From Sipunculus nudus (Eukaryota; Annelida; Sipuncula; Golfingiida; Sipunculidae): DNA of 64,000 nucleotides. The position numbers were made by a program, and so were the translations under genes. Positions 1 through 64,000 of the stretch are shown here, one piece after another. The stretch spans positions 37,337,558 through 37,401,557 of the forward strand of contig CM049310.1 of the NCBI GenBank assembly GCA_026874595.1. The letters are read 5' to 3'. Below the pieces are notes generated by a model that was given only the letters and a program-made list of their open reading frames with translations, was not told the origin of the DNA and searched no databases. Numbering within the stretch: the stretch's first letter is position 1; the number at the start of each line of letters is the position of its first letter.

Positions 1-210
1 AGATCGATCACCAGTACGTCCAGGCCTCTACCAATCATTTTCCGTAAATACCATCCGGCTTTATCCTGAACTCTGTCATACGACAGACCACCATAGCCTT
101 CTATGTGTACTTTGGCTTCAGTTGCAAGCAACTGTTCTGGGAATATACCCCTGGTGACACATTGTGCCTTCAGTCTTTTGAAGAAACTGTGTCCAAATAA
201 GAACACAGTT
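1..210 (-). pseudogene. SGNH-hydrolase-like ORF fragment, cut by the window edge
   Basis: A 70-codon open frame reads leftward off the window edge. It begins right after an in-frame TAA (211-213) and has no Met before the first motif. It contains a GHSF motif resembling SGNH block I (Gly-x-Ser), then EGYGGLSYDR, and reaches DVLVIDL at the edge, where block II (GTND-like) would follow. SGNH esterase domains are known as extra ORFs in Ngaro-type tyrosine-recombinase retrotransposons and in ORF1 of some CR1 LINEs, so a transposon origin is likely. The family call rests on short motifs and the catalytic Asp/His block lies outside the window. The stop upstream with no start codon suggests a broken copy or a frame entered by splicing. 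Confidence 0.45.
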
Positions 211-664
211 TACGCCTGCCAAAAGCAGGAGTTGAGGTTTGTGCATATGCCATAATACTACTTATAATAGTTAACCAACCATGCGAGACTGGGTGAGATG
301 GCTGAAGACATCTTTTAACACTCATACTAAACTTTCATCCCCGAGCTGCTTCCATCGGGGGAACCGGGAGCGACTTACCCACATAAGCTGTAATGATCTG
401 TCTATTAAAGGTATATTTTTGTTCGCCAGCTGTCTCAAAATCATAAATTTGGATCCTTTTTCTGAAATCTAATAAAACAAGAACCACCAAATTGAGAGCC
501 TAAAATCAGATCATTACAGGTACGTGTGGCTAAGTCCTCAGAACACAACCATACCAACATCCACACAAATAAGAATAAAGAAGTAAGAAGAATGTTACGG
601 TTCCTGAGAGAGGAGGGGGGGGGGTGTTGTAATGAAATGAGAATGATAATTGTTCAATATTAAG
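211..664. other. Intergenic, no gene seen
   Basis: This stretch holds no defensible coding sequence. A purine-rich run ending in ten G (about 607-623) precedes TGTTGTAATG and superficially resembles a polypurine tract plus LTR start on the plus strand, but the neighbouring retroelement reads on the minus strand, so I do not use it. No copy of the LTR at 2605-3250 is visible here. Confidence 0.5.
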
Positions 665-1493
665 TTACACAGAGGATTTAGGTAAATGATATGGATTAGA
701 GTGAATGCCTCTAGTGCTGCGCTCAGGCCGGCGAGGCCCAGGTGCAGCCAGGGAGTCAGTTGGAGTCAAGTTGGTAGGTGGGGGTCCTTGGTTGAGCAGA
801 GCGGCGGCAGGTGGCGCTGGTGAGGCACGGGGCGCATTTGGTGCCTGTCCTGGTGCATCTAAAGGTACTTCTCCATTTATAACAGGAAATACTAACATCT
901 GATCAAAATTCAAGTCCTCGTCCTCATCGCTGGAGGCAGACTCTGTGTCTGTCTCAGTGGGCAAGGACGAGTTAAAATCCAACATTTTTTCAGTGGCTGG
1001 CGGAACTGGCACCCGAGGATTTAGTGTGAGTAGTCCCCTGTTCACCCATTTGAGTGGCCCTCCCAACAAAGGCCTAATACCACAAATATTTTTATCGGGA
1101 TCGTATTTTTCTACTACAAATCTACCATGATGAAACTGATCATCAAGTTTATGCCGTCCCGTAAAATGTGTTTTTCTGAGAAGAACGTGGTCCCCAACCT
1201 GAAGCACTTGGGGAAAATGCTTTTCGGTTCCATCGGTCTTCCTCAGCTTTAAAGGGCACTTGTGTGCGTTCCATGGCTACTTTGTGGGCTTTGCTGATCA
1301 AGTCAGCTTGAGATTGGATAAAGCTAGTTTCCCAATCCCTATCCACACTGCCCAACAGATGGTCGAGCAGTATATGTGGTTCTTGGCCAAACATTAATGT
1401 GAATGGTGGGATCCCAGTTACTCTATGAGGGGTTGAATTATAAATGAATACTAAATGTGGCAGCAACTCTGGCCAGTGTTTTCTCTGGGACAT
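665..1493 (-). pseudogene. Ty3/gypsy integrase C-terminal half, frameshifted
   Basis: Two overlapping minus-strand frames (1493-1149 and 1207-665) together cover the end of a retrotransposon integrase. The first has the core-domain tail: WPELLPHLVFIYNSTPH followed by TGIPPFTLMFG, a Ty3/gypsy hallmark. The second has the C-terminal module LQVGDHVLLRK, then KLDDQFHHGRFVV, then an acidic and Pro-rich tail to a stop at 665-667. The switch between frames at roughly 1207-1260 is a frameshift, so the copy cannot make one integrase chain. The catalytic D,D-35-E residues and the zinc finger are absent because of the deletion upstream. Described as a relic only. Confidence 0.8.
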
Positions 1494-1510
1494 TGGTAGC
1501 GACTTGATTA

Positions 1511-1815
1511 ATAAACACAGGCTCTGATTTCCCCTTTCTCATCATACTGAGATATGCAGGCGCCTAAGCCCTGAAGTGAAGCATCAACTTCAATTATAAA
1601 TTCCTTCTTGTAGAAATTTGGATAACTCAGAACTGGAGCTTCCGTTAATTGTCTCTTTAAGAGAGTGAATGCATTTTGTGCCTCCTCTGCCCAATGGAAT
1701 GGTTTAGGGGGCTCCCCTGCCTTTTCAGTGGCATTATTTTAAATGGCGTATAATGGACCTGCCTTCTTAGCAGTAACAAAACAAAACTCACTTAAAGCCA
1801 GGATGAAACTTAATT
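1511..1815 (-). pseudogene. RT C-terminus / RNase H start, Ty3/gypsy remnant
   Basis: Reading the minus strand from about 1815 to 1511 gives the RT thumb-to-RNase H junction. Recognisable pieces are KKAGPLYA, PFHWAEEAQNAFTLLKRQL, TEAPVLSYPNF, and the RNase H opening FIIEVDASLQGLGA with its first catalytic Asp. An in-frame TAA interrupts it near 1740. After about 1511 the reading jumps directly to integrase sequence, so the rest of RNase H and the integrase N-terminus and catalytic core are missing. The order and strand match the integrase piece, supporting one deleted element. Confidence 0.7.
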
Positions 1816-2590
1816 TTGGTGACAATCCAACAAGACTGTCAATTTTCTAGTTTTGACCAAATTAAATGTAATTAAACCCAAAGTGAATAAATTAACCTCT
1901 GTTCTGCTGAGGAACCTTTAGTCTCAAGGTGCACACAATACTGCCTGGTATCTAAAATTACCCTAATCCTCACTGAATATATGAATATCACTTAAAAGTA
2001 TAAAACCCTGTCACTATTATCAAAAGCCTAAGCTCAGTGACAGTTAAAAAAAATAAGAAACCAAGTTAAAGTAAAAACTCTAACCACTGACACATATCAG
2101 TTACCAAAACATATGATATATAAATAATAGATAAAGAATGATAATAAAAAATGCAATGAAGATGATATATAGAAATGAGTGAACCGTCCTACCTCAGGAA
2201 GCCTGTATCACTGGAGCCACAAAATAATATATCCAAAGTGTCACAAAATTAAATAAATCCAAAAGAGTTCCGTGCAAACAGGTGTTAACGTCCCGGAATG
2301 TCCAAATCCAATATTTCTTCTTTCTTGAATTTCCTTGCTCGTCAGGTTGATGAACCGGCCCCACGCTGCCCGGGCGAATCCTTCAGAGGATGCTCTCGAC
2401 CGTGTCCGTCCGTGTCCTGCTACCACCTCGGGATATTGCCGACAGAATCACCCCAGATTTCCAGCGGGGATTCGGGTTTCTTCGTGCGGACTTATTACAA
2501 ATAGTGATCACTAGTGAAAATCAAATACATGTCCTGGATTAAATAAACTTTTCTGTTGTTGTTGTTTAATGAAACTTTAGAATCCTGCAG
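1816..2590 (-). other. Retroelement leader, non-coding
   Basis: About 775 bases lie between the primer-binding region and the first pol remnant. They hold no gag-like frame (no zinc knuckle, no long ORF), are AT-rich at the pol side and moderately GC-rich near 2340-2480. I read this as a long 5' leader whose downstream gag was lost in the same deletion that truncated RT. Confidence 0.4.
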
Positions 2591-2604
2591 GCTGCGCCAA
2601 AATC
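2591..2604 (-). other. Primer-binding region next to the LTR
   Basis: Directly inside the LTR end the minus strand reads GATTTTGGCGCAGCC. A TGG-initial stretch a few bases after an LTR ending in CA is what a tRNA 3'-end-complementary primer-binding site looks like. I cannot assign the tRNA. Confidence 0.5.
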
Positions 2605-2705
2605 TGTCGTGGCAGCTCGTGTGAGCTGTTTGTGTTCAGTGTCCCATATAAATAAATATAATGTAGTCCTCCAAAGGGGAATATCTCGTCTTTATTCCTC
2701 ATCTG

Positions 2706-2777
<72 letters not shown>

Positions 2778-3250
2778 AGGTTCACAAATTACTATATTGA
2801 TTATTCTCCAGTGATACACTCCAGTAGTTCTAGCTTACCAGTAGGCTTCAATGTGACATAGTACAGGTTCTTCTTATTCTCTGTTCTTAATATATATTAT
2901 CACCAGGTTACTTCAGCCATCAGCCCCCTCACCACTATGGTGCAGCGTCAGCATCTCATGATCTCTATTGCCAGTATTGTCGTTGCTGTCGTACCTGGCG
3001 TTGGCAGATTCTCAGTGTAATTTCCCCCCGCCTGCTACCCAGACCGGGGGTTTATAAGGTCTCTAACCCTTGCACAGGGTGGTGCAATATGCTGACCTGT
3101 TAAAAACTGATAAATCAGTAGCAAGGGCTGTTGGAGCCTGATGCAATATCAGAGCAATTAGTTCTGGTGGCCCCTTGTTTTGGTCACATGACCAGTGTCC
3201 CAGAATTTATGGCCTCAACATTTTTCTCCTAGGATTTTTTGTCCCTGACA
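2605..3250 (-). repeat. 5' LTR (646 bp)
   Basis: Read on the minus strand it starts TGTCAGGGAC and ends CACGACA, giving TGTC...GACA terminal inverted repeats. It contains a TATA box (CTTATAAA, plus positions 3051-3058) and downstream an AATAAA signal (plus 2691-2696), the order expected for U3-R-U5. A (CA)n(TA)n microsatellite has expanded inside it. No second LTR is visible in the window. Confidence 0.65.
2706..2776. repeat. (CA)n(TA)n microsatellite
   Basis: A compound CA then TA dinucleotide array of about 70 bp inside the LTR. It generates long spurious Ile/Tyr frames. Confidence 0.98.
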
Positions 3251-3618
3251 CTTATGATAAGTGACCTAGCCCTGCAATGTTCAGCATTTATATATGCTAC
3301 TAAAATGCGTACAATAAAAAGTGATTCATTGTACCGATAGGCGTAACTCAGTGCCAGCTCTTATTATATATGACTCAAAAGTAGATCGGAGAACTGTGAA
3401 ATAATTATACGGTTTGCCACCAGGTAGAAGTACCTGTTCTGAGCGTTCTGCCACAACAAGAGCAAGTTTTAACGCACTGTCAACGGGAGGAATTATACAG
3501 CTTTAACCATTTCATCGACTGGGTCATTCTTTCATGACCATCATGAATACAAGTAGGATATGTTATTCTGCTAATGATGTCGATAATGATCGAAGTTATA
3601 TAATAATATTTCGATTTG

Positions 3619-3936
3619 TGCTTCTGTGTTCACGGGATTAAGGACAGATGTCTGGAGATCGTAAATTCAAATCTCAGCCATGGAGAGATGACATGTTTCA
3701 CGGTCGGTCCTAACCCTGGCTGAGAGCTCCGCCGACTTAACGAGAAGGATCTGTTATGACGCAGCAAAGGGGTGGATTACAAAGCCAGAACCAGCAGGTA
3801 CGGTGGACACCGAGCCTGGGTGACACCAGGATATAGAGTGCACTGCCATGTCAGGTAATTCCAAACCGAAATGGAATTATGCAGGTGAATATCCTAATAG
3901 GTAAAGCGTTAGGTTAATCAGAGCTCCATAAAAAAT
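3619..3936 (+). mobile_element. tRNA-derived SINE, diverged copy
   Basis: The head (CTTCTGTG..., then a degenerate B box around 3668-3680, AAATTCAAATCTC) and the tail block CACTGCCATGTCAGGTAATT...AAACCGAAATGGAA align with the better preserved SINE at 37483-37891. It ends near an A-run at 3930-3936. It is the most diverged of three copies and therefore probably the oldest. Confidence 0.65.
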
Positions 3937-6900
3937 CTTTTAAAACTTTATATATAAACCTCATCATATATCATGACATCCACCTGTGACTACTTTAAAT
4001 TCTACATAAATGTAAACCGATAGCCAGAGGTCGTATCCACTCAAAACGAACCTCTTCCAGTTGGGCACTGTGGGATGGCCGGGACAATACCGCCCTCACC
4101 TGCCAAACTTTAAAATGGAAATTCTTTAAAATTTCAAGAAAAACATCTTCAGTTTATAATTCACCCTCGTATGCTTACACAATATTACTTATTCCTGACT
4201 ACAAAAACACTCATGTATATATGTAATTTGCCCTTGAATCAAGTCTTATCGTCAACTCAACTATGAAGAGTCTAAAAGCCCTCTTTATACAAATAATTAT
4301 AAAAGGAATAGGTTGTAAAAATCATATACTATGACCTTAAGTTATAAAACGACCGATGATCGATTATTAATCGATTACTTTATGTACCCTATAAACTTAC
4401 CATGAAATATTTTGTAGAGTAGTATACCTTCTTATATTTTATAAAATACAAACCGGGTAAATTCAGTGTAACTTATACATCAGACTTATATAAACCACGC
4501 CAATTTAGGTTATGGCCGGGTTGTTGACACTTATTCGTTTGAAAAGGTTGACTTTTAGTGCCGTTCATTGTTTTGTGCCCCGTCTATCTCATATTTCTGA
4601 AAGAGTTAGAATACTTTATGGCAGGATAATATGATTTGTTCGGATGTGCATACATCATCGTTTATGATCGATTATGCAGAAATTTATCGATTAAATCGAT
4701 TATGAAAAAAAAACGACCAACTATCGATATAATCAATTAAATTGGCACAACAGAAGTATAACCCTTTGGGATCTCTTTGAAGTTAGTTCCTAACTGAGTT
4801 GTAATAACAAGATGTGATGTTAAGTTTTTCGTCTATCATGAAAAGCGACTAAACATGATAAAGCTTATTTGAAGCTGGTGTTGATTACACATTTTGGCAC
4901 TGTTAACACCTCCAATTTCAGTCTCAGTGCTGTAATTGCCCATAACCGCGTAATATTCAGGTAAGCATTACGCTGCGAATCATGGAGAAACACAAGATTC
5001 TTGTTAAACTTCTTATCATACTCAGTATTCGGACAGTAATACTGCAATAACATTTCTGAAACTTAAGTAGATGTGCTTTAAACACGCCGCATTTCTTTGT
5101 TAAACACAAATATCCATTTACATAAACAGTATAATTATATCCTTTGGCAATAGTTGAAATGTAGGGCTGAATGTTTTACCACACTTCATAAGTCTGGATG
5201 ATTACGCCTGGAAGAACTGGGGGGGGGGGGGGGGGCATTGAAAGACCCCATATATATCCACCATTAATCATTACTTTTTGAGTTTTCTTGCATTTACCGA
5301 ATGTGATATTTCTCCTTGAGTACAGATACAAAGACCGTGTCCCTTTTACATGTATTGAAGTGTTGTTAATTGCGGCATGTCATCTGTTAAGACTTCATAG
5401 GTCTCGTTATGAACATCTCTTTGTGTCAATGTTTCCTGCAGTGAATTAAATACGATTACGCCAAATGCACTATTCTGCTTAATAATTGCTCTTGAATGTT
5501 TAACTTTTAAAAATAAGTCGATATGAAGCAACAACCTGTGGGAGGCGAGTGTTCCTTTGTAGGAGAAGAAACGGATGTAATGGTATTAGAAACGTTACAA
5601 CTATGTTATATATTTAAGCTATTAGCATAAAAAAGACTGAAGACATTAATATTAATTGATATATCTAATTCACTTAAAAATACAATGTATGCAATACGGA
5701 AAAATGTTTATGGTTAATATAAATATTTATATGGAAATGAAACATACAGTTTTACAAGCCGTACTTTAAACGATAAGGAATATTTTAATTATAGCTTCCC
5801 CAGGCAGCAATTTATGTTTCCCCTAAGCTCTTTGATTGGTTTGTCTGTTAGCTACATTTATGGACTGATTTTTATTAAGGCGTGGTTAAAACCAATGGAA
5901 CAGTCCATTAATTGTTTAGATAGGGATTTCATTAATTAGGTTAATATATCTTATCCATATAAGTGCATTAGTAATATTTCAGCATATTAAAGGAGATTCA
6001 GAGAATTAAAACCGTCTGTTATGCTGAATTTTCTTTATAAATTAAAGCGCATTTCATTAGATTTTCGCATGATATTGGGCCTGTAGAAATGCAATCAATA
6101 TTTGGTATTAGTTTCAAAGTGGATAATCTTAATTGTAAGACGGGAACTTGTTTAATTCAGTAGTTCTGTATCACACTACAATATATTTTCGTACAAGGTA
6201 TCCAAACCATGAGTCTATGTCGTGTATATATAACCATGTTTTCCAATTGATGATCATCAAAATAAACGACAAAGTAAGCATGGTTAAGCTTTTTTTTTTT
6301 TTACCAAATTACATAAGGCTTTCTTTTATGGTCTAGCGTGGTGGGATCATAACCAATCAGAAACACGTTATGTGGAAGGATTGAAACTTGTTTTCAATAT
6401 TATTCCTGATATTTATGGTACTACATGAGGCGTTTCGAACAAAAACATAACAATGGTACGTAAAACATACTGAAACCATATTACCAGTTAAACATCCTAC
6501 CCTTTAAAGGTTAGATTTTACATAATACACAAACAGGAAAAAAAGAGAAATTTTATTGAAAAAAAAGAAATCTGCATTCTAATGAATGCAAACCTCCGCT
6601 ATTCACTTAATCGATCATATTTCTATTTTAATGCATGCATTAGTGAATGTACATTTGTGAATATTCCTTGATGTCGTTCCTGTATCCGGATGAAAAAACG
6701 GATCAAAACCACCATCTAATCGATTTTTCATTGGTCTATTCTCGAAATGCCCTAAAGATTTTATGAGATGCCGTTCATGACTGCATGATTTATTTTGTGA
6801 ACAACACGCACAAATTAATTAAAGGGGCCCAATATCCTATAAAGCATATTGAGTTAACACAAAAATAGCTTCTTCATTTTAAAATAAATCTGTGCCTGCC

Positions 6901-8496
6901 AAAATATTGCCTTGAAACCGTTTGCTTACTCCTGTAAACAAGTGTTAAAAACAGTGAACCGGGCGCGATCGCAGATGTCAACATAAAAAAGTGCGTCGGG
7001 CCGTGTGCTGCGCGGAGCCACAACACGTGCCAATCAGGAGATGCCCTGACTGACTTGGCTCAAAACTGTAATACATGTTCCCGCTGGCTAAAACACGGCG
7101 TGTTGCCCATTTCAATCTCCGGTCACACGGCCTTGTCATGGTAAACAGACGGTGGTAACCAAAACGCAGGGCTATAATGTGTCAAACGGTCGTGTGCGAG
7201 GAAATGAGACTGTGTGCTGGAATGGTTTTGCTGGGAAACTTTTGCATAAAGCAAAACCGCACTGATAGTGTGAAAGAATAGGAATGATTTTGCTCCTAAT
7301 TATGTCCCTTTAAGATCTTTCTTGTACTCCCAATACAAACCCTACCTCACAATAACAGTACCTGTAATTTCTATTTGACAACTATGTGAATTAGCGGTGC
7401 ATTATTAGAGAAAAACGAACAAGAAAATTTAAAGATGAAAACAAACAGCATTCCATTTGCAAAGCGACCAGCACTTTATTAATCATAAATAATACAACAT
7501 TATTTGTAATAATCAATGAAAGTTTTTCCGATATTAGGACAAGTATAAACTATAAATACTAAGATCAACTTTTCTTGATTTAATTCGCTTTATTTCGCTA
7601 TATATAATATTAAGTAATGCAAATAAAAAAAATGAAACGCATTTATAAAATCAGCGAATTACAAATTATTTCTAATTTGAAAAAATATCGGTAAAATAAA
7701 AATCAATTTCATATGATATCTGCATTTTATTTAAAATCGACATTGATATGATTAGAATAAGCTAATCCAGTATTCTAATCATTTAAATCATCAAGCCATT
7801 CTAAAATACTACAAGTCTTTGCAGAATTTCGTTAAAGTCCTTGCCAGTTCGACACATGATGTCACATAGCAAGACTTTGTACACGCTTCCCGCGGGAATT
7901 TTCAGGAATCATGCGAGATTTTAGCCACCGATCTACAGCAGCGAGATTTGCAGACTAGATACATAGGTCATTGACGTGCACAATTGCATTTAATTTGGAT
8001 AAACGAAATCTGTTGTGGCGTAGAAAGCACTTTTGTGTAAATTTTAGAATAAATTAAAATGAAATTACATTAAATTAGATTAAAGCAGGAGATATTTAAA
8101 TTACACAAAAGAATACTCGAGCGGGCGAGGAGAGGGTGGTCAAAGTTCATTCCACTGTGATCAAACGTTTACAAAAGTGAGTTTCTCAAATCACAGAAAA
8201 AAACAAAGCTCTCATCTTAAAAAAGAAGCAAAAGACAATTTGTAATGACCTAAATATTTCTGTTAACCCAATCACCTAAACTTCTTACTCTACATGAGCA
8301 ATTCTTAGACAGACTTCCAATGGTTAAGTATAAATAAAATGCCCTTATTAACAGGAAATTACCACATTTTTGCCAATATTAAATGGAATTTCAGAAGATA
8401 TGGAACCTATAGGTTGTTGGTTACATACGCCCATCCTCCCCCCGCCCGGCTTTCTACGCCAGTGTCAAACGAAATTGAACAGATACTATGTGTTTT
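3937..8496. other. AT-rich intergenic DNA, no gene
   Basis: I found no coding exon, RNA gene or recognisable transposon. A G-run of about 17 is at 5219-5235. Repeated ATCGATTA-type stretches occur near 4355-4380 and 4660-4700. A GC-rich island at about 6955-7260 and a smaller one near 7885-7930 stand out from the background but have no long frame; they could be regulatory. Confidence 0.6.
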
Positions 8497-8674
8497 CTAA
8501 CGGAACGGTTGAGTCACGCTCTTGACCAAAGTCTTGAAGACACTAATGACTGTGATGAACATGCTGCTAGGTTTACTAGCTTGACTTGTCGGTGGACTGG
8601 CAATGATATCCTGGCTTGTAGAAACGCATCTGTTTCCTGATCGGACGTAACCAAAGCAACACTCCGAACAATAT
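8497..8674 (-). pseudogene. Possible Cys-rich terminal exon (weak)
   Basis: On the minus strand an acceptor-like TTTGTTGCAG is followed by an open frame beginning YCSECCFGYVRSGNRCV and ending at TAG (8497-8499). The CC-x-GY-x-R-x-G-x-C spacing recalls the end of EMI or EGF-like modules in multi-EGF receptors. The C-terminal part (SKPSSMFITVISVFKTL) is not recognisable. No partner exons are seen upstream to 9140, so it could be an orphaned fragment or chance. Confidence 0.25.
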
Positions 8675-8739
8675 CTGCAACAAATCATTCGTGTAATAGG
8701 ACTTCTCTCACAGATAAAAACAAGGGACCCATGGGTCAC

Positions 8740-10513
8740 GGCGCTCAGCTGATCGTGATTTGACTATAAATGTTTCTCCACTGTGATACTATATCGAGTC
8801 GATAAAGCTTATGAATATCATGTACATGTTGGGCTATTATAAAGGAATGTAATGTAATATGTGAGTAAATGATAAATGAAATTTCCTGACTGATGGATAA
8901 ATAGAGTCAAATAAAGTGGTTTATTTTTTATTCATTTAGGAGGGGTTGAAAATTGTGATATATTTGAGGAAATATGAATGCAATGACAGCAGTAATAAGC
9001 AGTAGTAGAATGATGATAAGGCTATTTGTTGAAGGATCTAAAGTGTATGGTAGTCTGCAAGCGTTCAATTTGACAGATATGATGTTATGATTAACTATGC
9101 TGATGAAGTGATTTATGAATATGTGACTGTATGACACAATATCTCTTTAGTCTTGACAAGGTACATTATTGTGATGCCCACTATGTCTACATATTACACA
9201 ATACTGACATAATTTCTGGCATGTACATAGGTACCTATGGACGAATAGTTATACAAAATATTAAAGTATGAATGTATCTGATTCATCTTGTTCTTGCTTA
9301 CTGAGGCTGACTTTGGGATGGGGTTCGGAGAAGGGAAAAGTGAGGGCAGCACGAAGGTGGATGTAGAAATATTCTATTGTAATGTTTTTCATTTATATAA
9401 GAATATGAAAAGCTAAGAGGAAAGGGGCCCTCCTACTTGGTTATAGTAAAGTTCTAAATATATGATTGCAAACTAATACTCTGACAAGACTGTCATGAAG
9501 AAAAGCAGTAAAAGTTTTGAGATACTGTGTTGCATACGGAAATTTACAGATGGACAGGCAAGTGGACAGAATGTACTAATACCTTTATTTCACTTTCAAA
9601 AGAATAATGCATTTAAGTTTATATATAATCCTATTTTTTTAAGCAGATCCACTTTTTCCATTTAGAAGTTTTTATCTGAATCATTTTTTTATTTACAGGT
9701 TTATAAATTTTTAATTAAAAAACCTGAAAATATAAGTTAAAATATTAGAATTGTTGCAAAAGTTGCAATCATTATATATACAGAGTAAAAAAATTGGGTC
9801 ATATTATGCATACACATATATTTTATTATTTTTAAATCATAAATGTTTAAGCTGATTTTAAAAGAAAATAATGCCACAACATGGCATCTACAAGAATATT
9901 CCTTGAATCACTATTAAAAAGTGTTGCATATTGGAGTTTTCAGGACATGCTTAATTTTATTCACCAAAATAAAATAAAAGTAAATTTGATAAAATAAAAC
10001 ATCTTTTCAAATAAAGTATACACACTGTTGGTTGAATGAGGGACAAACAATATCTAATTACTATCCCAGTTTTAATTAATTACTGGAATTAATAGTCAAT
10101 TTCACACCTGGTGAAGTTTTTACTCTTCTGTAAGGAATTACTTATCTCATGAACATCCACACTTTCACAGCAATACATTACTTTGTGGACACAATTAAAT
10201 GTACACTTTAATCATTCTAACCCTGGTGGTTCAATACAAAATCTAAAATGTAGCATGTCCAAGAATAAAATAAAATACAGAAAAATCATAACATTCATCT
10301 AGTTTATGCACCACCTGGGGGGGGGGGGGGGGGATAAGTGCAGGGCGAGGGGAAGCCTGCTAGTAGTGGCCAAGCTAGGCCAAGGTAAGCTGCCTGGGGT
10401 GGGTTACATAATTCAAGTGAAGGCTGTACTACTAGGTGGGCTAGATGTAAACAACACTTGACATGGTGTATGAAAACATGAATAAAAGCTATTCATTCCA
10501 ATCAATTTCTTTT
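8740..10513. other. Intergenic, repeat fragments only
   Basis: AT-rich. About 9190-9290 matches part of the tandem repeat at 10.5-11.9 kb (ACTGACATAATTTCTGGCATG). A 17-base G-run lies at about 10317-10333, followed by a GC-richer patch to 10450. No gene is seen. Confidence 0.6.
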
Positions 10514-11892
10514 GAAAGTTCAGATTTTAAAAGATTAAATCCTTATGCATATATGCTGGGAAAATTGAATCAACAGTGCCAAAGTTGGACAAAATTTAAG
10601 GTATTGATTTTTTATTTATGCTAATAACTTGAAAAATTTGCGAAATTCAGATCTAATTTTGGGTAAACAATTGAATCTTGATTAAATAAAGTTATATTCC
10701 TGAAAAAAGGTCTCTAGGTTCAGCAATTCTCATGTGAATAAATATATTTCCTGATTTTTAAAAAAAAATTGCATTATGTTTTGGCCCATAACTTTAAAAT
10801 AATACCCAATACTGACCTAATTTTTGGTATGTTCATAGAAAATGTATAAAAGAATGTGAATACTAAATACGATCAAAAACAGATCAGTGGTTTTGATATT
10901 AGGCAGCCTTGAAGTGTAACAATGGCTTCTTTTTATGGAAAACGGAGTTTTTTCCTTAATATCTCAAAGGAACAAAGTCCTAATGACCCAATTTTCGGTA
11001 TGGTAGGAGATTTTGGGGACATCTAAAATTATGTCAACAGCCTGGGGAGCATAGAGATGTGCACTGAATGACCTACAGTCATCAAAGTGGACTGATTGAC
11101 AATGTAAGGGAATACAACAAGAGCCTCCAAAAAAATTCAATAACTAGCCTAATTTTGCAGCTTTTATTTTCGAATTTCAGATTTTAACAGATTAAATCCT
11201 TATGTATACATGGTGTGAAAATTAAATCCACAGTACTTACAGGAAAAAAACGTGCCGTGGCCAAAGTTGGGCAAAATTTAAGGTACCAATTTTAAATTTT
11301 TGCCAATATTTAAAAAAATTTAACAAATTTTGATCTAATTTTTGGTATACAATTAAATTTTGATTAATTAAAGTTGTATTACTGGAAAAAAGTCCCTACC
11401 TTTAACACTTTTGGTCTTAAGTGACCAAATATCTTCCTGATTTTTTTACAAAGTCCATTATGTTTGGGCCCATAACTTTTTTAAATTATATAATACTGAC
11501 TCAATATCTGGCATGTACATAGGAACTTTATATGGGGAAATATTTGTGGTAAATATGAAGAAAACCAGATGAGTGGTTTTGATATTAGGCAGTCCTGAAG
11601 TGTGAAAATAGATTTCTAATAAAAAATTGAGGTTTTTCCTTAATATCTCAAAGGAACGAAGTCCTATTGACCCAATTTTTGGCATGGTAGGAGATTATGG
11701 GGACATCTAACTGTATGCCGAAATTCAGATTCGTAGGTCCAACGGTGTCGAAACGTGCCAGTCTTACGGACGGACATCCAGACGGACAGACAGACAGACG
11801 GACGGACGGACGGACGGACAGACAGACGGACGGACGGACGACGGACAATGGACCATGACTATAGCTCAGATGACTTATAGTCAGCTGAGCTA
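10514..11892 (+). repeat. Diverged ~650-bp tandem repeat ending in CGGAC tract and hairpin
   Basis: Two units in the same direction (about 10514-11165 and 11170-11760) share blocks such as CAGATTTTAA(A/C)AGATTAAATCCTTATG, TTTGATATTAGGCAG and CTTAATATCTCAAAGGAAC. The second unit ends in an imperfect (GGAC/GACA)n array (about 11773-11845) and then a 31-nt imperfect inverted repeat, TAGCTCAGATGACT...GTCAGCTGAGCTA (11862-11892), followed by A's. The same terminal hairpin occurs at 44877 and 62648. Element class unknown. Confidence 0.7.
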
Positions 11893-12021
11893 AAAACGAC
11901 TCAAACATTAAGTTTAACATGATCACCAAGATGGTCAAAAGATCTGTCCGATTATGGGGTAAGCATTTTCATATTAAGCAGAAGTACGCCATAATGCCAT
12001 TCCTTGTGCTAAACCCTATAA

Positions 12022-12073
12022 TTAATTAGAATAAATTACATATCCTTTAATTAGAATAAATTACATATCCTTT
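12022..12073. repeat. 26-bp direct duplication
   Basis: The unit TAATTAGAATAAATTACATA-TCCTTT occurs twice head to tail with no divergence, so it is a recent local duplication. Confidence 0.9.
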
Positions 12074-12876
12074 CTGAATGACATAAGGTTTTCCGCTTAA
12101 GTTATTACAATCACCCGAGGCTTGACAGCGGCTACTTCATCTAATGTACAGCAGAAATTTTTAAGTTACTGGTTAACTGCTACAAGGAAGAGCTTGTCCG
12201 AGCTGGTCATAGGCTCCCAAAACTAGGCCTACTGGTGGACAAAGTCCCATCGCTAATCTCACTTTGAGGGTAAGTATAGGCCAAAAGGGTCATTTTTTAA
12301 AGTCTAGAGGAGCCTTATGTGCGATAGGTGAATAGTGGGCTAGTCCACGACTATGAAAGAGGGGTGTATATGCGCAAGGTTAGATGGAATATCCTACAAT
12401 GTGAACAAGATGCAGCCACGCCAACAGGCAGCTAAAATGATACCTAGTGACAACTAGTGTTCAATCAATAAAACAAAATACCCCCGAAAGATTTGTGCTT
12501 GCCATGAATTTTCTTTTAATATCTTGAGACGGTTTATAGACAAATGTTATGTATTATACTACAGCAAATACGTAATTCAACACGAAAAAGTTAAACAGGA
12601 AAAATTAATTTAGTTTAAAGTGTAAACTCAAGGTGGAAATTCTACGTTCTATAGTATCTTTATCATGCTATATATTTATCTTGTTTTTGTCAGCATTTTA
12701 TCTGAATTTATATGTTTTGAAGTACATCATTAAACTTTCAGAATATAAATCAGTTAATCTTTTCATTTGACCTTTTACATTTCTAGATATTATAATTTTC
12801 ATTATTATTACTTTGATTACTGCGATAAATAAGTGTATCTGGTAACTGGTACACGTCGCAATAGCGAAGCAACGAA

Positions 12877-12882
12877 TTTAAT
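12877..12882 (-). terminator. Possible polyA signal (ATTAAA) of the astacin gene
   Basis: ATTAAA on the minus strand, about 40 bases after the TAA of the last exon. It is the first hexamer of this type downstream; in AT-rich DNA this is only suggestive. Confidence 0.35.
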
Positions 12883-12922
12883 TTATAGGCAAACAAGATT
12901 TACATTTCAGAATTGATCAAAC

Positions 12923-13122
12923 TTACTGTGTATAAAATCTCCCGACGAAAATTAGGTACGTATCAGTACTGGTACACACTCGGTCACATGATCTCAGCTG
13001 AGAACCGCCGAGACTTCCGGTACAAGGGGCACCATCGCAAATCCGTTGTCTCGTCTGATAACTGCAGCCGCCGCAGGAACACTGGTGGCCCTTACACGCG
13101 CTCCACTCTCCCCAGATCCACG
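12923..13122 (-). CDS. Astacin exon 13: TSP1 domain and C-terminus
   Basis: 66 codons plus [29 protein letters not shown] and RSCDRVC form a thrombospondin type-1 repeat with the layered Trp-Arg pattern. It carries eight cysteines (C555 onward), two more than the common six, with the extra pair in CKGHQC. A short tail, [16 protein letters not shown], follows. Acceptor after a T-run (TTTTTTTAG). It fits as the terminal exon, though a further exon after a cryptic donor (GTACCT) cannot be excluded. Confidence 0.85.
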
Positions 13123-14479
13123 CTAAAAAAAGATTAATAACTTCTGCTATCTGTAGATTGGGAATGAGCTGCAGGCCTACTTTTTACTTGTTTGCGTAAC
13201 AGGCCCTTAGATGTAGAGTTTACAGTGTAAAGTTAGGTCAGATCTGACTAAAGTGGTTCAAGTCAGGATATTCGACGTTTAACGTGATGACATGCAACAA
13301 CGCATGATACACTAAATAGTAGCTAAATGTTCAATATGTATGGAAATATTGGCAATTAATCTCGAGAAAATAAGAATCGCCATCGGCGCTTGTTTACAGT
13401 CTGGCAAGGCATGCTGGGAAGGCTTTGGAAGGCCTATCCTTAACCCTTAGGCGACGACGGTTATGGGGACCCGTTGGGGTTGTTTCGAATCAAAGTCGAA
13501 ATTCTTCCCGACAGGCATTCAGACTCCATGGAGGTTGAAGGTTCAGGCCACTTGGGAACAACAGATTGAGAGGAAACCTGTCAATATGGCTTTCTCATCC
13601 ATCCAAGCAGACCATTTCGTCCTCATTGTTATTTCGTCCACTTTTATTCACTATTATTTTAGCAACCAGGCTCTAGTCCACATGTTGTTTATAATCTATT
13701 TTATTTCACGTCCAAAATTACTTCTTTTTTTCTTATTTTGTTTCATAATTATGATTTACAGACAAGATATCTGCTCTTCTCAGTCTTACAAATTATCGTT
13801 ACTCAAAACAAAAAAAAAAAAAAAAATGCCCAGGAAATCCATATTTTACGGCCTGTTCACTTGCTCAGAGCCTTAATTGTAGCTCATTTTGAAGGATTGC
13901 CAATGGTTGTGCCAGCTAAATTTCAATATGTCTTCATCCGGATCCATAAATATTCTTCATATCAAGCTATGAGTAAAATCTAAACAGCGCATTAATTTGT
14001 TTTATTAATTATTAACCCGGTACAATGGGTATTAAATCTCATGCACGATCTTATAATAGTTGTTCACGAAAATGTTCACATAGTCTCATATCGTCTCCTG
14101 CTAATATCATGTATAATGAGTAGTTTATAGTCTTACATGGTGAGGTGGGCCGTGGTTCTACTGTGGTAGTAGGTGTGGTGGTAACTGTAGTTGTCTGTGT
14201 GGTCGTGGACTGGGTTGTCGTCGTTGGTTGTGGGATGGTTGTGGTGGGAGAGGCAGTGGACGGGGCCGTGGTTGGCCATCTGGTGGTAGTAGTGGGAACC
14301 TCTGCAGGTGGACCACCGTTCACTGGTTCTGCATTAATAAAAAATGTTAAACAGCCAGATAACCAGATAGTTGGAGGAATAGAAAGCTGATTAATTAAAA
14401 TTATCATTTATAAATCTGAAAAATTCTAAAATACAAGGGATAAAGTGAAAAACTCTATTGCATTAGATTCAATAGTTTT

Positions 14480-14535
<56 letters not shown>

Positions 14536-17500
14536 AATGTTGAAAGATAATAAATAATTTTTCTGTACTTTGAATACAGAGGTAGAATTATCATTGTACA
14601 TTAAATACCCATTTACCGCAGAACAGTCCTAAGAATTATCCGAACAAGCATAAAATGAAATGTTCTTACCATATTCAGAATACAGAATTATACAAATAAG
14701 GTATAAATTCAATTATCGGAACATCGAATATTATACATTTAAGTTTTACAGTTATACATTATAATATGACACTAGATTCCATTATCGGAAAATCGAATAT
14801 TAGTCATTTAATATTTACAGTGAAACACTATATTTGACACACATTGTACAATGGGTAATTTAACAATAATAAATAATGTTATCATCGCTTGATGATTAAC
14901 AACCGGTTTAATGACTTATTCGAACACATCCTTTGTTCCTACAGATGTCTAGATAATCAACGATCTACTTGTATTTTGTATTCAAGTGATACCGTTACCT
15001 GCTACTAGCCTCGCCCTGAATCCACGCCTGGCGGTGGACCACTGTGTGCTGTAGTTTGCCCTGAACGCTAGCACCATTTTCTCTGTCTGCGAAATGATTG
15101 GTTCCTTTGGAGCTCTGTAGTCACACAGTCTAAAAATACACAAAACCTTCTCTCAGGCATCCGATAATGACGGCAAGGCAATACGCCACTTGGTGTCAAC
15201 CAGAGCAACTATAAAGCCAAACGTTCACGAAAACCTCACGTTGTGGCCGATACAAATATCGCATTTTCACAGTTGTCATTGTGTCATAATAAAAGGCAAA
15301 CTTATTATTATAATAATTTGTGTGTAATTTAATTTACAACGATACGAGGAAGCTTGTTTTAATCATGTGTAATATTTATTTCTGAAGAAAATTGCACGGC
15401 AGTGTTATTACTGTAGCTATACCAGTAGGGCCACGATACGTACAACATATATTCCACATTTTACTCTGTTTGTGCACTGCATCAACAAAACATGGCTCCG
15501 ACAATTAGGTTGTCCCTTGGCAATAGTCACTATGTTAGTATACACAGTGGGCAAGAAAATTTCATTTAATTGTTCATAAAATACCTTGGTCCGGGGCGGC
15601 CCAGATCTTTGGTGTAACGGACCTCTAACCAATGGAAGCACGTGGTAAGCTGGTGGGCGTACATGCCAAAGGCGCCTTCAAACGTTAGTCGTACTCGGTG
15701 GTATCTCGGAGCCTGAAATACCATCATGCATTACCGTCACGTGATCAGGGGAAAAGGAAAATACAGGAAAAGGAACCGATATAAATAATGAAATAAACGT
15801 TTTCTATATGTTTAAAGTAAAAGGATTCCCATTGGATCTTAAAGACAACGTTTAAATTAGCAAAATATCCAATGTTTTAAACTGAACGGTATTTACTTGA
15901 TTCATTTACGGGTTGCGTTTTGTGCAAAAGAGTGTATTTATCGGAAATTTATTTAAAGGAAAATTCATTAATATATATTTTCAAATAAGAAAATATGTTA
16001 AGTTGCTGTTTATCCATGATATTTGTTTGTACAATAGGTCCTTATTTGAAAGAACAGGCAATCCGCCACCTGATATTAAACAGATATTAAACTTATAATA
16101 TACTCATCCATTCAGACACACTACCATTTAGGTCACATCATTATATAATGGTAAAATCCATCATTATATAATGGCAATATAGAATACCTGTATCATCCAG
16201 TTGCATTCGTCGAAGTTGTCGTAACTGTTAGGGTAGTTGGGTGACTGGATGTATTTTGGAGCATAGCTCGGCAATTCAATGAGCCCACCACAATCTAATG
16301 ATATAAAATAAATTGTAATTAAGTACAGGGAACTATTAAAGGTTTTGTTTCAGGAATTATTTCGGTATTTCGTTTATGAAAGAAATGACTTCAATCAAAA
16401 ATCATATTCCAATACATCTGTCAAACCCACATTGTTCAAGTTACATTTGTCCATTTAACAGTTTTCTAACAGATCTTTGTAATTAACCACTACACTCACA
16501 GTCCTTAGCATTTCACTTTGCCGTTAAAATATTAGATTGTATTAATATCAAAGGGTGGGACATGGGCAACGATTCTCAGGGGACTTGGTCTGTAGCAAAG
16601 AGGCGTATCCTATATTCAAATGGGGTCAACAGAAAGTTCGGACTGAATACTACACTGACTGCTTTTGGATTCTCCGACTCCGTCGCAGTATCTGCCGCCC
16701 AACCCCTCGGGGCAGCGGCAACGTCCGCAGTCTATCGGATCTTGATAGCCGCCATTTTGACATTGAAATGGTAAACGTGTCCGGCATGTAGCTGATGAAA
16801 AGATAAAATAAACACCTTGCATGAATATGTCATTGGATATTTCTGTCATGACTCATAAAAAACGGGAAAATGCCTCGATTACTTTGTTAACGTAATGTTG
16901 AGATAAATGAACTGTTAGAATTTATATATTAATCTTTATTTTATTTCTGAATGTATCAGGCCTCCCGGAGGAGATGAAAACAATGCCTCATGCGTTTCAA
17001 TCATACTGAATGCATTGACGAAAATCATTTTAAGCAGTACATCTTTGTAACTTATACTAGCTAGCTTTGTTTAAAATTCGTTTTGGAAAGCGGATAAGAA
17101 AATATCTTATCAATAAGGTTTTTTAGTTCAAGATAATAATTTGTTGCCCTATATAGGTCTGTGTTTGACTAACCATTGCAGTAGGCGAAGTTGACCAGCT
17201 TTGTGTCGTAGAACGAGAGGCCGGTTCTCTGTCCCATGCTCTTCTGATACAGCGGGTCATGAGCCTCCATGGTGTATTGGTTATTCTTAGATGCATCCTA
17301 CAAGTAAAGGTAAGGATTTAATTTAATAGTCACAACTACAAACTGATACGCAACTGGTTTCTCCCTGAGAGAATGTACGTGCTTGTCCAACAGTCTGTTA
17401 CCTCTATTTAGTCAGCGATTTAGCGTTCGGTTTGGGCTATGACAAGCCGGCTACCAGAAAGTTAGCTATTCGATAATCTCCCCCATTATTTCCAGACCCT

Positions 17501-20500
17501 GACTCCCATCCATAGGCGCAATTTGGTGAGCGACACCACACACACACACACATTTCTTTTACCAAGTCGACATTCCATGTTACATCTTACGCCCCACACT
17601 TTTCTGATTAAAATGATATAATTATGTAATTAAAATACAAGCTCTCACTGTCATCCGCAAAGTTAGAAGTTGTTAAACAAAAGTGGGTCTCAAGTGTCTT
17701 AAGTTCCTGCAGTTCCTCAGAAATTAATAAAATACCAAAATGACTGATGATATGACATGTTTTCTCCGTTTCCATGACATTGTGGTTCTCCCTCAAAGTA
17801 AACGCTCAACATGTTTACTTTCCCATGCATGTGACATTACCGTCAGGTTTGCTTTACCTTTGACGCGTAGTGCATGACGGACCCCATGTCGTAATCCACG
17901 CCGTGGTTTTCCGCTCCGTACATCGGTAGAAACTGAGATTGGTAGAACCCAATGTTTTCAAAGTTGACCCTGATGTGATCGTCCCGGTCAGGTCGCTGCT
18001 GCTCGTGCCAGAAACCCAACGCGTGGCCGATCTCGTGAACAGGGATACCGAACTGTCAACAAAATACAGCCAATTTTCGAATTGTTCTGATCATACACCT
18101 CCTGTAAATTACTGAAGCGGTTGTGTTTTGAATTCCATCAATGAGGAAGAAAAAAATTACATCCCAAACAAAATATCACATTTATCATACAAAATAAAGC
18201 TGATTATGTTTTTATTGCACGGTGGAATTATGTAAATGTTTTTGAAAATGATATATAATTGACAGAGGTTATGTGTTCTTATAACTAAACGTGTGTGTGC
18301 ATGTGTATATTCACCTCAGACAGACAGACGTCGGCCAGATTCAACATCTGTGGATTCAGTCTCGTCTTCCCGACGTAAGAGTAGCACCTGGAAACGAAAT
18401 GGTCAGATTCTTGCACGCCAAGTCAGTACATGAATGTATAAAATATTGACTCGCCCGTCCATTCATGTCCTACTTTAGCTATGCTCTGTGAGACGAACGA
18501 GTAATATTCAACAATATTCACAACACCAGTTGTTTCCATATATATTTATATGATAAGACATATTTGTGTAATTTAAGCAGCGTTTGAATTAAAGCAGACA
18601 TGCATATAAAATTTGGTATTGAATGTGATGTAGTTCTTGTTAAGTTGCAAAGGAAGGATTGCTTTGCGGTTCACACTTGGAAAAAAGGATCACAGGCTAA
18701 AACCGTGAACGTTTCGAACCTTAATTTAAACAGTTTTAAACAATAAAACCTTAATTTAAACAATTTTAAACAATGCCAGAATATTTTCCAGGTTTGATTA
18801 GTCAATGCGAAAAACCTAAAAATCTGGTATGCAGCATATACCTTTTACTGATCAAATTCAGATCCCAGTATTGCATTTCCTTTATATCTTTTTAGGTTAT
18901 TTTCCAAATTAACTAACCTCGGTGTACTCGTGCCTCATATACCTTATCTATCAACCAATATTTAAGTTCAAGGTACTTAACAATGAAAATTGTTGTTTTA
19001 TTTTAATATATACAATTTCAGCATAAATGTTTTATCTGTCCTCATAAACCAGTTGAGCGTTCATTTCTTCCTTTATACGTCATTCTGACAGTCTACAGTC
19101 TACCAGAATAACATACATACATACTGTAAAAAATACAAGATTTGGTAATATATATTGATCCAGCCAATAACTATGTCCCATATTTTTTTCAAAATTTTTA
19201 ATCCGTGATCCTTAATAAAGGTGACGGGATTCTTGTTATATACATGAGGTGCAGTTTATATGACATGTGTCCGTGAGTACGTACCCTCTGTTGTAGTTGG
19301 TCACCAGTATATGGCTGACAGGGATATAACTGTTCATGGATACCTCAATGAATCTCAGACATGTCTGGCCCTCCCAGTGTCTGAAAGCAGCTCGAATAAT
19401 TTCTCTCTCGCTAGGGCCTACAGAGTAAAAGAAATGTTCACAAAATTGAAGTTAAATTGTTTTCCCATATCTGTCTCTATAGAGAAAGGCTGCGCTTGTC
19501 ATTATATACCTATTGCCTGTAGTTTCACTAATTTTTCACTGATAGTATAAAAAGAATCGCTTTGCTAGTGCAAATTTCAGATTTTCAGACATATTTATAA
19601 TAAAATGCGATCATTAAATTCTATGTTAACAATCGTCGAGCGATGATTGTGAGCTTTCCCCCGGGCGCCAGAAACTGAGCGATAATGGGAATAGGCTATG
19701 TAACCTGCGACCTTTATCAATTCGCGTGTCTAAATAAATCATATACCTTCATAATTACTATATCTAAACATCTTTTATCCAGCTAAACCGATGATTGGTT
19801 CTTTTACATTCTTACTTTCCGCTAGAGCATGGTCTGGCGTTCCTTTGTAATCAAATGCAGTAGGTCATCTGTTTGATCATCGGTTATGCTAAACACAATG
19901 GCCGACAACAGCAGACTCTTGTTTCTGCTTTCTTTCACATCTAAGTAAAATTGAACCTTTCTCCGCCGAACAGCAGTTTTCCGACCGTTTATTTATCTAC
20001 ACTTTATTCGATAGTATTCGTTACAGGTTTTGAGTTATAGGGTTATCTGATTACGCCGAGGGCAAAACAGGAGGAAGATTTTTTTTCATTGATGAAGAAG
20101 TTAACCATGTGTTGCAAATATGTACTGATATATCACATTGGATCCATGTACCGAGTACCTATGACTAAACGTACATTAGTTGTTCATTAGCGCCATATAA
20201 GATGTTTTTTTTTCGTGGATTGATTCCATTTTTTTCTGGTTAACATATTATGGCTGCTTGAAATGTTTGCCCCTCAGAAAATATAACGCTTATACTTGCA
20301 TGTGCACAATCCCTGTAGAAAAAAGCAAGTATCATCTAAAATTAATACGTGTATGTCTTACTATGAGTGCCATCAAACTTGTAAGCTATGGGATTGGACC
20401 ATTTAGAATCAGGCATGGCCTCTAAGTCCAGAATCTTCCTCTTTTGGCGGTTGGTCTTCTTGTTTTCCATAAACTTTTTGGCGTTCCTAACAGCTACCGC

Positions 20501-21920
20501 CGCTTGTTCTGGCGTCAGCCAAACGCAACGGCCGAAAGACGTTGGGTCACCGTCAATCCCCTCATTGAGGATACTGCCATCTGTCGTCGAATCCTGGAAT
20601 TATGAATGAGTGACTATGTTTGTTATTTATACATGAGAACAATCATGCTGCAAATTTTCGTTGTAAATGTGTAGTGTAAATATTTGTACTTATAAAAACT
20701 AGATTCCGTAGAATCCTTGTCAAATGATTTTTACTAAGTTAGACGCGTATAGGAAATATACATTCCAATTAAAATATAAACAACTTATTTTACAAAAATA
20801 GCAAAATAGCCGATATCTTTTCCACGTCTTATATCACACGTGACATGGAACAAGAAAGTGGTCAGAGGCCACAACATCTGCAACAATCCTAACCAAGTTA
20901 TACAGCAACTCAGGAACTATTTATTAAGGTTCAACATTTCCATTCACTGGTTAGCTCTTTTTTGGCCTTGACAGGGAAAATTAAATAGCCGCGTGTAAAA
21001 ATGGAACGTCAGCCTTTGAATTTGCAGTTTATTTAATCAATTTATTAATATGTTCCCTTAATGAATTATCCTAAGCCTCCACGAAATTTCTTCAAAATCT
21101 GTTCTGTACTTTTTTGCCTAAGGTTTCTGACAGATAAACTAAATAACCAAAGGTAAAATGTAATACCTCACGCCATCTGGGGAAGGTATAAATATTAATA
21201 GGTTAAACCATGTCCAAACCCTAAAAAACAAGTCATATTTATTCCTGTTCTCATGTAAACCATGTCTATCTAAAAAATATGTACTCAAACAGAACAACTT
21301 GTGTGATTTCGTCATAAAGCAACAGGAGGAAATAAATAGATAAAGCTACCAAAAGTTTATATAAGGTCAAAGTTCAGAGTCAGCATTAAAGAACACTCTC
21401 TCAGGGGAGTTTGAATGCAAAGACACAGCCATGACCGGATCGTCTTACGTACGTGGTCTAAATGACAGATCGTCACGCAAGTGTCATTGGATCTAGAAAA
21501 GATTTAGGATGACGCTATTTGAACTGAAGGGCACCAGCTCTCTGGCCTTGGGTTTATGGTGCATGTGGGAGAGTGTTCTGTACATATGCCTGTAAAGTCG
21601 TCTTTTCTTTTTTTTTTATAAATTGTCTGAGACCTTAACTGAAACACTTAAATAGTTTGCTGATAGTCTGATCAGTAGTACGAGTGATTTCTGTCACCTG
21701 CTTTATAAATTATCCATATATAATTCATAAATAACTCTTAATTCATATAAAAGAAGCAAAAGCAATAAATGATTAGTTTTAGAAAAGTTAGTTAATACAC
21801 AGAATATCTAAATTTCGAAGATTTTATCTCGGCGACCTTGTTAGATTGAAGTTTCCGTTGCACACATATCCACAATAACAGGAATATATAGTTTGACCTG
21901 ATCATTTGCCACGCATCATT

Positions 21921-21980
<60 letters not shown>

Positions 21981-24900
21981 ATAGCATATATAAAATTAGT
22001 GTCCTCGAAACCTCGATCACCCCAGACCCATAGTATAAATTTCCAGTATTCGTGAAGGTGCGGGGGGGTTAGGGTTGGGGGGGGGCAATATCCTGAACGT
22101 GTGTCCTAAACACCGACAGACACATAAAACCCCTATTGATCAGGTATCAAACAGCCAAATGTAAACAAACCAGATAAGAAAATCCACAACAGTTGAGTAA
22201 TCACATAGTTCATGTCAGTGTGTATTTGTCAAATAATAACAGTGTACATATAACACTGAGAGGGTAGGTACATGTAGGCGCGATGTATATATTTTTATAG
22301 TATACCAGTGTCACCTTAAAGACGAGAGGTCAAGCCCTGACCTAAGTGACCTCGGTGATCTAAGGTCAATTAGCCTGACTTACGCCTTGTACATTTAATC
22401 ATTGTTTCCCAGAGATCATTACCTCGCGCGACCTCAGTTTAACCCGCCACAACCAAAAGATTAGCTTATTATCAGGTCACAAAGGACAACCTGCAAATAC
22501 GATTGTATGAAAGGAGATTCGTTCGTTAAGAATTCTGGCAGAGCACGGTGGTTTTTTCTACCGGTAGCGTATAGTGCTGTGCAAGGAACAATCGGTAAAC
22601 TGTATAATGCCTAGGCGGATCCGGGGTTAGTAGAGTGGGTAGAATCTGTAATCTCAGCCCTCCCCCCTCCCCCCTCCCGCCATGTTTCTCCCCCTTTTCT
22701 TCTATAATCAGACAACATGATATACAAATGATCTATCAGAACTATGCTCTTTTTAAATAATCATAGACCCTACTACGTCGAATCTTTAGCCTGGCTTACG
22801 TTGTAAGCCTCATTCCCCTGCATGCAGAGAAGGATACTGCGTCTTATCTTTAGCCATGACAATCACCCCTTGCTTCTTATGAGTACATGCTACTGTATTT
22901 AGAAGTATTACATTGGTCCCTCGCCGCTTGTCAGAACATAGCCAAAATATTTCTTAAAACGGTGCTTGTCAAAATATGGTCAGGATATTCCACAATAAAC
23001 GTGTCATTCGGATTCATTAATATTTCACAATATCAAGTATCATTATCAAGTGTTTATATTAGCACAGAAAATGACCAAATTTTTTCGGAGTGACTGCTTT
23101 ATTGTTTTGTAGGTTTTGAATATCTCTGCGTGGGTTCTGCCTTATTAAATGTCCTAGATTTATTATATGAATTTATAAATATTATATATAACTGACAAAC
23201 GGTCATATACCAGACAGTGGTTATGAGGCTGATTCATATATCATAATTTATCATCGATCCTCATTATCTATATTATACTTACCTATATTATCTATACACA
23301 CACAAATAGATAAATAAATAAATATATATAAATATTTATATATGTGGTAACATCAGAAACCTCCAGAAACTGTCAATACAGTATTAATATTTATATGTGG
23401 TTCTGATGAAAGTGATGATAATCATTTATATGTTAATATACGTATATATGCTTGAAAGACTGAGGTGCCCCGACTTGATTGCTAACGGATGTGCGTGCTT
23501 GTGTGTGTGTATACTGGCTTTGAAAAAAAATTGCGCTGTGTTATTGTACATCAAAATCCATGCAAGAACACCTTCTCTTTGCCCGACGGAAAATTTCCTC
23601 AAATAAAACTTGTCAATATATAATTAAATTATTCTATAATACACTTGCACTTTCCATACTGACTTTATGAGAGATATGCGTTCATTACATTTCATGAGAT
23701 TTGGCTGGCGCATTTGTATACGGGAAATGCATAATACAGACGTCTCTAACCTCCACACAGAGTAAATCAATGTAAAAGTTTTGCCACGACTTCTTTATTT
23801 AAAGTGGAGATTATATACGTCTTTGGCGGGTCCACGTGACTTTACACTCGTGTTCTTTTGACCTGACTGCCAGAACACAAAACTGTTGACCACTCCTATT
23901 GTTAAGTAGAGAAGCATTCCTTTTCCCGGTCTCCCACCAAAGAATTCACCCTGCGTTTGGGTCAAGTCATGTTTAAAGCTACCCAAATAGTCCCATTTCA
24001 TAGGATTACATCCCAGATTTGTATCCGCTCAATAACTGATCACATAACCTCGGTCGGTATAGTAGTTGCGATGAAAGTTTGCTACTTGCCATTGTTGTGG
24101 AGTTAGTTAATGTAAAAGGTCAGGCATGGAATTTTAATCTTACTCTTACGATAACATGTGGGGCTCTTTTGAAATAAAAGTTAACCATGTCACATAACAA
24201 AATACACTCCCGTTGCGTTTGCAATTTAGATGAATAGGGGCATCCCACTAATTGATATAAATTAACACCCACACACACGCAAATACACATGTAATATGTT
24301 GAATACGTAAGTAACATATGAATATGACATGCAGGTGACTTGTGGATGCATGTGTGTGTATGTGTGAGAGAGAGAGAAAGAGAGAGAGAGAGTACTCACG
24401 TTGGACGGGAACATATCTTGCATCTCTTGCATGGAGGTCCGGACCTTGTCCCACTCAGAGCAGTCCATTCCACGACAGTGCATGAATTCCGAAATGTCTC
24501 GCCCGTCATCTGGACGCCAATGTGGCGGAGGCTAAGATAAAGAGAATGCTCGAGAATGGTGACGTGCAAACGAAAGTAACAGAAGGAAAATTATTTATCA
24601 TAAAGAAGAACATAATTCTTATTCGTTTGTTTCAGAGTCCCTTGAGGAAGCTGCCTTTCTTGTTTAGCTACGTAGTGCAATTGTGGGTGAATATTTTATC
24701 AGTCTAAATACAAATCTGATTTGAAAGGGTCCGTTAATGGCGAAGTCTATAGTGTTTTCCTTTCGCAAATTTGTGTGTGTGTCAGAAATATATGTATAGG
24801 TCCCTGTGAAGTATTAAACAGAGTCACATTCTTCCCGCTCCGGACAATGAAAGATTGGAGTTATTTAGCGCAAAATTACCTGAGGACAAACTAAGCAGTT

Positions 24901-25599
24901 TGAAGAGCTGGTCATTCAGAAGGGTCGATCTTGACCAGTTGCCAAGTATTTTTAAAATGAATAGTTATCATGATATCAAAATCAAGAAGTACGTAAAAAT
25001 TATACAAAAATTATTGTGTATTTTTTAATTCCTTTTAACGGAAAGCAACAATTTCGCGATAAAATATATATACCACTGATATCCATACAAAACCTTTTGA
25101 ATTATTTAAAAGAAAAGACAAAAAAAAAAAAAAATAGAAAACAGAAATTATATGGGTGACTGTTTAACCCTTGTCCAATATTGTTCGGGAGGTATTTAGG
25201 CCTAACTACTCTTCCTTTACATATGTATAGTTGGAATCACCCCTGGTCACATGACCACGCCTAAACACCTGTACGATTGATCAATTTATTTGGAACCCTA
25301 AGTATGACAGATGCGTGTACAAATTCTTTAGGCAGCTAGTCCTAATTCTAAAGCAAGTTATATATACAGAGGTCTCTGAAATGCTTGGATATATATTGAA
25401 TTTGCTTCAGGGCGTTGCCTTTCTCCTCTATATATATGTATACTGCGCCTCCTTACTTATACCCTGTGTTCGTGTGACCCATCAATATAAACCTTTTATG
25501 TGTGATCCTATTTGACAATGTTCGCTGTAATACCGCAGTTTGGTCATGGACCTTGGTATACTTGTTCATTATAAGCGTATATTGTCTACGTGGGTTTGA

Positions 25600-25655
<56 letters not shown>

Positions 25656-26419
25656 CCAGTCACGACCCAATACAGTCTGCGGTTTCTGTATATAATCAAG
25701 CTTTACGTTCGAAGAAATTTTGCGGTTATCTTTATTATATCTTCTTGACTTTAATAATTATTTTAATAACCAATTTTCAGAGTAATTGCCACATGAATTA
25801 TTTACCCCCCTCCCCCACATATATTCATTTCTAATCTTTCACGTATTCCTCTGTTTGTGGGCTGAGGGTCCATTATCAACACTAATTCAATGTATCCTGG
25901 ACAAAGTGCGTAGACGCTTTACAGAACTAGAAGAACAGTGACACGAGAAAACAAACTTCAGCCAGCTCATATCGGCAGGAATATTGAATGCCGAGTCGCT
26001 CTATATAAATAAAAACATTACGTCTCAAGTCCAGACTGTTATTTGCTCAGGTTTTTGTGAATATTTGGTTGGGTTGATATATGGATGAATGCGTGCTTGT
26101 AAAAAGGGGGCACGGCAGTTCTTCTTGTACTCACTTCTTTATCTCACATATATACACACAGACCATATTTATGTTTGTGTGTGTTATGTGTCTTTGGATA
26201 ATGGAGAAGGCTGAGTTATCGTGTGTGTCCGTCTTTATTATGTTTATGTTTTATATCTGTTTTGAGCTTATTATATTTCATTATTAAATATAAAAATATA
26301 TTATATATCTAAACAAAACTGAGGTCGAGTGTCGAAATATAAAGAAATGTAAACACCTTTACCTGTGACTTGGCGACCATGAAAAAGCATAAACTGGCAG
26401 TTAGGAATAAAACGTTCAT
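12923..26419 (-). CDS. Secreted astacin metalloprotease, EGF-CUB-TSP1 type (nas-36/37/38-like), 13 exons
   Basis: Joining 26419-26363, 24531-24400, 20593-20362, 19417-19285, 18387-18315, 18052-17858, 17297-17174, 16791-16660, 16294-16188, 15712-15585, 15129-14999, 14328-14137 and 13122-12923 gives one 1,836-nt frame (611 residues plus TAA), every junction GT-AG and in phase. Order: signal peptide 1-18, propeptide to a basic RQKRK site (112-116), astacin domain about 117-315, EGF 316-355, CUB 361-480, Thr/Pro linker 482-545, TSP1 546-595. Zinc ligands are His215, His219 and His225 with catalytic Glu216. The Met-turn is SVMHY (Met269, Tyr271). The four conserved astacin cysteines are C160, C186, C206 and C314. 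The architecture matches the nematode NAS-33 to NAS-38 subgroup, secreted zinc endopeptidases with roles in cuticle or matrix remodelling. The substrate here is unknown. All key residues are present, so it should be active after removal of the propeptide. Confidence 0.92.
14137..14328 (-). CDS. Astacin exon 12: Thr/Pro-rich linker
   Basis: 64 codons plus one base, dominated by runs of Thr with Pro, Ser and Gln between AEPVNGGPP and PTSP. This is a mucin-type stalk likely to be heavily O-glycosylated, separating CUB from TSP1. It ends at CCAT|GTAAGA. Reading through the donor would instead add about 30 unrelated residues. Confidence 0.85.
14483..14532. repeat. (TA)n array in astacin intron 12 side
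   Basis: About 25 uninterrupted TA units just upstream (gene sense) of exon 12. Confidence 0.98.
14999..15129 (-). CDS. Astacin exon 11: CUB domain, end
   Basis: 44 codons plus one base. RLCDYRAP contains the fourth CUB cysteine (C440). It ends in [10 protein letters not shown], matching the CUB C-terminal strand (GF-A-Y). Acceptor TATTTTTAG, donor GTAACG. Confidence 0.9.
15585..15712 (-). CDS. Astacin exon 10: CUB domain, middle
   Basis: 42 codons plus two bases. [12 protein letters not shown] and [10 protein letters not shown] carry the third CUB cysteine (C420) in its usual C--D/W--EVR context. Acceptor GTATTTCAG. Confidence 0.9.
16188..16294 (-). CDS. Astacin exon 9: CUB domain, first part
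   Basis: 36 codons. CGG, then [19 protein letters not shown] is the conserved CUB opening with the first two cysteines (C361, C390). Confidence 0.92.
16660..16791 (-). CDS. Astacin exon 8: EGF-like domain
   Basis: 44 codons plus one base. Six cysteines (C318, 326, 337, 340, 342, 351) in an EGF pattern, with CQNGGYQDP and CRCPEGLGG. The donor is the least certain in the model: A|GTCAGT at 16660 keeps the phase needed by exon 9, but T|GTAGTA five bases further on would too. The gene otherwise reads to a stop in the intron. Confidence 0.85.
17174..17297 (-). CDS. Astacin exon 7: end of catalytic domain
   Basis: 41 codons plus one base. It includes [20 protein letters not shown], the usual astacin C-terminal block (MGQR-GLS--D---N--Y-C) with the last conserved cysteine, C314. 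Confidence 0.94.
17858..18052 (-). CDS. Astacin exon 6: zinc-binding signature and Met-turn
   Basis: 65 codons, phase 0 on both sides. It carries [19 protein letters not shown], an exact match to the astacin signature HExxHxxGxxHExxRxDRD, and SVMHYASK, the Met-turn with the zinc-proximal tyrosine. This exon alone identifies the family. Confidence 0.97.
18315..18387 (-). CDS. Astacin exon 5: catalytic domain, disulfide pair
   Basis: 25 codons after completing the split Gly. It has GCYSYVGK and [10 protein letters not shown], the second conserved cysteine pair (C186, C206). It ends in phase 0. Confidence 0.92.
19285..19417 (-). CDS. Astacin exon 4: catalytic domain
   Basis: 44 codons plus two bases. 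It contains [19 protein letters not shown], the conserved helix and first disulfide cysteine (C160) of astacins, and [11 protein letters not shown]. Acceptor CTCTGTAG, donor GTACGT. Confidence 0.92.
20362..20593 (-). CDS. Astacin exon 3: propeptide end, activation site, start of protease
   Basis: 77 codons plus one base. IDGD (76-79) may stand in for the FxGD aspartate-switch motif by which astacin propeptides cap the zinc, though the Phe is replaced. RQKRK (112-116) is a furin-like activation site. [13 protein letters not shown] is the conserved start of the catalytic domain (W-NPI-Y-FD). Donor GTAAGA. Confidence 0.88.
21924..21977. repeat. (TA)n array in astacin intron 2
   Basis: About 27 TA units within the 3.8-kb intron 2, followed by G-runs near 22063-22085. 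No other feature is seen in that intron (20594-24399). Confidence 0.98.
24400..24531 (-). CDS. Astacin exon 2: propeptide, N-terminal part
   Basis: 44 codons, phase 0 on both sides (acceptor TTATCTTAG, donor GTGAGT). It starts [12 protein letters not shown] and carries a CRGMDC pair and an amphipathic Met/Gln-rich helix. No family motif is visible here; assignment rests on phase, splice sites and position between signal and protease exons. Its intron donor lies next to an (AG)n tract. Confidence 0.75.
25609..25654. repeat. (TA)n array in astacin intron 1
   Basis: About 23 TA units. Intron 1 (24532-26362) otherwise holds nothing recognisable. Confidence 0.98.
26363..26419 (-). CDS. Astacin exon 1: start codon and signal peptide
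   Basis: Encodes [19 protein letters not shown], a classic signal peptide with a hydrophobic core and small residues before a likely cleavage at or near Ala16-Lys17-Ser18. The ATG is the only one giving a secretory N-terminus and lies about 110 bases after the predicted start site. It ends in phase 0 at CAG|GTAAAG. Confidence 0.88.
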
Positions 26420-26555
26420 CGTTTTGCAGGCTGAAGATTCAAGCAAATAGTAAATCCAACACCGGCGAGTTGAGTTGTATCGCGGTATTCTGCTCGTTAG
26501 GGTATTAAAGATCCAGTGCTCCTATGATTGTATTCTGTCATCTGTAAGCATGATG

Positions 26556-26612
26556 TATTTATAGGGTTCACCGCTCTCGAGGACGTCGTGCTCATTATTC
26601 AAGCTCCGCCCC
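26556..26612 (-). promoter_or_regulatory. Astacin gene promoter: TATA box and GC box
   Basis: On the minus strand a consensus TATA box, CCTATAAATAC (TATAAATA, 26556-26563), lies about 140 bases before the ATG, predicting a start near 26525-26532 and a 5' UTR of about 110 nt without a long upstream ORF. Some 40 bases further upstream is GGGGCGGAGC (26603-26612), a GC box. A focused TATA promoter suggests tissue- or stage-restricted expression. Confidence 0.65.
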
Positions 26613-28578
26613 ATTCCGATGCGTCATCCATATATGAATATTCATCGTCGAGCGTAATAAATCGAATCACATGAGTTTTTCATTAAGTATTCGAACATAT
26701 CACATTGATGCGAATATTTTTAGTTTACACTTCCGATTTGTCCCATTTCTGACACATCATCTCCATTAAAGTCATCCTAATCAATATTAGACCACAGCGT
26801 CCTACGGATCATGGATTAAACGCGTTTTGCAACTTGCCACAATGCAAGGGATTGTAGGAAGGTTCAATCATGCGTGAAGTGACAAGCGACTTACTGAGTA
26901 CAAGTAAACAGAGAAGAACGTTGAAGGCGGGATAGATCATTCTGAACCCTTGAAGCAGTCACGAAAATCTATTTAGCGTGTTTGATGAGATTTATCTACA
27001 TACCGGAATCACCAAGACTTTGTGATATATTTCTACGTTCTGATTGTAATTGTATTTCAGGATTCCACGTACATAAATATATATATAATGTCCTTGTTTG
27101 CCGTCATGATTTAAGCGCCGAGGTATGTGTCATAAAGGACTGTATGTGACTTGTATATTGGTTTATGAGCAATTCCTGAAGGGGAATCCCAAATGACCCG
27201 TACATGTGTCGTCAGCGCAACGTAATTTGTTAACACCGGGGGAGGTTTTGTTAACGTCGGTGTCTGAATTTGTATGAGAGTCTGTTTGTTTGTCTATATG
27301 GTCGTATGGTTATGGAAGTTGGCGCCATCATTTACTACACACATACATGAATTCTCAAAAATTGTTCTAGAATACTAGAATTTGATTGAAGAACAAGGCT
27401 AAGTCATGAGTTGCATCGAGGTTTCCTAGGAGACCTTCATATTCATATTTTCTCATGAAAGTTGACATTTTAATTGTGTCAGAGGAGCTCAAAAACCAGT
27501 GACCTTGAACCTCATCTTCAAGGTCAAATTAGCTGGAAAAAAAATATCATGAACTCCATAACCTTTCAAGGACTGCATATATTCCCGCAAATCTGATATT
27601 CTCAAATCAATTATTTTAACCAAGTTCTCGAATGAAGTTGAAAACTGATGACCTTGTTTTGGTCTTTAAGGTCATATCAGCCAAACTATAGCTCAGTTTT
27701 TCTCAGATTTCTTGTAAACATGATAACTTTTGAAGCACCGCATATCTTTTCCTCAATATGATACATATGTTGTTTAAACCAAGTTTCCAAGATTTTTGTG
27801 GACTTTTTGAAGTTCTGCTTATGGAAACTTTGGAAGTACTGCATATGTTTCTCAAAGTAAGGAATGACTACTGCAAAAAAACCCAATCAAGTTGCATAAT
27901 GAAACTTTTGAGGTACTGCATATGTTTCCTCAAAGTTAGGAATGGCGACTGCAAATCCAAACTCGTTCTAGTTTTAATTGCCCTTGCCTTTGCATTCTTT
28001 GTATACTGTATTTGTAAACATCATATTTGATATAATAAACAAAAAAAAAAATAAAGATATAAGTTTGATTGCTTTAAGTGTAGCGCAATTGCCCTTCACT
28101 GATTATTAATATTCCCGTTTCAAAGATAAGCAATTTTTAAAACCAAATACTTTGAAATGTACCTTTGCTGTTGGGATTCGAAGGAATGTCACTGCTATTA
28201 ACGTATGTACTTGATCATTTTCCACTCAAAAAAGGCCCGTTATTTAAGCCTACGCCATAGAAAGGGAGGCTTAAAGGGGTTGATTAGTTTGTTTCTATAA
28301 CTATGTTCATGGGCAGATCTAGAAATTCCAGAACAGGGGGCGTATATATATATATTTATATATGTATATATTATTATAACTTTATATATATTCAGCCTAA
28401 GATTATTTGAAATATTTGATTTTTATTTCACCTGTACGAATAAAATCTAAAGCCAGTTTTCTTTTTGTAAAGCTAATCACAGGAGTAGGGAACAGGAAGG
28501 TTTTCCCCTTCCATATTGAGAAGATTTTTAAATATGCAATGTAAAGAGACTATTATCTCATTGCTTAGGGTTACGTAA

Positions 28579-28582
<4 letters not shown>

Positions 28583-28627
<45 letters not shown>
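28583..28627. repeat. (TA)n array
   Basis: About 22 TA units. Confidence 0.97.
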
Positions 28628-28629
<2 letters not shown>

Positions 28630-30421
28630 ATATCTGAATATCTTGCATCGTATGTAAGGACTCCAGCTTCTGCCAATAACCTGTAAGTGAAACACTTTCC
28701 TTTATAGCCAGTCCTTGTTCCAATTATCTTACTGTATTTTGCCAGTAAATTACTTTGAACCGGAAGTCCTCAGGTCCGTTGTCCATTGAATAGGGAAATA
28801 AGTGGGCAAAACCCACCTCTGCATGAGAAGAAAATATACAGACATAAAATTGCGCGGGATTAATTGTACCTATGTTTAGACAAGGGGAGCAAGAAATTCC
28901 TTCATAAATAATGGGCAATTAAATCGTTATTTCCCGCCAGACATCACAAGTCATATGGAACTCGTAACATGGAGCCAAGACAACACTCAACTTGATAAGG
29001 GGGACAATAAGGTATTCATGGCGGGTGTTGGACTGTAACAGTAAACTTAACGTTAACCGCAAGTGAATCTCTGTATACGTAGGCGTATTGATCATGTAAC
29101 ATTAAACCTAAGGAAGACCGAGGACCAGCCCGTTAACTAAACACTTGTTCTGACATTTGCAGTAACAACTTAAAACAGTGTCTATATCAGTATTTAGTCG
29201 AGTCCGAATGCAAGTCCGAAATCCAAGCCATTCGAGTGTTAGTCCTTGAGATTTGATTCCAAGTCCAACTTCACCTAGTCCAAGTCATTTGGAATCCGAA
29301 ATCGCGTCTTATAAAATATCTGATTAAAATCACTTTAAAACAGAAATTTGAGATGAGATTATCATGTTAATTGTTAAGCTATAATTCAGGTTTTTTTTAT
29401 TTTTTTTAATAATATTTTCTTCCGAAGCAGAGGTAAAGCTTGTTATTTATAGTGATAAATTGTTTTTGTAATATTCTATTAATAGTAAACATCTACAAGT
29501 CTTTGTGCGTTTTCAGGTATGAACGTCAGGCCTTTGGTGGCATTCAGCATTTTTTATACTGGATACGCATTGAACTTTTTTTATCGAGTCCTTGTCTCCG
29601 AGTCTTGGAACAAGCCCGAATCTACGAACCCGGTACAAGCCTGAATCCCGGAAAAAAGTTGACTCAAGTCATTCTAGTTCTATATACATCGCTGGACTCT
29701 TTACCGCATTACGTTGATAATATTTTACCTTTGTACGTGTAAAGATAATCATAGCGACAGGGTTGACCAAAAAGATATAAATGTGAATAAAATGGTTTGG
29801 CTTTTGTCGCCTGCATCATTAGAAAAACTGCTTACAAATTAGCACACGCTACAGCGGTTCTTTCTGATTCAGATAAAAATTAAATGTTATAAAGTTCATC
29901 AACTAGGAAATTTTGGCATGAACCTGATAGCGAATGATTCGGTTGCACTGTCACGTGTACTACAGTCCAGACACAATTAACCTTCGAAACTATGAAAAGG
30001 TCGGGCAGGTTACGTAACTGTATGTCATTGCGTACCTAAAATGGCGGTTCTTTCACCCGTTTTCTAGATGAACCGTTTCTATTAGGAAGACAACAACTTA
30101 AAAATAGATTTCTCGATATATAATGTAATATCCCGAGATTACGAAATTCTATTTCTTTGTAAATGCACCATATGAAATTTAATCATTCTTTGCCATATAC
30201 AAAGTGAAAATTCCCAAAAATGAAATGCAAGTCGTAAGCAGTAATCCGAGCATACGATACATATCAGGCTGTGTGAAAATGTAGTTAGGAAATTAGATAC
30301 CGAACAGCTTATCAGATATTATATCTTGAATTTTACTGTTTAAAAAACTCTCCTTTTTATAACTCCTTATATAACTCTTGTTTTTAATATGACGTGTGTG
30401 TATGTGAAACATAAGCAAATT

Positions 30422-30423
<2 letters not shown>

Positions 30424-30458
<35 letters not shown>
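30424..30458. repeat. (TA)n array
   Basis: About 17 TA units. Confidence 0.97.
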
Positions 30459-30459
<1 letters not shown>

Positions 30460-31122
30460 CAAAAAACATAATTTTTTTAATAGCACCTATATAATGAATT
30501 AGTTAAAGGAAGAGAGTAAAAAAAAAATACAGGTTAGGCTATATGTTTTGTTCTTTAACAATCTTGAATATAGGCAAAACAAAAAGAATTCATCCAGCAA
30601 ATACGCTCTGGCTACTCTTTATTTTAAATTTTACCTTGAATCTGTCACGTGATATTGAAAACCACCGTTACATAAGGACGCACATACCAGATACGTTCAA
30701 ACAGAAAAAGAGACGTGGGAGAAGCTATAACTGCAGTCCAGCGTGTTGAGATAATCAAGGGAGCTTGTACATGCATTCCATTCCTGAATCGGCCGTGTGC
30801 CAAACTTCGTGACATACCGTGCGCGTTATATCAATGGTCAGGGAACAGCCAATACAAATAATACGGTATTTTTAGGGATATATTGGACATTAACAGTCCC
30901 TGACACATCAGCTGTTAATATAATTAAGTGCTAATAAGGAATTCAAGGATAGTTTTGTTAACAATGAATTTTACGGGGTATAGAAAAGTGTGATACTTCG
31001 ATTGAAATAAGTTTTCTAAGCATATATAGCATATGGAATTAAGCATATGAAATAAATAAAACTGTGAAATATACCTTAAACACAAGAGCACGGAGGCACA
31101 TACCTATATTAAAACTTATTTG

Positions 31123-31124
<2 letters not shown>

Positions 31125-31180
<56 letters not shown>
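31125..31180. repeat. (TA)n array
   Basis: About 28 TA units, one of the longest in the window. Confidence 0.98.
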
Positions 31181-31183
<3 letters not shown>

Positions 31184-31383
31184 CTGCATGGGGTGCCACA
31201 GTAAGCATACTCTGCTATTCTGCTTATTGTTGAGTAGCAGGAAAGAGAGAATCCTTATATATTAAATATGATACGTTCCACATCGATTTATCCATCGATA
31301 CAAGGGGACTGATACGATTTTCCTATACTAGTATAAGACGACCGAATTGTTCTTTGTTACTCTACTAAAGACCACTAGCCGTC

Positions 31384-31399
31384 CGTGTGACGTCACACG
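31384..31399. promoter_or_regulatory. Perfect 16-bp palindrome with CRE core
   Basis: CGTGTGACGTCACACG is a perfect palindrome around TGACGTCA, the CREB/ATF site. A TATATAGG lies ten bases downstream. No gene is recognised nearby on either strand, so function is open. Confidence 0.4.
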
Positions 31400-34074
31400 T
31401 TCGTATATAGGATAATTAAACACAGCGTTTATTACCTGGTAGCTCGACCTATACAGAAACGTGTCGTTCTACTGAGGAGGTGTATTCATATCCGGGGAAG
31501 ATATGTACTTTTAAGTTTGTCAATGCTAATTAGGGCAACGCTTAGATCCGGCTACGGAAGAAACGGATTCGTGAGATACAGTGTTTAATTTTGCGATTTC
31601 AGATTAATTTTGTTTTCATCTGGAAATATATTCTAATCGTGGTCAGTGGGGGGTTTACGACAGAGATGAGTGACCAATGTAAATGCAAACGAATTTTCAT
31701 CCCCGATCAGGGGCTAATGATAGATAAGTGTAGCCCAGGATATAGGATTATGAAATTAATAACTGGATAACTCTCCGAAATCAGAATTCGACGTGTTCCA
31801 AATAGAACAAAGCTGCTGTGTAAAAATAAGGGAACTTTGTTTGAAACTTCCACATTTATGAATAGGAAATTAACGAAAATGCACTGAAAATGTATTCGGC
31901 AAAAAATAAAAAATGGGACTATAACTATACAAAACTGGATTCAACGTAACTTCCTTGGCATCATAGTCTAGAACATACATTTACCTGAAATTAAAACATC
32001 ATTTGCCGGGAATCGATGGAGCTATTTGTGAAGGTGAAGATGTAGTATTGGGCGGATATTTTGTGATGTATATTTATTTTGTTACCAGTTCTTTGAAGTT
32101 CGTTGCACCTGTGTCAGTGAGGAGCACGCAGTTTTCATCTTTAGAATACTATTTTAAAAACATGACTGCAATTACATTGCTTTGGTCACACCCCAATCGT
32201 GAGATCGCTTGTACATACGAGTAATATTATTACGCCACATATATAGCCAGTCTGAATAGGACTGGAGAACAACAGTCCTGCGGGTCACATTGTAAATGCT
32301 GCTTTATTAACAGGTGAATCGTAATTTTAATCTCGATAGTTGGAACATTCACTTCTTTAAACGTCTTGTCAGTATTCAAAACCATATACATTTGGAAGAC
32401 CCTTAATTATACTTGTTTACGGTTAGTTGATACAGTTTCAAAAATATAAATTACTTTTGACAATATATAGCATCAAACATAAAAGATAAAAAAACACAAC
32501 CCACATTAAAAAGAATAATCAAAGCCATTATATGGCCTGATAGTGTAATCCATGAGAGACTGATAAATGTACCATCCTCTCAATTAATACCGAGTGCAGT
32601 GATTCCTCTTTTCAGAAGTAAATTATTACATTTGACACTAAAACGCTCCTGATTTAAGCAAGTGATTCTTTCGCTCAGAAGCAAATGAGATGACAGAAAA
32701 GAAAACGTACATTAAACATACGCTATTTTAGTAGTGGGTTAACATTCTCCTATGAAATTTTTTATCAATGTTATTGCAAAGTCATATGTGAATTTTTCTA
32801 TTTGAATGGTGTAAAAATACATTGTGCTTTGTTTCAGGGGCGGGCAGAGAGACATGTCTCCTCATTCCTTTTAGGAAGGGGATATCCACCCATTTTTATA
32901 GGGGAATAGAAGAAATAAAGGTCTTCCAGATACTAAAAAATTACAATTTCTTCATATTTTACATAATTATAAATAAACAATGCATTTCATATTAAGAAAT
33001 TTTCGGATTTGGTATGTGTCAGTTTTCCCATATTGAGTCGTCATATACAAATGTTATCATGCATGTTTGTACATTAATCATTTCTTGTAAATTGGGAAGA
33101 TTTAAATAAAATACGAAATAAGGAAATGTTAGAAATCGAACAAAAATATATACATTGTATATTTAATATCATGTGGCGGGAGCTAATGAGAGGCAGGCGG
33201 ATGTTGGCCGGAGATTATTTTAAGGGCTACTTCTTATTTCCGGGATTGGGTCATTTCCCCGGGCGCTTTACCCTTAAGGATTGTCCTCTTCACTGATTCT
33301 AATGAAATAAGATAAATGATTGTGCATCTGAACTTAAGGTTATTTTGATTATTATCAAGCTGCTGGTATGAAAATGTACCCTGTCTGTAAATTACTGAAA
33401 ATTTTATATTTATTTCATTTTCTTAAATTTATTATACGCTTTCCACTGTTCGACTGAATAATAATATATCAATGATGAAAAAAATCAATCACCTGGACTG
33501 CCGGTTAACAATCGATGCAGTGTTTACATTGAGAAATAATCTTTTAAACCGGGCTATTTATTTACATACATTTTACATATGTGACCCACATGTACGTATT
33601 TCTTGTTTTGATTATATAACCTTGCAGATTAATCTTGTTTATTATTATAATCACTTTATGGATCAATTTTCGTTACTTACATCTTGAGCTACATTTTATA
33701 TGGCCCCTGTTATGAAACTGTCGGTCACATAATCCTTGACCCACTCACTGTTCTCATGTCCGGCGAATTAAGGTCCCAGGAAAATTTGCTGATTTGGGCC
33801 AAGCTTTTCCTAAATGTAACACGGTCAAAATTTTGAACAACACTGTTTTCAACTAGTCTTATTTTTTTATTAAACACAGACGATTATAATATATATATTT
33901 ATATATAAAATTTACACTTAAACATTTTTTTCTTAATCAAAATGAAACATAATGCAACTGAGATATTGAAGAGTATTTCTTCTAAGTGTTCCCACTCTGC
34001 ACTTTATAAAACAAAAACCCTTTTTTGGCCAAACTAAGTTTAACACAATGTGATTGAAATTCCTTCTGGTGATG

Positions 34075-34076
<2 letters not shown>

Positions 34077-34134
<58 letters not shown>

Positions 34135-34153
34135 TTATATATTTATATATATA
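34077..34153. repeat. (TA)n array with TATTTA variants
   Basis: A pure TA run to about 34124, then interrupted by TTTATA variants. Confidence 0.97.
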
Positions 34154-35784
34154 TGTTTACAATTAAATAAACCTAGAACCACCAAATATACGGTGACGGC
34201 GTACCAGTTATATAAAGCCACTGGGTTAATCCCACTTCACTCACTTTTCTCCTTAAGCCCTAACTTAATACAATTTAGCAACTGTTAGCGTTAGGTTTTC
34301 AATAGGATAATCGGATATTCTTAAACAGATGTTCAAGCAATTTAACCTCAACATACCCTGTTACCCTGGAGTGCCGAATGGTCACTTCACCAGGTCGACC
34401 TAGGGTATCGTTGGTTAATGTTTACGCTCCCGTGGCAGTGGAAATCTAACGTTTGAACTTTCTGTACAAGCCCTCGATATTAAATATATAGGTGGTAGAG
34501 ATAATGCGCTGTCGAAAGAGCGTACGGTCAGGTAACCCCCACGTTAATTTGACCGATCAAATATCCTATTTCTATTCATTTAAATTTAATTTATTCTTTC
34601 ATTTTTTTCATATTTCGACGAAGAATATATATTTATATAAACTTTATCATGTATATGTGCACATCTACATTGTATTGATACATGTACATACAGTTTTAAA
34701 GATTTTAAAGTATTGAAATATGTTATACGTGTAATCAATTATTTAAGATATATCGCTTTCTTTAAACAAAAAAGAAGAATACAAAATTAAAATATTAATA
34801 TATATATACACACACCTGTTGTGACACATATACGTTTACATTAGAAATAAAAATAGATTATTAATTATAGATTAATATTTATAAATTTATAATTATACTT
34901 AATATTGGAAACCTGTAGCAATTTTTCTGCCTCTCTTCACAAGCTGATTACCCCATATAAATAAATAACACTTAACAAAATAAAAAAGGATAAGTCTAAC
35001 ATGAGTAAGGACAATTTTTTATTCCGCTCGCCGTTGTGAGCAGGTGACAGGGGAGTAAGAGGTGAATGTAAATGTAATTTTTGTATTTTGTTGTATATTT
35101 AATGAATGCATTAAGCAAACAGTAACCCTTGCTATACAAATTCCACAGGGGCCTTTGTTAATACGCTGGACTTCCCAATATGTTTCGTGAAAACTCATAT
35201 ACATATTCCTTTTACCAAGACACATGTACGAATAAATAGTCAAACGTGTTCAAGGACATTCAGGCATGAATGGATACATTAAGATTCTATTGAGGGAGTC
35301 ATAATACTATAGTATGACAATATAGGCCTTAATTATATAAACAGAGGTGGCAGGGTGCCAAAACTAAAACAGTTCAGATGATTTAGCATGTAATAATCCG
35401 GACCACGCAGCGTATAGATGAGGCATCTTTCCCAAATTTTCCTTTAAGTGCTATACACACAGCAGAGTGTAGACCGATGATCACGATCGATGGTGAACAA
35501 GTCTCTTGTCCCGTTCATCAATTCTGTCCATTGGTCAATACATGTACCGGGTGACCTCTGAAAAGCGTTAGTCACTCCTGTTCGGCAACAATACACCTGT
35601 AGCCTCTCGTCCGCTTTCATTACAGGTGTACATGCATGTGATGACTATATATATTACTTGCTTGAAGTGATTCACCCATGACCCCATCCGGTTACAGCTG
35701 TCACGATTCATAAGGTCAGCAGGGGTTAATGTTTGTTACACGCTCAGGTCAAGTATTCCAAACTTTATTGTTATTATTATTACC

Positions 35785-35786
<2 letters not shown>

Positions 35787-35834
<48 letters not shown>
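35787..35834. repeat. (TA)n array
   Basis: About 24 TA units after an ATT-rich lead-in. Confidence 0.97.
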
Positions 35835-35837
<3 letters not shown>

Positions 35838-37482
35838 CAGTCCATAACTAGATGACCACAAAAAAGCATTTAGACATACTAATGTATTGGGTATCCAGGA
35901 TTTTCACAAATTAAGTTTTGTTAAAGGGGAACAGGGATGGTTAGGAAGTCAACTTCACGTTTCAGTATAAAGGAACAAAGTATCTTTTGTTATTTTAACA
36001 AAGCGATGGTGAGATAATTCTGTCATTATATCTTTATATCTCCGACAGGTGGCGAAAGGTACATGTGTTATGATTTATCCTTGGTTATTTGGTCTGTCTG
36101 TTGGCAAATTAAGGCAAACATTTATGACAAAAACAACTTTTTTTCTTATTTTGTGGAGATATAGAACATTCCATTTAATGTTTGGAGGTAACCTGGATCA
36201 ACACTGAAGCCTTTTTTGTTTATTTTCACTGTGACATACGACTACCTCCACCCCCCCCCCCCCACCCCGTCGAGGCCAGGAGCCATTGTTATAGAGAACT
36301 ATCCCTGTAATGTATGGAATTGTACAGCCGTCACAAACATTGCCTGTGCAAGGATCGTGATACTTTGAAATATTTCACTTTTCAAACGGAAAGGTATAAA
36401 TACAGATTTATATTTCCGCAGAAAATGTTGCCTTTAAGCTAAAGATATATCCTACCATCATATCAAATATTCAGTGACTCAGTTTAAACCTGATTTGCCG
36501 TCTTACATGCCATCCTATACATGCACACTTGCATGCAAAATGAACTGAATGTTTTCAATAGTAAGACATCGTAATAGTTACATCGAAAACATGAGTATGC
36601 AGGAAAATATAGGAGATGCCGGAAAGTATAAGAAATTATAGGCCATTTTTTATAAGAAAATATATTTCGTTTTTGTCCTGTTTGTTAATACTTTTCAACC
36701 AATAATGTAGAAAACATCTAGGTGTTCCCCTTTTCAATGTATTGGTGCAAAATGAAATATGCCTTTCCATTCACGTATTTGCCTGTCTGAGACGGGCGGA
36801 AAGGCGTTATTACGCTGTTGTGTGGCTTTGTTGTTTAATTAAGATCTGGCTGAGGTTAGTTGTAGACTCTGAGTAAGTTCTTTTTACCTCCGCCAAGGGT
36901 TGGGGTTATGTTTTTGCCGGCGTTGGTTTGTCTGTATGTCTGTTTGTCCATTAGCAACATTACTCAAAAGAGCTATTAACGAATTTTGATGAAATTTTCA
37001 GGATAGCTCGGCAATGATAAAAGAAAGAGTTGACTAAATTAATTGTGTTGTTGATCCGCAATACCATCTGGATCCAAGAATTTTTAAAGGAAAAATGCTG
37101 CATTACTGACAATGCCATAAAGGTTTAATGAGCTGCCTTGGAATGAGCTGCCTCTGATTTAAATAATGGTTTCTTCCTATTTTACTCATTGACCTTTTTA
37201 TTATGGATATATGTTGCAATCATTTTGGATGCGGTATGAGTCATTTGCCTTACAGAGTCGTTATAAATGTTAACCTACAGTAAATTGTATTGTTAGATCT
37301 TTGTACTTTGTTGTTTTGGCCGTCCGGTGATGTCGCTGGTAGCCCTATGTTATGGTTGATATAGAAGTCATAGAATGGTCTTTCAGGATATATGTGTGAC
37401 TTTGGTTTTAGTTCGTTTTTATGTTGTAAGTATGAGCATACGATATTCAGAGGACTGACCAATAAATACAAGAGATAAGTTA

Positions 37483-37891
37483 CCGGCTTCTGTGGCTCAG
37501 GGGTAGAGCGCAGGACTCAAAGCCGGGAGATCGTGAGTTCGTACCTCAGCCGAGGCGGTGAGGTTTTTCACGGACGGCCCCCACCCAGGGTGAGCGCTCT
37601 GCAGGCTTAATGGGAAGGTCGTGCCCAACGGCCGTGTTTCACTCACAAACGAGTGCGCCTTTGGGGGTTCCTCGGTGGTATGATTACCAACCCAGGGCCC
37701 GCAGGTGCAGTAGTCACCGGGCCTGGTTAACGCTAGGATATCAAATGAGAGGAAGCGTGTGATACTGCCCTGTCACGTAGTCCGAAACCGGAATGGAAAT
37801 CTGCAGATGTACTTATAATTAGTTAAGCTAGCATTAAAAAATGGAGGCGGTTACCTCCAACAAAAAAAATATTAAAAAAAAAAAAAAAAAA
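37483..37891 (+). mobile_element. tRNA-derived SINE, full-length
   Basis: The 5' head has an A box (TGTGGCTCAGGGGTAGAGCG) and a B box (GAGTTCGTACCTC) with tRNA-like spacing. The body runs through GTGATACTGCCCTGTCACGT and CGAAACCGGAATGGAAATC. The 3' end has a small hairpin-forming GGAGGCGGTTACCTCC, then an A-rich tail (37862-37891). It is the best preserved of three copies and could still recruit RNA polymerase III. Confidence 0.85.
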
Positions 37892-38898
37892 TTAACTCAT
37901 TAAGTTAATAATGAAACGATACATAGAGTGAAACAGCAGTCCTTTATGTCTAACTCCATTTTTTACCATAGTATTCTTTTTTAAGCATAGTACGAATTCA
38001 ATTGTATTGGTATTTACACTTTCATTAGCACTGCATTTAAGCACACAAATTGTTTATCAAATCAAATCACAAAAAAATCACAATAATAAATACAATAAAT
38101 CTATGTCATTAACATATTTAAGTATACATTATTTATTTCCTTTTAAAGTAAATATATTAAATAAAATAAGAATTTACAAATTTGAGTTATTAATAATTTT
38201 TTTTGTATCAGGGGAAACATGAAGAAAAGATGAAAATGTCACACTTTGGAATCGTAGGACTGTTTAACCAAGAACTTTTGCATTTTTAACATTCAATATT
38301 ATGTTTAAAAATAAATTTTTTTTATTATTATTATTAAATTTTTAATATTAAATTTAATATGCTTTCTTTTGACGGATAAATATGATTTTGATGTAGTTTT
38401 TATTACGACGTGTAGCTCAGCAGAACAGTTGTTCAATGTATACTGTAAACTGAAATCCATTTGAATAAAAATTTTATAATGTATCAATCTGTTGTCTTTT
38501 GAAAGTATTAAGCTGTGTGATTATGATTATTATCATTATTAATTTAAGTCTCGGATTCTAGACCTACATCATTTGAACCCGTTTATCCTGATGTAACGGG
38601 TCCTTAACCGTATATGTAGACCTACGTATTTTTATCACCTGTCATTCGATTATCGATAATGATACAACTTGAAAGTACTCTAAGAGCGCATACCTCCGCA
38701 AACACCTCTACCCGCATCAAGGCCCTCTTCAAAAGTTATGATCATTCTCAAACAATTTCTTCACCGAAGGAACGTTCAAAAGATGTTACTGCTGATTTTT
38801 TTCAGTTATAATTAACAAACATTATATAATAAAACATGGATAAACCTACGACTGACATTCTAGCAGTTCCTCTGAAACTCACATGTGACCGCTATCCC
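37892..38898. other. AT-rich spacer between inverted SINEs
   Basis: Very AT-rich with no gene or recognisable element apart from short ATT runs near 38320-38350. Confidence 0.6.
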
Positions 38899-39350
38899 GA
38901 AGATGAAGGAGACCGCCGCAGGTATGAAGTTTTTTTAATTATTTTTTTGGTGGAGGTTACCGCACCCATTTTTTTTAAATGCTAACTTAACTACATATCT
39001 GCAGATTTGTATTCCGGTTTCGGACTACGTGACAGGGCAGTATCACACGCTTCCTCTCATTTTATATCCTGGCGTTAACCAGGCCCGCTTACTACTGCTT
39101 TGAGTCCTGCGCTCTACCCCTGAGCCACAGAGGCAGGTTAAACAAATTACAAATTACAAATTACAGAATACCAATCAGCATGATGATCTGGTGGTGGTCG
39201 TCCTTCAGTGAGATCTCTAGTGAAGAAAGGAAAAACTAGGACAGAGCATGGGCCCACTTATGGCGACCTCTTTTGTTTAATTGGGAAACCAACATACGTG
39301 GCGTGACAACTGTTGCTATCCCGTGATACTAGAATGGCTACTGTTTTCAT
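38899..39350. repeat. Dispersed repeat interrupted by a SINE
   Basis: Left part (GAAGATGAAGGAGACCGCCG, 38899-38925) and right part (about 39165-39350: GATGATCTGGTGGTGG, TGGGAAACCAACATACGTGG, TCCCGTGATA) match one continuous repeat at 53193-53450. The minus-strand SINE sits between them, so the SINE inserted into an older repeat. Triplicate ACAAATT units at the junction (39140-39165) may come from the target duplication. Confidence 0.75.
38931..39137 (-). mobile_element. tRNA-derived SINE, internally deleted
   Basis: Same family as 37483-37891, opposite strand. The head keeps the A box (TCTGTGGCTCAGGGGTAGAG) but jumps from CTCAAAGC to AGTAGT..CGGGCCTGG, losing about 184 bp including the B box, apparently at a 2-bp GC microhomology. 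The tail GTGCGGTAACCTCC plus A-run is intact. Confidence 0.85.
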
Positions 39351-39647
39351 GCTGACGTCATGTTGCGTCAGGTTATTTTTACGATTTCACGGACGATAGT
39401 ATCATACCAATTTTGTATAATTTAAACCTCTGGCATTATTTTTTATTATATAAACCTGGTAATAATACACACATAAATGTACACGCCACGCGTTTTTACG
39501 CACATGTCATTTAATAAGGTTGGAAATCCCCTTGGGATTTCCTTTGACAAATAGGGTTTTTCCTGTTCATGCTGTCCCAGTCCTTTGTTCTACTTCTATC
39601 AGGCAGGACGTAGCAGATTCTGGTGAGTGTTATGCTTTATATTGTTT

Positions 39648-39653
39648 GAGAGA

Positions 39654-39712
<59 letters not shown>

Positions 39713-39713
39713 G
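39648..39713. repeat. (AG)n microsatellite
   Basis: About 33 AG units with a few interruptions (ATAG, CGAG). Confidence 0.97.
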
Positions 39714-42484
39714 GTAGATCTCGGACTTTAGACACAACATCAGACCATTTTAAACCATAGATTGGTAGCCATCTTAATAATATAATTAATTAAGCATTCG
39801 AAATCACCTTTGAATTGTTCAGCTCCCAATAGAGAGATAAGGTTATATACCATATATTTGTTATGCCAATAACATATACACCATAGGCGTACATCGGAAC
39901 CGGGGAGGGTTTGGGTGGGGGGGGGGGTATAGTATTTTTCCATATTTTTCTCAGTACTAAATTTTGATATTATAAAAAAACTCAAATATATTTTTCCTTA
40001 AACATTTAACATAGGCCATGGGCCACGAATGTATAAGAAAAGGTGCCTATTTATCAAATGAAGTTTTAAAAAATTCCCCTCCCTCTCTCTCCCCGAGTTT
40101 TCTTTCCCCACGGGTTCCCTCTGATTATTATTGTTGTACAAGGATTTCCTATGAGGATTTTTGTCAGCGTATGCATATGTGTATACTCCTATAAGATTTT
40201 GTTTTAAGAAAGTGTCAGTATATTTTCCCCATATCTTATATTGACCCATATCTTATAACCCTCTGCACTTTTCTCCCCCCATGGAAATGATGTATCCACG
40301 CCTATGATACAGGAAAGTGAGTGCTGTTAACAAGCTTTTCAATCTATTATGTTCAGAATTTTTATTGATAGGAATCCTGTATTGGCAGTTGATGCATCTG
40401 AAGATCACACAAATTATCACATACATACAAATAAGTTCCAAAACACCCTCTTCCCACCCATCTCAAATATTCCTATGAAAAAAGTACTTATTGATTTTCT
40501 TTAATAATTCATCAAGTCCATTATCATACAGGAGTATTCGGAAAATATAAATAAAAATAAAAAACTTCCACTTTACCGTGAATTATACACACACATGCAT
40601 ATCCTTATTCATAAAGCAAGCAGATTGTTTACAGTTTCTTCCCGCACAGACCAAATTTCCAATTTAAGCTTATGCCTATGAATAATTAATTGAATTTCAT
40701 TAAGCGCTCATTTTTGTTAGAATTATAATCAGATTAATATTTAGTTATATGATATTTACTTATAATTTTGTTTACACGTATGTAAATAAAGTCCACAAAC
40801 AAAATTTAACAGTTAAACTCATAAATGTACAATAAAGGTAAATGTAATATAAGATATAGGTTGGATATTACTAATAACCATGGTTTTACACAGATAGATC
40901 ACATATTTACGTGCACCGTATGTTCAGCACAAGGTCCCTTTGCAGAAGGCACGTCCTGTGCATGGTTTTATCGTGGTTAATATAAAATATTACATCAGAT
41001 TATAAGATATCACTTGTTCGTGTGTATACTGGGGTTACCTGACACAAAAAGGATAATACCTGTCCTAATAAAAACGATGTATAATAACATAAATGATAAA
41101 AATACATATATAGTATCATCTTTCAAACACTACTAAAAGTCCATTTGCTGTAGAGTTGTCATTAATTCAGGTTTATAAATCAATGCATGAGACAAATTAT
41201 GCTGGCCCAAGCTGAAGTGATCATTAATACTGCAATAATATATATGTTATGGAATTCCCCTGGGCTGTATCGATAAACATCATCCGGGCACTACGCTTGA
41301 TCTATAAACACTGTTATCGCTTGCCAGGCTGTATTAACCATCCGCACAGGTGAGCACCATTTTGTACGACAATATATTTTGAAAGTTGAATTATATGTAA
41401 AAAGTGAATTATGAGGGTATGGAAGGTGGTATAAGATCTGAATTTAAATTCAGTATATGTAGTAGGTGAATGGGCTTGGTGTAATTATATAATATTGAAT
41501 CAGCGTGTAACCATTCAAGAATTACGGCCATGATGATTCAGCAAATATGTAAGTCATGGGACTGCATTAATTTTTGACAGTTATACCTGTAAAAAGGCCT
41601 CATTTAAACCAGACTCTTTCGTAACTAGATTTCCTTGTTGCACGCGGGTTGGCTTCAGTGCAAGGTTAATCTAAAGGACTAAAATGCTGTAGCGGATTCT
41701 TAATATTCCTCATGAATAATTAATCAGGATAAACGAAAACGAGGCCAATAGGAAATTACACGAAATACATTTTCAAATACCATGGTAGTTAAACCTCCCA
41801 CCGTCACGTATTCCTTAAACTGAGTTAAAACCTGTTGATATGGTCGGAGAAGAACAAGTATCGTGCAATTCAGTTAATGACGGTAGATGTCTGACGTGCA
41901 TGACAAGAAGTGGATACCAGAGATAATTTCTGGGTTAATGATCTAGAGTTGCTTGTGTGATAACCATGGTTCTTGTTTCAGGAGGGGACAGTGGTAATGG
42001 GTAATGTCCCCCTTACTTTTTTAGGAACGGAGGACAAAGTATCTTGTAATCCCCTCACTTTTGATAGGCGTAAAACGCATTATTTTTAACATAGTGAGAT
42101 AATTTCTCATCGGGGGTTAAAGTTTAGTTGCTCATACTTTCTCCAAATATAATTTCAAATTATGCGTCCATTATTTAGAAATTCAGGATATGAGATGCCT
42201 CAGTAATTACCTAATTGTATAGTTAAAAAGGTTAGACTATAGTATGTTGTTATATGCTAGCAATGAGGTGATTTAAAGCAAATATAATTTAAAAAACTAA
42301 GTGTTCAAAATTCAGTTAAATATTTAGTTTCATATAACAAAAGGATATATTCCATCAAAATCGGTGTAAGTGAAGAACAATCTGATATTTTTGGAGGAGA
42401 GGGGCTATATTACTCTTTGTCAACAGGGGGCTTAGCCAGAAGAGATTCTGTGCGGGGGCCCGTGTTTCAGTTTTGAGTGTATAT

Positions 42485-42515
<31 letters not shown>

Positions 42516-43096
42516 GGCCGATCGTGGATGGATCGGGGACTCTGTCAGAATACGTAATTCCCCTCACATTTCCTTTCCAAACAAAGCCTATGAGAAGTGT
42601 ACTTGGGTAACAGTACATTTGGTCCGTATTTGAATAAAAAAAAGTACTTTTGATTTAATTAAAAAAAATAAAAAAAACAATTTGTGGATTTTCTTCCAGG
42701 AGACGGTTTCTTCCATGAAACTGCCGGCTCAGAAGAAAAAGTATTTTCCTGGAGGAAAATTTCATATATCATTTTAAGATTATTAAAAATTTATATTATT
42801 AGCTTTATTTCTACTTAAACATAATTACACTTATTTTGCAATGTTTATAAAATTTTATATTTATATGTGGTGTTGTCTGACAATGTATGGCTATTAGTTC
42901 ATTAAGTAAAAATACATGTCTCGTGTATAGTATTGAACTGGTAAGTTCAGATGACCCAGTGGACATAGCTGATTAACTAGTAATTACTTAAAAAAAGTGT
43001 TTCCCCTGACTGCTTGAAAAGCAGGGTTCATATCTATTCATATCGATTCATAAAAGTATATTAATCTTATATTCCAATAATTCAACGTTATTCTAG
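39714..43096. other. Intergenic, no gene
   Basis: No exon is supported. A 30-base G-run lies at 42485-42514. Segments near 41975-42060 (TTTCAGGAGGGGACAG...TTTTTTAGGAACGG) resemble one near 32835-32900 and are probably a dispersed repeat. Confidence 0.55.
42485..42514. repeat. (G)30 homopolymer
   Basis: An uninterrupted run of about 30 G, unusual in AT-rich DNA and capable of G-quadruplex formation; length may be affected by sequencing error. Confidence 0.9.
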
Positions 43097-43237
43097 TTAC
43101 CCCTTGGAGAAAGGGGGAGAAATCCCATCGTTTTCTGGCGATTGCTTTCGATGTCATGGACGGAAGAAAACTAACCCGGAAAAATATGAATTTCTGTTAT
43201 ATGGAGTATTCAAACTTTTGAGCGCATATCCTGATCA
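43097..43237 (+). CDS. Possible upstream coding exon of the CARD gene
   Basis: Bounded by TTATTCTAG and a strong donor CA|GTAAGTCT. It reads open for 46 codons, with FRCHGRKKTNPEKYEF and LLYGVFKLLSAYPD, and ends two bases into a codon. Joined to the acceptor at 43717-43718 the phase is exact: CA + G gives Gln, then Ala-Thr-Lys before the Met I call as start. No initiator Met lies within it, so a further 5' exon would be required. It may instead be a 5' UTR exon. Confidence 0.4.
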
Positions 43238-43728
43238 GTAAGTCTCTAAGCCTACAGCTATTATTTACATGATGGGATTTTTAATCGTGTTAATGGTTAG
43301 CAGACTTATGGCTCTTTTTTTATATTTTTGAATAAAAAAAATCCCTGAACTTAATGGAGGTTCCTGATTGCATGAACTACTTTAATGCAAGTACAAGTAC
43401 AGTACATGTAACAGTGAGTCTCAAGTACAAGTACATTAACTTGTCACAAGTTTAATGTTTTTGAAGTATCTGAAGACTTCACCGTAAACTCAGAGCCTAG
43501 AAATACGTCTTTGTGAATGATTCAATTAAATTACAGTGGGCACCAAATGTTTCTGAATCAACACACACTTCATTACAATGCTACTTGAAACATATTACAT
43601 ACAAAGAAACCTAGTTTAAAGAGCTGAAATTCTTTGTGGAAATGGCCACTTTCAATCGTAAGACCGGATGCTTAGTCTCAATTAACACATTCATTGGATT
43701 CACTTATTTCTATTTCAGGGCTACCAAA

Positions 43729-44712
43729 ATGGTGCGTATACAATTCCGAGCTGACATCATCGAGGCGCTTGATCTTAACATTGAAGTAACTAACGCCTTA
43801 CAAGACAGTGGTGTGATCTCCGGGGAACAAAGACAGCGCATCGGGCTTCAAAATCTGACTTCGAATCAGAAAAACGAAAAGTTTCTAGACATGCTGGAAA
43901 AAGGTACACAGAATACTCTGAAAGAAACGTGTCAAATTCTGACAAAATATAATCAGAATCATGTCAGCGGAATGCTAACATTGTCCATAGACCAAACTGG
44001 AGTAAATACCAGCATCCTAAGGCATTCCGAAGACGAACCAACTGGTTCCCATACACTCGGGCAGTCAGGTCAAGACCATCCGGATGCTATACCTACAGCG
44101 CCTTGGCCTGTTCCGGTGGAGCCAAGTTATAAGAACATACGCAAGTCTGTATGGGACTTGCCAGGATATAGATTTCCCGCACTGCTGTTACATTATATAA
44201 AATACCGAAATCTCGTCATGGGAACAACCGCCCAGGAAGTAAATAAATATTTACTCTCCAGATTTTATTCACTGAAAGAAGAAGAGCAGTATCCAAGACC
44301 TAAAGTCTCCAGCTTAGACGAAACTCTAAAATCATATGAGATGGTGTTCTCGTTAGACCTGAGCAAGGTCACTGAGCAACAAAGTCTTGATGACGTCATT
44401 AAGCAACAACACCCAAAACTAAAAAGTCTACGAGGTCTTTCACAGTTCATAGAGGAAAATCAGGAGAAAACAATGTTCCTCCTGGACGGGCTTGAAACTT
44501 TCCAACACTATCAACATGACATTATACGCCTGCTTCAGAGTGATTTGTTGCCAAAGGCAACCGTTGTTGCATCATTCAAGGGAAAACGTGTACCAGAAAA
44601 CATGTTGTGGCACGACCAGATAATTCAGTGTCCTGAGACAAACATGAGATGTCGATGTGAGCAGCCTGTGGCAAAGAAGTTCAAGCCCAGTTCATCAGAA
44701 ATATGTGTTTGA
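43729..44712 (+). CDS. CARD protein with partial, P-loop-degenerate NACHT-like module
   Basis: A single-exon frame of 327 residues from an ATG in good context (ACCAAAATGG). I start here because TTTCTATTTCAG (to 43718) is a convincing acceptor, making the earlier in-frame Met at 43636 intronic. Residues about 5-83 look like a CARD (DIIEALDLNIEVTNALQDSG, VISGEQRQRI, KFLDMLEKGTQNTLKETCQI), an adaptor fold for homotypic signalling in innate immunity and apoptosis. Residues about 160-285 resemble the first half of a NACHT NTPase: LVMGTTAQEVNK (162-173) where a GxxGxGKT P-loop should be, YEMVFSLDLSKV, a Walker-B-like FLLDGLETF (250-258), and LPKATVVASFKGKRV where sensor 1 (TSRP) sits. The chain ends soon after, with no winged-helix or LRR. 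ATP binding is probably lost. It could be an NLR-derived decoy or regulator, or a decayed gene, although the frame is intact. Confidence 0.75.
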   Translation: MVRIQFRADIIEALDLNIEVTNALQDSGVISGEQRQRIGLQNLTSNQKNEKFLDMLEKGTQNTLKETCQILTKYNQNHVSGMLTLSIDQTGVNTSILRHSEDEPTGSHTLGQSGQDHPDAIPTAPWPVPVEPSYKNIRKSVWDLPGYRFPALLLHYIKYRNLVMGTTAQEVNKYLLSRFYSLKEEEQYPRPKVSSLDETLKSYEMVFSLDLSKVTEQQSLDDVIKQQHPKLKSLRGLSQFIEENQEKTMFLLDGLETFQHYQHDIIRLLQSDLLPKATVVASFKGKRVPENMLWHDQIIQCPETNMRCRCEQPVAKKFKPSSSEICV

Positions 44713-44876
44713 ACCAGTATCCTTAATCTGACCATCTCATCTGAATAAGAATGCAGGTCTGCTGGGACAATGCTGCACATGATGGTTTTAAACTGTCGTC
44801 TCATACATGCATACAGTATGACGATTTTATCTCCAAGATTTGTTAGTTCTGTATGGTTCATTACATATCCTGTTTT

Positions 44877-45930
44877 TAGCTCAGCTGACTGTAAGTCAAC
44901 TGAACTATGATGATCAGTCAGCGTCCGTCGTCCGTTCGTCCGTCTGTCTCACGGTCAGGTTGTTAGACTTAACGTTTTGCCACTGTTGCACCTAGAAACG
45001 TGTAACTGTATATCCAGGGAGGTCAATAAAAATCTCCTTGGAATCCTGAAATTAGGTCACTGTGAATCCTCCGAGCCATTGAGCTTGTTACTACCCCCCC
45101 CCCCATTGATTAAAAAATTGATACAAACCTCCGGTATCTTGATAATTAATGTATGGAGGATTGCCCTGAATCTTGCTTTGAATATTGACCTTGTATGTTA
45201 TTAGGGTCCCGACTGAATAAGCGGATGCCATATAGTAATGACCTTATTCATCCGTTCATCTGTTCTTCATTCGATCTGTATATCTATCACATTTGTTTCC
45301 TGATGATAACTCCAGTTTGGACTGACATATCGTTTTCAAACATGTATTATATATGGCCCACGTCTAAAGCAAGAACTCTATTGATCTTAAGGTTATGAGG
45401 TCTGATGTCGAGGTCACAGAACCCACTTATTTAGAAAGATTACGAATGCATAACAAGCCAATCTTTTCATTCCAAACCTTTATCTAGCACAATTGGGTGA
45501 CCTGCAAATAGGAGATCAATCTGCTTGATTTTGGGGGAAAAGGTCACAGTGGCCATTTGTCCACATATTTGTTTCTGAATGAAAGCTCTAGTTTGGATGA
45601 ATATATTGGTTTCAAACTTGGCTTAAATATGACCCACCAACAAAGTAAGAACACTATTTTAGGGTGATGAGGTCAGAGGTAACGATCACAGGATCCACTT
45701 CGTTAAAAAAAATGTGGATGCATTTAAGCCAAACATTTCATCCCAAACCTTCCATCTTCCACATTTTGCTCACATGCTAATAGTGGAAGAAACCTATGGA
45801 ATTTGGGGTTACAAGGTCAAAGGGCAAGGTCACAAAGGCCATCAGTCCACATAGTTGTTCCAAAACGATAGCTTCAGTTTGGAATGACAAAAGTCTGTCA
45901 AACTTGTTATGATTTGAAAATGTAAAATTT
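44877..45930 (-). repeat. Dispersed repeat with terminal hairpin and three subrepeats
   Basis: Begins TAGCTCAGCTGACTGTAAGTC.. AACTGAACTA (44877-44907), the inverse of the hairpin at 11862-11892, followed by a CGTCCGTCGTCCG tract. The body has three diverged subrepeats of roughly 280 bp, marked by CACATTTGTTTCCTGATGATAA, ACATATTTGTTTCTGAATGAAA and ACATAGTTGTTCCAAAACGATA, and AAGGTCACA(G/A) blocks. No coding capacity. Strand is relative to the copy at 11.8 kb. Confidence 0.65.
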
Positions 45931-48900
45931 TGATTATTTTTTAACACCCTCTTATTTAAGTTAATACATTCAATGTGTATTATTATACCTTGATCAACTC
46001 ATCTCCACTTTCTTCCTTTTTTTATAATTTAAGTGCATATTACAGTCACTTAGTTCATATACCAATACAATATGTATACACGAATATGTAATCATAGGAT
46101 GCTAACTGTTGCTACATTCCCATTGGTTAGGTTTTTATAATATTCTCATAATCAATTTCAGCTGAACGCCGTGACCCATAGATCCTTTGTTATGTTATCA
46201 TTGTGATGATATTTTTATGAAAGTATTGTACATTGTGAGGCTTATATTTTATATGAAGGGCATTTTGAGATGCTTATATTTATTTAAAAAAAGGTTCATT
46301 GTAAGGCTTATATTCATGAAAGTATGGTATATTATGAGGAATATTTAAATGTGTATGCACATATATATTTAGGATTTTTTTTGGACTGTTTATATTAACA
46401 AAATGGAAAATATTGAAACTGTATGACAGTTGAAAATTTGCATGGCTTGTGGATCCCCAGGGAAGTATATTTATCTGTCCCCGAATTCATCATGTTGTTT
46501 TCCTTAATCAACTGTCAGTTGTATCAAAGATGATAGGATCAGGTCAGAGGCCATGCCTGATTGGTTCGTGGGACATTACCCACCTGCACAATGACGTAGA
46601 TAGAAAGCTTTCGTCATTGCACCCGCACTTCAAACGAAAAGATGGCCAAAGGTCATCTGTGGACGATGATGGGAACTAGTCATATCGTTACTGATGCCCA
46701 TATTGCGCCTACGGGGCATTGACCTGTTGTGGTCTGTGCATTCAGACGTGTCTCTATTAAGGTCGTGGACCCCCCCCCCCCCCCCCACCCCGAGTCCGGT
46801 CACTGCAACTCGCCAAAGTTTATCTTCACTGTGACTGGTGTCATATACAGTGGAACCTGTCCACGAGACCACCTTTCTAATAAGACCACCTTTTTATTAA
46901 AACCACCCTTGAGTGCCCCAAATGCATTCACATTCGTTATAATTGACCTCTGATAAGACCATGGGTGGTCATATTACACAGGTTTCACTTTGCGTTAAAA
47001 TAAATCAACATAGGGCTTGTGTTGCTTGGTGAGTTTGGTTGCCTTTTCCCACACTTCCAGTTTGCTGGTTTTTAGCTCAGCTGACATGCAGGTTTAATTC
47101 AGGAGAAATTGAAATATTTATTCATCAGAAGAATGTGTACAAAACTCAAATTTTGTGATATACTTTATTCAAATTTTAAAAGGTTACTTCCAAATCCAAC
47201 CAAGTTATAAACAGTTCGCGCAATACCCATTGCACTCTTTTTGCTGAGAAAATGTGAGGGGAAAATCCATAGGAGTACCGGGAGAAGCCATTCATAAAGA
47301 TTTTCAATATTTTGCTCAAATCATGTATTGTTGTTTTTTCTGGTTTCTTCTAGGTGGGGGCGGGGCGGGGGAGGGGAATTATGAGATATAATAATAGTCA
47401 ATATTTTTGTTGCAAATATTATACTATTTCAATCTCAACAAATATCAATTTCGAAAGGAGACATTCAAGTAATTGGAGAGTCATATATAGTAAATGTGGA
47501 TTAATACAAAATCAGCTCTTCGTTTGCAAGCAAAACTAAATTGTCATTTAAACCAACCCTAACATTTCCACCCTGTCTATTCACACTGATCCATGTGATA
47601 CATGGGTAGACAACCAAAGGGCCATCGGCCCCATTTAGCTCATGAAAGGTTGTTTGTGCGGCCTTCAAACGTTCTTGCTCAGCGATGTCAATCTGTGCTG
47701 AATTTCTTTACTACTTGTACACACATCATCAATCTGATGAATGCACTCCTTGTATAAAACAGAGTCATCCCAAACCCATGGAACCTTAATCCGCCCCTGT
47801 ATTATGCTATTTTAGAGTGGTATATATGCTTTTGTTTTATGTAACTAAATGGTCGATATATTTAAGAGATGCAGCTAGTTATTTATATTTTAGCTTTATG
47901 GATATACAGGAATATAAAGACTTCATATTTTGCATGTCAATTTAGTGTGTTGTACATATTTTCATTGTTCCGTTTGTATTATTTTTTTATTTTCTTTTAC
48001 CTCTGTGTACAGAAAACTATTATCGAATGTGGCCAAATGAAACCCTACCATAAGAGGAAAACGATTATGTAATAAAAAACCTTCCTGGATTTAAGTTTGT
48101 TTTGTTATTAGCAGTAATACAAACACTTGAGAATATAACTGAGGTCCTATTGATTTTTAAAGGTTTTCCTTTTAAATAAACCATTGAAAATGAAATCAAT
48201 GATCTTCTGCTCCTATAAAAACTGTATATGATATTTTCCTCTATTGTAAAAATGGGGGAGACAAATACCCCCCCCCCCCCACCCCCACCCAAAACGAAAA
48301 CGCGTGTCCGGAGATCGCCTTTTTCCGTTCCTATTACGATAAACTCTGAAAATGAAGGCGAAAATGTCATTTACGCCTTTGCCAATGTGGGCCAAATAAC
48401 CAAGATGGCGAGTGGCGAGTACTCGCCTCTGTGTTATTTATGGATTTTTTTTTAACCAGAATCAAGTTAAAAATCTCAACTTTAATATGCCATGAGTAGC
48501 GTATACTGTGGCTGCCTCTTTGTTTTTAATTTCGCGATATTCTGGAATCGGAAATAATCGCAAAAAGGAAACCCTCGGGAATAATTGGTCAATTGAGTAT
48601 GTCCTTTTTATTCAGTAAAACCAATACTTGTATGTGAATAGGTTAGAACAGTGAGAAATTTTATAATAAATTCCATTATGCAGGTATAGGGAAAACGTTC
48701 CCTTAAATTTGAACTAAACCACCTGTGCTGTGTGTACGGGACCATCGTTATATGAGTAGAATATTACAAACTCATGACTTATTCATTTTATAATATAAAC
48801 AGGTATGGCTTAACCAAAGATTTGATATAGGTTCTTGTGAGATGGTGAAAATAAAAAACCCTCGCGAAACATTCAAAATGGAGAAATCGCTAAATTTAAG

Positions 48901-51191
48901 CCTCGCGAATATGCAGCCAACCACAGCATTCTAATTATACTAAAATGATTCAAACAGGGATCAGTAAATTGACATTCAGAATTCTGTAGTTATTTCAACC
49001 GTGGTTGGTAGCACGGATTGTATGTATAACAATTTAATAGGATAAAAAAATGTAATTAGTTTCCAACTGCTGTCCAAGAATTTGTATTTTTTTTCTGTAT
49101 GTATCCATGCCACTTCCCTTGCGTTTCTCTCCTATTATAGTCCGTTCCAACACCCCTGTCCACCTCTTTTTTTCAGAAGGACAGAAAGAGGACGCAATGA
49201 AACGCAGATATATATGAGACATGTCAGTCAGGCCGTAAAGTAAATAATATTTATATCGTGAATAGGTAAGGTTCCAAAAAATACTCTTTTGTCTCTTAAT
49301 TCCATTGATTCCATTGTTGATATTCATATTAAACAAGAATATGAAGAAAATAAATTCTCCCGATGTGTTCCACGTTTTAACTGCTTACCGCTATGTTGGT
49401 TTTTCAAAATGTAAGGAGGCTAATCTAACCTCCATTATTAGAGGGCATTGATCTCCGGACACGCGTATCAACAAACCTCGAAATATCGACCAACTGGACT
49501 CCAACACAGCTCAATGTACATGCCCCAGGAAAAGGTCCAAACTGTCTAACGCCTGTATGCCTCGCAATCACCTCCCCTCAGTGGTGAAAAAAATATTTCT
49601 TTGTGTGACGTGTCACTTTTGTTGCATTGCCTGTCTCCATAGGGATAGCCAATTCACTGTTTTAATTTACAGGAATAGGGTACAAATGGTATTTATACAT
49701 GTGTGCCAAAATGCCATGTATGTAGCATTAACATGTCATATTATCAAGTTCTTGTATTCACTATCTGACAGTGTTACCATGTATCACATGTTTGTTTCAT
49801 CAGCTATGCAGGTTGACATGAGCTTTGCAGATTATTTTTACTTTCAAAATAAATATCCAGGGAAAAACAAGATTTTTTTTTAGTGTTTGTGAAAGATCGG
49901 GTTACGAAATCACAGATAACTGATGAAATGTCATCAAGACAAACTTTAATTATTAGCCATACGTTTAATTATATGGTATTTAACATACACTTTAGGTATT
50001 TTTCATCCCTTGTAAAATTATATTTATATTAGGCAAAAACATATTAATCATGTTTTGCAGGCATGTTTTTCGGAAAATGGTGCTGGCGAGTGGCCCTCTG
50101 TTTTTTATTTTTTTTTATCTTAAAGATCGCGTAGAATATTATTAATTCTCATGCAATGGCATATAAATTACAAGCAATTATTAAAATGAGATAATAAACG
50201 ATGTATAGGTCGAATTTGTCAAAAGTGTGAAAGGATCATCGAAATATGGGACAAATTTTCCCGTGTCATATTTATTTACATAAACATAAGATTTTATGAA
50301 ACTACAGGTGTCAAAATCTCGCTAAGAACCCCGAAAGATGCACGTCCCACTAACGGTCATGACATGGGGATTCCCGTTCGAAATGTATTATGGTCATGCC
50401 TTTTTTTAAAACAAGAACCTAGATCGTTTAATAAAGAACAATAGAAATGTCTACAAATCTTATATTATCTTCTTTGATATTTCTTATTCAAATTTTGATT
50501 GTAAAATGAATAATGGAAGTTCGATCTTTTGCGATTTGGCGCGCTGTCACCCATGTTTTTCTCGCCAAATGGTTATGAAGCATGAAAATAGGGAAAATAC
50601 GTAACTATTTTTGTGGGACGAATTTTACATTTTAATTCTATCACACCAAAGTTAGACTGATCCCAAGTGTTTATTTAAGATTAGTATCGGTATTCACAGC
50701 AACGGAGCGTATTGACATATAGCCGCTTCCACAGGCTCACTCACTGGGGGTTGCGGAGCTTCACCGTGTGTCTTTTTGACACGTGACTAATTGACACGTC
50801 AGCTATATGAACAAGAATATAGTTTACAAAGACGGAAATATGAGATGATATTAATCATAATAAACCATTTAAAGGTCTAATTGGTCAAAAGATTAAGAAG
50901 AATTATCATTATATTGAGGTACATTCGTGGGTAAAATGGTCCGTGTATCATAAGAAGGGAAATTCACCCACGCGGGACTACAACACAGCTCAATGCTCAT
51001 GCACGGGTGCCCAACATAGATTGGTGGCGGCATCAGGCGATCCTTTTCGTACGGTGCCCATCTGTGCTTTTTTTAAGTGATAAGAGCCCAGTGACTGTGT
51101 GGCACTATCACGCGTCAAAGTTCGCTCAAGGAGCGATAGCTGACGCTTGAAGCCCGCGTGACGCGCGCTTTAGTGTGTTTTGGGCTTTATT
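45931..51191. other. Intergenic, repeats only
   Basis: Contains C-runs (46769-46787, 48269-48280), a dispersed repeat at about 46845-46985 (CAGTGGAACCTGTCCACGAGACC ... CATATTACACAGGTTT, a common invertebrate repeat pattern), a half hairpin motif at 47072-47086, a GGGCCATCGGCCC palindrome near 47619, and a GC-rich patch at 51000-51180 with inverted GCGTCA/TGACGC pieces. No supported gene. Confidence 0.55.
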
Positions 51192-51606
51192 GTAAGAGAT
51201 TCTACACGAACATTCCTGTAGTTATTGAATTAAACTGCAACTTGATTTTTTATCTAATACTCATAGCATCTGTATTTACTATCGTTATGGACATTTCAGT
51301 TTTAAAGTGATTTGCTTTGTATGCATGGCACATTTTTTTAAATTTCAATTTCTAATGTAAACTGAAAGTAGCGTTTGCGTTTTAAATAAACCATAATTTT
51401 TTTCCGTTACTTTGTCGATGTTATTTAATATATTTTTGTTTAGAGTGACTCTGTTACGTTCCCTGTGCACCTAGCAAAAAAACTCCATTGCTTTTTTTCA
51501 GATCATTGGTCTTACAATTCTAGAACAGTATCGTAAAACAGTCATATCATATATTCAGGCGTTTAAACCTACACGATACCCGGAGCATGTATTTCTTTTA
51601 ATACAG
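51192..51606 (+). repeat. Left arm of 415-bp inverted repeat
   Basis: Runs from TGTAAGAGATTCT to GGAGCATGTATTTCTTTTAATACAG. Its reverse complement recurs at 52284-52700 with long identical blocks such as AAAGTGATTTGCTTTGTATGCATGGCACAT, ACTTTGTCGATGTTATTT and GTGACTCTGTTACGTTCCCTGTGCAC. Confidence 0.93.
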
Positions 51607-52283
51607 CGTGTAAACAATGTGATCAATCTTTATTTAATATTACATTTTTAAGTTGGATATTATCAGTCAAAAGGATTTCTGCCCTTATTGCCTGAGATTT
51701 TGCTCGTTTATCCTTCTTGGATAGCTTTGTCACTGAACAGACAGGTAGCGCCACCTACTGTTCCGTTTTGGTAGAATACATTGATCCCTTTTCTCATGAG
51801 TGGTTTGATGTATCCGCCTGAAAACATGAAATCTGCATGTCCATAGATCTTGAAATGATTTATCTTGTGGCACCTGCAATCCATTCATCTGCCATCCATC
51901 TGTTGTCTGCTTTTTGTGAAAATCACATATCTCAGGGGTGATTTAATGGAGCAGCCTAAAATTGTAGATGCAGGCCCATTTCTCGTACTCTAGACTGGTT
52001 GTGCCACCTACTATCACATATTTGTAGAATACTTTCAGTCATTTATCTCAAGATTGGTTTGACGTATCGGCCTGATATCTTGCCTGTTAATAGATCTATA
52101 ATGGCATTGTCTTGTACATATGACTTGTGGTGCCACAAACATTAATCTTTTGTTTCATCCATCCGTGCGTCTTTGGATACTTAAGCATATCTGATGCCAC
52201 AGATTTGGTCGGGCTGTCACGTTAGGAGATATTCCATGCCTGACTTTTTCCATGCCTCTTTGATCAGGCCTATACCTGTATAG
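51607..52283. other. Spacer of the inverted repeat
   Basis: About 680 bp with two diverged subrepeats (GCGCCACCTACTGTTCC...TAGAATAC near 51745 and GTGCCACCTACTATCAC...TAGAATAC near 52005), similar in style to the other subrepeat-containing dispersed elements. No ORF of note. Confidence 0.6.
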
Positions 52284-52700
52284 CTGTATAGAAAGAATAC
52301 ATGCGCCGGGTATCGGGTAGGTTTAAACGCCTTTATATATGATTAGACGGATTTTCGATACATTTCTAGTATTGCAAGACCAATGATCTGAAAACTGCAA
52401 TGGATTTGTTATGCTGGGTGCACAGGGAACGTAACAGAGTCACTTACAACAAAACAAAAAAAAAAATATAAAATAACATCGACAAAGTAACTGATATAAT
52501 TATAGTTTATTTCCAACGCAGATGCTATTTTCAGTTTTCATTAGAAATTGAAATAAAAAAAAATGTGCCATGCATACAAAGCAAATCACTTTAAAACTGA
52601 TGTCCATCGCGGTAGAAAATACAGTTGCTATGAATATTAGATGAACAAACAATCGCAGTTAAATTCTATAATAACAGTATTCTCTTGCAGAATCTCTTAC
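52284..52700 (-). repeat. Right arm of 415-bp inverted repeat
   Basis: The inverse partner of 51192-51606 over its full length, with small indels in T/A runs. Arms could be TIRs of a non-autonomous element or an inverted duplication. Confidence 0.93.
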
Positions 52701-53192
52701 CATCATAGAGGCTAAACGTCCTCCAGCCCCTATACAAATAACGTTACTCCCGCTTCACTCATTTGTAACGTTACTCTCATAATTAAACAACCCAAATAAA
52801 ATCTATTTAATATAAGCAAAATTCCGAAACAAGAATACAGATGTTTCACGTTAGCATGGTTTGTTGCGCCTCCTATATTTATACGTCTGGCAAGTTTCCT
52901 GTGTGATCAAGATATCTGTTACTGCATATATATGATACTTCAAAGATGAAAACTCAAACTTTCCAAATTGCAGTTTTTGGAACCTTGGACAGGATTATAT
53001 TTTATGCATTTTGACGTTAAAACATGATTTTGCAGATCAGCATGAAATGGACGGAACTAATATAAGCATTTTAATTTAAAGTAAAAATTTAAGTTTAAGA
53101 CCACCTTTGGGAACATGAAAGTGGTTCACATATATATTTATTTACATACATATATAGCAAGAAAGACCTTAAAATTATTACACAAACACACA

Positions 53193-53450
53193 CAGAAGAT
53201 GAAGGATACCGCCGCAGGTATAAAGTTTAACATTACTGTGCAGACATAAACAAACAAATTATAACGGCAAACTAGTCTGACAAACATGATGCTTTGGTGG
53301 TGCTTCTCCTCCAGTGAGAGACCCCTAGTGACGAAAGGAAGTAATAAAATAGAGGTGTAGCCTGTCATGGCGACCCTGTTGTTTACTTGGGAAACCAACA
53401 TAGGTGGAATGATGTCTGTTCCTGTCCCGTGATATTATGGCTGATGCTTA
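53193..53450. repeat. Dispersed repeat, uninterrupted copy
   Basis: Contains GAAGATGAAGGATACCGCCG, TGGTGGTGCTTCTCCTCCAG, TTGGGAAACCAACATAGGTGG and TCCCGTGATATTATGG; it is the intact equivalent of the SINE-interrupted copy at 38899-39350. No terminal repeats are evident. Confidence 0.75.
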
Positions 53451-53526
53451 TTAGCATCATGGGCCTCTGGCTCCCAACTGACTGTATCAGGCTTCTTAAA
53501 ATTCTCATTAGGCCCATCGAGTCCAT

Positions 53527-53905
53527 ACCATTGGTTAGTCTTAGATGCAGATCTGAAGAGGCCCTGGGTTCTAATATTTCATATTTGACACAGGCTTATG
53601 TGCATACCCATGGTAATATTACATGGAGCCCTTAAGAGGTGGCCTCAGACCTCAAAACTTATTGGTACAGCCATGGGGTTAAGTCCCACCACAGACTTAA
53701 TTCATACCATCGGTTAGTCTTGGATGCAGATCTGAAGAGGCCCTGGGTCCGGTAACATATGGGCCCTCACTCTTCGGGTATATGCAGCCCAATATTTCAT
53801 ACTAGATACAGGCATGTTAAATATTACATGGAGCTCTAAAGAGGTGGCCTCAAGACTTATTGGTACAACCATAGGGTTCAGTCCCACTACAGCCTTCATG
53901 GGACC
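53527..53905. repeat. ~180-bp tandem repeat, two units
   Basis: Units start at CCATTGGTTAGTCTTAGATGC (53527) and CCATCGGTTAGTCTTGGATGC (53706), sharing CAGATCTGAAGAGGCCCTGG, ATATTACATGGAGC and AGAGGTGGCCTCA. A degraded third portion continues after the ATT array (54195-54290). Confidence 0.8.
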
Positions 53906-53935
53906 TCTGCCCCCCTCCGTCCTCCCCAACAAATT

Positions 53936-53952
53936 ATTATTATTATTATTAC

Positions 53953-53994
<42 letters not shown>

Positions 53995-54022
53995 TTTCAT
54001 TATTATTATTATTATTATTATT
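53936..54022. repeat. (ATT)n microsatellite
   Basis: About 29 ATT units with two ACTTTC/T interruptions. It produces spurious Leu and Asn runs. Confidence 0.97.
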
Positions 54023-54135
54023 GACCGCAGGCCTGTTACATATCATTATGGGTCAAGACATTTTATTGCCTCCGCAAAAGAGTGGGGGTTATTGTAGGGC
54101 CTCAGGACCCCAGGTATGTGAATAGTCATGTGTTA

Positions 54136-54138
54136 TAT

Positions 54139-54175
<37 letters not shown>

Positions 54176-54178
54176 AAT
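54136..54178. repeat. (TA)n with AAATA interruptions
   Basis: TA array broken twice by an extra A. Confidence 0.95.
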
Positions 54179-55003
54179 ATCAATAATATATATATTACGT
54201 GGAGCTTTATAGAGTTGACCTCAGGCTCAACAGAATTACTATTTTTACCATGATGGTGCCTCAGACCAAATACACACTTAATCATTAAGCCTCAATAGTA
54301 CCTAAATATAATAATAATAATTATTGTTATTGGGTCTGAAGCCCCCTACAGTCCTACTATTATCATAACTTTCATTGTAGGACCTAAGTCTCCCTCCAGT
54401 CTTATCATTATATTGAGTCACATGTGGGTGCCAGAGCGATATGGACAAAAGTGTTTAATACTAGATGAAGAAGTAAACATGGTGGCTTTACCACTTAGTA
54501 TCAGTATTCACTTTTGATAGTTGCTAAGTTAGCTTATACCAGGATAGCCCCTTTTTTTCTTATTTAACCAACTGACCTCTGGACATAGCTCTGACCTATG
54601 ATTTCTTGTCGAAAAATTGACAAGGTACAAAGATATTTGGCGATATTGAGGAAAAGAGAATGTTCTATTATTATTTGATCAAGAGTAAAAAGGTTAATCA
54701 GAGAAATGTTGTAAAAATGCAGCTACCATACAGTGTCACTAAAGCCCATTATATACATGACATTAACGTATTCGTGATTCAGTCACAGTAGCGCTAGACT
54801 GTGTAAACATGATTTCAATATATCTATAAAAAAGTTGAATATAGAGGTTTTACTTTCAATAGAAAGGGCGATTCATGCTAACAGTTTTTATCACGTGCAA
54901 ATATTTACATATTTGTCGCCTGCAATGCAAACCAGAGTTGGATCAACGGACCCAGGATGATTTTAGTTTCGGGTGTTCCATTTTCGCAATTATTAAAAGC
55001 AGC

Positions 55004-55182
55004 ATGAGAAAACTAAGTCTAGGCATACTGGCTATCACAGTTATACAAATGATAATAATTGTAATATTATTGGGAAGAAGTAAATCTGTGTAGGCCTATA
55101 GGCCTGAGTTTCAGGAAGGAACACTACACACTTGGTGTGATACGGCCAGATATCTCAGACTATGCGACTCGACCAAACGTAG
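55004..55182 (+). pseudogene. Signal-anchor exon copy 1, broken by a stop
   Basis: Preceded by AAAAGCAG|C ATG. It encodes MRKLSLGILAITVIQ then a hydrophobic run ending in LLGRSKSV and TAG (55091-55093). Beyond the stop the same frame continues to match copy 2 (CDTARYLRLCDS) up to a conserved donor GTAG|GTGACA. It has the membrane anchor but lacks an open stem, so it is a decayed duplicate of 58150-58325. Confidence 0.65.
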
Positions 55183-56030
55183 GTGACATGTGTAGTTTAT
55201 ATTCGATGTAAACACACGTTGCCAACTAGAACTAGAACTCCATCTATAGTATTTTACATTGCTAAGCTGTTTACATAATAAAGTAATAATCAAGTAACTG
55301 TCTTTAAGAGTTTGAGGAATGCTCATTTTGATAAGCTCTGCCCTACTTATTGATCCTTAAATAGTGCAAGATAGAGTGGACAGGTGATCTAATTAGTGAC
55401 ATTTGGCATCAACATAACCATTTTTTATAATAAAAAATAGAAAAGCACAATTAAAGAGAAAGAAATCAAAATAAAATAGTTGTTTTGGGTTTATTGTATT
55501 CAACTGTGAATTGCATTCACTTTTCAGTCAGACAGCTAGGACAAAACATGACTCTTCCCTAATAGTTTTTAGTCATTTGTAAGCGCAGTATTTCAGTGGA
55601 TTACACCATCTTCAAGTCATATAACTTATAAACTAACAGCCTATAGCTATCGAATTTTATTGTAGAAACCATATTATCTCAAACGTGTTTTTTCTTTATT
55701 CCATATCTTATTTTAAAAGAAACAGTTACAGGCCATTTGTATGTATGCAATCAATAACAGGAATCGTGAATGTGTTATTGAGAATACGTGGAATCTAACA
55801 GCTGCTCTCTTGCATGTGTAATGATTTGTTTGAATTGACAACCGAATTATCACGATGAATGTTGAACATATAGAAGTTACTCATTAATGGTTTATATAAA
55901 AAATAAGCTTATAGGGTAAAATTAAATTCATGATTACAGTTTAGACCACGTGGATATATTTACATACTTACATATATGTCGCCTTTTTTGCAAACAAGAG
56001 GCGGATCTGATTTTTTGCTGTTCCATACTT
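55183..56030. other. Spacer between exon copies 1 and 2
   Basis: Mostly unrecognised AT-rich sequence. About 55950-56030 (CCACGTGGATATATTTACAT ... ATGTCGCC ... TGTTCCAT) resembles the segment just upstream of copy 1 (54890-54990), a further truncated copy cut at the inverted repeat. Confidence 0.4.
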
Positions 56031-56208
56031 GCATTGTTTAATCACAGGCCCTTGAATTGCTATTAGTGTAGATTTTGGCTATTTTTTTCTTTCTTTTCTG
56101 GGTCATTTCCTTATAACTATTACGTATCTGACATTTTCCTGGCGTTTTTCACACTTAATGGTCCATCTCCTTATTAATTACTTGATATTTGAGATAGGCA
56201 GGCAAGAA
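56031..56208 (+). repeat. Left arm of ~178-bp inverted repeat
   Basis: From GCATTGTTTAATCACA through CTATTAGTGTAGATTTTGGCT, TTTCCTTATAACTAT and TCTGACATTTTCCTGGCGTTT to ATAGGCAGGCAAGAA. The reverse complement is at 57850-58024, clearly similar across its whole length. Confidence 0.9.
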
Positions 56209-56685
56209 GGCGTCCGACAGCCATTAGTGAAACGCGCATGCGGAAGTCGGTTTCGGGCTTATTTGAAAGGCGTGCGTGATCGGCTGAATCGTTGTTGATT
56301 GACAATTGCATTTCGTGTTAGCATTGACATTTTATAGCATACATAACCATGAACATCTCTCTGGAACTAAAATATCCCTGCTCTGTTTCTGTTTACTTCA
56401 AATTATATAGTCCGTCTGAGAACCCCTGTCCGCAAGATTTTTACGATAATTAATCTTAGAATATTCTTTTAAAATGCCCTTTTGCCTAAAGTAAATATAC
56501 AGATATTCCGCCGATTTTGTGTGAAATAGTTATATATCATGTAAAAAGTATTTACTTTGCGACTCTTTTGCGTAATTTATGCCTTAGGACCGTGGAAGGC
56601 GTGTTCCCGGCATTGCTGGACGAAACTTTCCTCCACGGTACTCTTTCCATGTCTATGGCTGGATGTGTTGTTTGTTAGTCAAAAG

Positions 56686-56785
56686 TGACGTCACATGATT
56701 AGTTCATGATCAGTTCTCTGGCGAATAAAAGTCGCTGTTACCTGTCGTATTTCGAATTATTTGTCGCATGCGAATTCAGTGCAAG
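56686..56785 (+). promoter_or_regulatory. Candidate promoter and non-coding first exon
   Basis: GTGACGTCAC (56686-56695), a full CRE palindrome, is followed by AATAAAAG (56724-56731), a TATA-like box, and 55 bases later by a strong splice donor, CAAG|GTAAGG (exon end 56785). If used, it would give a non-coding first exon of about 30 nt spliced to the CAG|C ATG acceptor of the exon at 58149. Assembled from motifs only. Confidence 0.35.
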
Positions 56786-57849
56786 GTAAGGCATTATTTT
56801 TTACACGGGCAGTCGGTGGAATAGCTCATACAACCTTTGGATAAGACATGTTCTTACTGCTTCACTTGTATGTAAAATTATCCCATAAAACATGTGGACA
56901 CGGGTACTGGGACGGATTATAAAGGTTAGATGGGCCTACTTCCAGGTCCGGTCAAGGCCGGCCCATTTTGTGGCGTCAAGAGTCAGCAGGCATTAAATAT
57001 TGCAGAAGAGAATGTTAGGCATTGAATGTTTGAGGGAAAATATATTGGTTCCAGATGTGGGGAGACAGGAGACTTTCAATATTTTTTTTTTCTCAGAGGT
57101 AGTCATAATTTTTTGTGCTGTTTGAGGAGATTGAATGTGTCAGTGCTGGTGGTGTGGGAGTGGCTCGGCAGGTGGCGACATCTGTGGTGCACTAAAGCAA
57201 ACTTCAGAAGCTGGTCTTCAGCGGAAAAACCAGATACGGACCCCCCATGTTTTACTGAAATAAAATAAAATTTCAGGTGTTGATCTTGAGTTGGATGTAT
57301 AACATGATGCCAAACACTCGGTAGAAAAAAACTTTTCCAGTGCACCTAACATGTGCACCTTATATGATAATATATAAGGCTTGGAAATATGTCCCTCTAA
57401 CCTGTAACCTAAATAAAGTTTTAAGGACCTATGCGTTGTGTCTTCAGTACGGTGCGAACGTATATGTTTATATACCTGTTACTGTGGAGGAACAACATTT
57501 ATCTGTGGTTATATTTTCAGTAAGTTCTCATATATATTCTCTTGATTATTGACCAATAGGACCGTTGGCCATATTGCTCATATCTGTGCGGACCTCCCAT
57601 CAACCAATCAGAAATCGCGTCCTCGCCATGGAAGTGTCATGGCGGTGGCGGTCGTCCGTTCGTAACAGAATGAGACATACACAACTTGTAGCACCTGCTG
57701 ACAGCATGTCGCTATTTGTGCAAGAAATCGTTGTCATTAGAACGAAAAAGACCTAGAAAGATTAATAACTTCTTGTCAAATGCTGATACGGAGGGAATCC
57801 TATGATTATTAACACTCATCCAACTGGCTGTCAGACTTAACGGAACGAA

Positions 57850-58024
57850 TTCCTGTCTGCCTATGTTAAATATTAAGTAAATAATAAAGAGATACCCATT
57901 GTGTGAAAAACGCAAGGAAAATGTCAGATATGTTATAGTTATAAGGAAATGTCCCAGAAAAGTATCGACTTTAGCCGAAATCTACACTAATAGAAATTCA
58001 AGCGCCTAAATGTGATTAAATGCG
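57850..58024 (-). repeat. Right arm of ~178-bp inverted repeat
   Basis: Inverse partner of 56031-56208 (GTGTGAAAAACGCAAGGAAA, ATAGTTATAAGGAAATG, CTACACTAATAG, GTGATTAAATGC). It ends 125 bp before the intact signal-anchor exon. Confidence 0.9.
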
Positions 58025-58149
58025 TATAGAGATTACTTATTACTATGCGTATTGAGGGCGATCAGATGCATGCTGAGAATTGTGACAGAGGAGTTAAGTG
58101 CAGACAGGAAGTGCTCGCGTGTTCAGTTTTCGCTATGATTAAAAGCAGC

Positions 58150-58325
58150 ATGAGGAGACTAATACCAAGATACATACTGGCTATCACAGTAATACAGGGG
58201 ATAATACTTACTGTGATATTATTGAGATGTAAATCTATAAATAGTTCTGGGTTGCCGAAAAAAACACTACACACCCAGCGTGATACGGCCAGATATCTCC
58301 CTCTATGCGATTCCCCTAAAGGTAG
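58150..58325 (+). CDS. Signal-anchor exon copy 2, open (type II membrane protein start)
   Basis: Starts at ATG after AAAAGCAG|C and encodes 58 codons plus two bases. The tail is MRRLIPRY, then a membrane segment of about 20 residues (ILAITVIQGIILTVILL), RCKS, and a polar stem to CDSPKG. A short basic cytoplasmic tail followed by one membrane helix is the layout of type II proteins such as Golgi glycosyl- or sulfotransferases; the catalytic part would be in later exons, so the enzyme class cannot be named. I place the donor at GTAG|GTACCG because the equivalent GNAG|GT site is conserved in copies 1 and 3; AAAG|GTAGGT four bases earlier is an alternative. Confidence 0.5.
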
Positions 58326-59099
58326 GTACCGACATGTGTAGGTTTTAGTCCATGTAAACACACGTTGCTAACTAAAATTTTATCTTCAGTTTTATACATT
58401 GCGAAACTTGGTATCCAATATTGTGATAACAATGAAATCCAGAACAGAACCAAATTTTATTTTCAACGATAATTTAGGTTACTTGTGAAATAAGAGAGGC
58501 ATGGTGCGTTGTCCGTTCCTCGTATGTTGTCCATTATCTAACGTCTGTCTGACGCCCTTTTGTTTAAGCCATACAAAAACAATTACTGATTTTCCGCTCT
58601 AAGTTTGGTGGATCAATTTTTTTTTGCAAATGAACCCCAGGACCTTGGTGCTATGGCACAAGTTCCTTTAAAGAATTCTCAAAGAAACAGATAATTTAAA
58701 CATATTCTTTATCTATTATGTCTCAGCCAGTAAAAACTCTTATTTGTAAGCCGCCCCCCAGCAAGACTTCTAAACCCAAAATATATACATGTACATGCTA
58801 TCCTTTGATAGCAAAGTTGGCAGCAGACATTTAGGAAATTCACCTATATTACGTTCTTCTTTAATATTTGTTGTGCATTTTGGTGTTTTGAATACAGTGC
58901 CATTAACATGGATGGGGTACAATTTGAATTTGCACACATCAGACTGCGATGTCTAAGTAGTTAAACACTGTGCATCAATGGCCCCCTTGGTATGTCCTTC
59001 CAAAGAGTCAAATGAGAATTATATAAAATCTTAGATTTGCATGTTTAATAAGATAATTTATATATTCAAACACCTTTTGGTGGCTTATTCCTTTACCAG

Positions 59100-59238
59100 G
59101 CAGGGGTCAGTGTCTATTCCGACGATGGTGATCCCAAAGGCAATTGAAAACGTTAATATTCTAGACATGCCCCCACCTGTTTATAATAAACATTGTGTCT
59201 TAAAGTGGCAGAAATATTTTCATGCTGATGTAACTTGA
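59100..59238 (+). CDS. Possible next exon after the signal-anchor exon
   Basis: After a good acceptor (TTCCTTTACCAG) the frame one base in reads RQGSVSIPTMVIPKA, then ILDMPPPVYNKHC and LKWQKYFHADVT to TGA (59236-59238), or exits at GAT|GTAACT (59229). The one-base phase fits the two-base overhang of the exon ending at 58325. The composition looks protein-like but no family is recognised. Confidence 0.3.
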
Positions 59239-60649
59239 CCTTTGCTTTCAAAATCAGGCAGAGCTTACATTGTAGGCATAGATCGATCGATAGCACGATA
59301 GGAGCTTCATGTTTCATTGGATATGATTCTTTTTTTTCCACATATGACTCTCTAAATCTAATTTTCTTATGTATGACTTACCTTGACTTATATTTTAAGA
59401 ATTTATTGCTTCTTTTAAGGATGCAGGTCTGCTGGTCTAATGTTGAAGACTATAAGTAACCACTTAAAGCTGAACCTCTAGCTTAGATCATTGTAACCTG
59501 GTACAGCTGTGAAACCTGGTCAGCCAATCTTTATCATTGTTTTTATATTACACATTGGTGTCTTTGCCATCACCCATGATCTATTGTAAGTGGATGTTAA
59601 GTTTCCTTGTTACTAGTTGTAACAGGTCCAAAAGAATACCTATAAGTCAGGAAGAAAACCTGAACTGTTTTGTTTAAACCTTGTATATTTATATAACAAT
59701 TAGTATGGGATATATGCATAACTAAATCTGTTTAATTATATTTAAATTTTAATGTTTTAAACTTATCTAATTTCCCCCTAGACACAAAATAGGTTGTGTA
59801 AGGCCAAAAAAATATAAGGTTTGGTTCTCAGGCATTTTTTCAGCGATCAATGCGGGCGGGCATTTGTTAGATCCTGAACAGGTAAAAGCATAAATAATAC
59901 AGGAAATCTTATCAAATTGAAAAACTGAAACGTCTGAACGGCTGGAGCTCAAAATTAGTATTTTTTTTTTACTGAAAATCAAAATAAAATCTTTGTTTCT
60001 TGGGATTTAAATTGAAGTGCCAGAGAATCATTCCTTTTATTTTCTTGCCTTACAATTTGTTATAAGCATACCCATACTAGATTATCTGCATATAATTTTG
60101 AAATTTAGTATGTTTTAAAATCTATATTCGACTGAATTTAATTATACTTCATCATGGAGGTATTCAGAATTGGCTGAGAAAATTTTATTAGATTTATATA
60201 CGATAAAACTTGGATTAAGTCAATCTATTTTTAAAATATGAAACCAATATAACCCAGTAACTTAGTATATAGGGGTAATAATATAGATCGTAACCAGGAA
60301 AGCTTTGTATTAAGCTAATTTTATATTTCTAATCAATTAACGGATCAAGAATCTGAGGAGACATGATCTGGTCACTGAAGGCTAATTAGTGGTGCCAAGG
60401 CAATTGGCCAGAGACAGGTTACTTGTGTTTACTGCAGTTATTTTCCTTTGGGGGCAATGATAAGAGAAAATCTCTCTGGTTTTTATCCTCGTCTTATCCC
60501 TAACCTGATGACTGGATTTGCACATTCTTCAGGTGCCGTGTTTATTGGGCCGCTGGCGGACCTAAACTGAACCTGGGTAGCTAATAGTGATTATTTTCTG
60601 TGATTCTAGGTCGTTCTGATAACTGTAAGAAGGAAACCGAATTGCTTCA
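59239..60649. other. Intergenic or intronic, no exon seen
   Basis: AT-rich. GAAACGTCTGAACGGCTGGAGCTCAAAATTAGTA (59928-59961) recurs almost unchanged near 62211, marking a dispersed repeat. Nothing else is recognised. Confidence 0.5.
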
Positions 60650-60719
60650 ATCTGTCACCCCTGAACATTTGGAGTAACTTGAATACTTAAAAGGACTGCA
60701 GATATTTGACGAATTATGC

Positions 60720-60775
<56 letters not shown>

Positions 60776-60905
60776 TAATAATAATAACGGTTAGAGGAAA
60801 ACCAAATTGCTATACTCGGTCTATCCTGAATATTTTGAGTAATTTGCATACTTGAAAGGACCACTGGTATGTGACGAATTATGCAACAACACCAAGAATA
60901 ATAAT
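60650..60905. repeat. Duplicated ~100-bp unit flanking an (AAT)n array
   Basis: Two units, about 60630-60718 and 60792-60887, share GAGTAA(C/T)TTG(A/C)ATACTT(A/G)AAAGGAC and GTGACGAATTATGCAA-type ends. Between them is (AAT)n at 60720-60787. Each unit runs into AAT repeats, so the array lies at the unit boundary. Confidence 0.8.
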
Positions 60906-61824
60906 AATAATTATAAATTATCTTGAAAGGTACAAGGTGTATACTAAATGCATATATGTTACTATTTATTCAGGATACACTATACACTGCTGCATATCCT
61001 GAATACAGCTCCATGACTATTAATGTAGATTTTTGTGCCAATACATGACTTAATTAGTTTCATGCACTGAATTAATTTTGATAAAACGAAAAGACTGTGT
61101 TTAGAGCTTGTAATCAGAAATATTTTGAAAATGTAACATTTTTAATATAGAAAATAAATTTATCATCATTTACAAAGTTAATGTCTCGCCCACAAAAGAC
61201 TAAAATACAGAAATATATGCCAATACACTAACACGTGCACATTAACACGTGCATTTGCAAAGACGAGAGGAATAAAAATGATTAAATATTTCGTCAAATT
61301 TTTATTGTTAAAGACCGTGAATAAGGAAACGTCTGGACAACTAGTTATATGAAGAATGTTTCCAAAACAGGCGAATTATATTGCATGTTGGATCCAGTCT
61401 ATTTTATTATGTTATAATGTCATATAATAATTAGTACGAAGGTTTATTATAGCATAGCGCTGCCAATGCATTAATGACGCAGCCTTATCAAAGCATATTC
61501 CTACAATGCGCTGAAGAATGCGTAGTGTGTGAAACATTCATAGCTCACAGTAGGTCAAGTGTTTAAATGTATCGTACAGAACGAAATGTTTACACACGGT
61601 TTTCATTTTTGGGACTAGGCTGGAGTGCAGGATGTGCCCGTGCGTGATCTGTGTCTTTTATTTAAATGAAACTTAGCATACGGATATTAGATTTGTTATA
61701 TATTTACCGCACACTCTTTATATTAAATGTCGTTTCAATACCCTTTTTCATTTAAATGTCTTGATAGGTGTATGTAAAGAGAGAGATAATTCATTAACTT
61801 ACTAAAATTGACTAAAATACCAGA

Positions 61825-62001
61825 ATGAGGAAAGTAATTATTCACTACATCCTAGCTTTTACCACAAGACAGGGGATAATACTCCCTGTAATAATATTCA
61901 GGTGATGTACATCTGTGAATAGTTAGACGTTCCACAGAAAATCTACGCGACAAGCTAGATGCATCTTGATTTTATAATCTTTGCGAGTATCCGAAAGGCA
62001 G
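61825..62001 (+). pseudogene. Signal-anchor exon copy 3, decayed
   Basis: ATACCAG|A ATG precedes MRKVIIHYILAF, then QGIILPVIIFR and a TGA (61903-61905). Further stops follow, but the nucleotide match to copies 1 and 2 continues to GGCAG|GTAACATGT, the conserved donor. Length (177 nt) is close to 176 and 179 in the other copies. Confidence 0.6.
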
Positions 62002-62329
62002 GTAACATGTCGTTCATAATCTGTTGGTCAATATTTGTCCACTTATATTTCTGATTGTTATTCACTTTAATTTATGTCGAAGACAAATCATAAGATGAAC
62101 AAAGCTGTGATTTGTTTTTCAAAATTATTCATACAGCCGGGACACATGCGGTCAACATGTCATTTATTTTTTTAAAATTTAATCATATTCTAATATTTAT
62201 CTTCTTGAAAGAAACGTCTGAGCTGCTGGAGCTCAAAATTGGTAAAATTTTTAAGTATTTAAAGTAGCCTAGTGATCTCTGACCGGATTAAATATGCGTG
62301 GATTTTGCCCACAACAGAACTCGAGCGAG

Positions 62330-62705
62330 ATAATATATTGGTAAGTAGGTAAGGTGAGTTTCGTCAAAATCCGTTAAAGCTCCGGAACGTTATCGCGGTC
62401 ACAGTCAAAGTTAACGGACGGACAGACGGTGGGTATACCATAATACGTCCCGTCATATATAGACGGGCGTATAACAAATGTAATGCGAACATTATCCGTC
62501 ATGGTGTCCTAAATTTTAGTTTGCAGGGAGATTTTCCAAAGACTTATCTTAATCTCTAGTTAGAAGTTTCTAGGTAAAAAACGCTTACGATTTTTGTCCT
62601 CTTAACAGACAGACGGATAGACGATCGATGGACAAAGGTGATCGCTATAGCTCATATGATCTATGGTTAGCTGAGCTAACCCGCAGAATATAGGTCAAAG
62701 TGACC
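62330..62705 (+). repeat. Dispersed repeat with CGGAC tract, hairpin and GGTCA palindrome
   Basis: Includes GTCAAAATCCGTTAAAGCTCCGG, ACGGACGGACAGACGG, ATACCATAATACG and an inverted pair CCCGTC...GACGGGCG, then a second tract of CAGACAGACGG, the terminal hairpin TAGCTCATATGATC...GTTAGCTGAGCTA (62648-62678), and GGTCAAAGTGACC (62693-62705). Confidence 0.65.
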
Positions 62706-64000
62706 TATTTTTGGGGCATCGAAGGAATTATCTAATAAGAAGTTCCTGGGTCAAACAGTTAAGACTTGTGCCTTGTTATCAGACGGGCGGTCATGCACAC
62801 TACGATTTTTAGGTCTAGAAAATGTGACTAAAGTGAGGTATATGAAGATCGCGCAACCATTCTTAGACATCTGAGAGGGCTATCCATGATGAAAAGGCTT
62901 ACTGAAATACAGAATGCTATCATTAGTGAGATATTTTATGTAAAGTATACATTTCATACAGCAAGAGCAAAAAAAAAAAAAAAAGGAGATAAATTTTCCC
63001 AGTTGTGTCCACAACAGATCTGAAAAACTAGCTCTATGAATTTTCTTCATACCTTGCATTGTTAACAAGCTGTTTGTGTAGATAATACACAAAGTTTAAA
63101 TTTTTGAGTTGAATACAACCAAGAACACTAACAAAACTCAAGTTTTTTTAGCTAAAAACACAAAAAATGTGAGCAACTCTCAGAATATATGTCACAGTGA
63201 ACTTATTTATCGTATCCGATGAGAAATACTATGAACCTACCTTGAAATAAAACAAGAAACCTTAGATCAGTTACGATATTTGCATCTTTGCACCTTTATT
63301 GTTGTTTAGGAGTCTTTACTAATATAAGTACCTACAAACACTAATACATAGTTCAAAACAAGAGCTGCGGGCAGCAGCTGAAACTTTTTACATGAAAGAC
63401 ATTCAGCAATAGCGCAGACCATTTAATATCAGAAGGGACGGTCGAGTTCGGTCCAGGGGTAGGTGGTCCGGTATTTAAGTGTTGCTTGTCCTGTCCTGTC
63501 CAGCCCTTAGTTGCGGCTCTGACCGGCCCAAGCGGCCCGCCTCTCTAAAACAAGACTGATTTTCTCTGTGCTTAAATAAACAAACACGTGGGTAACTCGC
63601 AAAATATGGGTCACAGTGACCTAATGTATCGATATTATAAATTTTGCACTGTCAACGGACGGCCGGCCGGTCCAACTGAGCTTTAAAAAAAACATGAAAG
63701 AAACTGATCAGATTTGGTCCATAATGCGTATAAACAATTATCCCATTACTCTTCGTACAGACTGACATGCTGGATTATAAATAATTATATTCGACATTTA
63801 GTACTTCATCGGAACATAGTTGTTCATTGTCAATGTATAATAGTTGAACAAGGAAGTTTATATGCAATAAGAAACACGGACACACTTCTTCACTGCACCA
63901 GGCTTTCAACTTTACCGGTGTTCCGCTCAATCAGAAATCCTTGTCTCAAGACCGGGTTGCTGTATTTAAAAACTTTATATATACCTTCATATTATATACG
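62706..64000. other. Right end: repeats, no gene
   Basis: A-run at 62970-62983. ACTCTCAGAATATATGTCACAGTGAAC (63176-63202) and ACTCGCAAAATATGGGTCACAGTGACC (63595-63621) are copies of the sequence around 62681-62705. A GC-rich patch at 63430-63545 (GGACGGTCGAGTTCGGTCC, CAAGCGGCCCGCC) is unassigned. GGACGGCCGGCCGGTCC at about 63657-63673 is palindromic. Confidence 0.5.

Follow-up and report, generated by a model that had tools for sequence, protein, structure and literature searches.

An NLR-derived protein family in Sipunculus nudus that joins a CARD to NACHT cores without a P-loop

In a 64,000-nucleotide stretch of the Sipunculus nudus genome (contig CM049310.1; hereafter the window) we describe a 327-residue protein, P0001, that together with relatives in the same genome forms a small NLR-derived family, in which an N-terminal CARD is followed by one or two NACHT cores lacking the P-loop and the protein stops short of the winged helix, HD2 and LRR. 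Two of its relatives have been kept by selection, so that P0001 is more likely to be a functioning regulator than a sensor that has broken down. Judging from the sequences, the family may consist of nucleotide-independent CARD regulators, probably limiters of CARD assemblies, a role to which we give about an even chance of being correct.

The coding frame of P0001 and its domains

An earlier note on this DNA described an intact frame of 327 residues, and this frame runs exactly as described from ATG to stop (Table 1). It is also open upstream to a second ATG at 43642, which would give a protein of 356 aa. The two ATGs are separated by an acceptor-like tatttcag whose AG is at 43717-43718; a splice-acceptor-like site is likewise found shortly 5' of the start in both intact relatives, P0002 and P0003. 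Because of this shared layout, 43729 is the likely start. A chance origin of the frame was rejected: in 60 windows simulated by a Markov chain matching the composition of the window, the longest ATG frame reached 218 aa (mean 127), versus 356 aa in the real window. A tRNA scan found none, and at 665-1538 on the minus strand of the window two overlapping frames read like what is presumably the end of a retroelement polyprotein.

Table 1. Features of P0001, its intact relatives and the CARD-repeat pieces, in window coordinates unless a contig is named
Feature	Position	Strand	Basis or remark
P0001 coding frame, 327 aa, start to stop, uninterrupted	43729..44712	+	Read from DNA; chance control by simulation
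Splice-acceptor-like site, pyrimidine-rich tract plus AG	43705..43718	+	Read directly; 10 bases 5' of start codon
CARD, residues 8-84	43750..43980	+	Pfam PF00619, 5.5e-5, 23.5 bits (curated cut-off 23.9)
Linker, residues ~91-134	43999..44130	+	No Pfam match
Expected place of the P-loop, LVMGTTAQEVNKYLL	44212..44256	+	Alignments, placement loose; no GxxxxGK[ST]
NACHT nucleotide-binding core without P-loop, residues 203-288	44335..44592	+	Pfam, 6.1e-7, 29.9 bits
Walker B strand MFLLDGLETF, residues 249-258	44473..44502	+	Sequence and alignments; first Asp kept
Sensor-1 strand TVVASFKG, residues 278-285	44560..44583	+	Alignments; Arg absent
Basic C-terminal tail, 22 aa, pI 9.1	44644..44709	+	Computed from sequence
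Splice-donor-like GTGAGC within the end of the frame	44657..44662	+	Read from DNA; use would bypass the P0001 stop
P0002, 646 aa, intact	contig C4		Genome search with P0001
P0003, 723 aa, intact, two half-NACHTs	contig C1		Genome search with P0001
CARD-repeat pieces L038, L043, L039	C5:36150400-36154900		Read
CARD-repeat piece L040	C5:42531000-42532400		Read
CARD-repeat piece L044	C13:35404424-35407424		Read

The CARD-like N-terminus seen in the earlier note was called as a CARD by Pfam at a score slightly under the curated cut-off, and the NACHT landmarks listed there after a linker, the Walker B stretch FLLDGLETF and the sensor-1 strand, are present as quoted. The NACHT score exceeds the curated cut-off of 26.7 bits, and the match covers profile positions 34-133 of 167; since it begins only at position 34, the P-loop part lies outside it. 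Against a profile built from 13 NACHT cores of the same genome P0001 scored 74 bits, and a structural comparison of its core returned a match to the NACHT fold (VIA-align, among the matches listed), the underlying fold model having a mean pLDDT of 64 and being confident in the core only; a single-sequence fold of the whole protein, with a mean pLDDT of 41, was set aside. The origin from an NLR is thus supported by Pfam, by the in-genome NACHT profile and by the fold match, and the searches on which the proposal had been staked found both the CARD and the NACHT. An NCBIfam search gave no match, the sole row of a PDB sequence search (E 1.1) was an unrelated protein, and tblastn found no relatives among viral contigs.

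The description of a ruined P-loop in P0001 is to be softened on one point. GxxxxGK[ST] is indeed absent from the whole protein by motif scan, but the stretch assigned to it is placed only loosely: the earlier note put the ruined motif at LVMGTTAQEVNK from residue 162, the profile alignment sets in only near residue 193, and the multiple alignments of P0001, two in number, differ in where they position the lost P-loop. A further alignment (A3) was dropped because it laid ordinary P-loops against the CARD.

As for the end of the protein, the DNA does contain the stop that the earlier note had described, with no winged helix, HD2 or LRR ahead of it, and none of these pieces was found in the window. 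Pfam found no winged helix, HD2 or LRR in the plus-strand frames at 33.7-43.7 and 44.7-64.0 kb of the window, and a profile of the post-core part, built from eight ordinary NLRs and positive in 4 of 4 control loci, had no match on either strand of the whole window or of the 10-kb loci of the relatives on C1, C4 and C9. Missed downstream NLR exons are therefore unsupported by both scans of the window. In 8 of 13 ordinary NACHT loci (10 kb each) a one-piece frame continues onward from the P-loop for 650-906 aa, the frames of the other five being shorter, and Pfam confirmed an LRR in both of the ordinary loci tested. If the GTGAGC at 44657 served as a splice donor, which is conceivable, P0001 would lose its final 17 residues together with the stop. 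The tail contains PVAKKFKP, which we take to resemble a monopartite nuclear-localisation signal, and its pI of 9.1 compares with 7.1 for the NACHT core of P0001.

Relatives in the same genome and selection on them

The genome that contains the window (1.43 Gb in 153 contigs) holds relatives of P0001 on three other contigs, as two intact genes and one disrupted copy. The search with P0001, in which 109 of 109 candidates were scored, gave 20 match rows, six of them belonging to the window itself, to C4 (P0002) and to C1 (P0003). Searches with P0003 (at least 29 rows, 62 of 278 candidates scored) and with the half-NACHT of the C9 copy (16 rows, 72 of 72 scored) added the copy on C9 and L032 (C17:51253000-51262900), a CARD exon outside the family; because the P0003 search scored 62 of 278 candidates, further members may be missed. 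L032 scored 40.1 bits and was the only non-family CARD among the matches listed by the P0003 search, and a 342-aa frame downstream of it had no Pfam match over its cut-off.

P0002 and P0003 share a common plan of CARD, long linker with a further shared stretch, half-NACHT material, basic tail and stop. Pfam scored P0003 at 34.9 bits for CARD and 27.9 bits for NACHT, and P0002 at 22.4 and 24.4 bits, just under both cut-offs. P0003 has two half-NACHT modules, and P0002 has the second module and a remnant of the first, the front half of which is missing. A short basic tail directly behind the core closes the family members, and its pI is 10.4 in P0002 and 11.0 in P0003 (9.1-11.0 across the three intact members), while the half-NACHT cores are neutral or acidic (pI 5.0-7.1). 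In the C9 copy, CARD-like and half-NACHT pieces lie in different frames with a stop between them, and we read it as a disrupted gene; its CARD went uncalled by Pfam and is tied to the family solely by comparison with the other CARDs. Decay therefore occurs within the family, and we counted this against the regulator reading. The truncated end itself is no one-off product of decay, being common to the relatives on three other contigs.

By motif scan, GxxxxGK[ST] is also absent from P0002, P0003 and the C9 half-NACHT, whereas it is present in 33 of the 34 other NACHT places listed by the three protein searches; in the remaining one (L049) a stop cuts the frame before the P-loop region. This count strengthens the contrast with ordinary NLRs. 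The earlier note had held that orthologues with an intact GKT would mark P0001 as a decayed copy, and the nearest relatives turn out to be without a P-loop as well. At the Walker B position P0001 retains the Asp, which we likewise counted against the regulator reading; both P0002 and P0003 have Lys there, and the C9 copy has Thr. At sensor-1 the ordinary loci aligned mostly have TSR or similar, as against ASFKG in P0001, and the Arg is kept (AYRG) in P0002 and in the second module of P0003.

The genome as a whole yielded at least 99 NACHT match rows, with the best 98 of 417 candidates scored; about 55 of the listed rows, counted by eye, lie on C17 as a large, clustered NLR expansion. Because only the best 98 were scored, this wider set favours complete NACHTs, and the rarity of P-loop loss therefore cannot be read from the Pfam listing. 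On the CARD side, where the genome count is a lower bound (150 of 650 candidates scored), we observed a dispersed CARD-gene repeat on many contigs, of which about 50 copies were counted by eye among the matches listed, the copies being judged alike by equal scores and spacing rather than aligned. It carries two CARD frames, of 230 and 275 aa, which occupy opposite strands at a spacing of about 3.4 kb, with a 422-aa CARD frame nearby in four copies. L044, the one further piece read, holds four additional frames with a CARD match, of which one exceeds the Pfam cut-off and three fall below it. The repeat resembles a mobile or viral element with a large load of CARD proteins, and a 447-aa frame in it had no relative among viral contigs.

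P0001 is distant from its relatives. Its half-NACHT is 36-40% identical to their last half-NACHT over 92-111 residues and 31% identical to the first half-NACHT of P0003 over 86 residues, and its CARD is 30-36% identical to theirs (36% over 81 aa for P0003). In an unrooted tree with long end branches, a branch supported at 99/97 sets the five half-modules apart from the rest; without the Walker-A columns the support is 93/93, which the tree tool did not star.

The CARD, the dead NACHT and the tail of P0002 and P0003 are under purifying selection. For this one pair, omega by the Nei-Gojobori method was 0.39 over 633 codons (0.31-0.49 by codon resampling). By region, the CARD gave 0.25 (0.12-0.52), the middle 0.46, the second half-NACHT 0.35 (0.16-0.76) and the 31-codon tail 0.23 (0.07-0.83). 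The value of 0.17 (0.07-0.35) for the first half-NACHT covers only the leftover remnant and the stretch behind it, because P0002 is without the front half of that module. The two proteins end alike, and purifying selection extends into the tail (Fisher p 0.014). The similarity of their DNA, in three blocks, sets in about 70 bases 5' of the ATG and is lost at the stop codon, at a distance where unconstrained flanks would be hard to align anyway. P0001 is too distant for such a test, because pS in its C-terminal part is saturated at about 0.78 against the relatives (pN 0.48-0.50); for its CARD, omega against the relatives was 0.42-0.50 at a dS of 1.6-1.8.

Proposed role and competing explanations

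NLRs are understood as ATP-switched machines. From the losses in its nucleotide motifs P0001 is predicted to be unable to bind ATP, and it would therefore not undergo the ATP-switched oligomerisation of NLRs. Since the dead core is constrained between P0002 and P0003, it must still have some function, most simply docking; with the switch lost and the core under purifying selection, this second job is probably that of a protein or ligand surface. We propose that the dead NACHT would most likely dock through a fixed surface, either onto itself or onto intact NLRs in the same cell, and that the CARD would insert into CARD assemblies. As both LRR and switch are missing, the net effect would most likely be to limit or cap these assemblies, as CARD-only decoys do, and by this analogy a limiter seems more likely than a promoter. 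NLR assembly proceeds through NACHT oligomerisation and signalling through CARD-CARD contacts, according to the excerpted text of PMC3775265. In a genome with at least 99 NACHT match rows, brakes or governors of such a repertoire would be worth finding, and as these are short proteins in one frame, their CARD and dead core can be assayed apart, which makes for a clean test.

An opposite direction of effect, in which the half-NACHT self-associates, presents CARDs and so starts or amplifies CARD filaments, strikes us as unlikely. It would fit the two half-NACHT modules of P0003, which together with a second helical region could form a multivalent scaffold, and the matching region of P0002 weakly resembles its own CARD (32% over 38 aa, E 0.002, in a comparison of seven sequences); yet Pfam does not call this second region a CARD in either protein, and P0001 has a single copy each of CARD and half-NACHT. 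We are similarly sceptical of a receptor whose dead NACHT would recognise a ligand with no nucleotide switch involved, the signal then being relayed by the CARD. The basic tails of the three intact members, as well as the second half-NACHT of P0003 and the low omega, both of which fit a module retained for binding, speak for it, as do the bacterial inactive STANDs, which sit with signalling domains and are predicted to be the invader-sensing part (PMC8195603, excerpted text), whereas the neutral to acidic cores disfavour nucleic-acid binding.

On another reading, P0001 is what remains of an NLR in decay, or the gene has been read only in part and its transcripts are spliced past the stop. The split C9 copy and the donor-like GTGAGC speak for this reading, which we regard as quite improbable. 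All 327 codons of P0001 are still open, P0002 and P0003 share the end and are under purifying selection up to and including the tail, and their DNA similarity ceases at the stop codon. Moreover, no NLR-like downstream exon was found in the window or within 10 kb around each relative, and most ordinary loci run on in one frame, as described above. A lone pseudogene as the main reading was rejected on account of the two intact relatives with the same plan under purifying selection.

Comparison with known systems

CARD-NACHT-LRR proteins of the NLRC type have been reported in oyster, abalone and lingula (PMC11508797, excerpted text). P0001 resembles them in its N-terminal signalling domain, a CARD, in a NACHT core that is homologous by profile and fold, and in the Walker B Asp, and differs in being without the Walker A P-loop, the sensor-1 Arg, the winged helix, HD2 and the LRR. 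An ordinary NLRC-like locus is present in the same genome at C15:49859-49871 kb, where a CARD exon (L041) and a large NACHT-LRR exon (L011) lie on one strand about 11 kb apart and are inferred to be one gene; there the CARD and NACHT exons are separate, whereas in P0001 both are in one frame. The NACHT of this locus is the best P-loop-bearing match of both P0001 and the C9 copy, and that of P0003, among the matches listed, is a locus on C17.

CARD-NACHT proteins without LRR are described in amphioxus (PMC11508797, excerpted text), and P0001 is alike by description alone in having CARD and NACHT and no LRR, the P-loop status being unstated in the excerpt. The CARD-only proteins COP, INCA and ICEBERG are lone CARDs close to caspase-1, said in the excerpted text of PMC3775265 to be restricted to higher primates; the likeness proposed here is that P0001 would compete for CARD contacts as they do, and the difference is that its CARD is joined to a dead NACHT core. 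Among titles and opening lines of abstracts in the open-access literature, we found no description of an animal CARD joined to a P-loop-less NACHT.

In the bacterial inactive STANDs, iSTAND and iSTAND2, the nucleotide motifs of a STAND-class core have likewise eroded within a signalling protein, and P0001 has such a core. Nucleic acid is proposed as their ligand, and the same excerpted text states that inactive STANDs are without functional precedent in the well-studied eukaryotic STAND systems (PMC8195603). The bacterial proteins belong to MoxR-vWA ternary systems, whereas the core of P0001 is an animal NACHT derived from NLRs. We tentatively raise the possibility, itself rather doubtful, that in one lineage of animals an NLR has given rise to an independent inactive-STAND family, with one or two nucleotide-dead NACHT cores beside the CARD that selection retains for binding, serving as dedicated ATP-free receptors or governors of a large NLR repertoire; if so, the family of P0001 would be an animal counterpart of the bacterial inactive STANDs.
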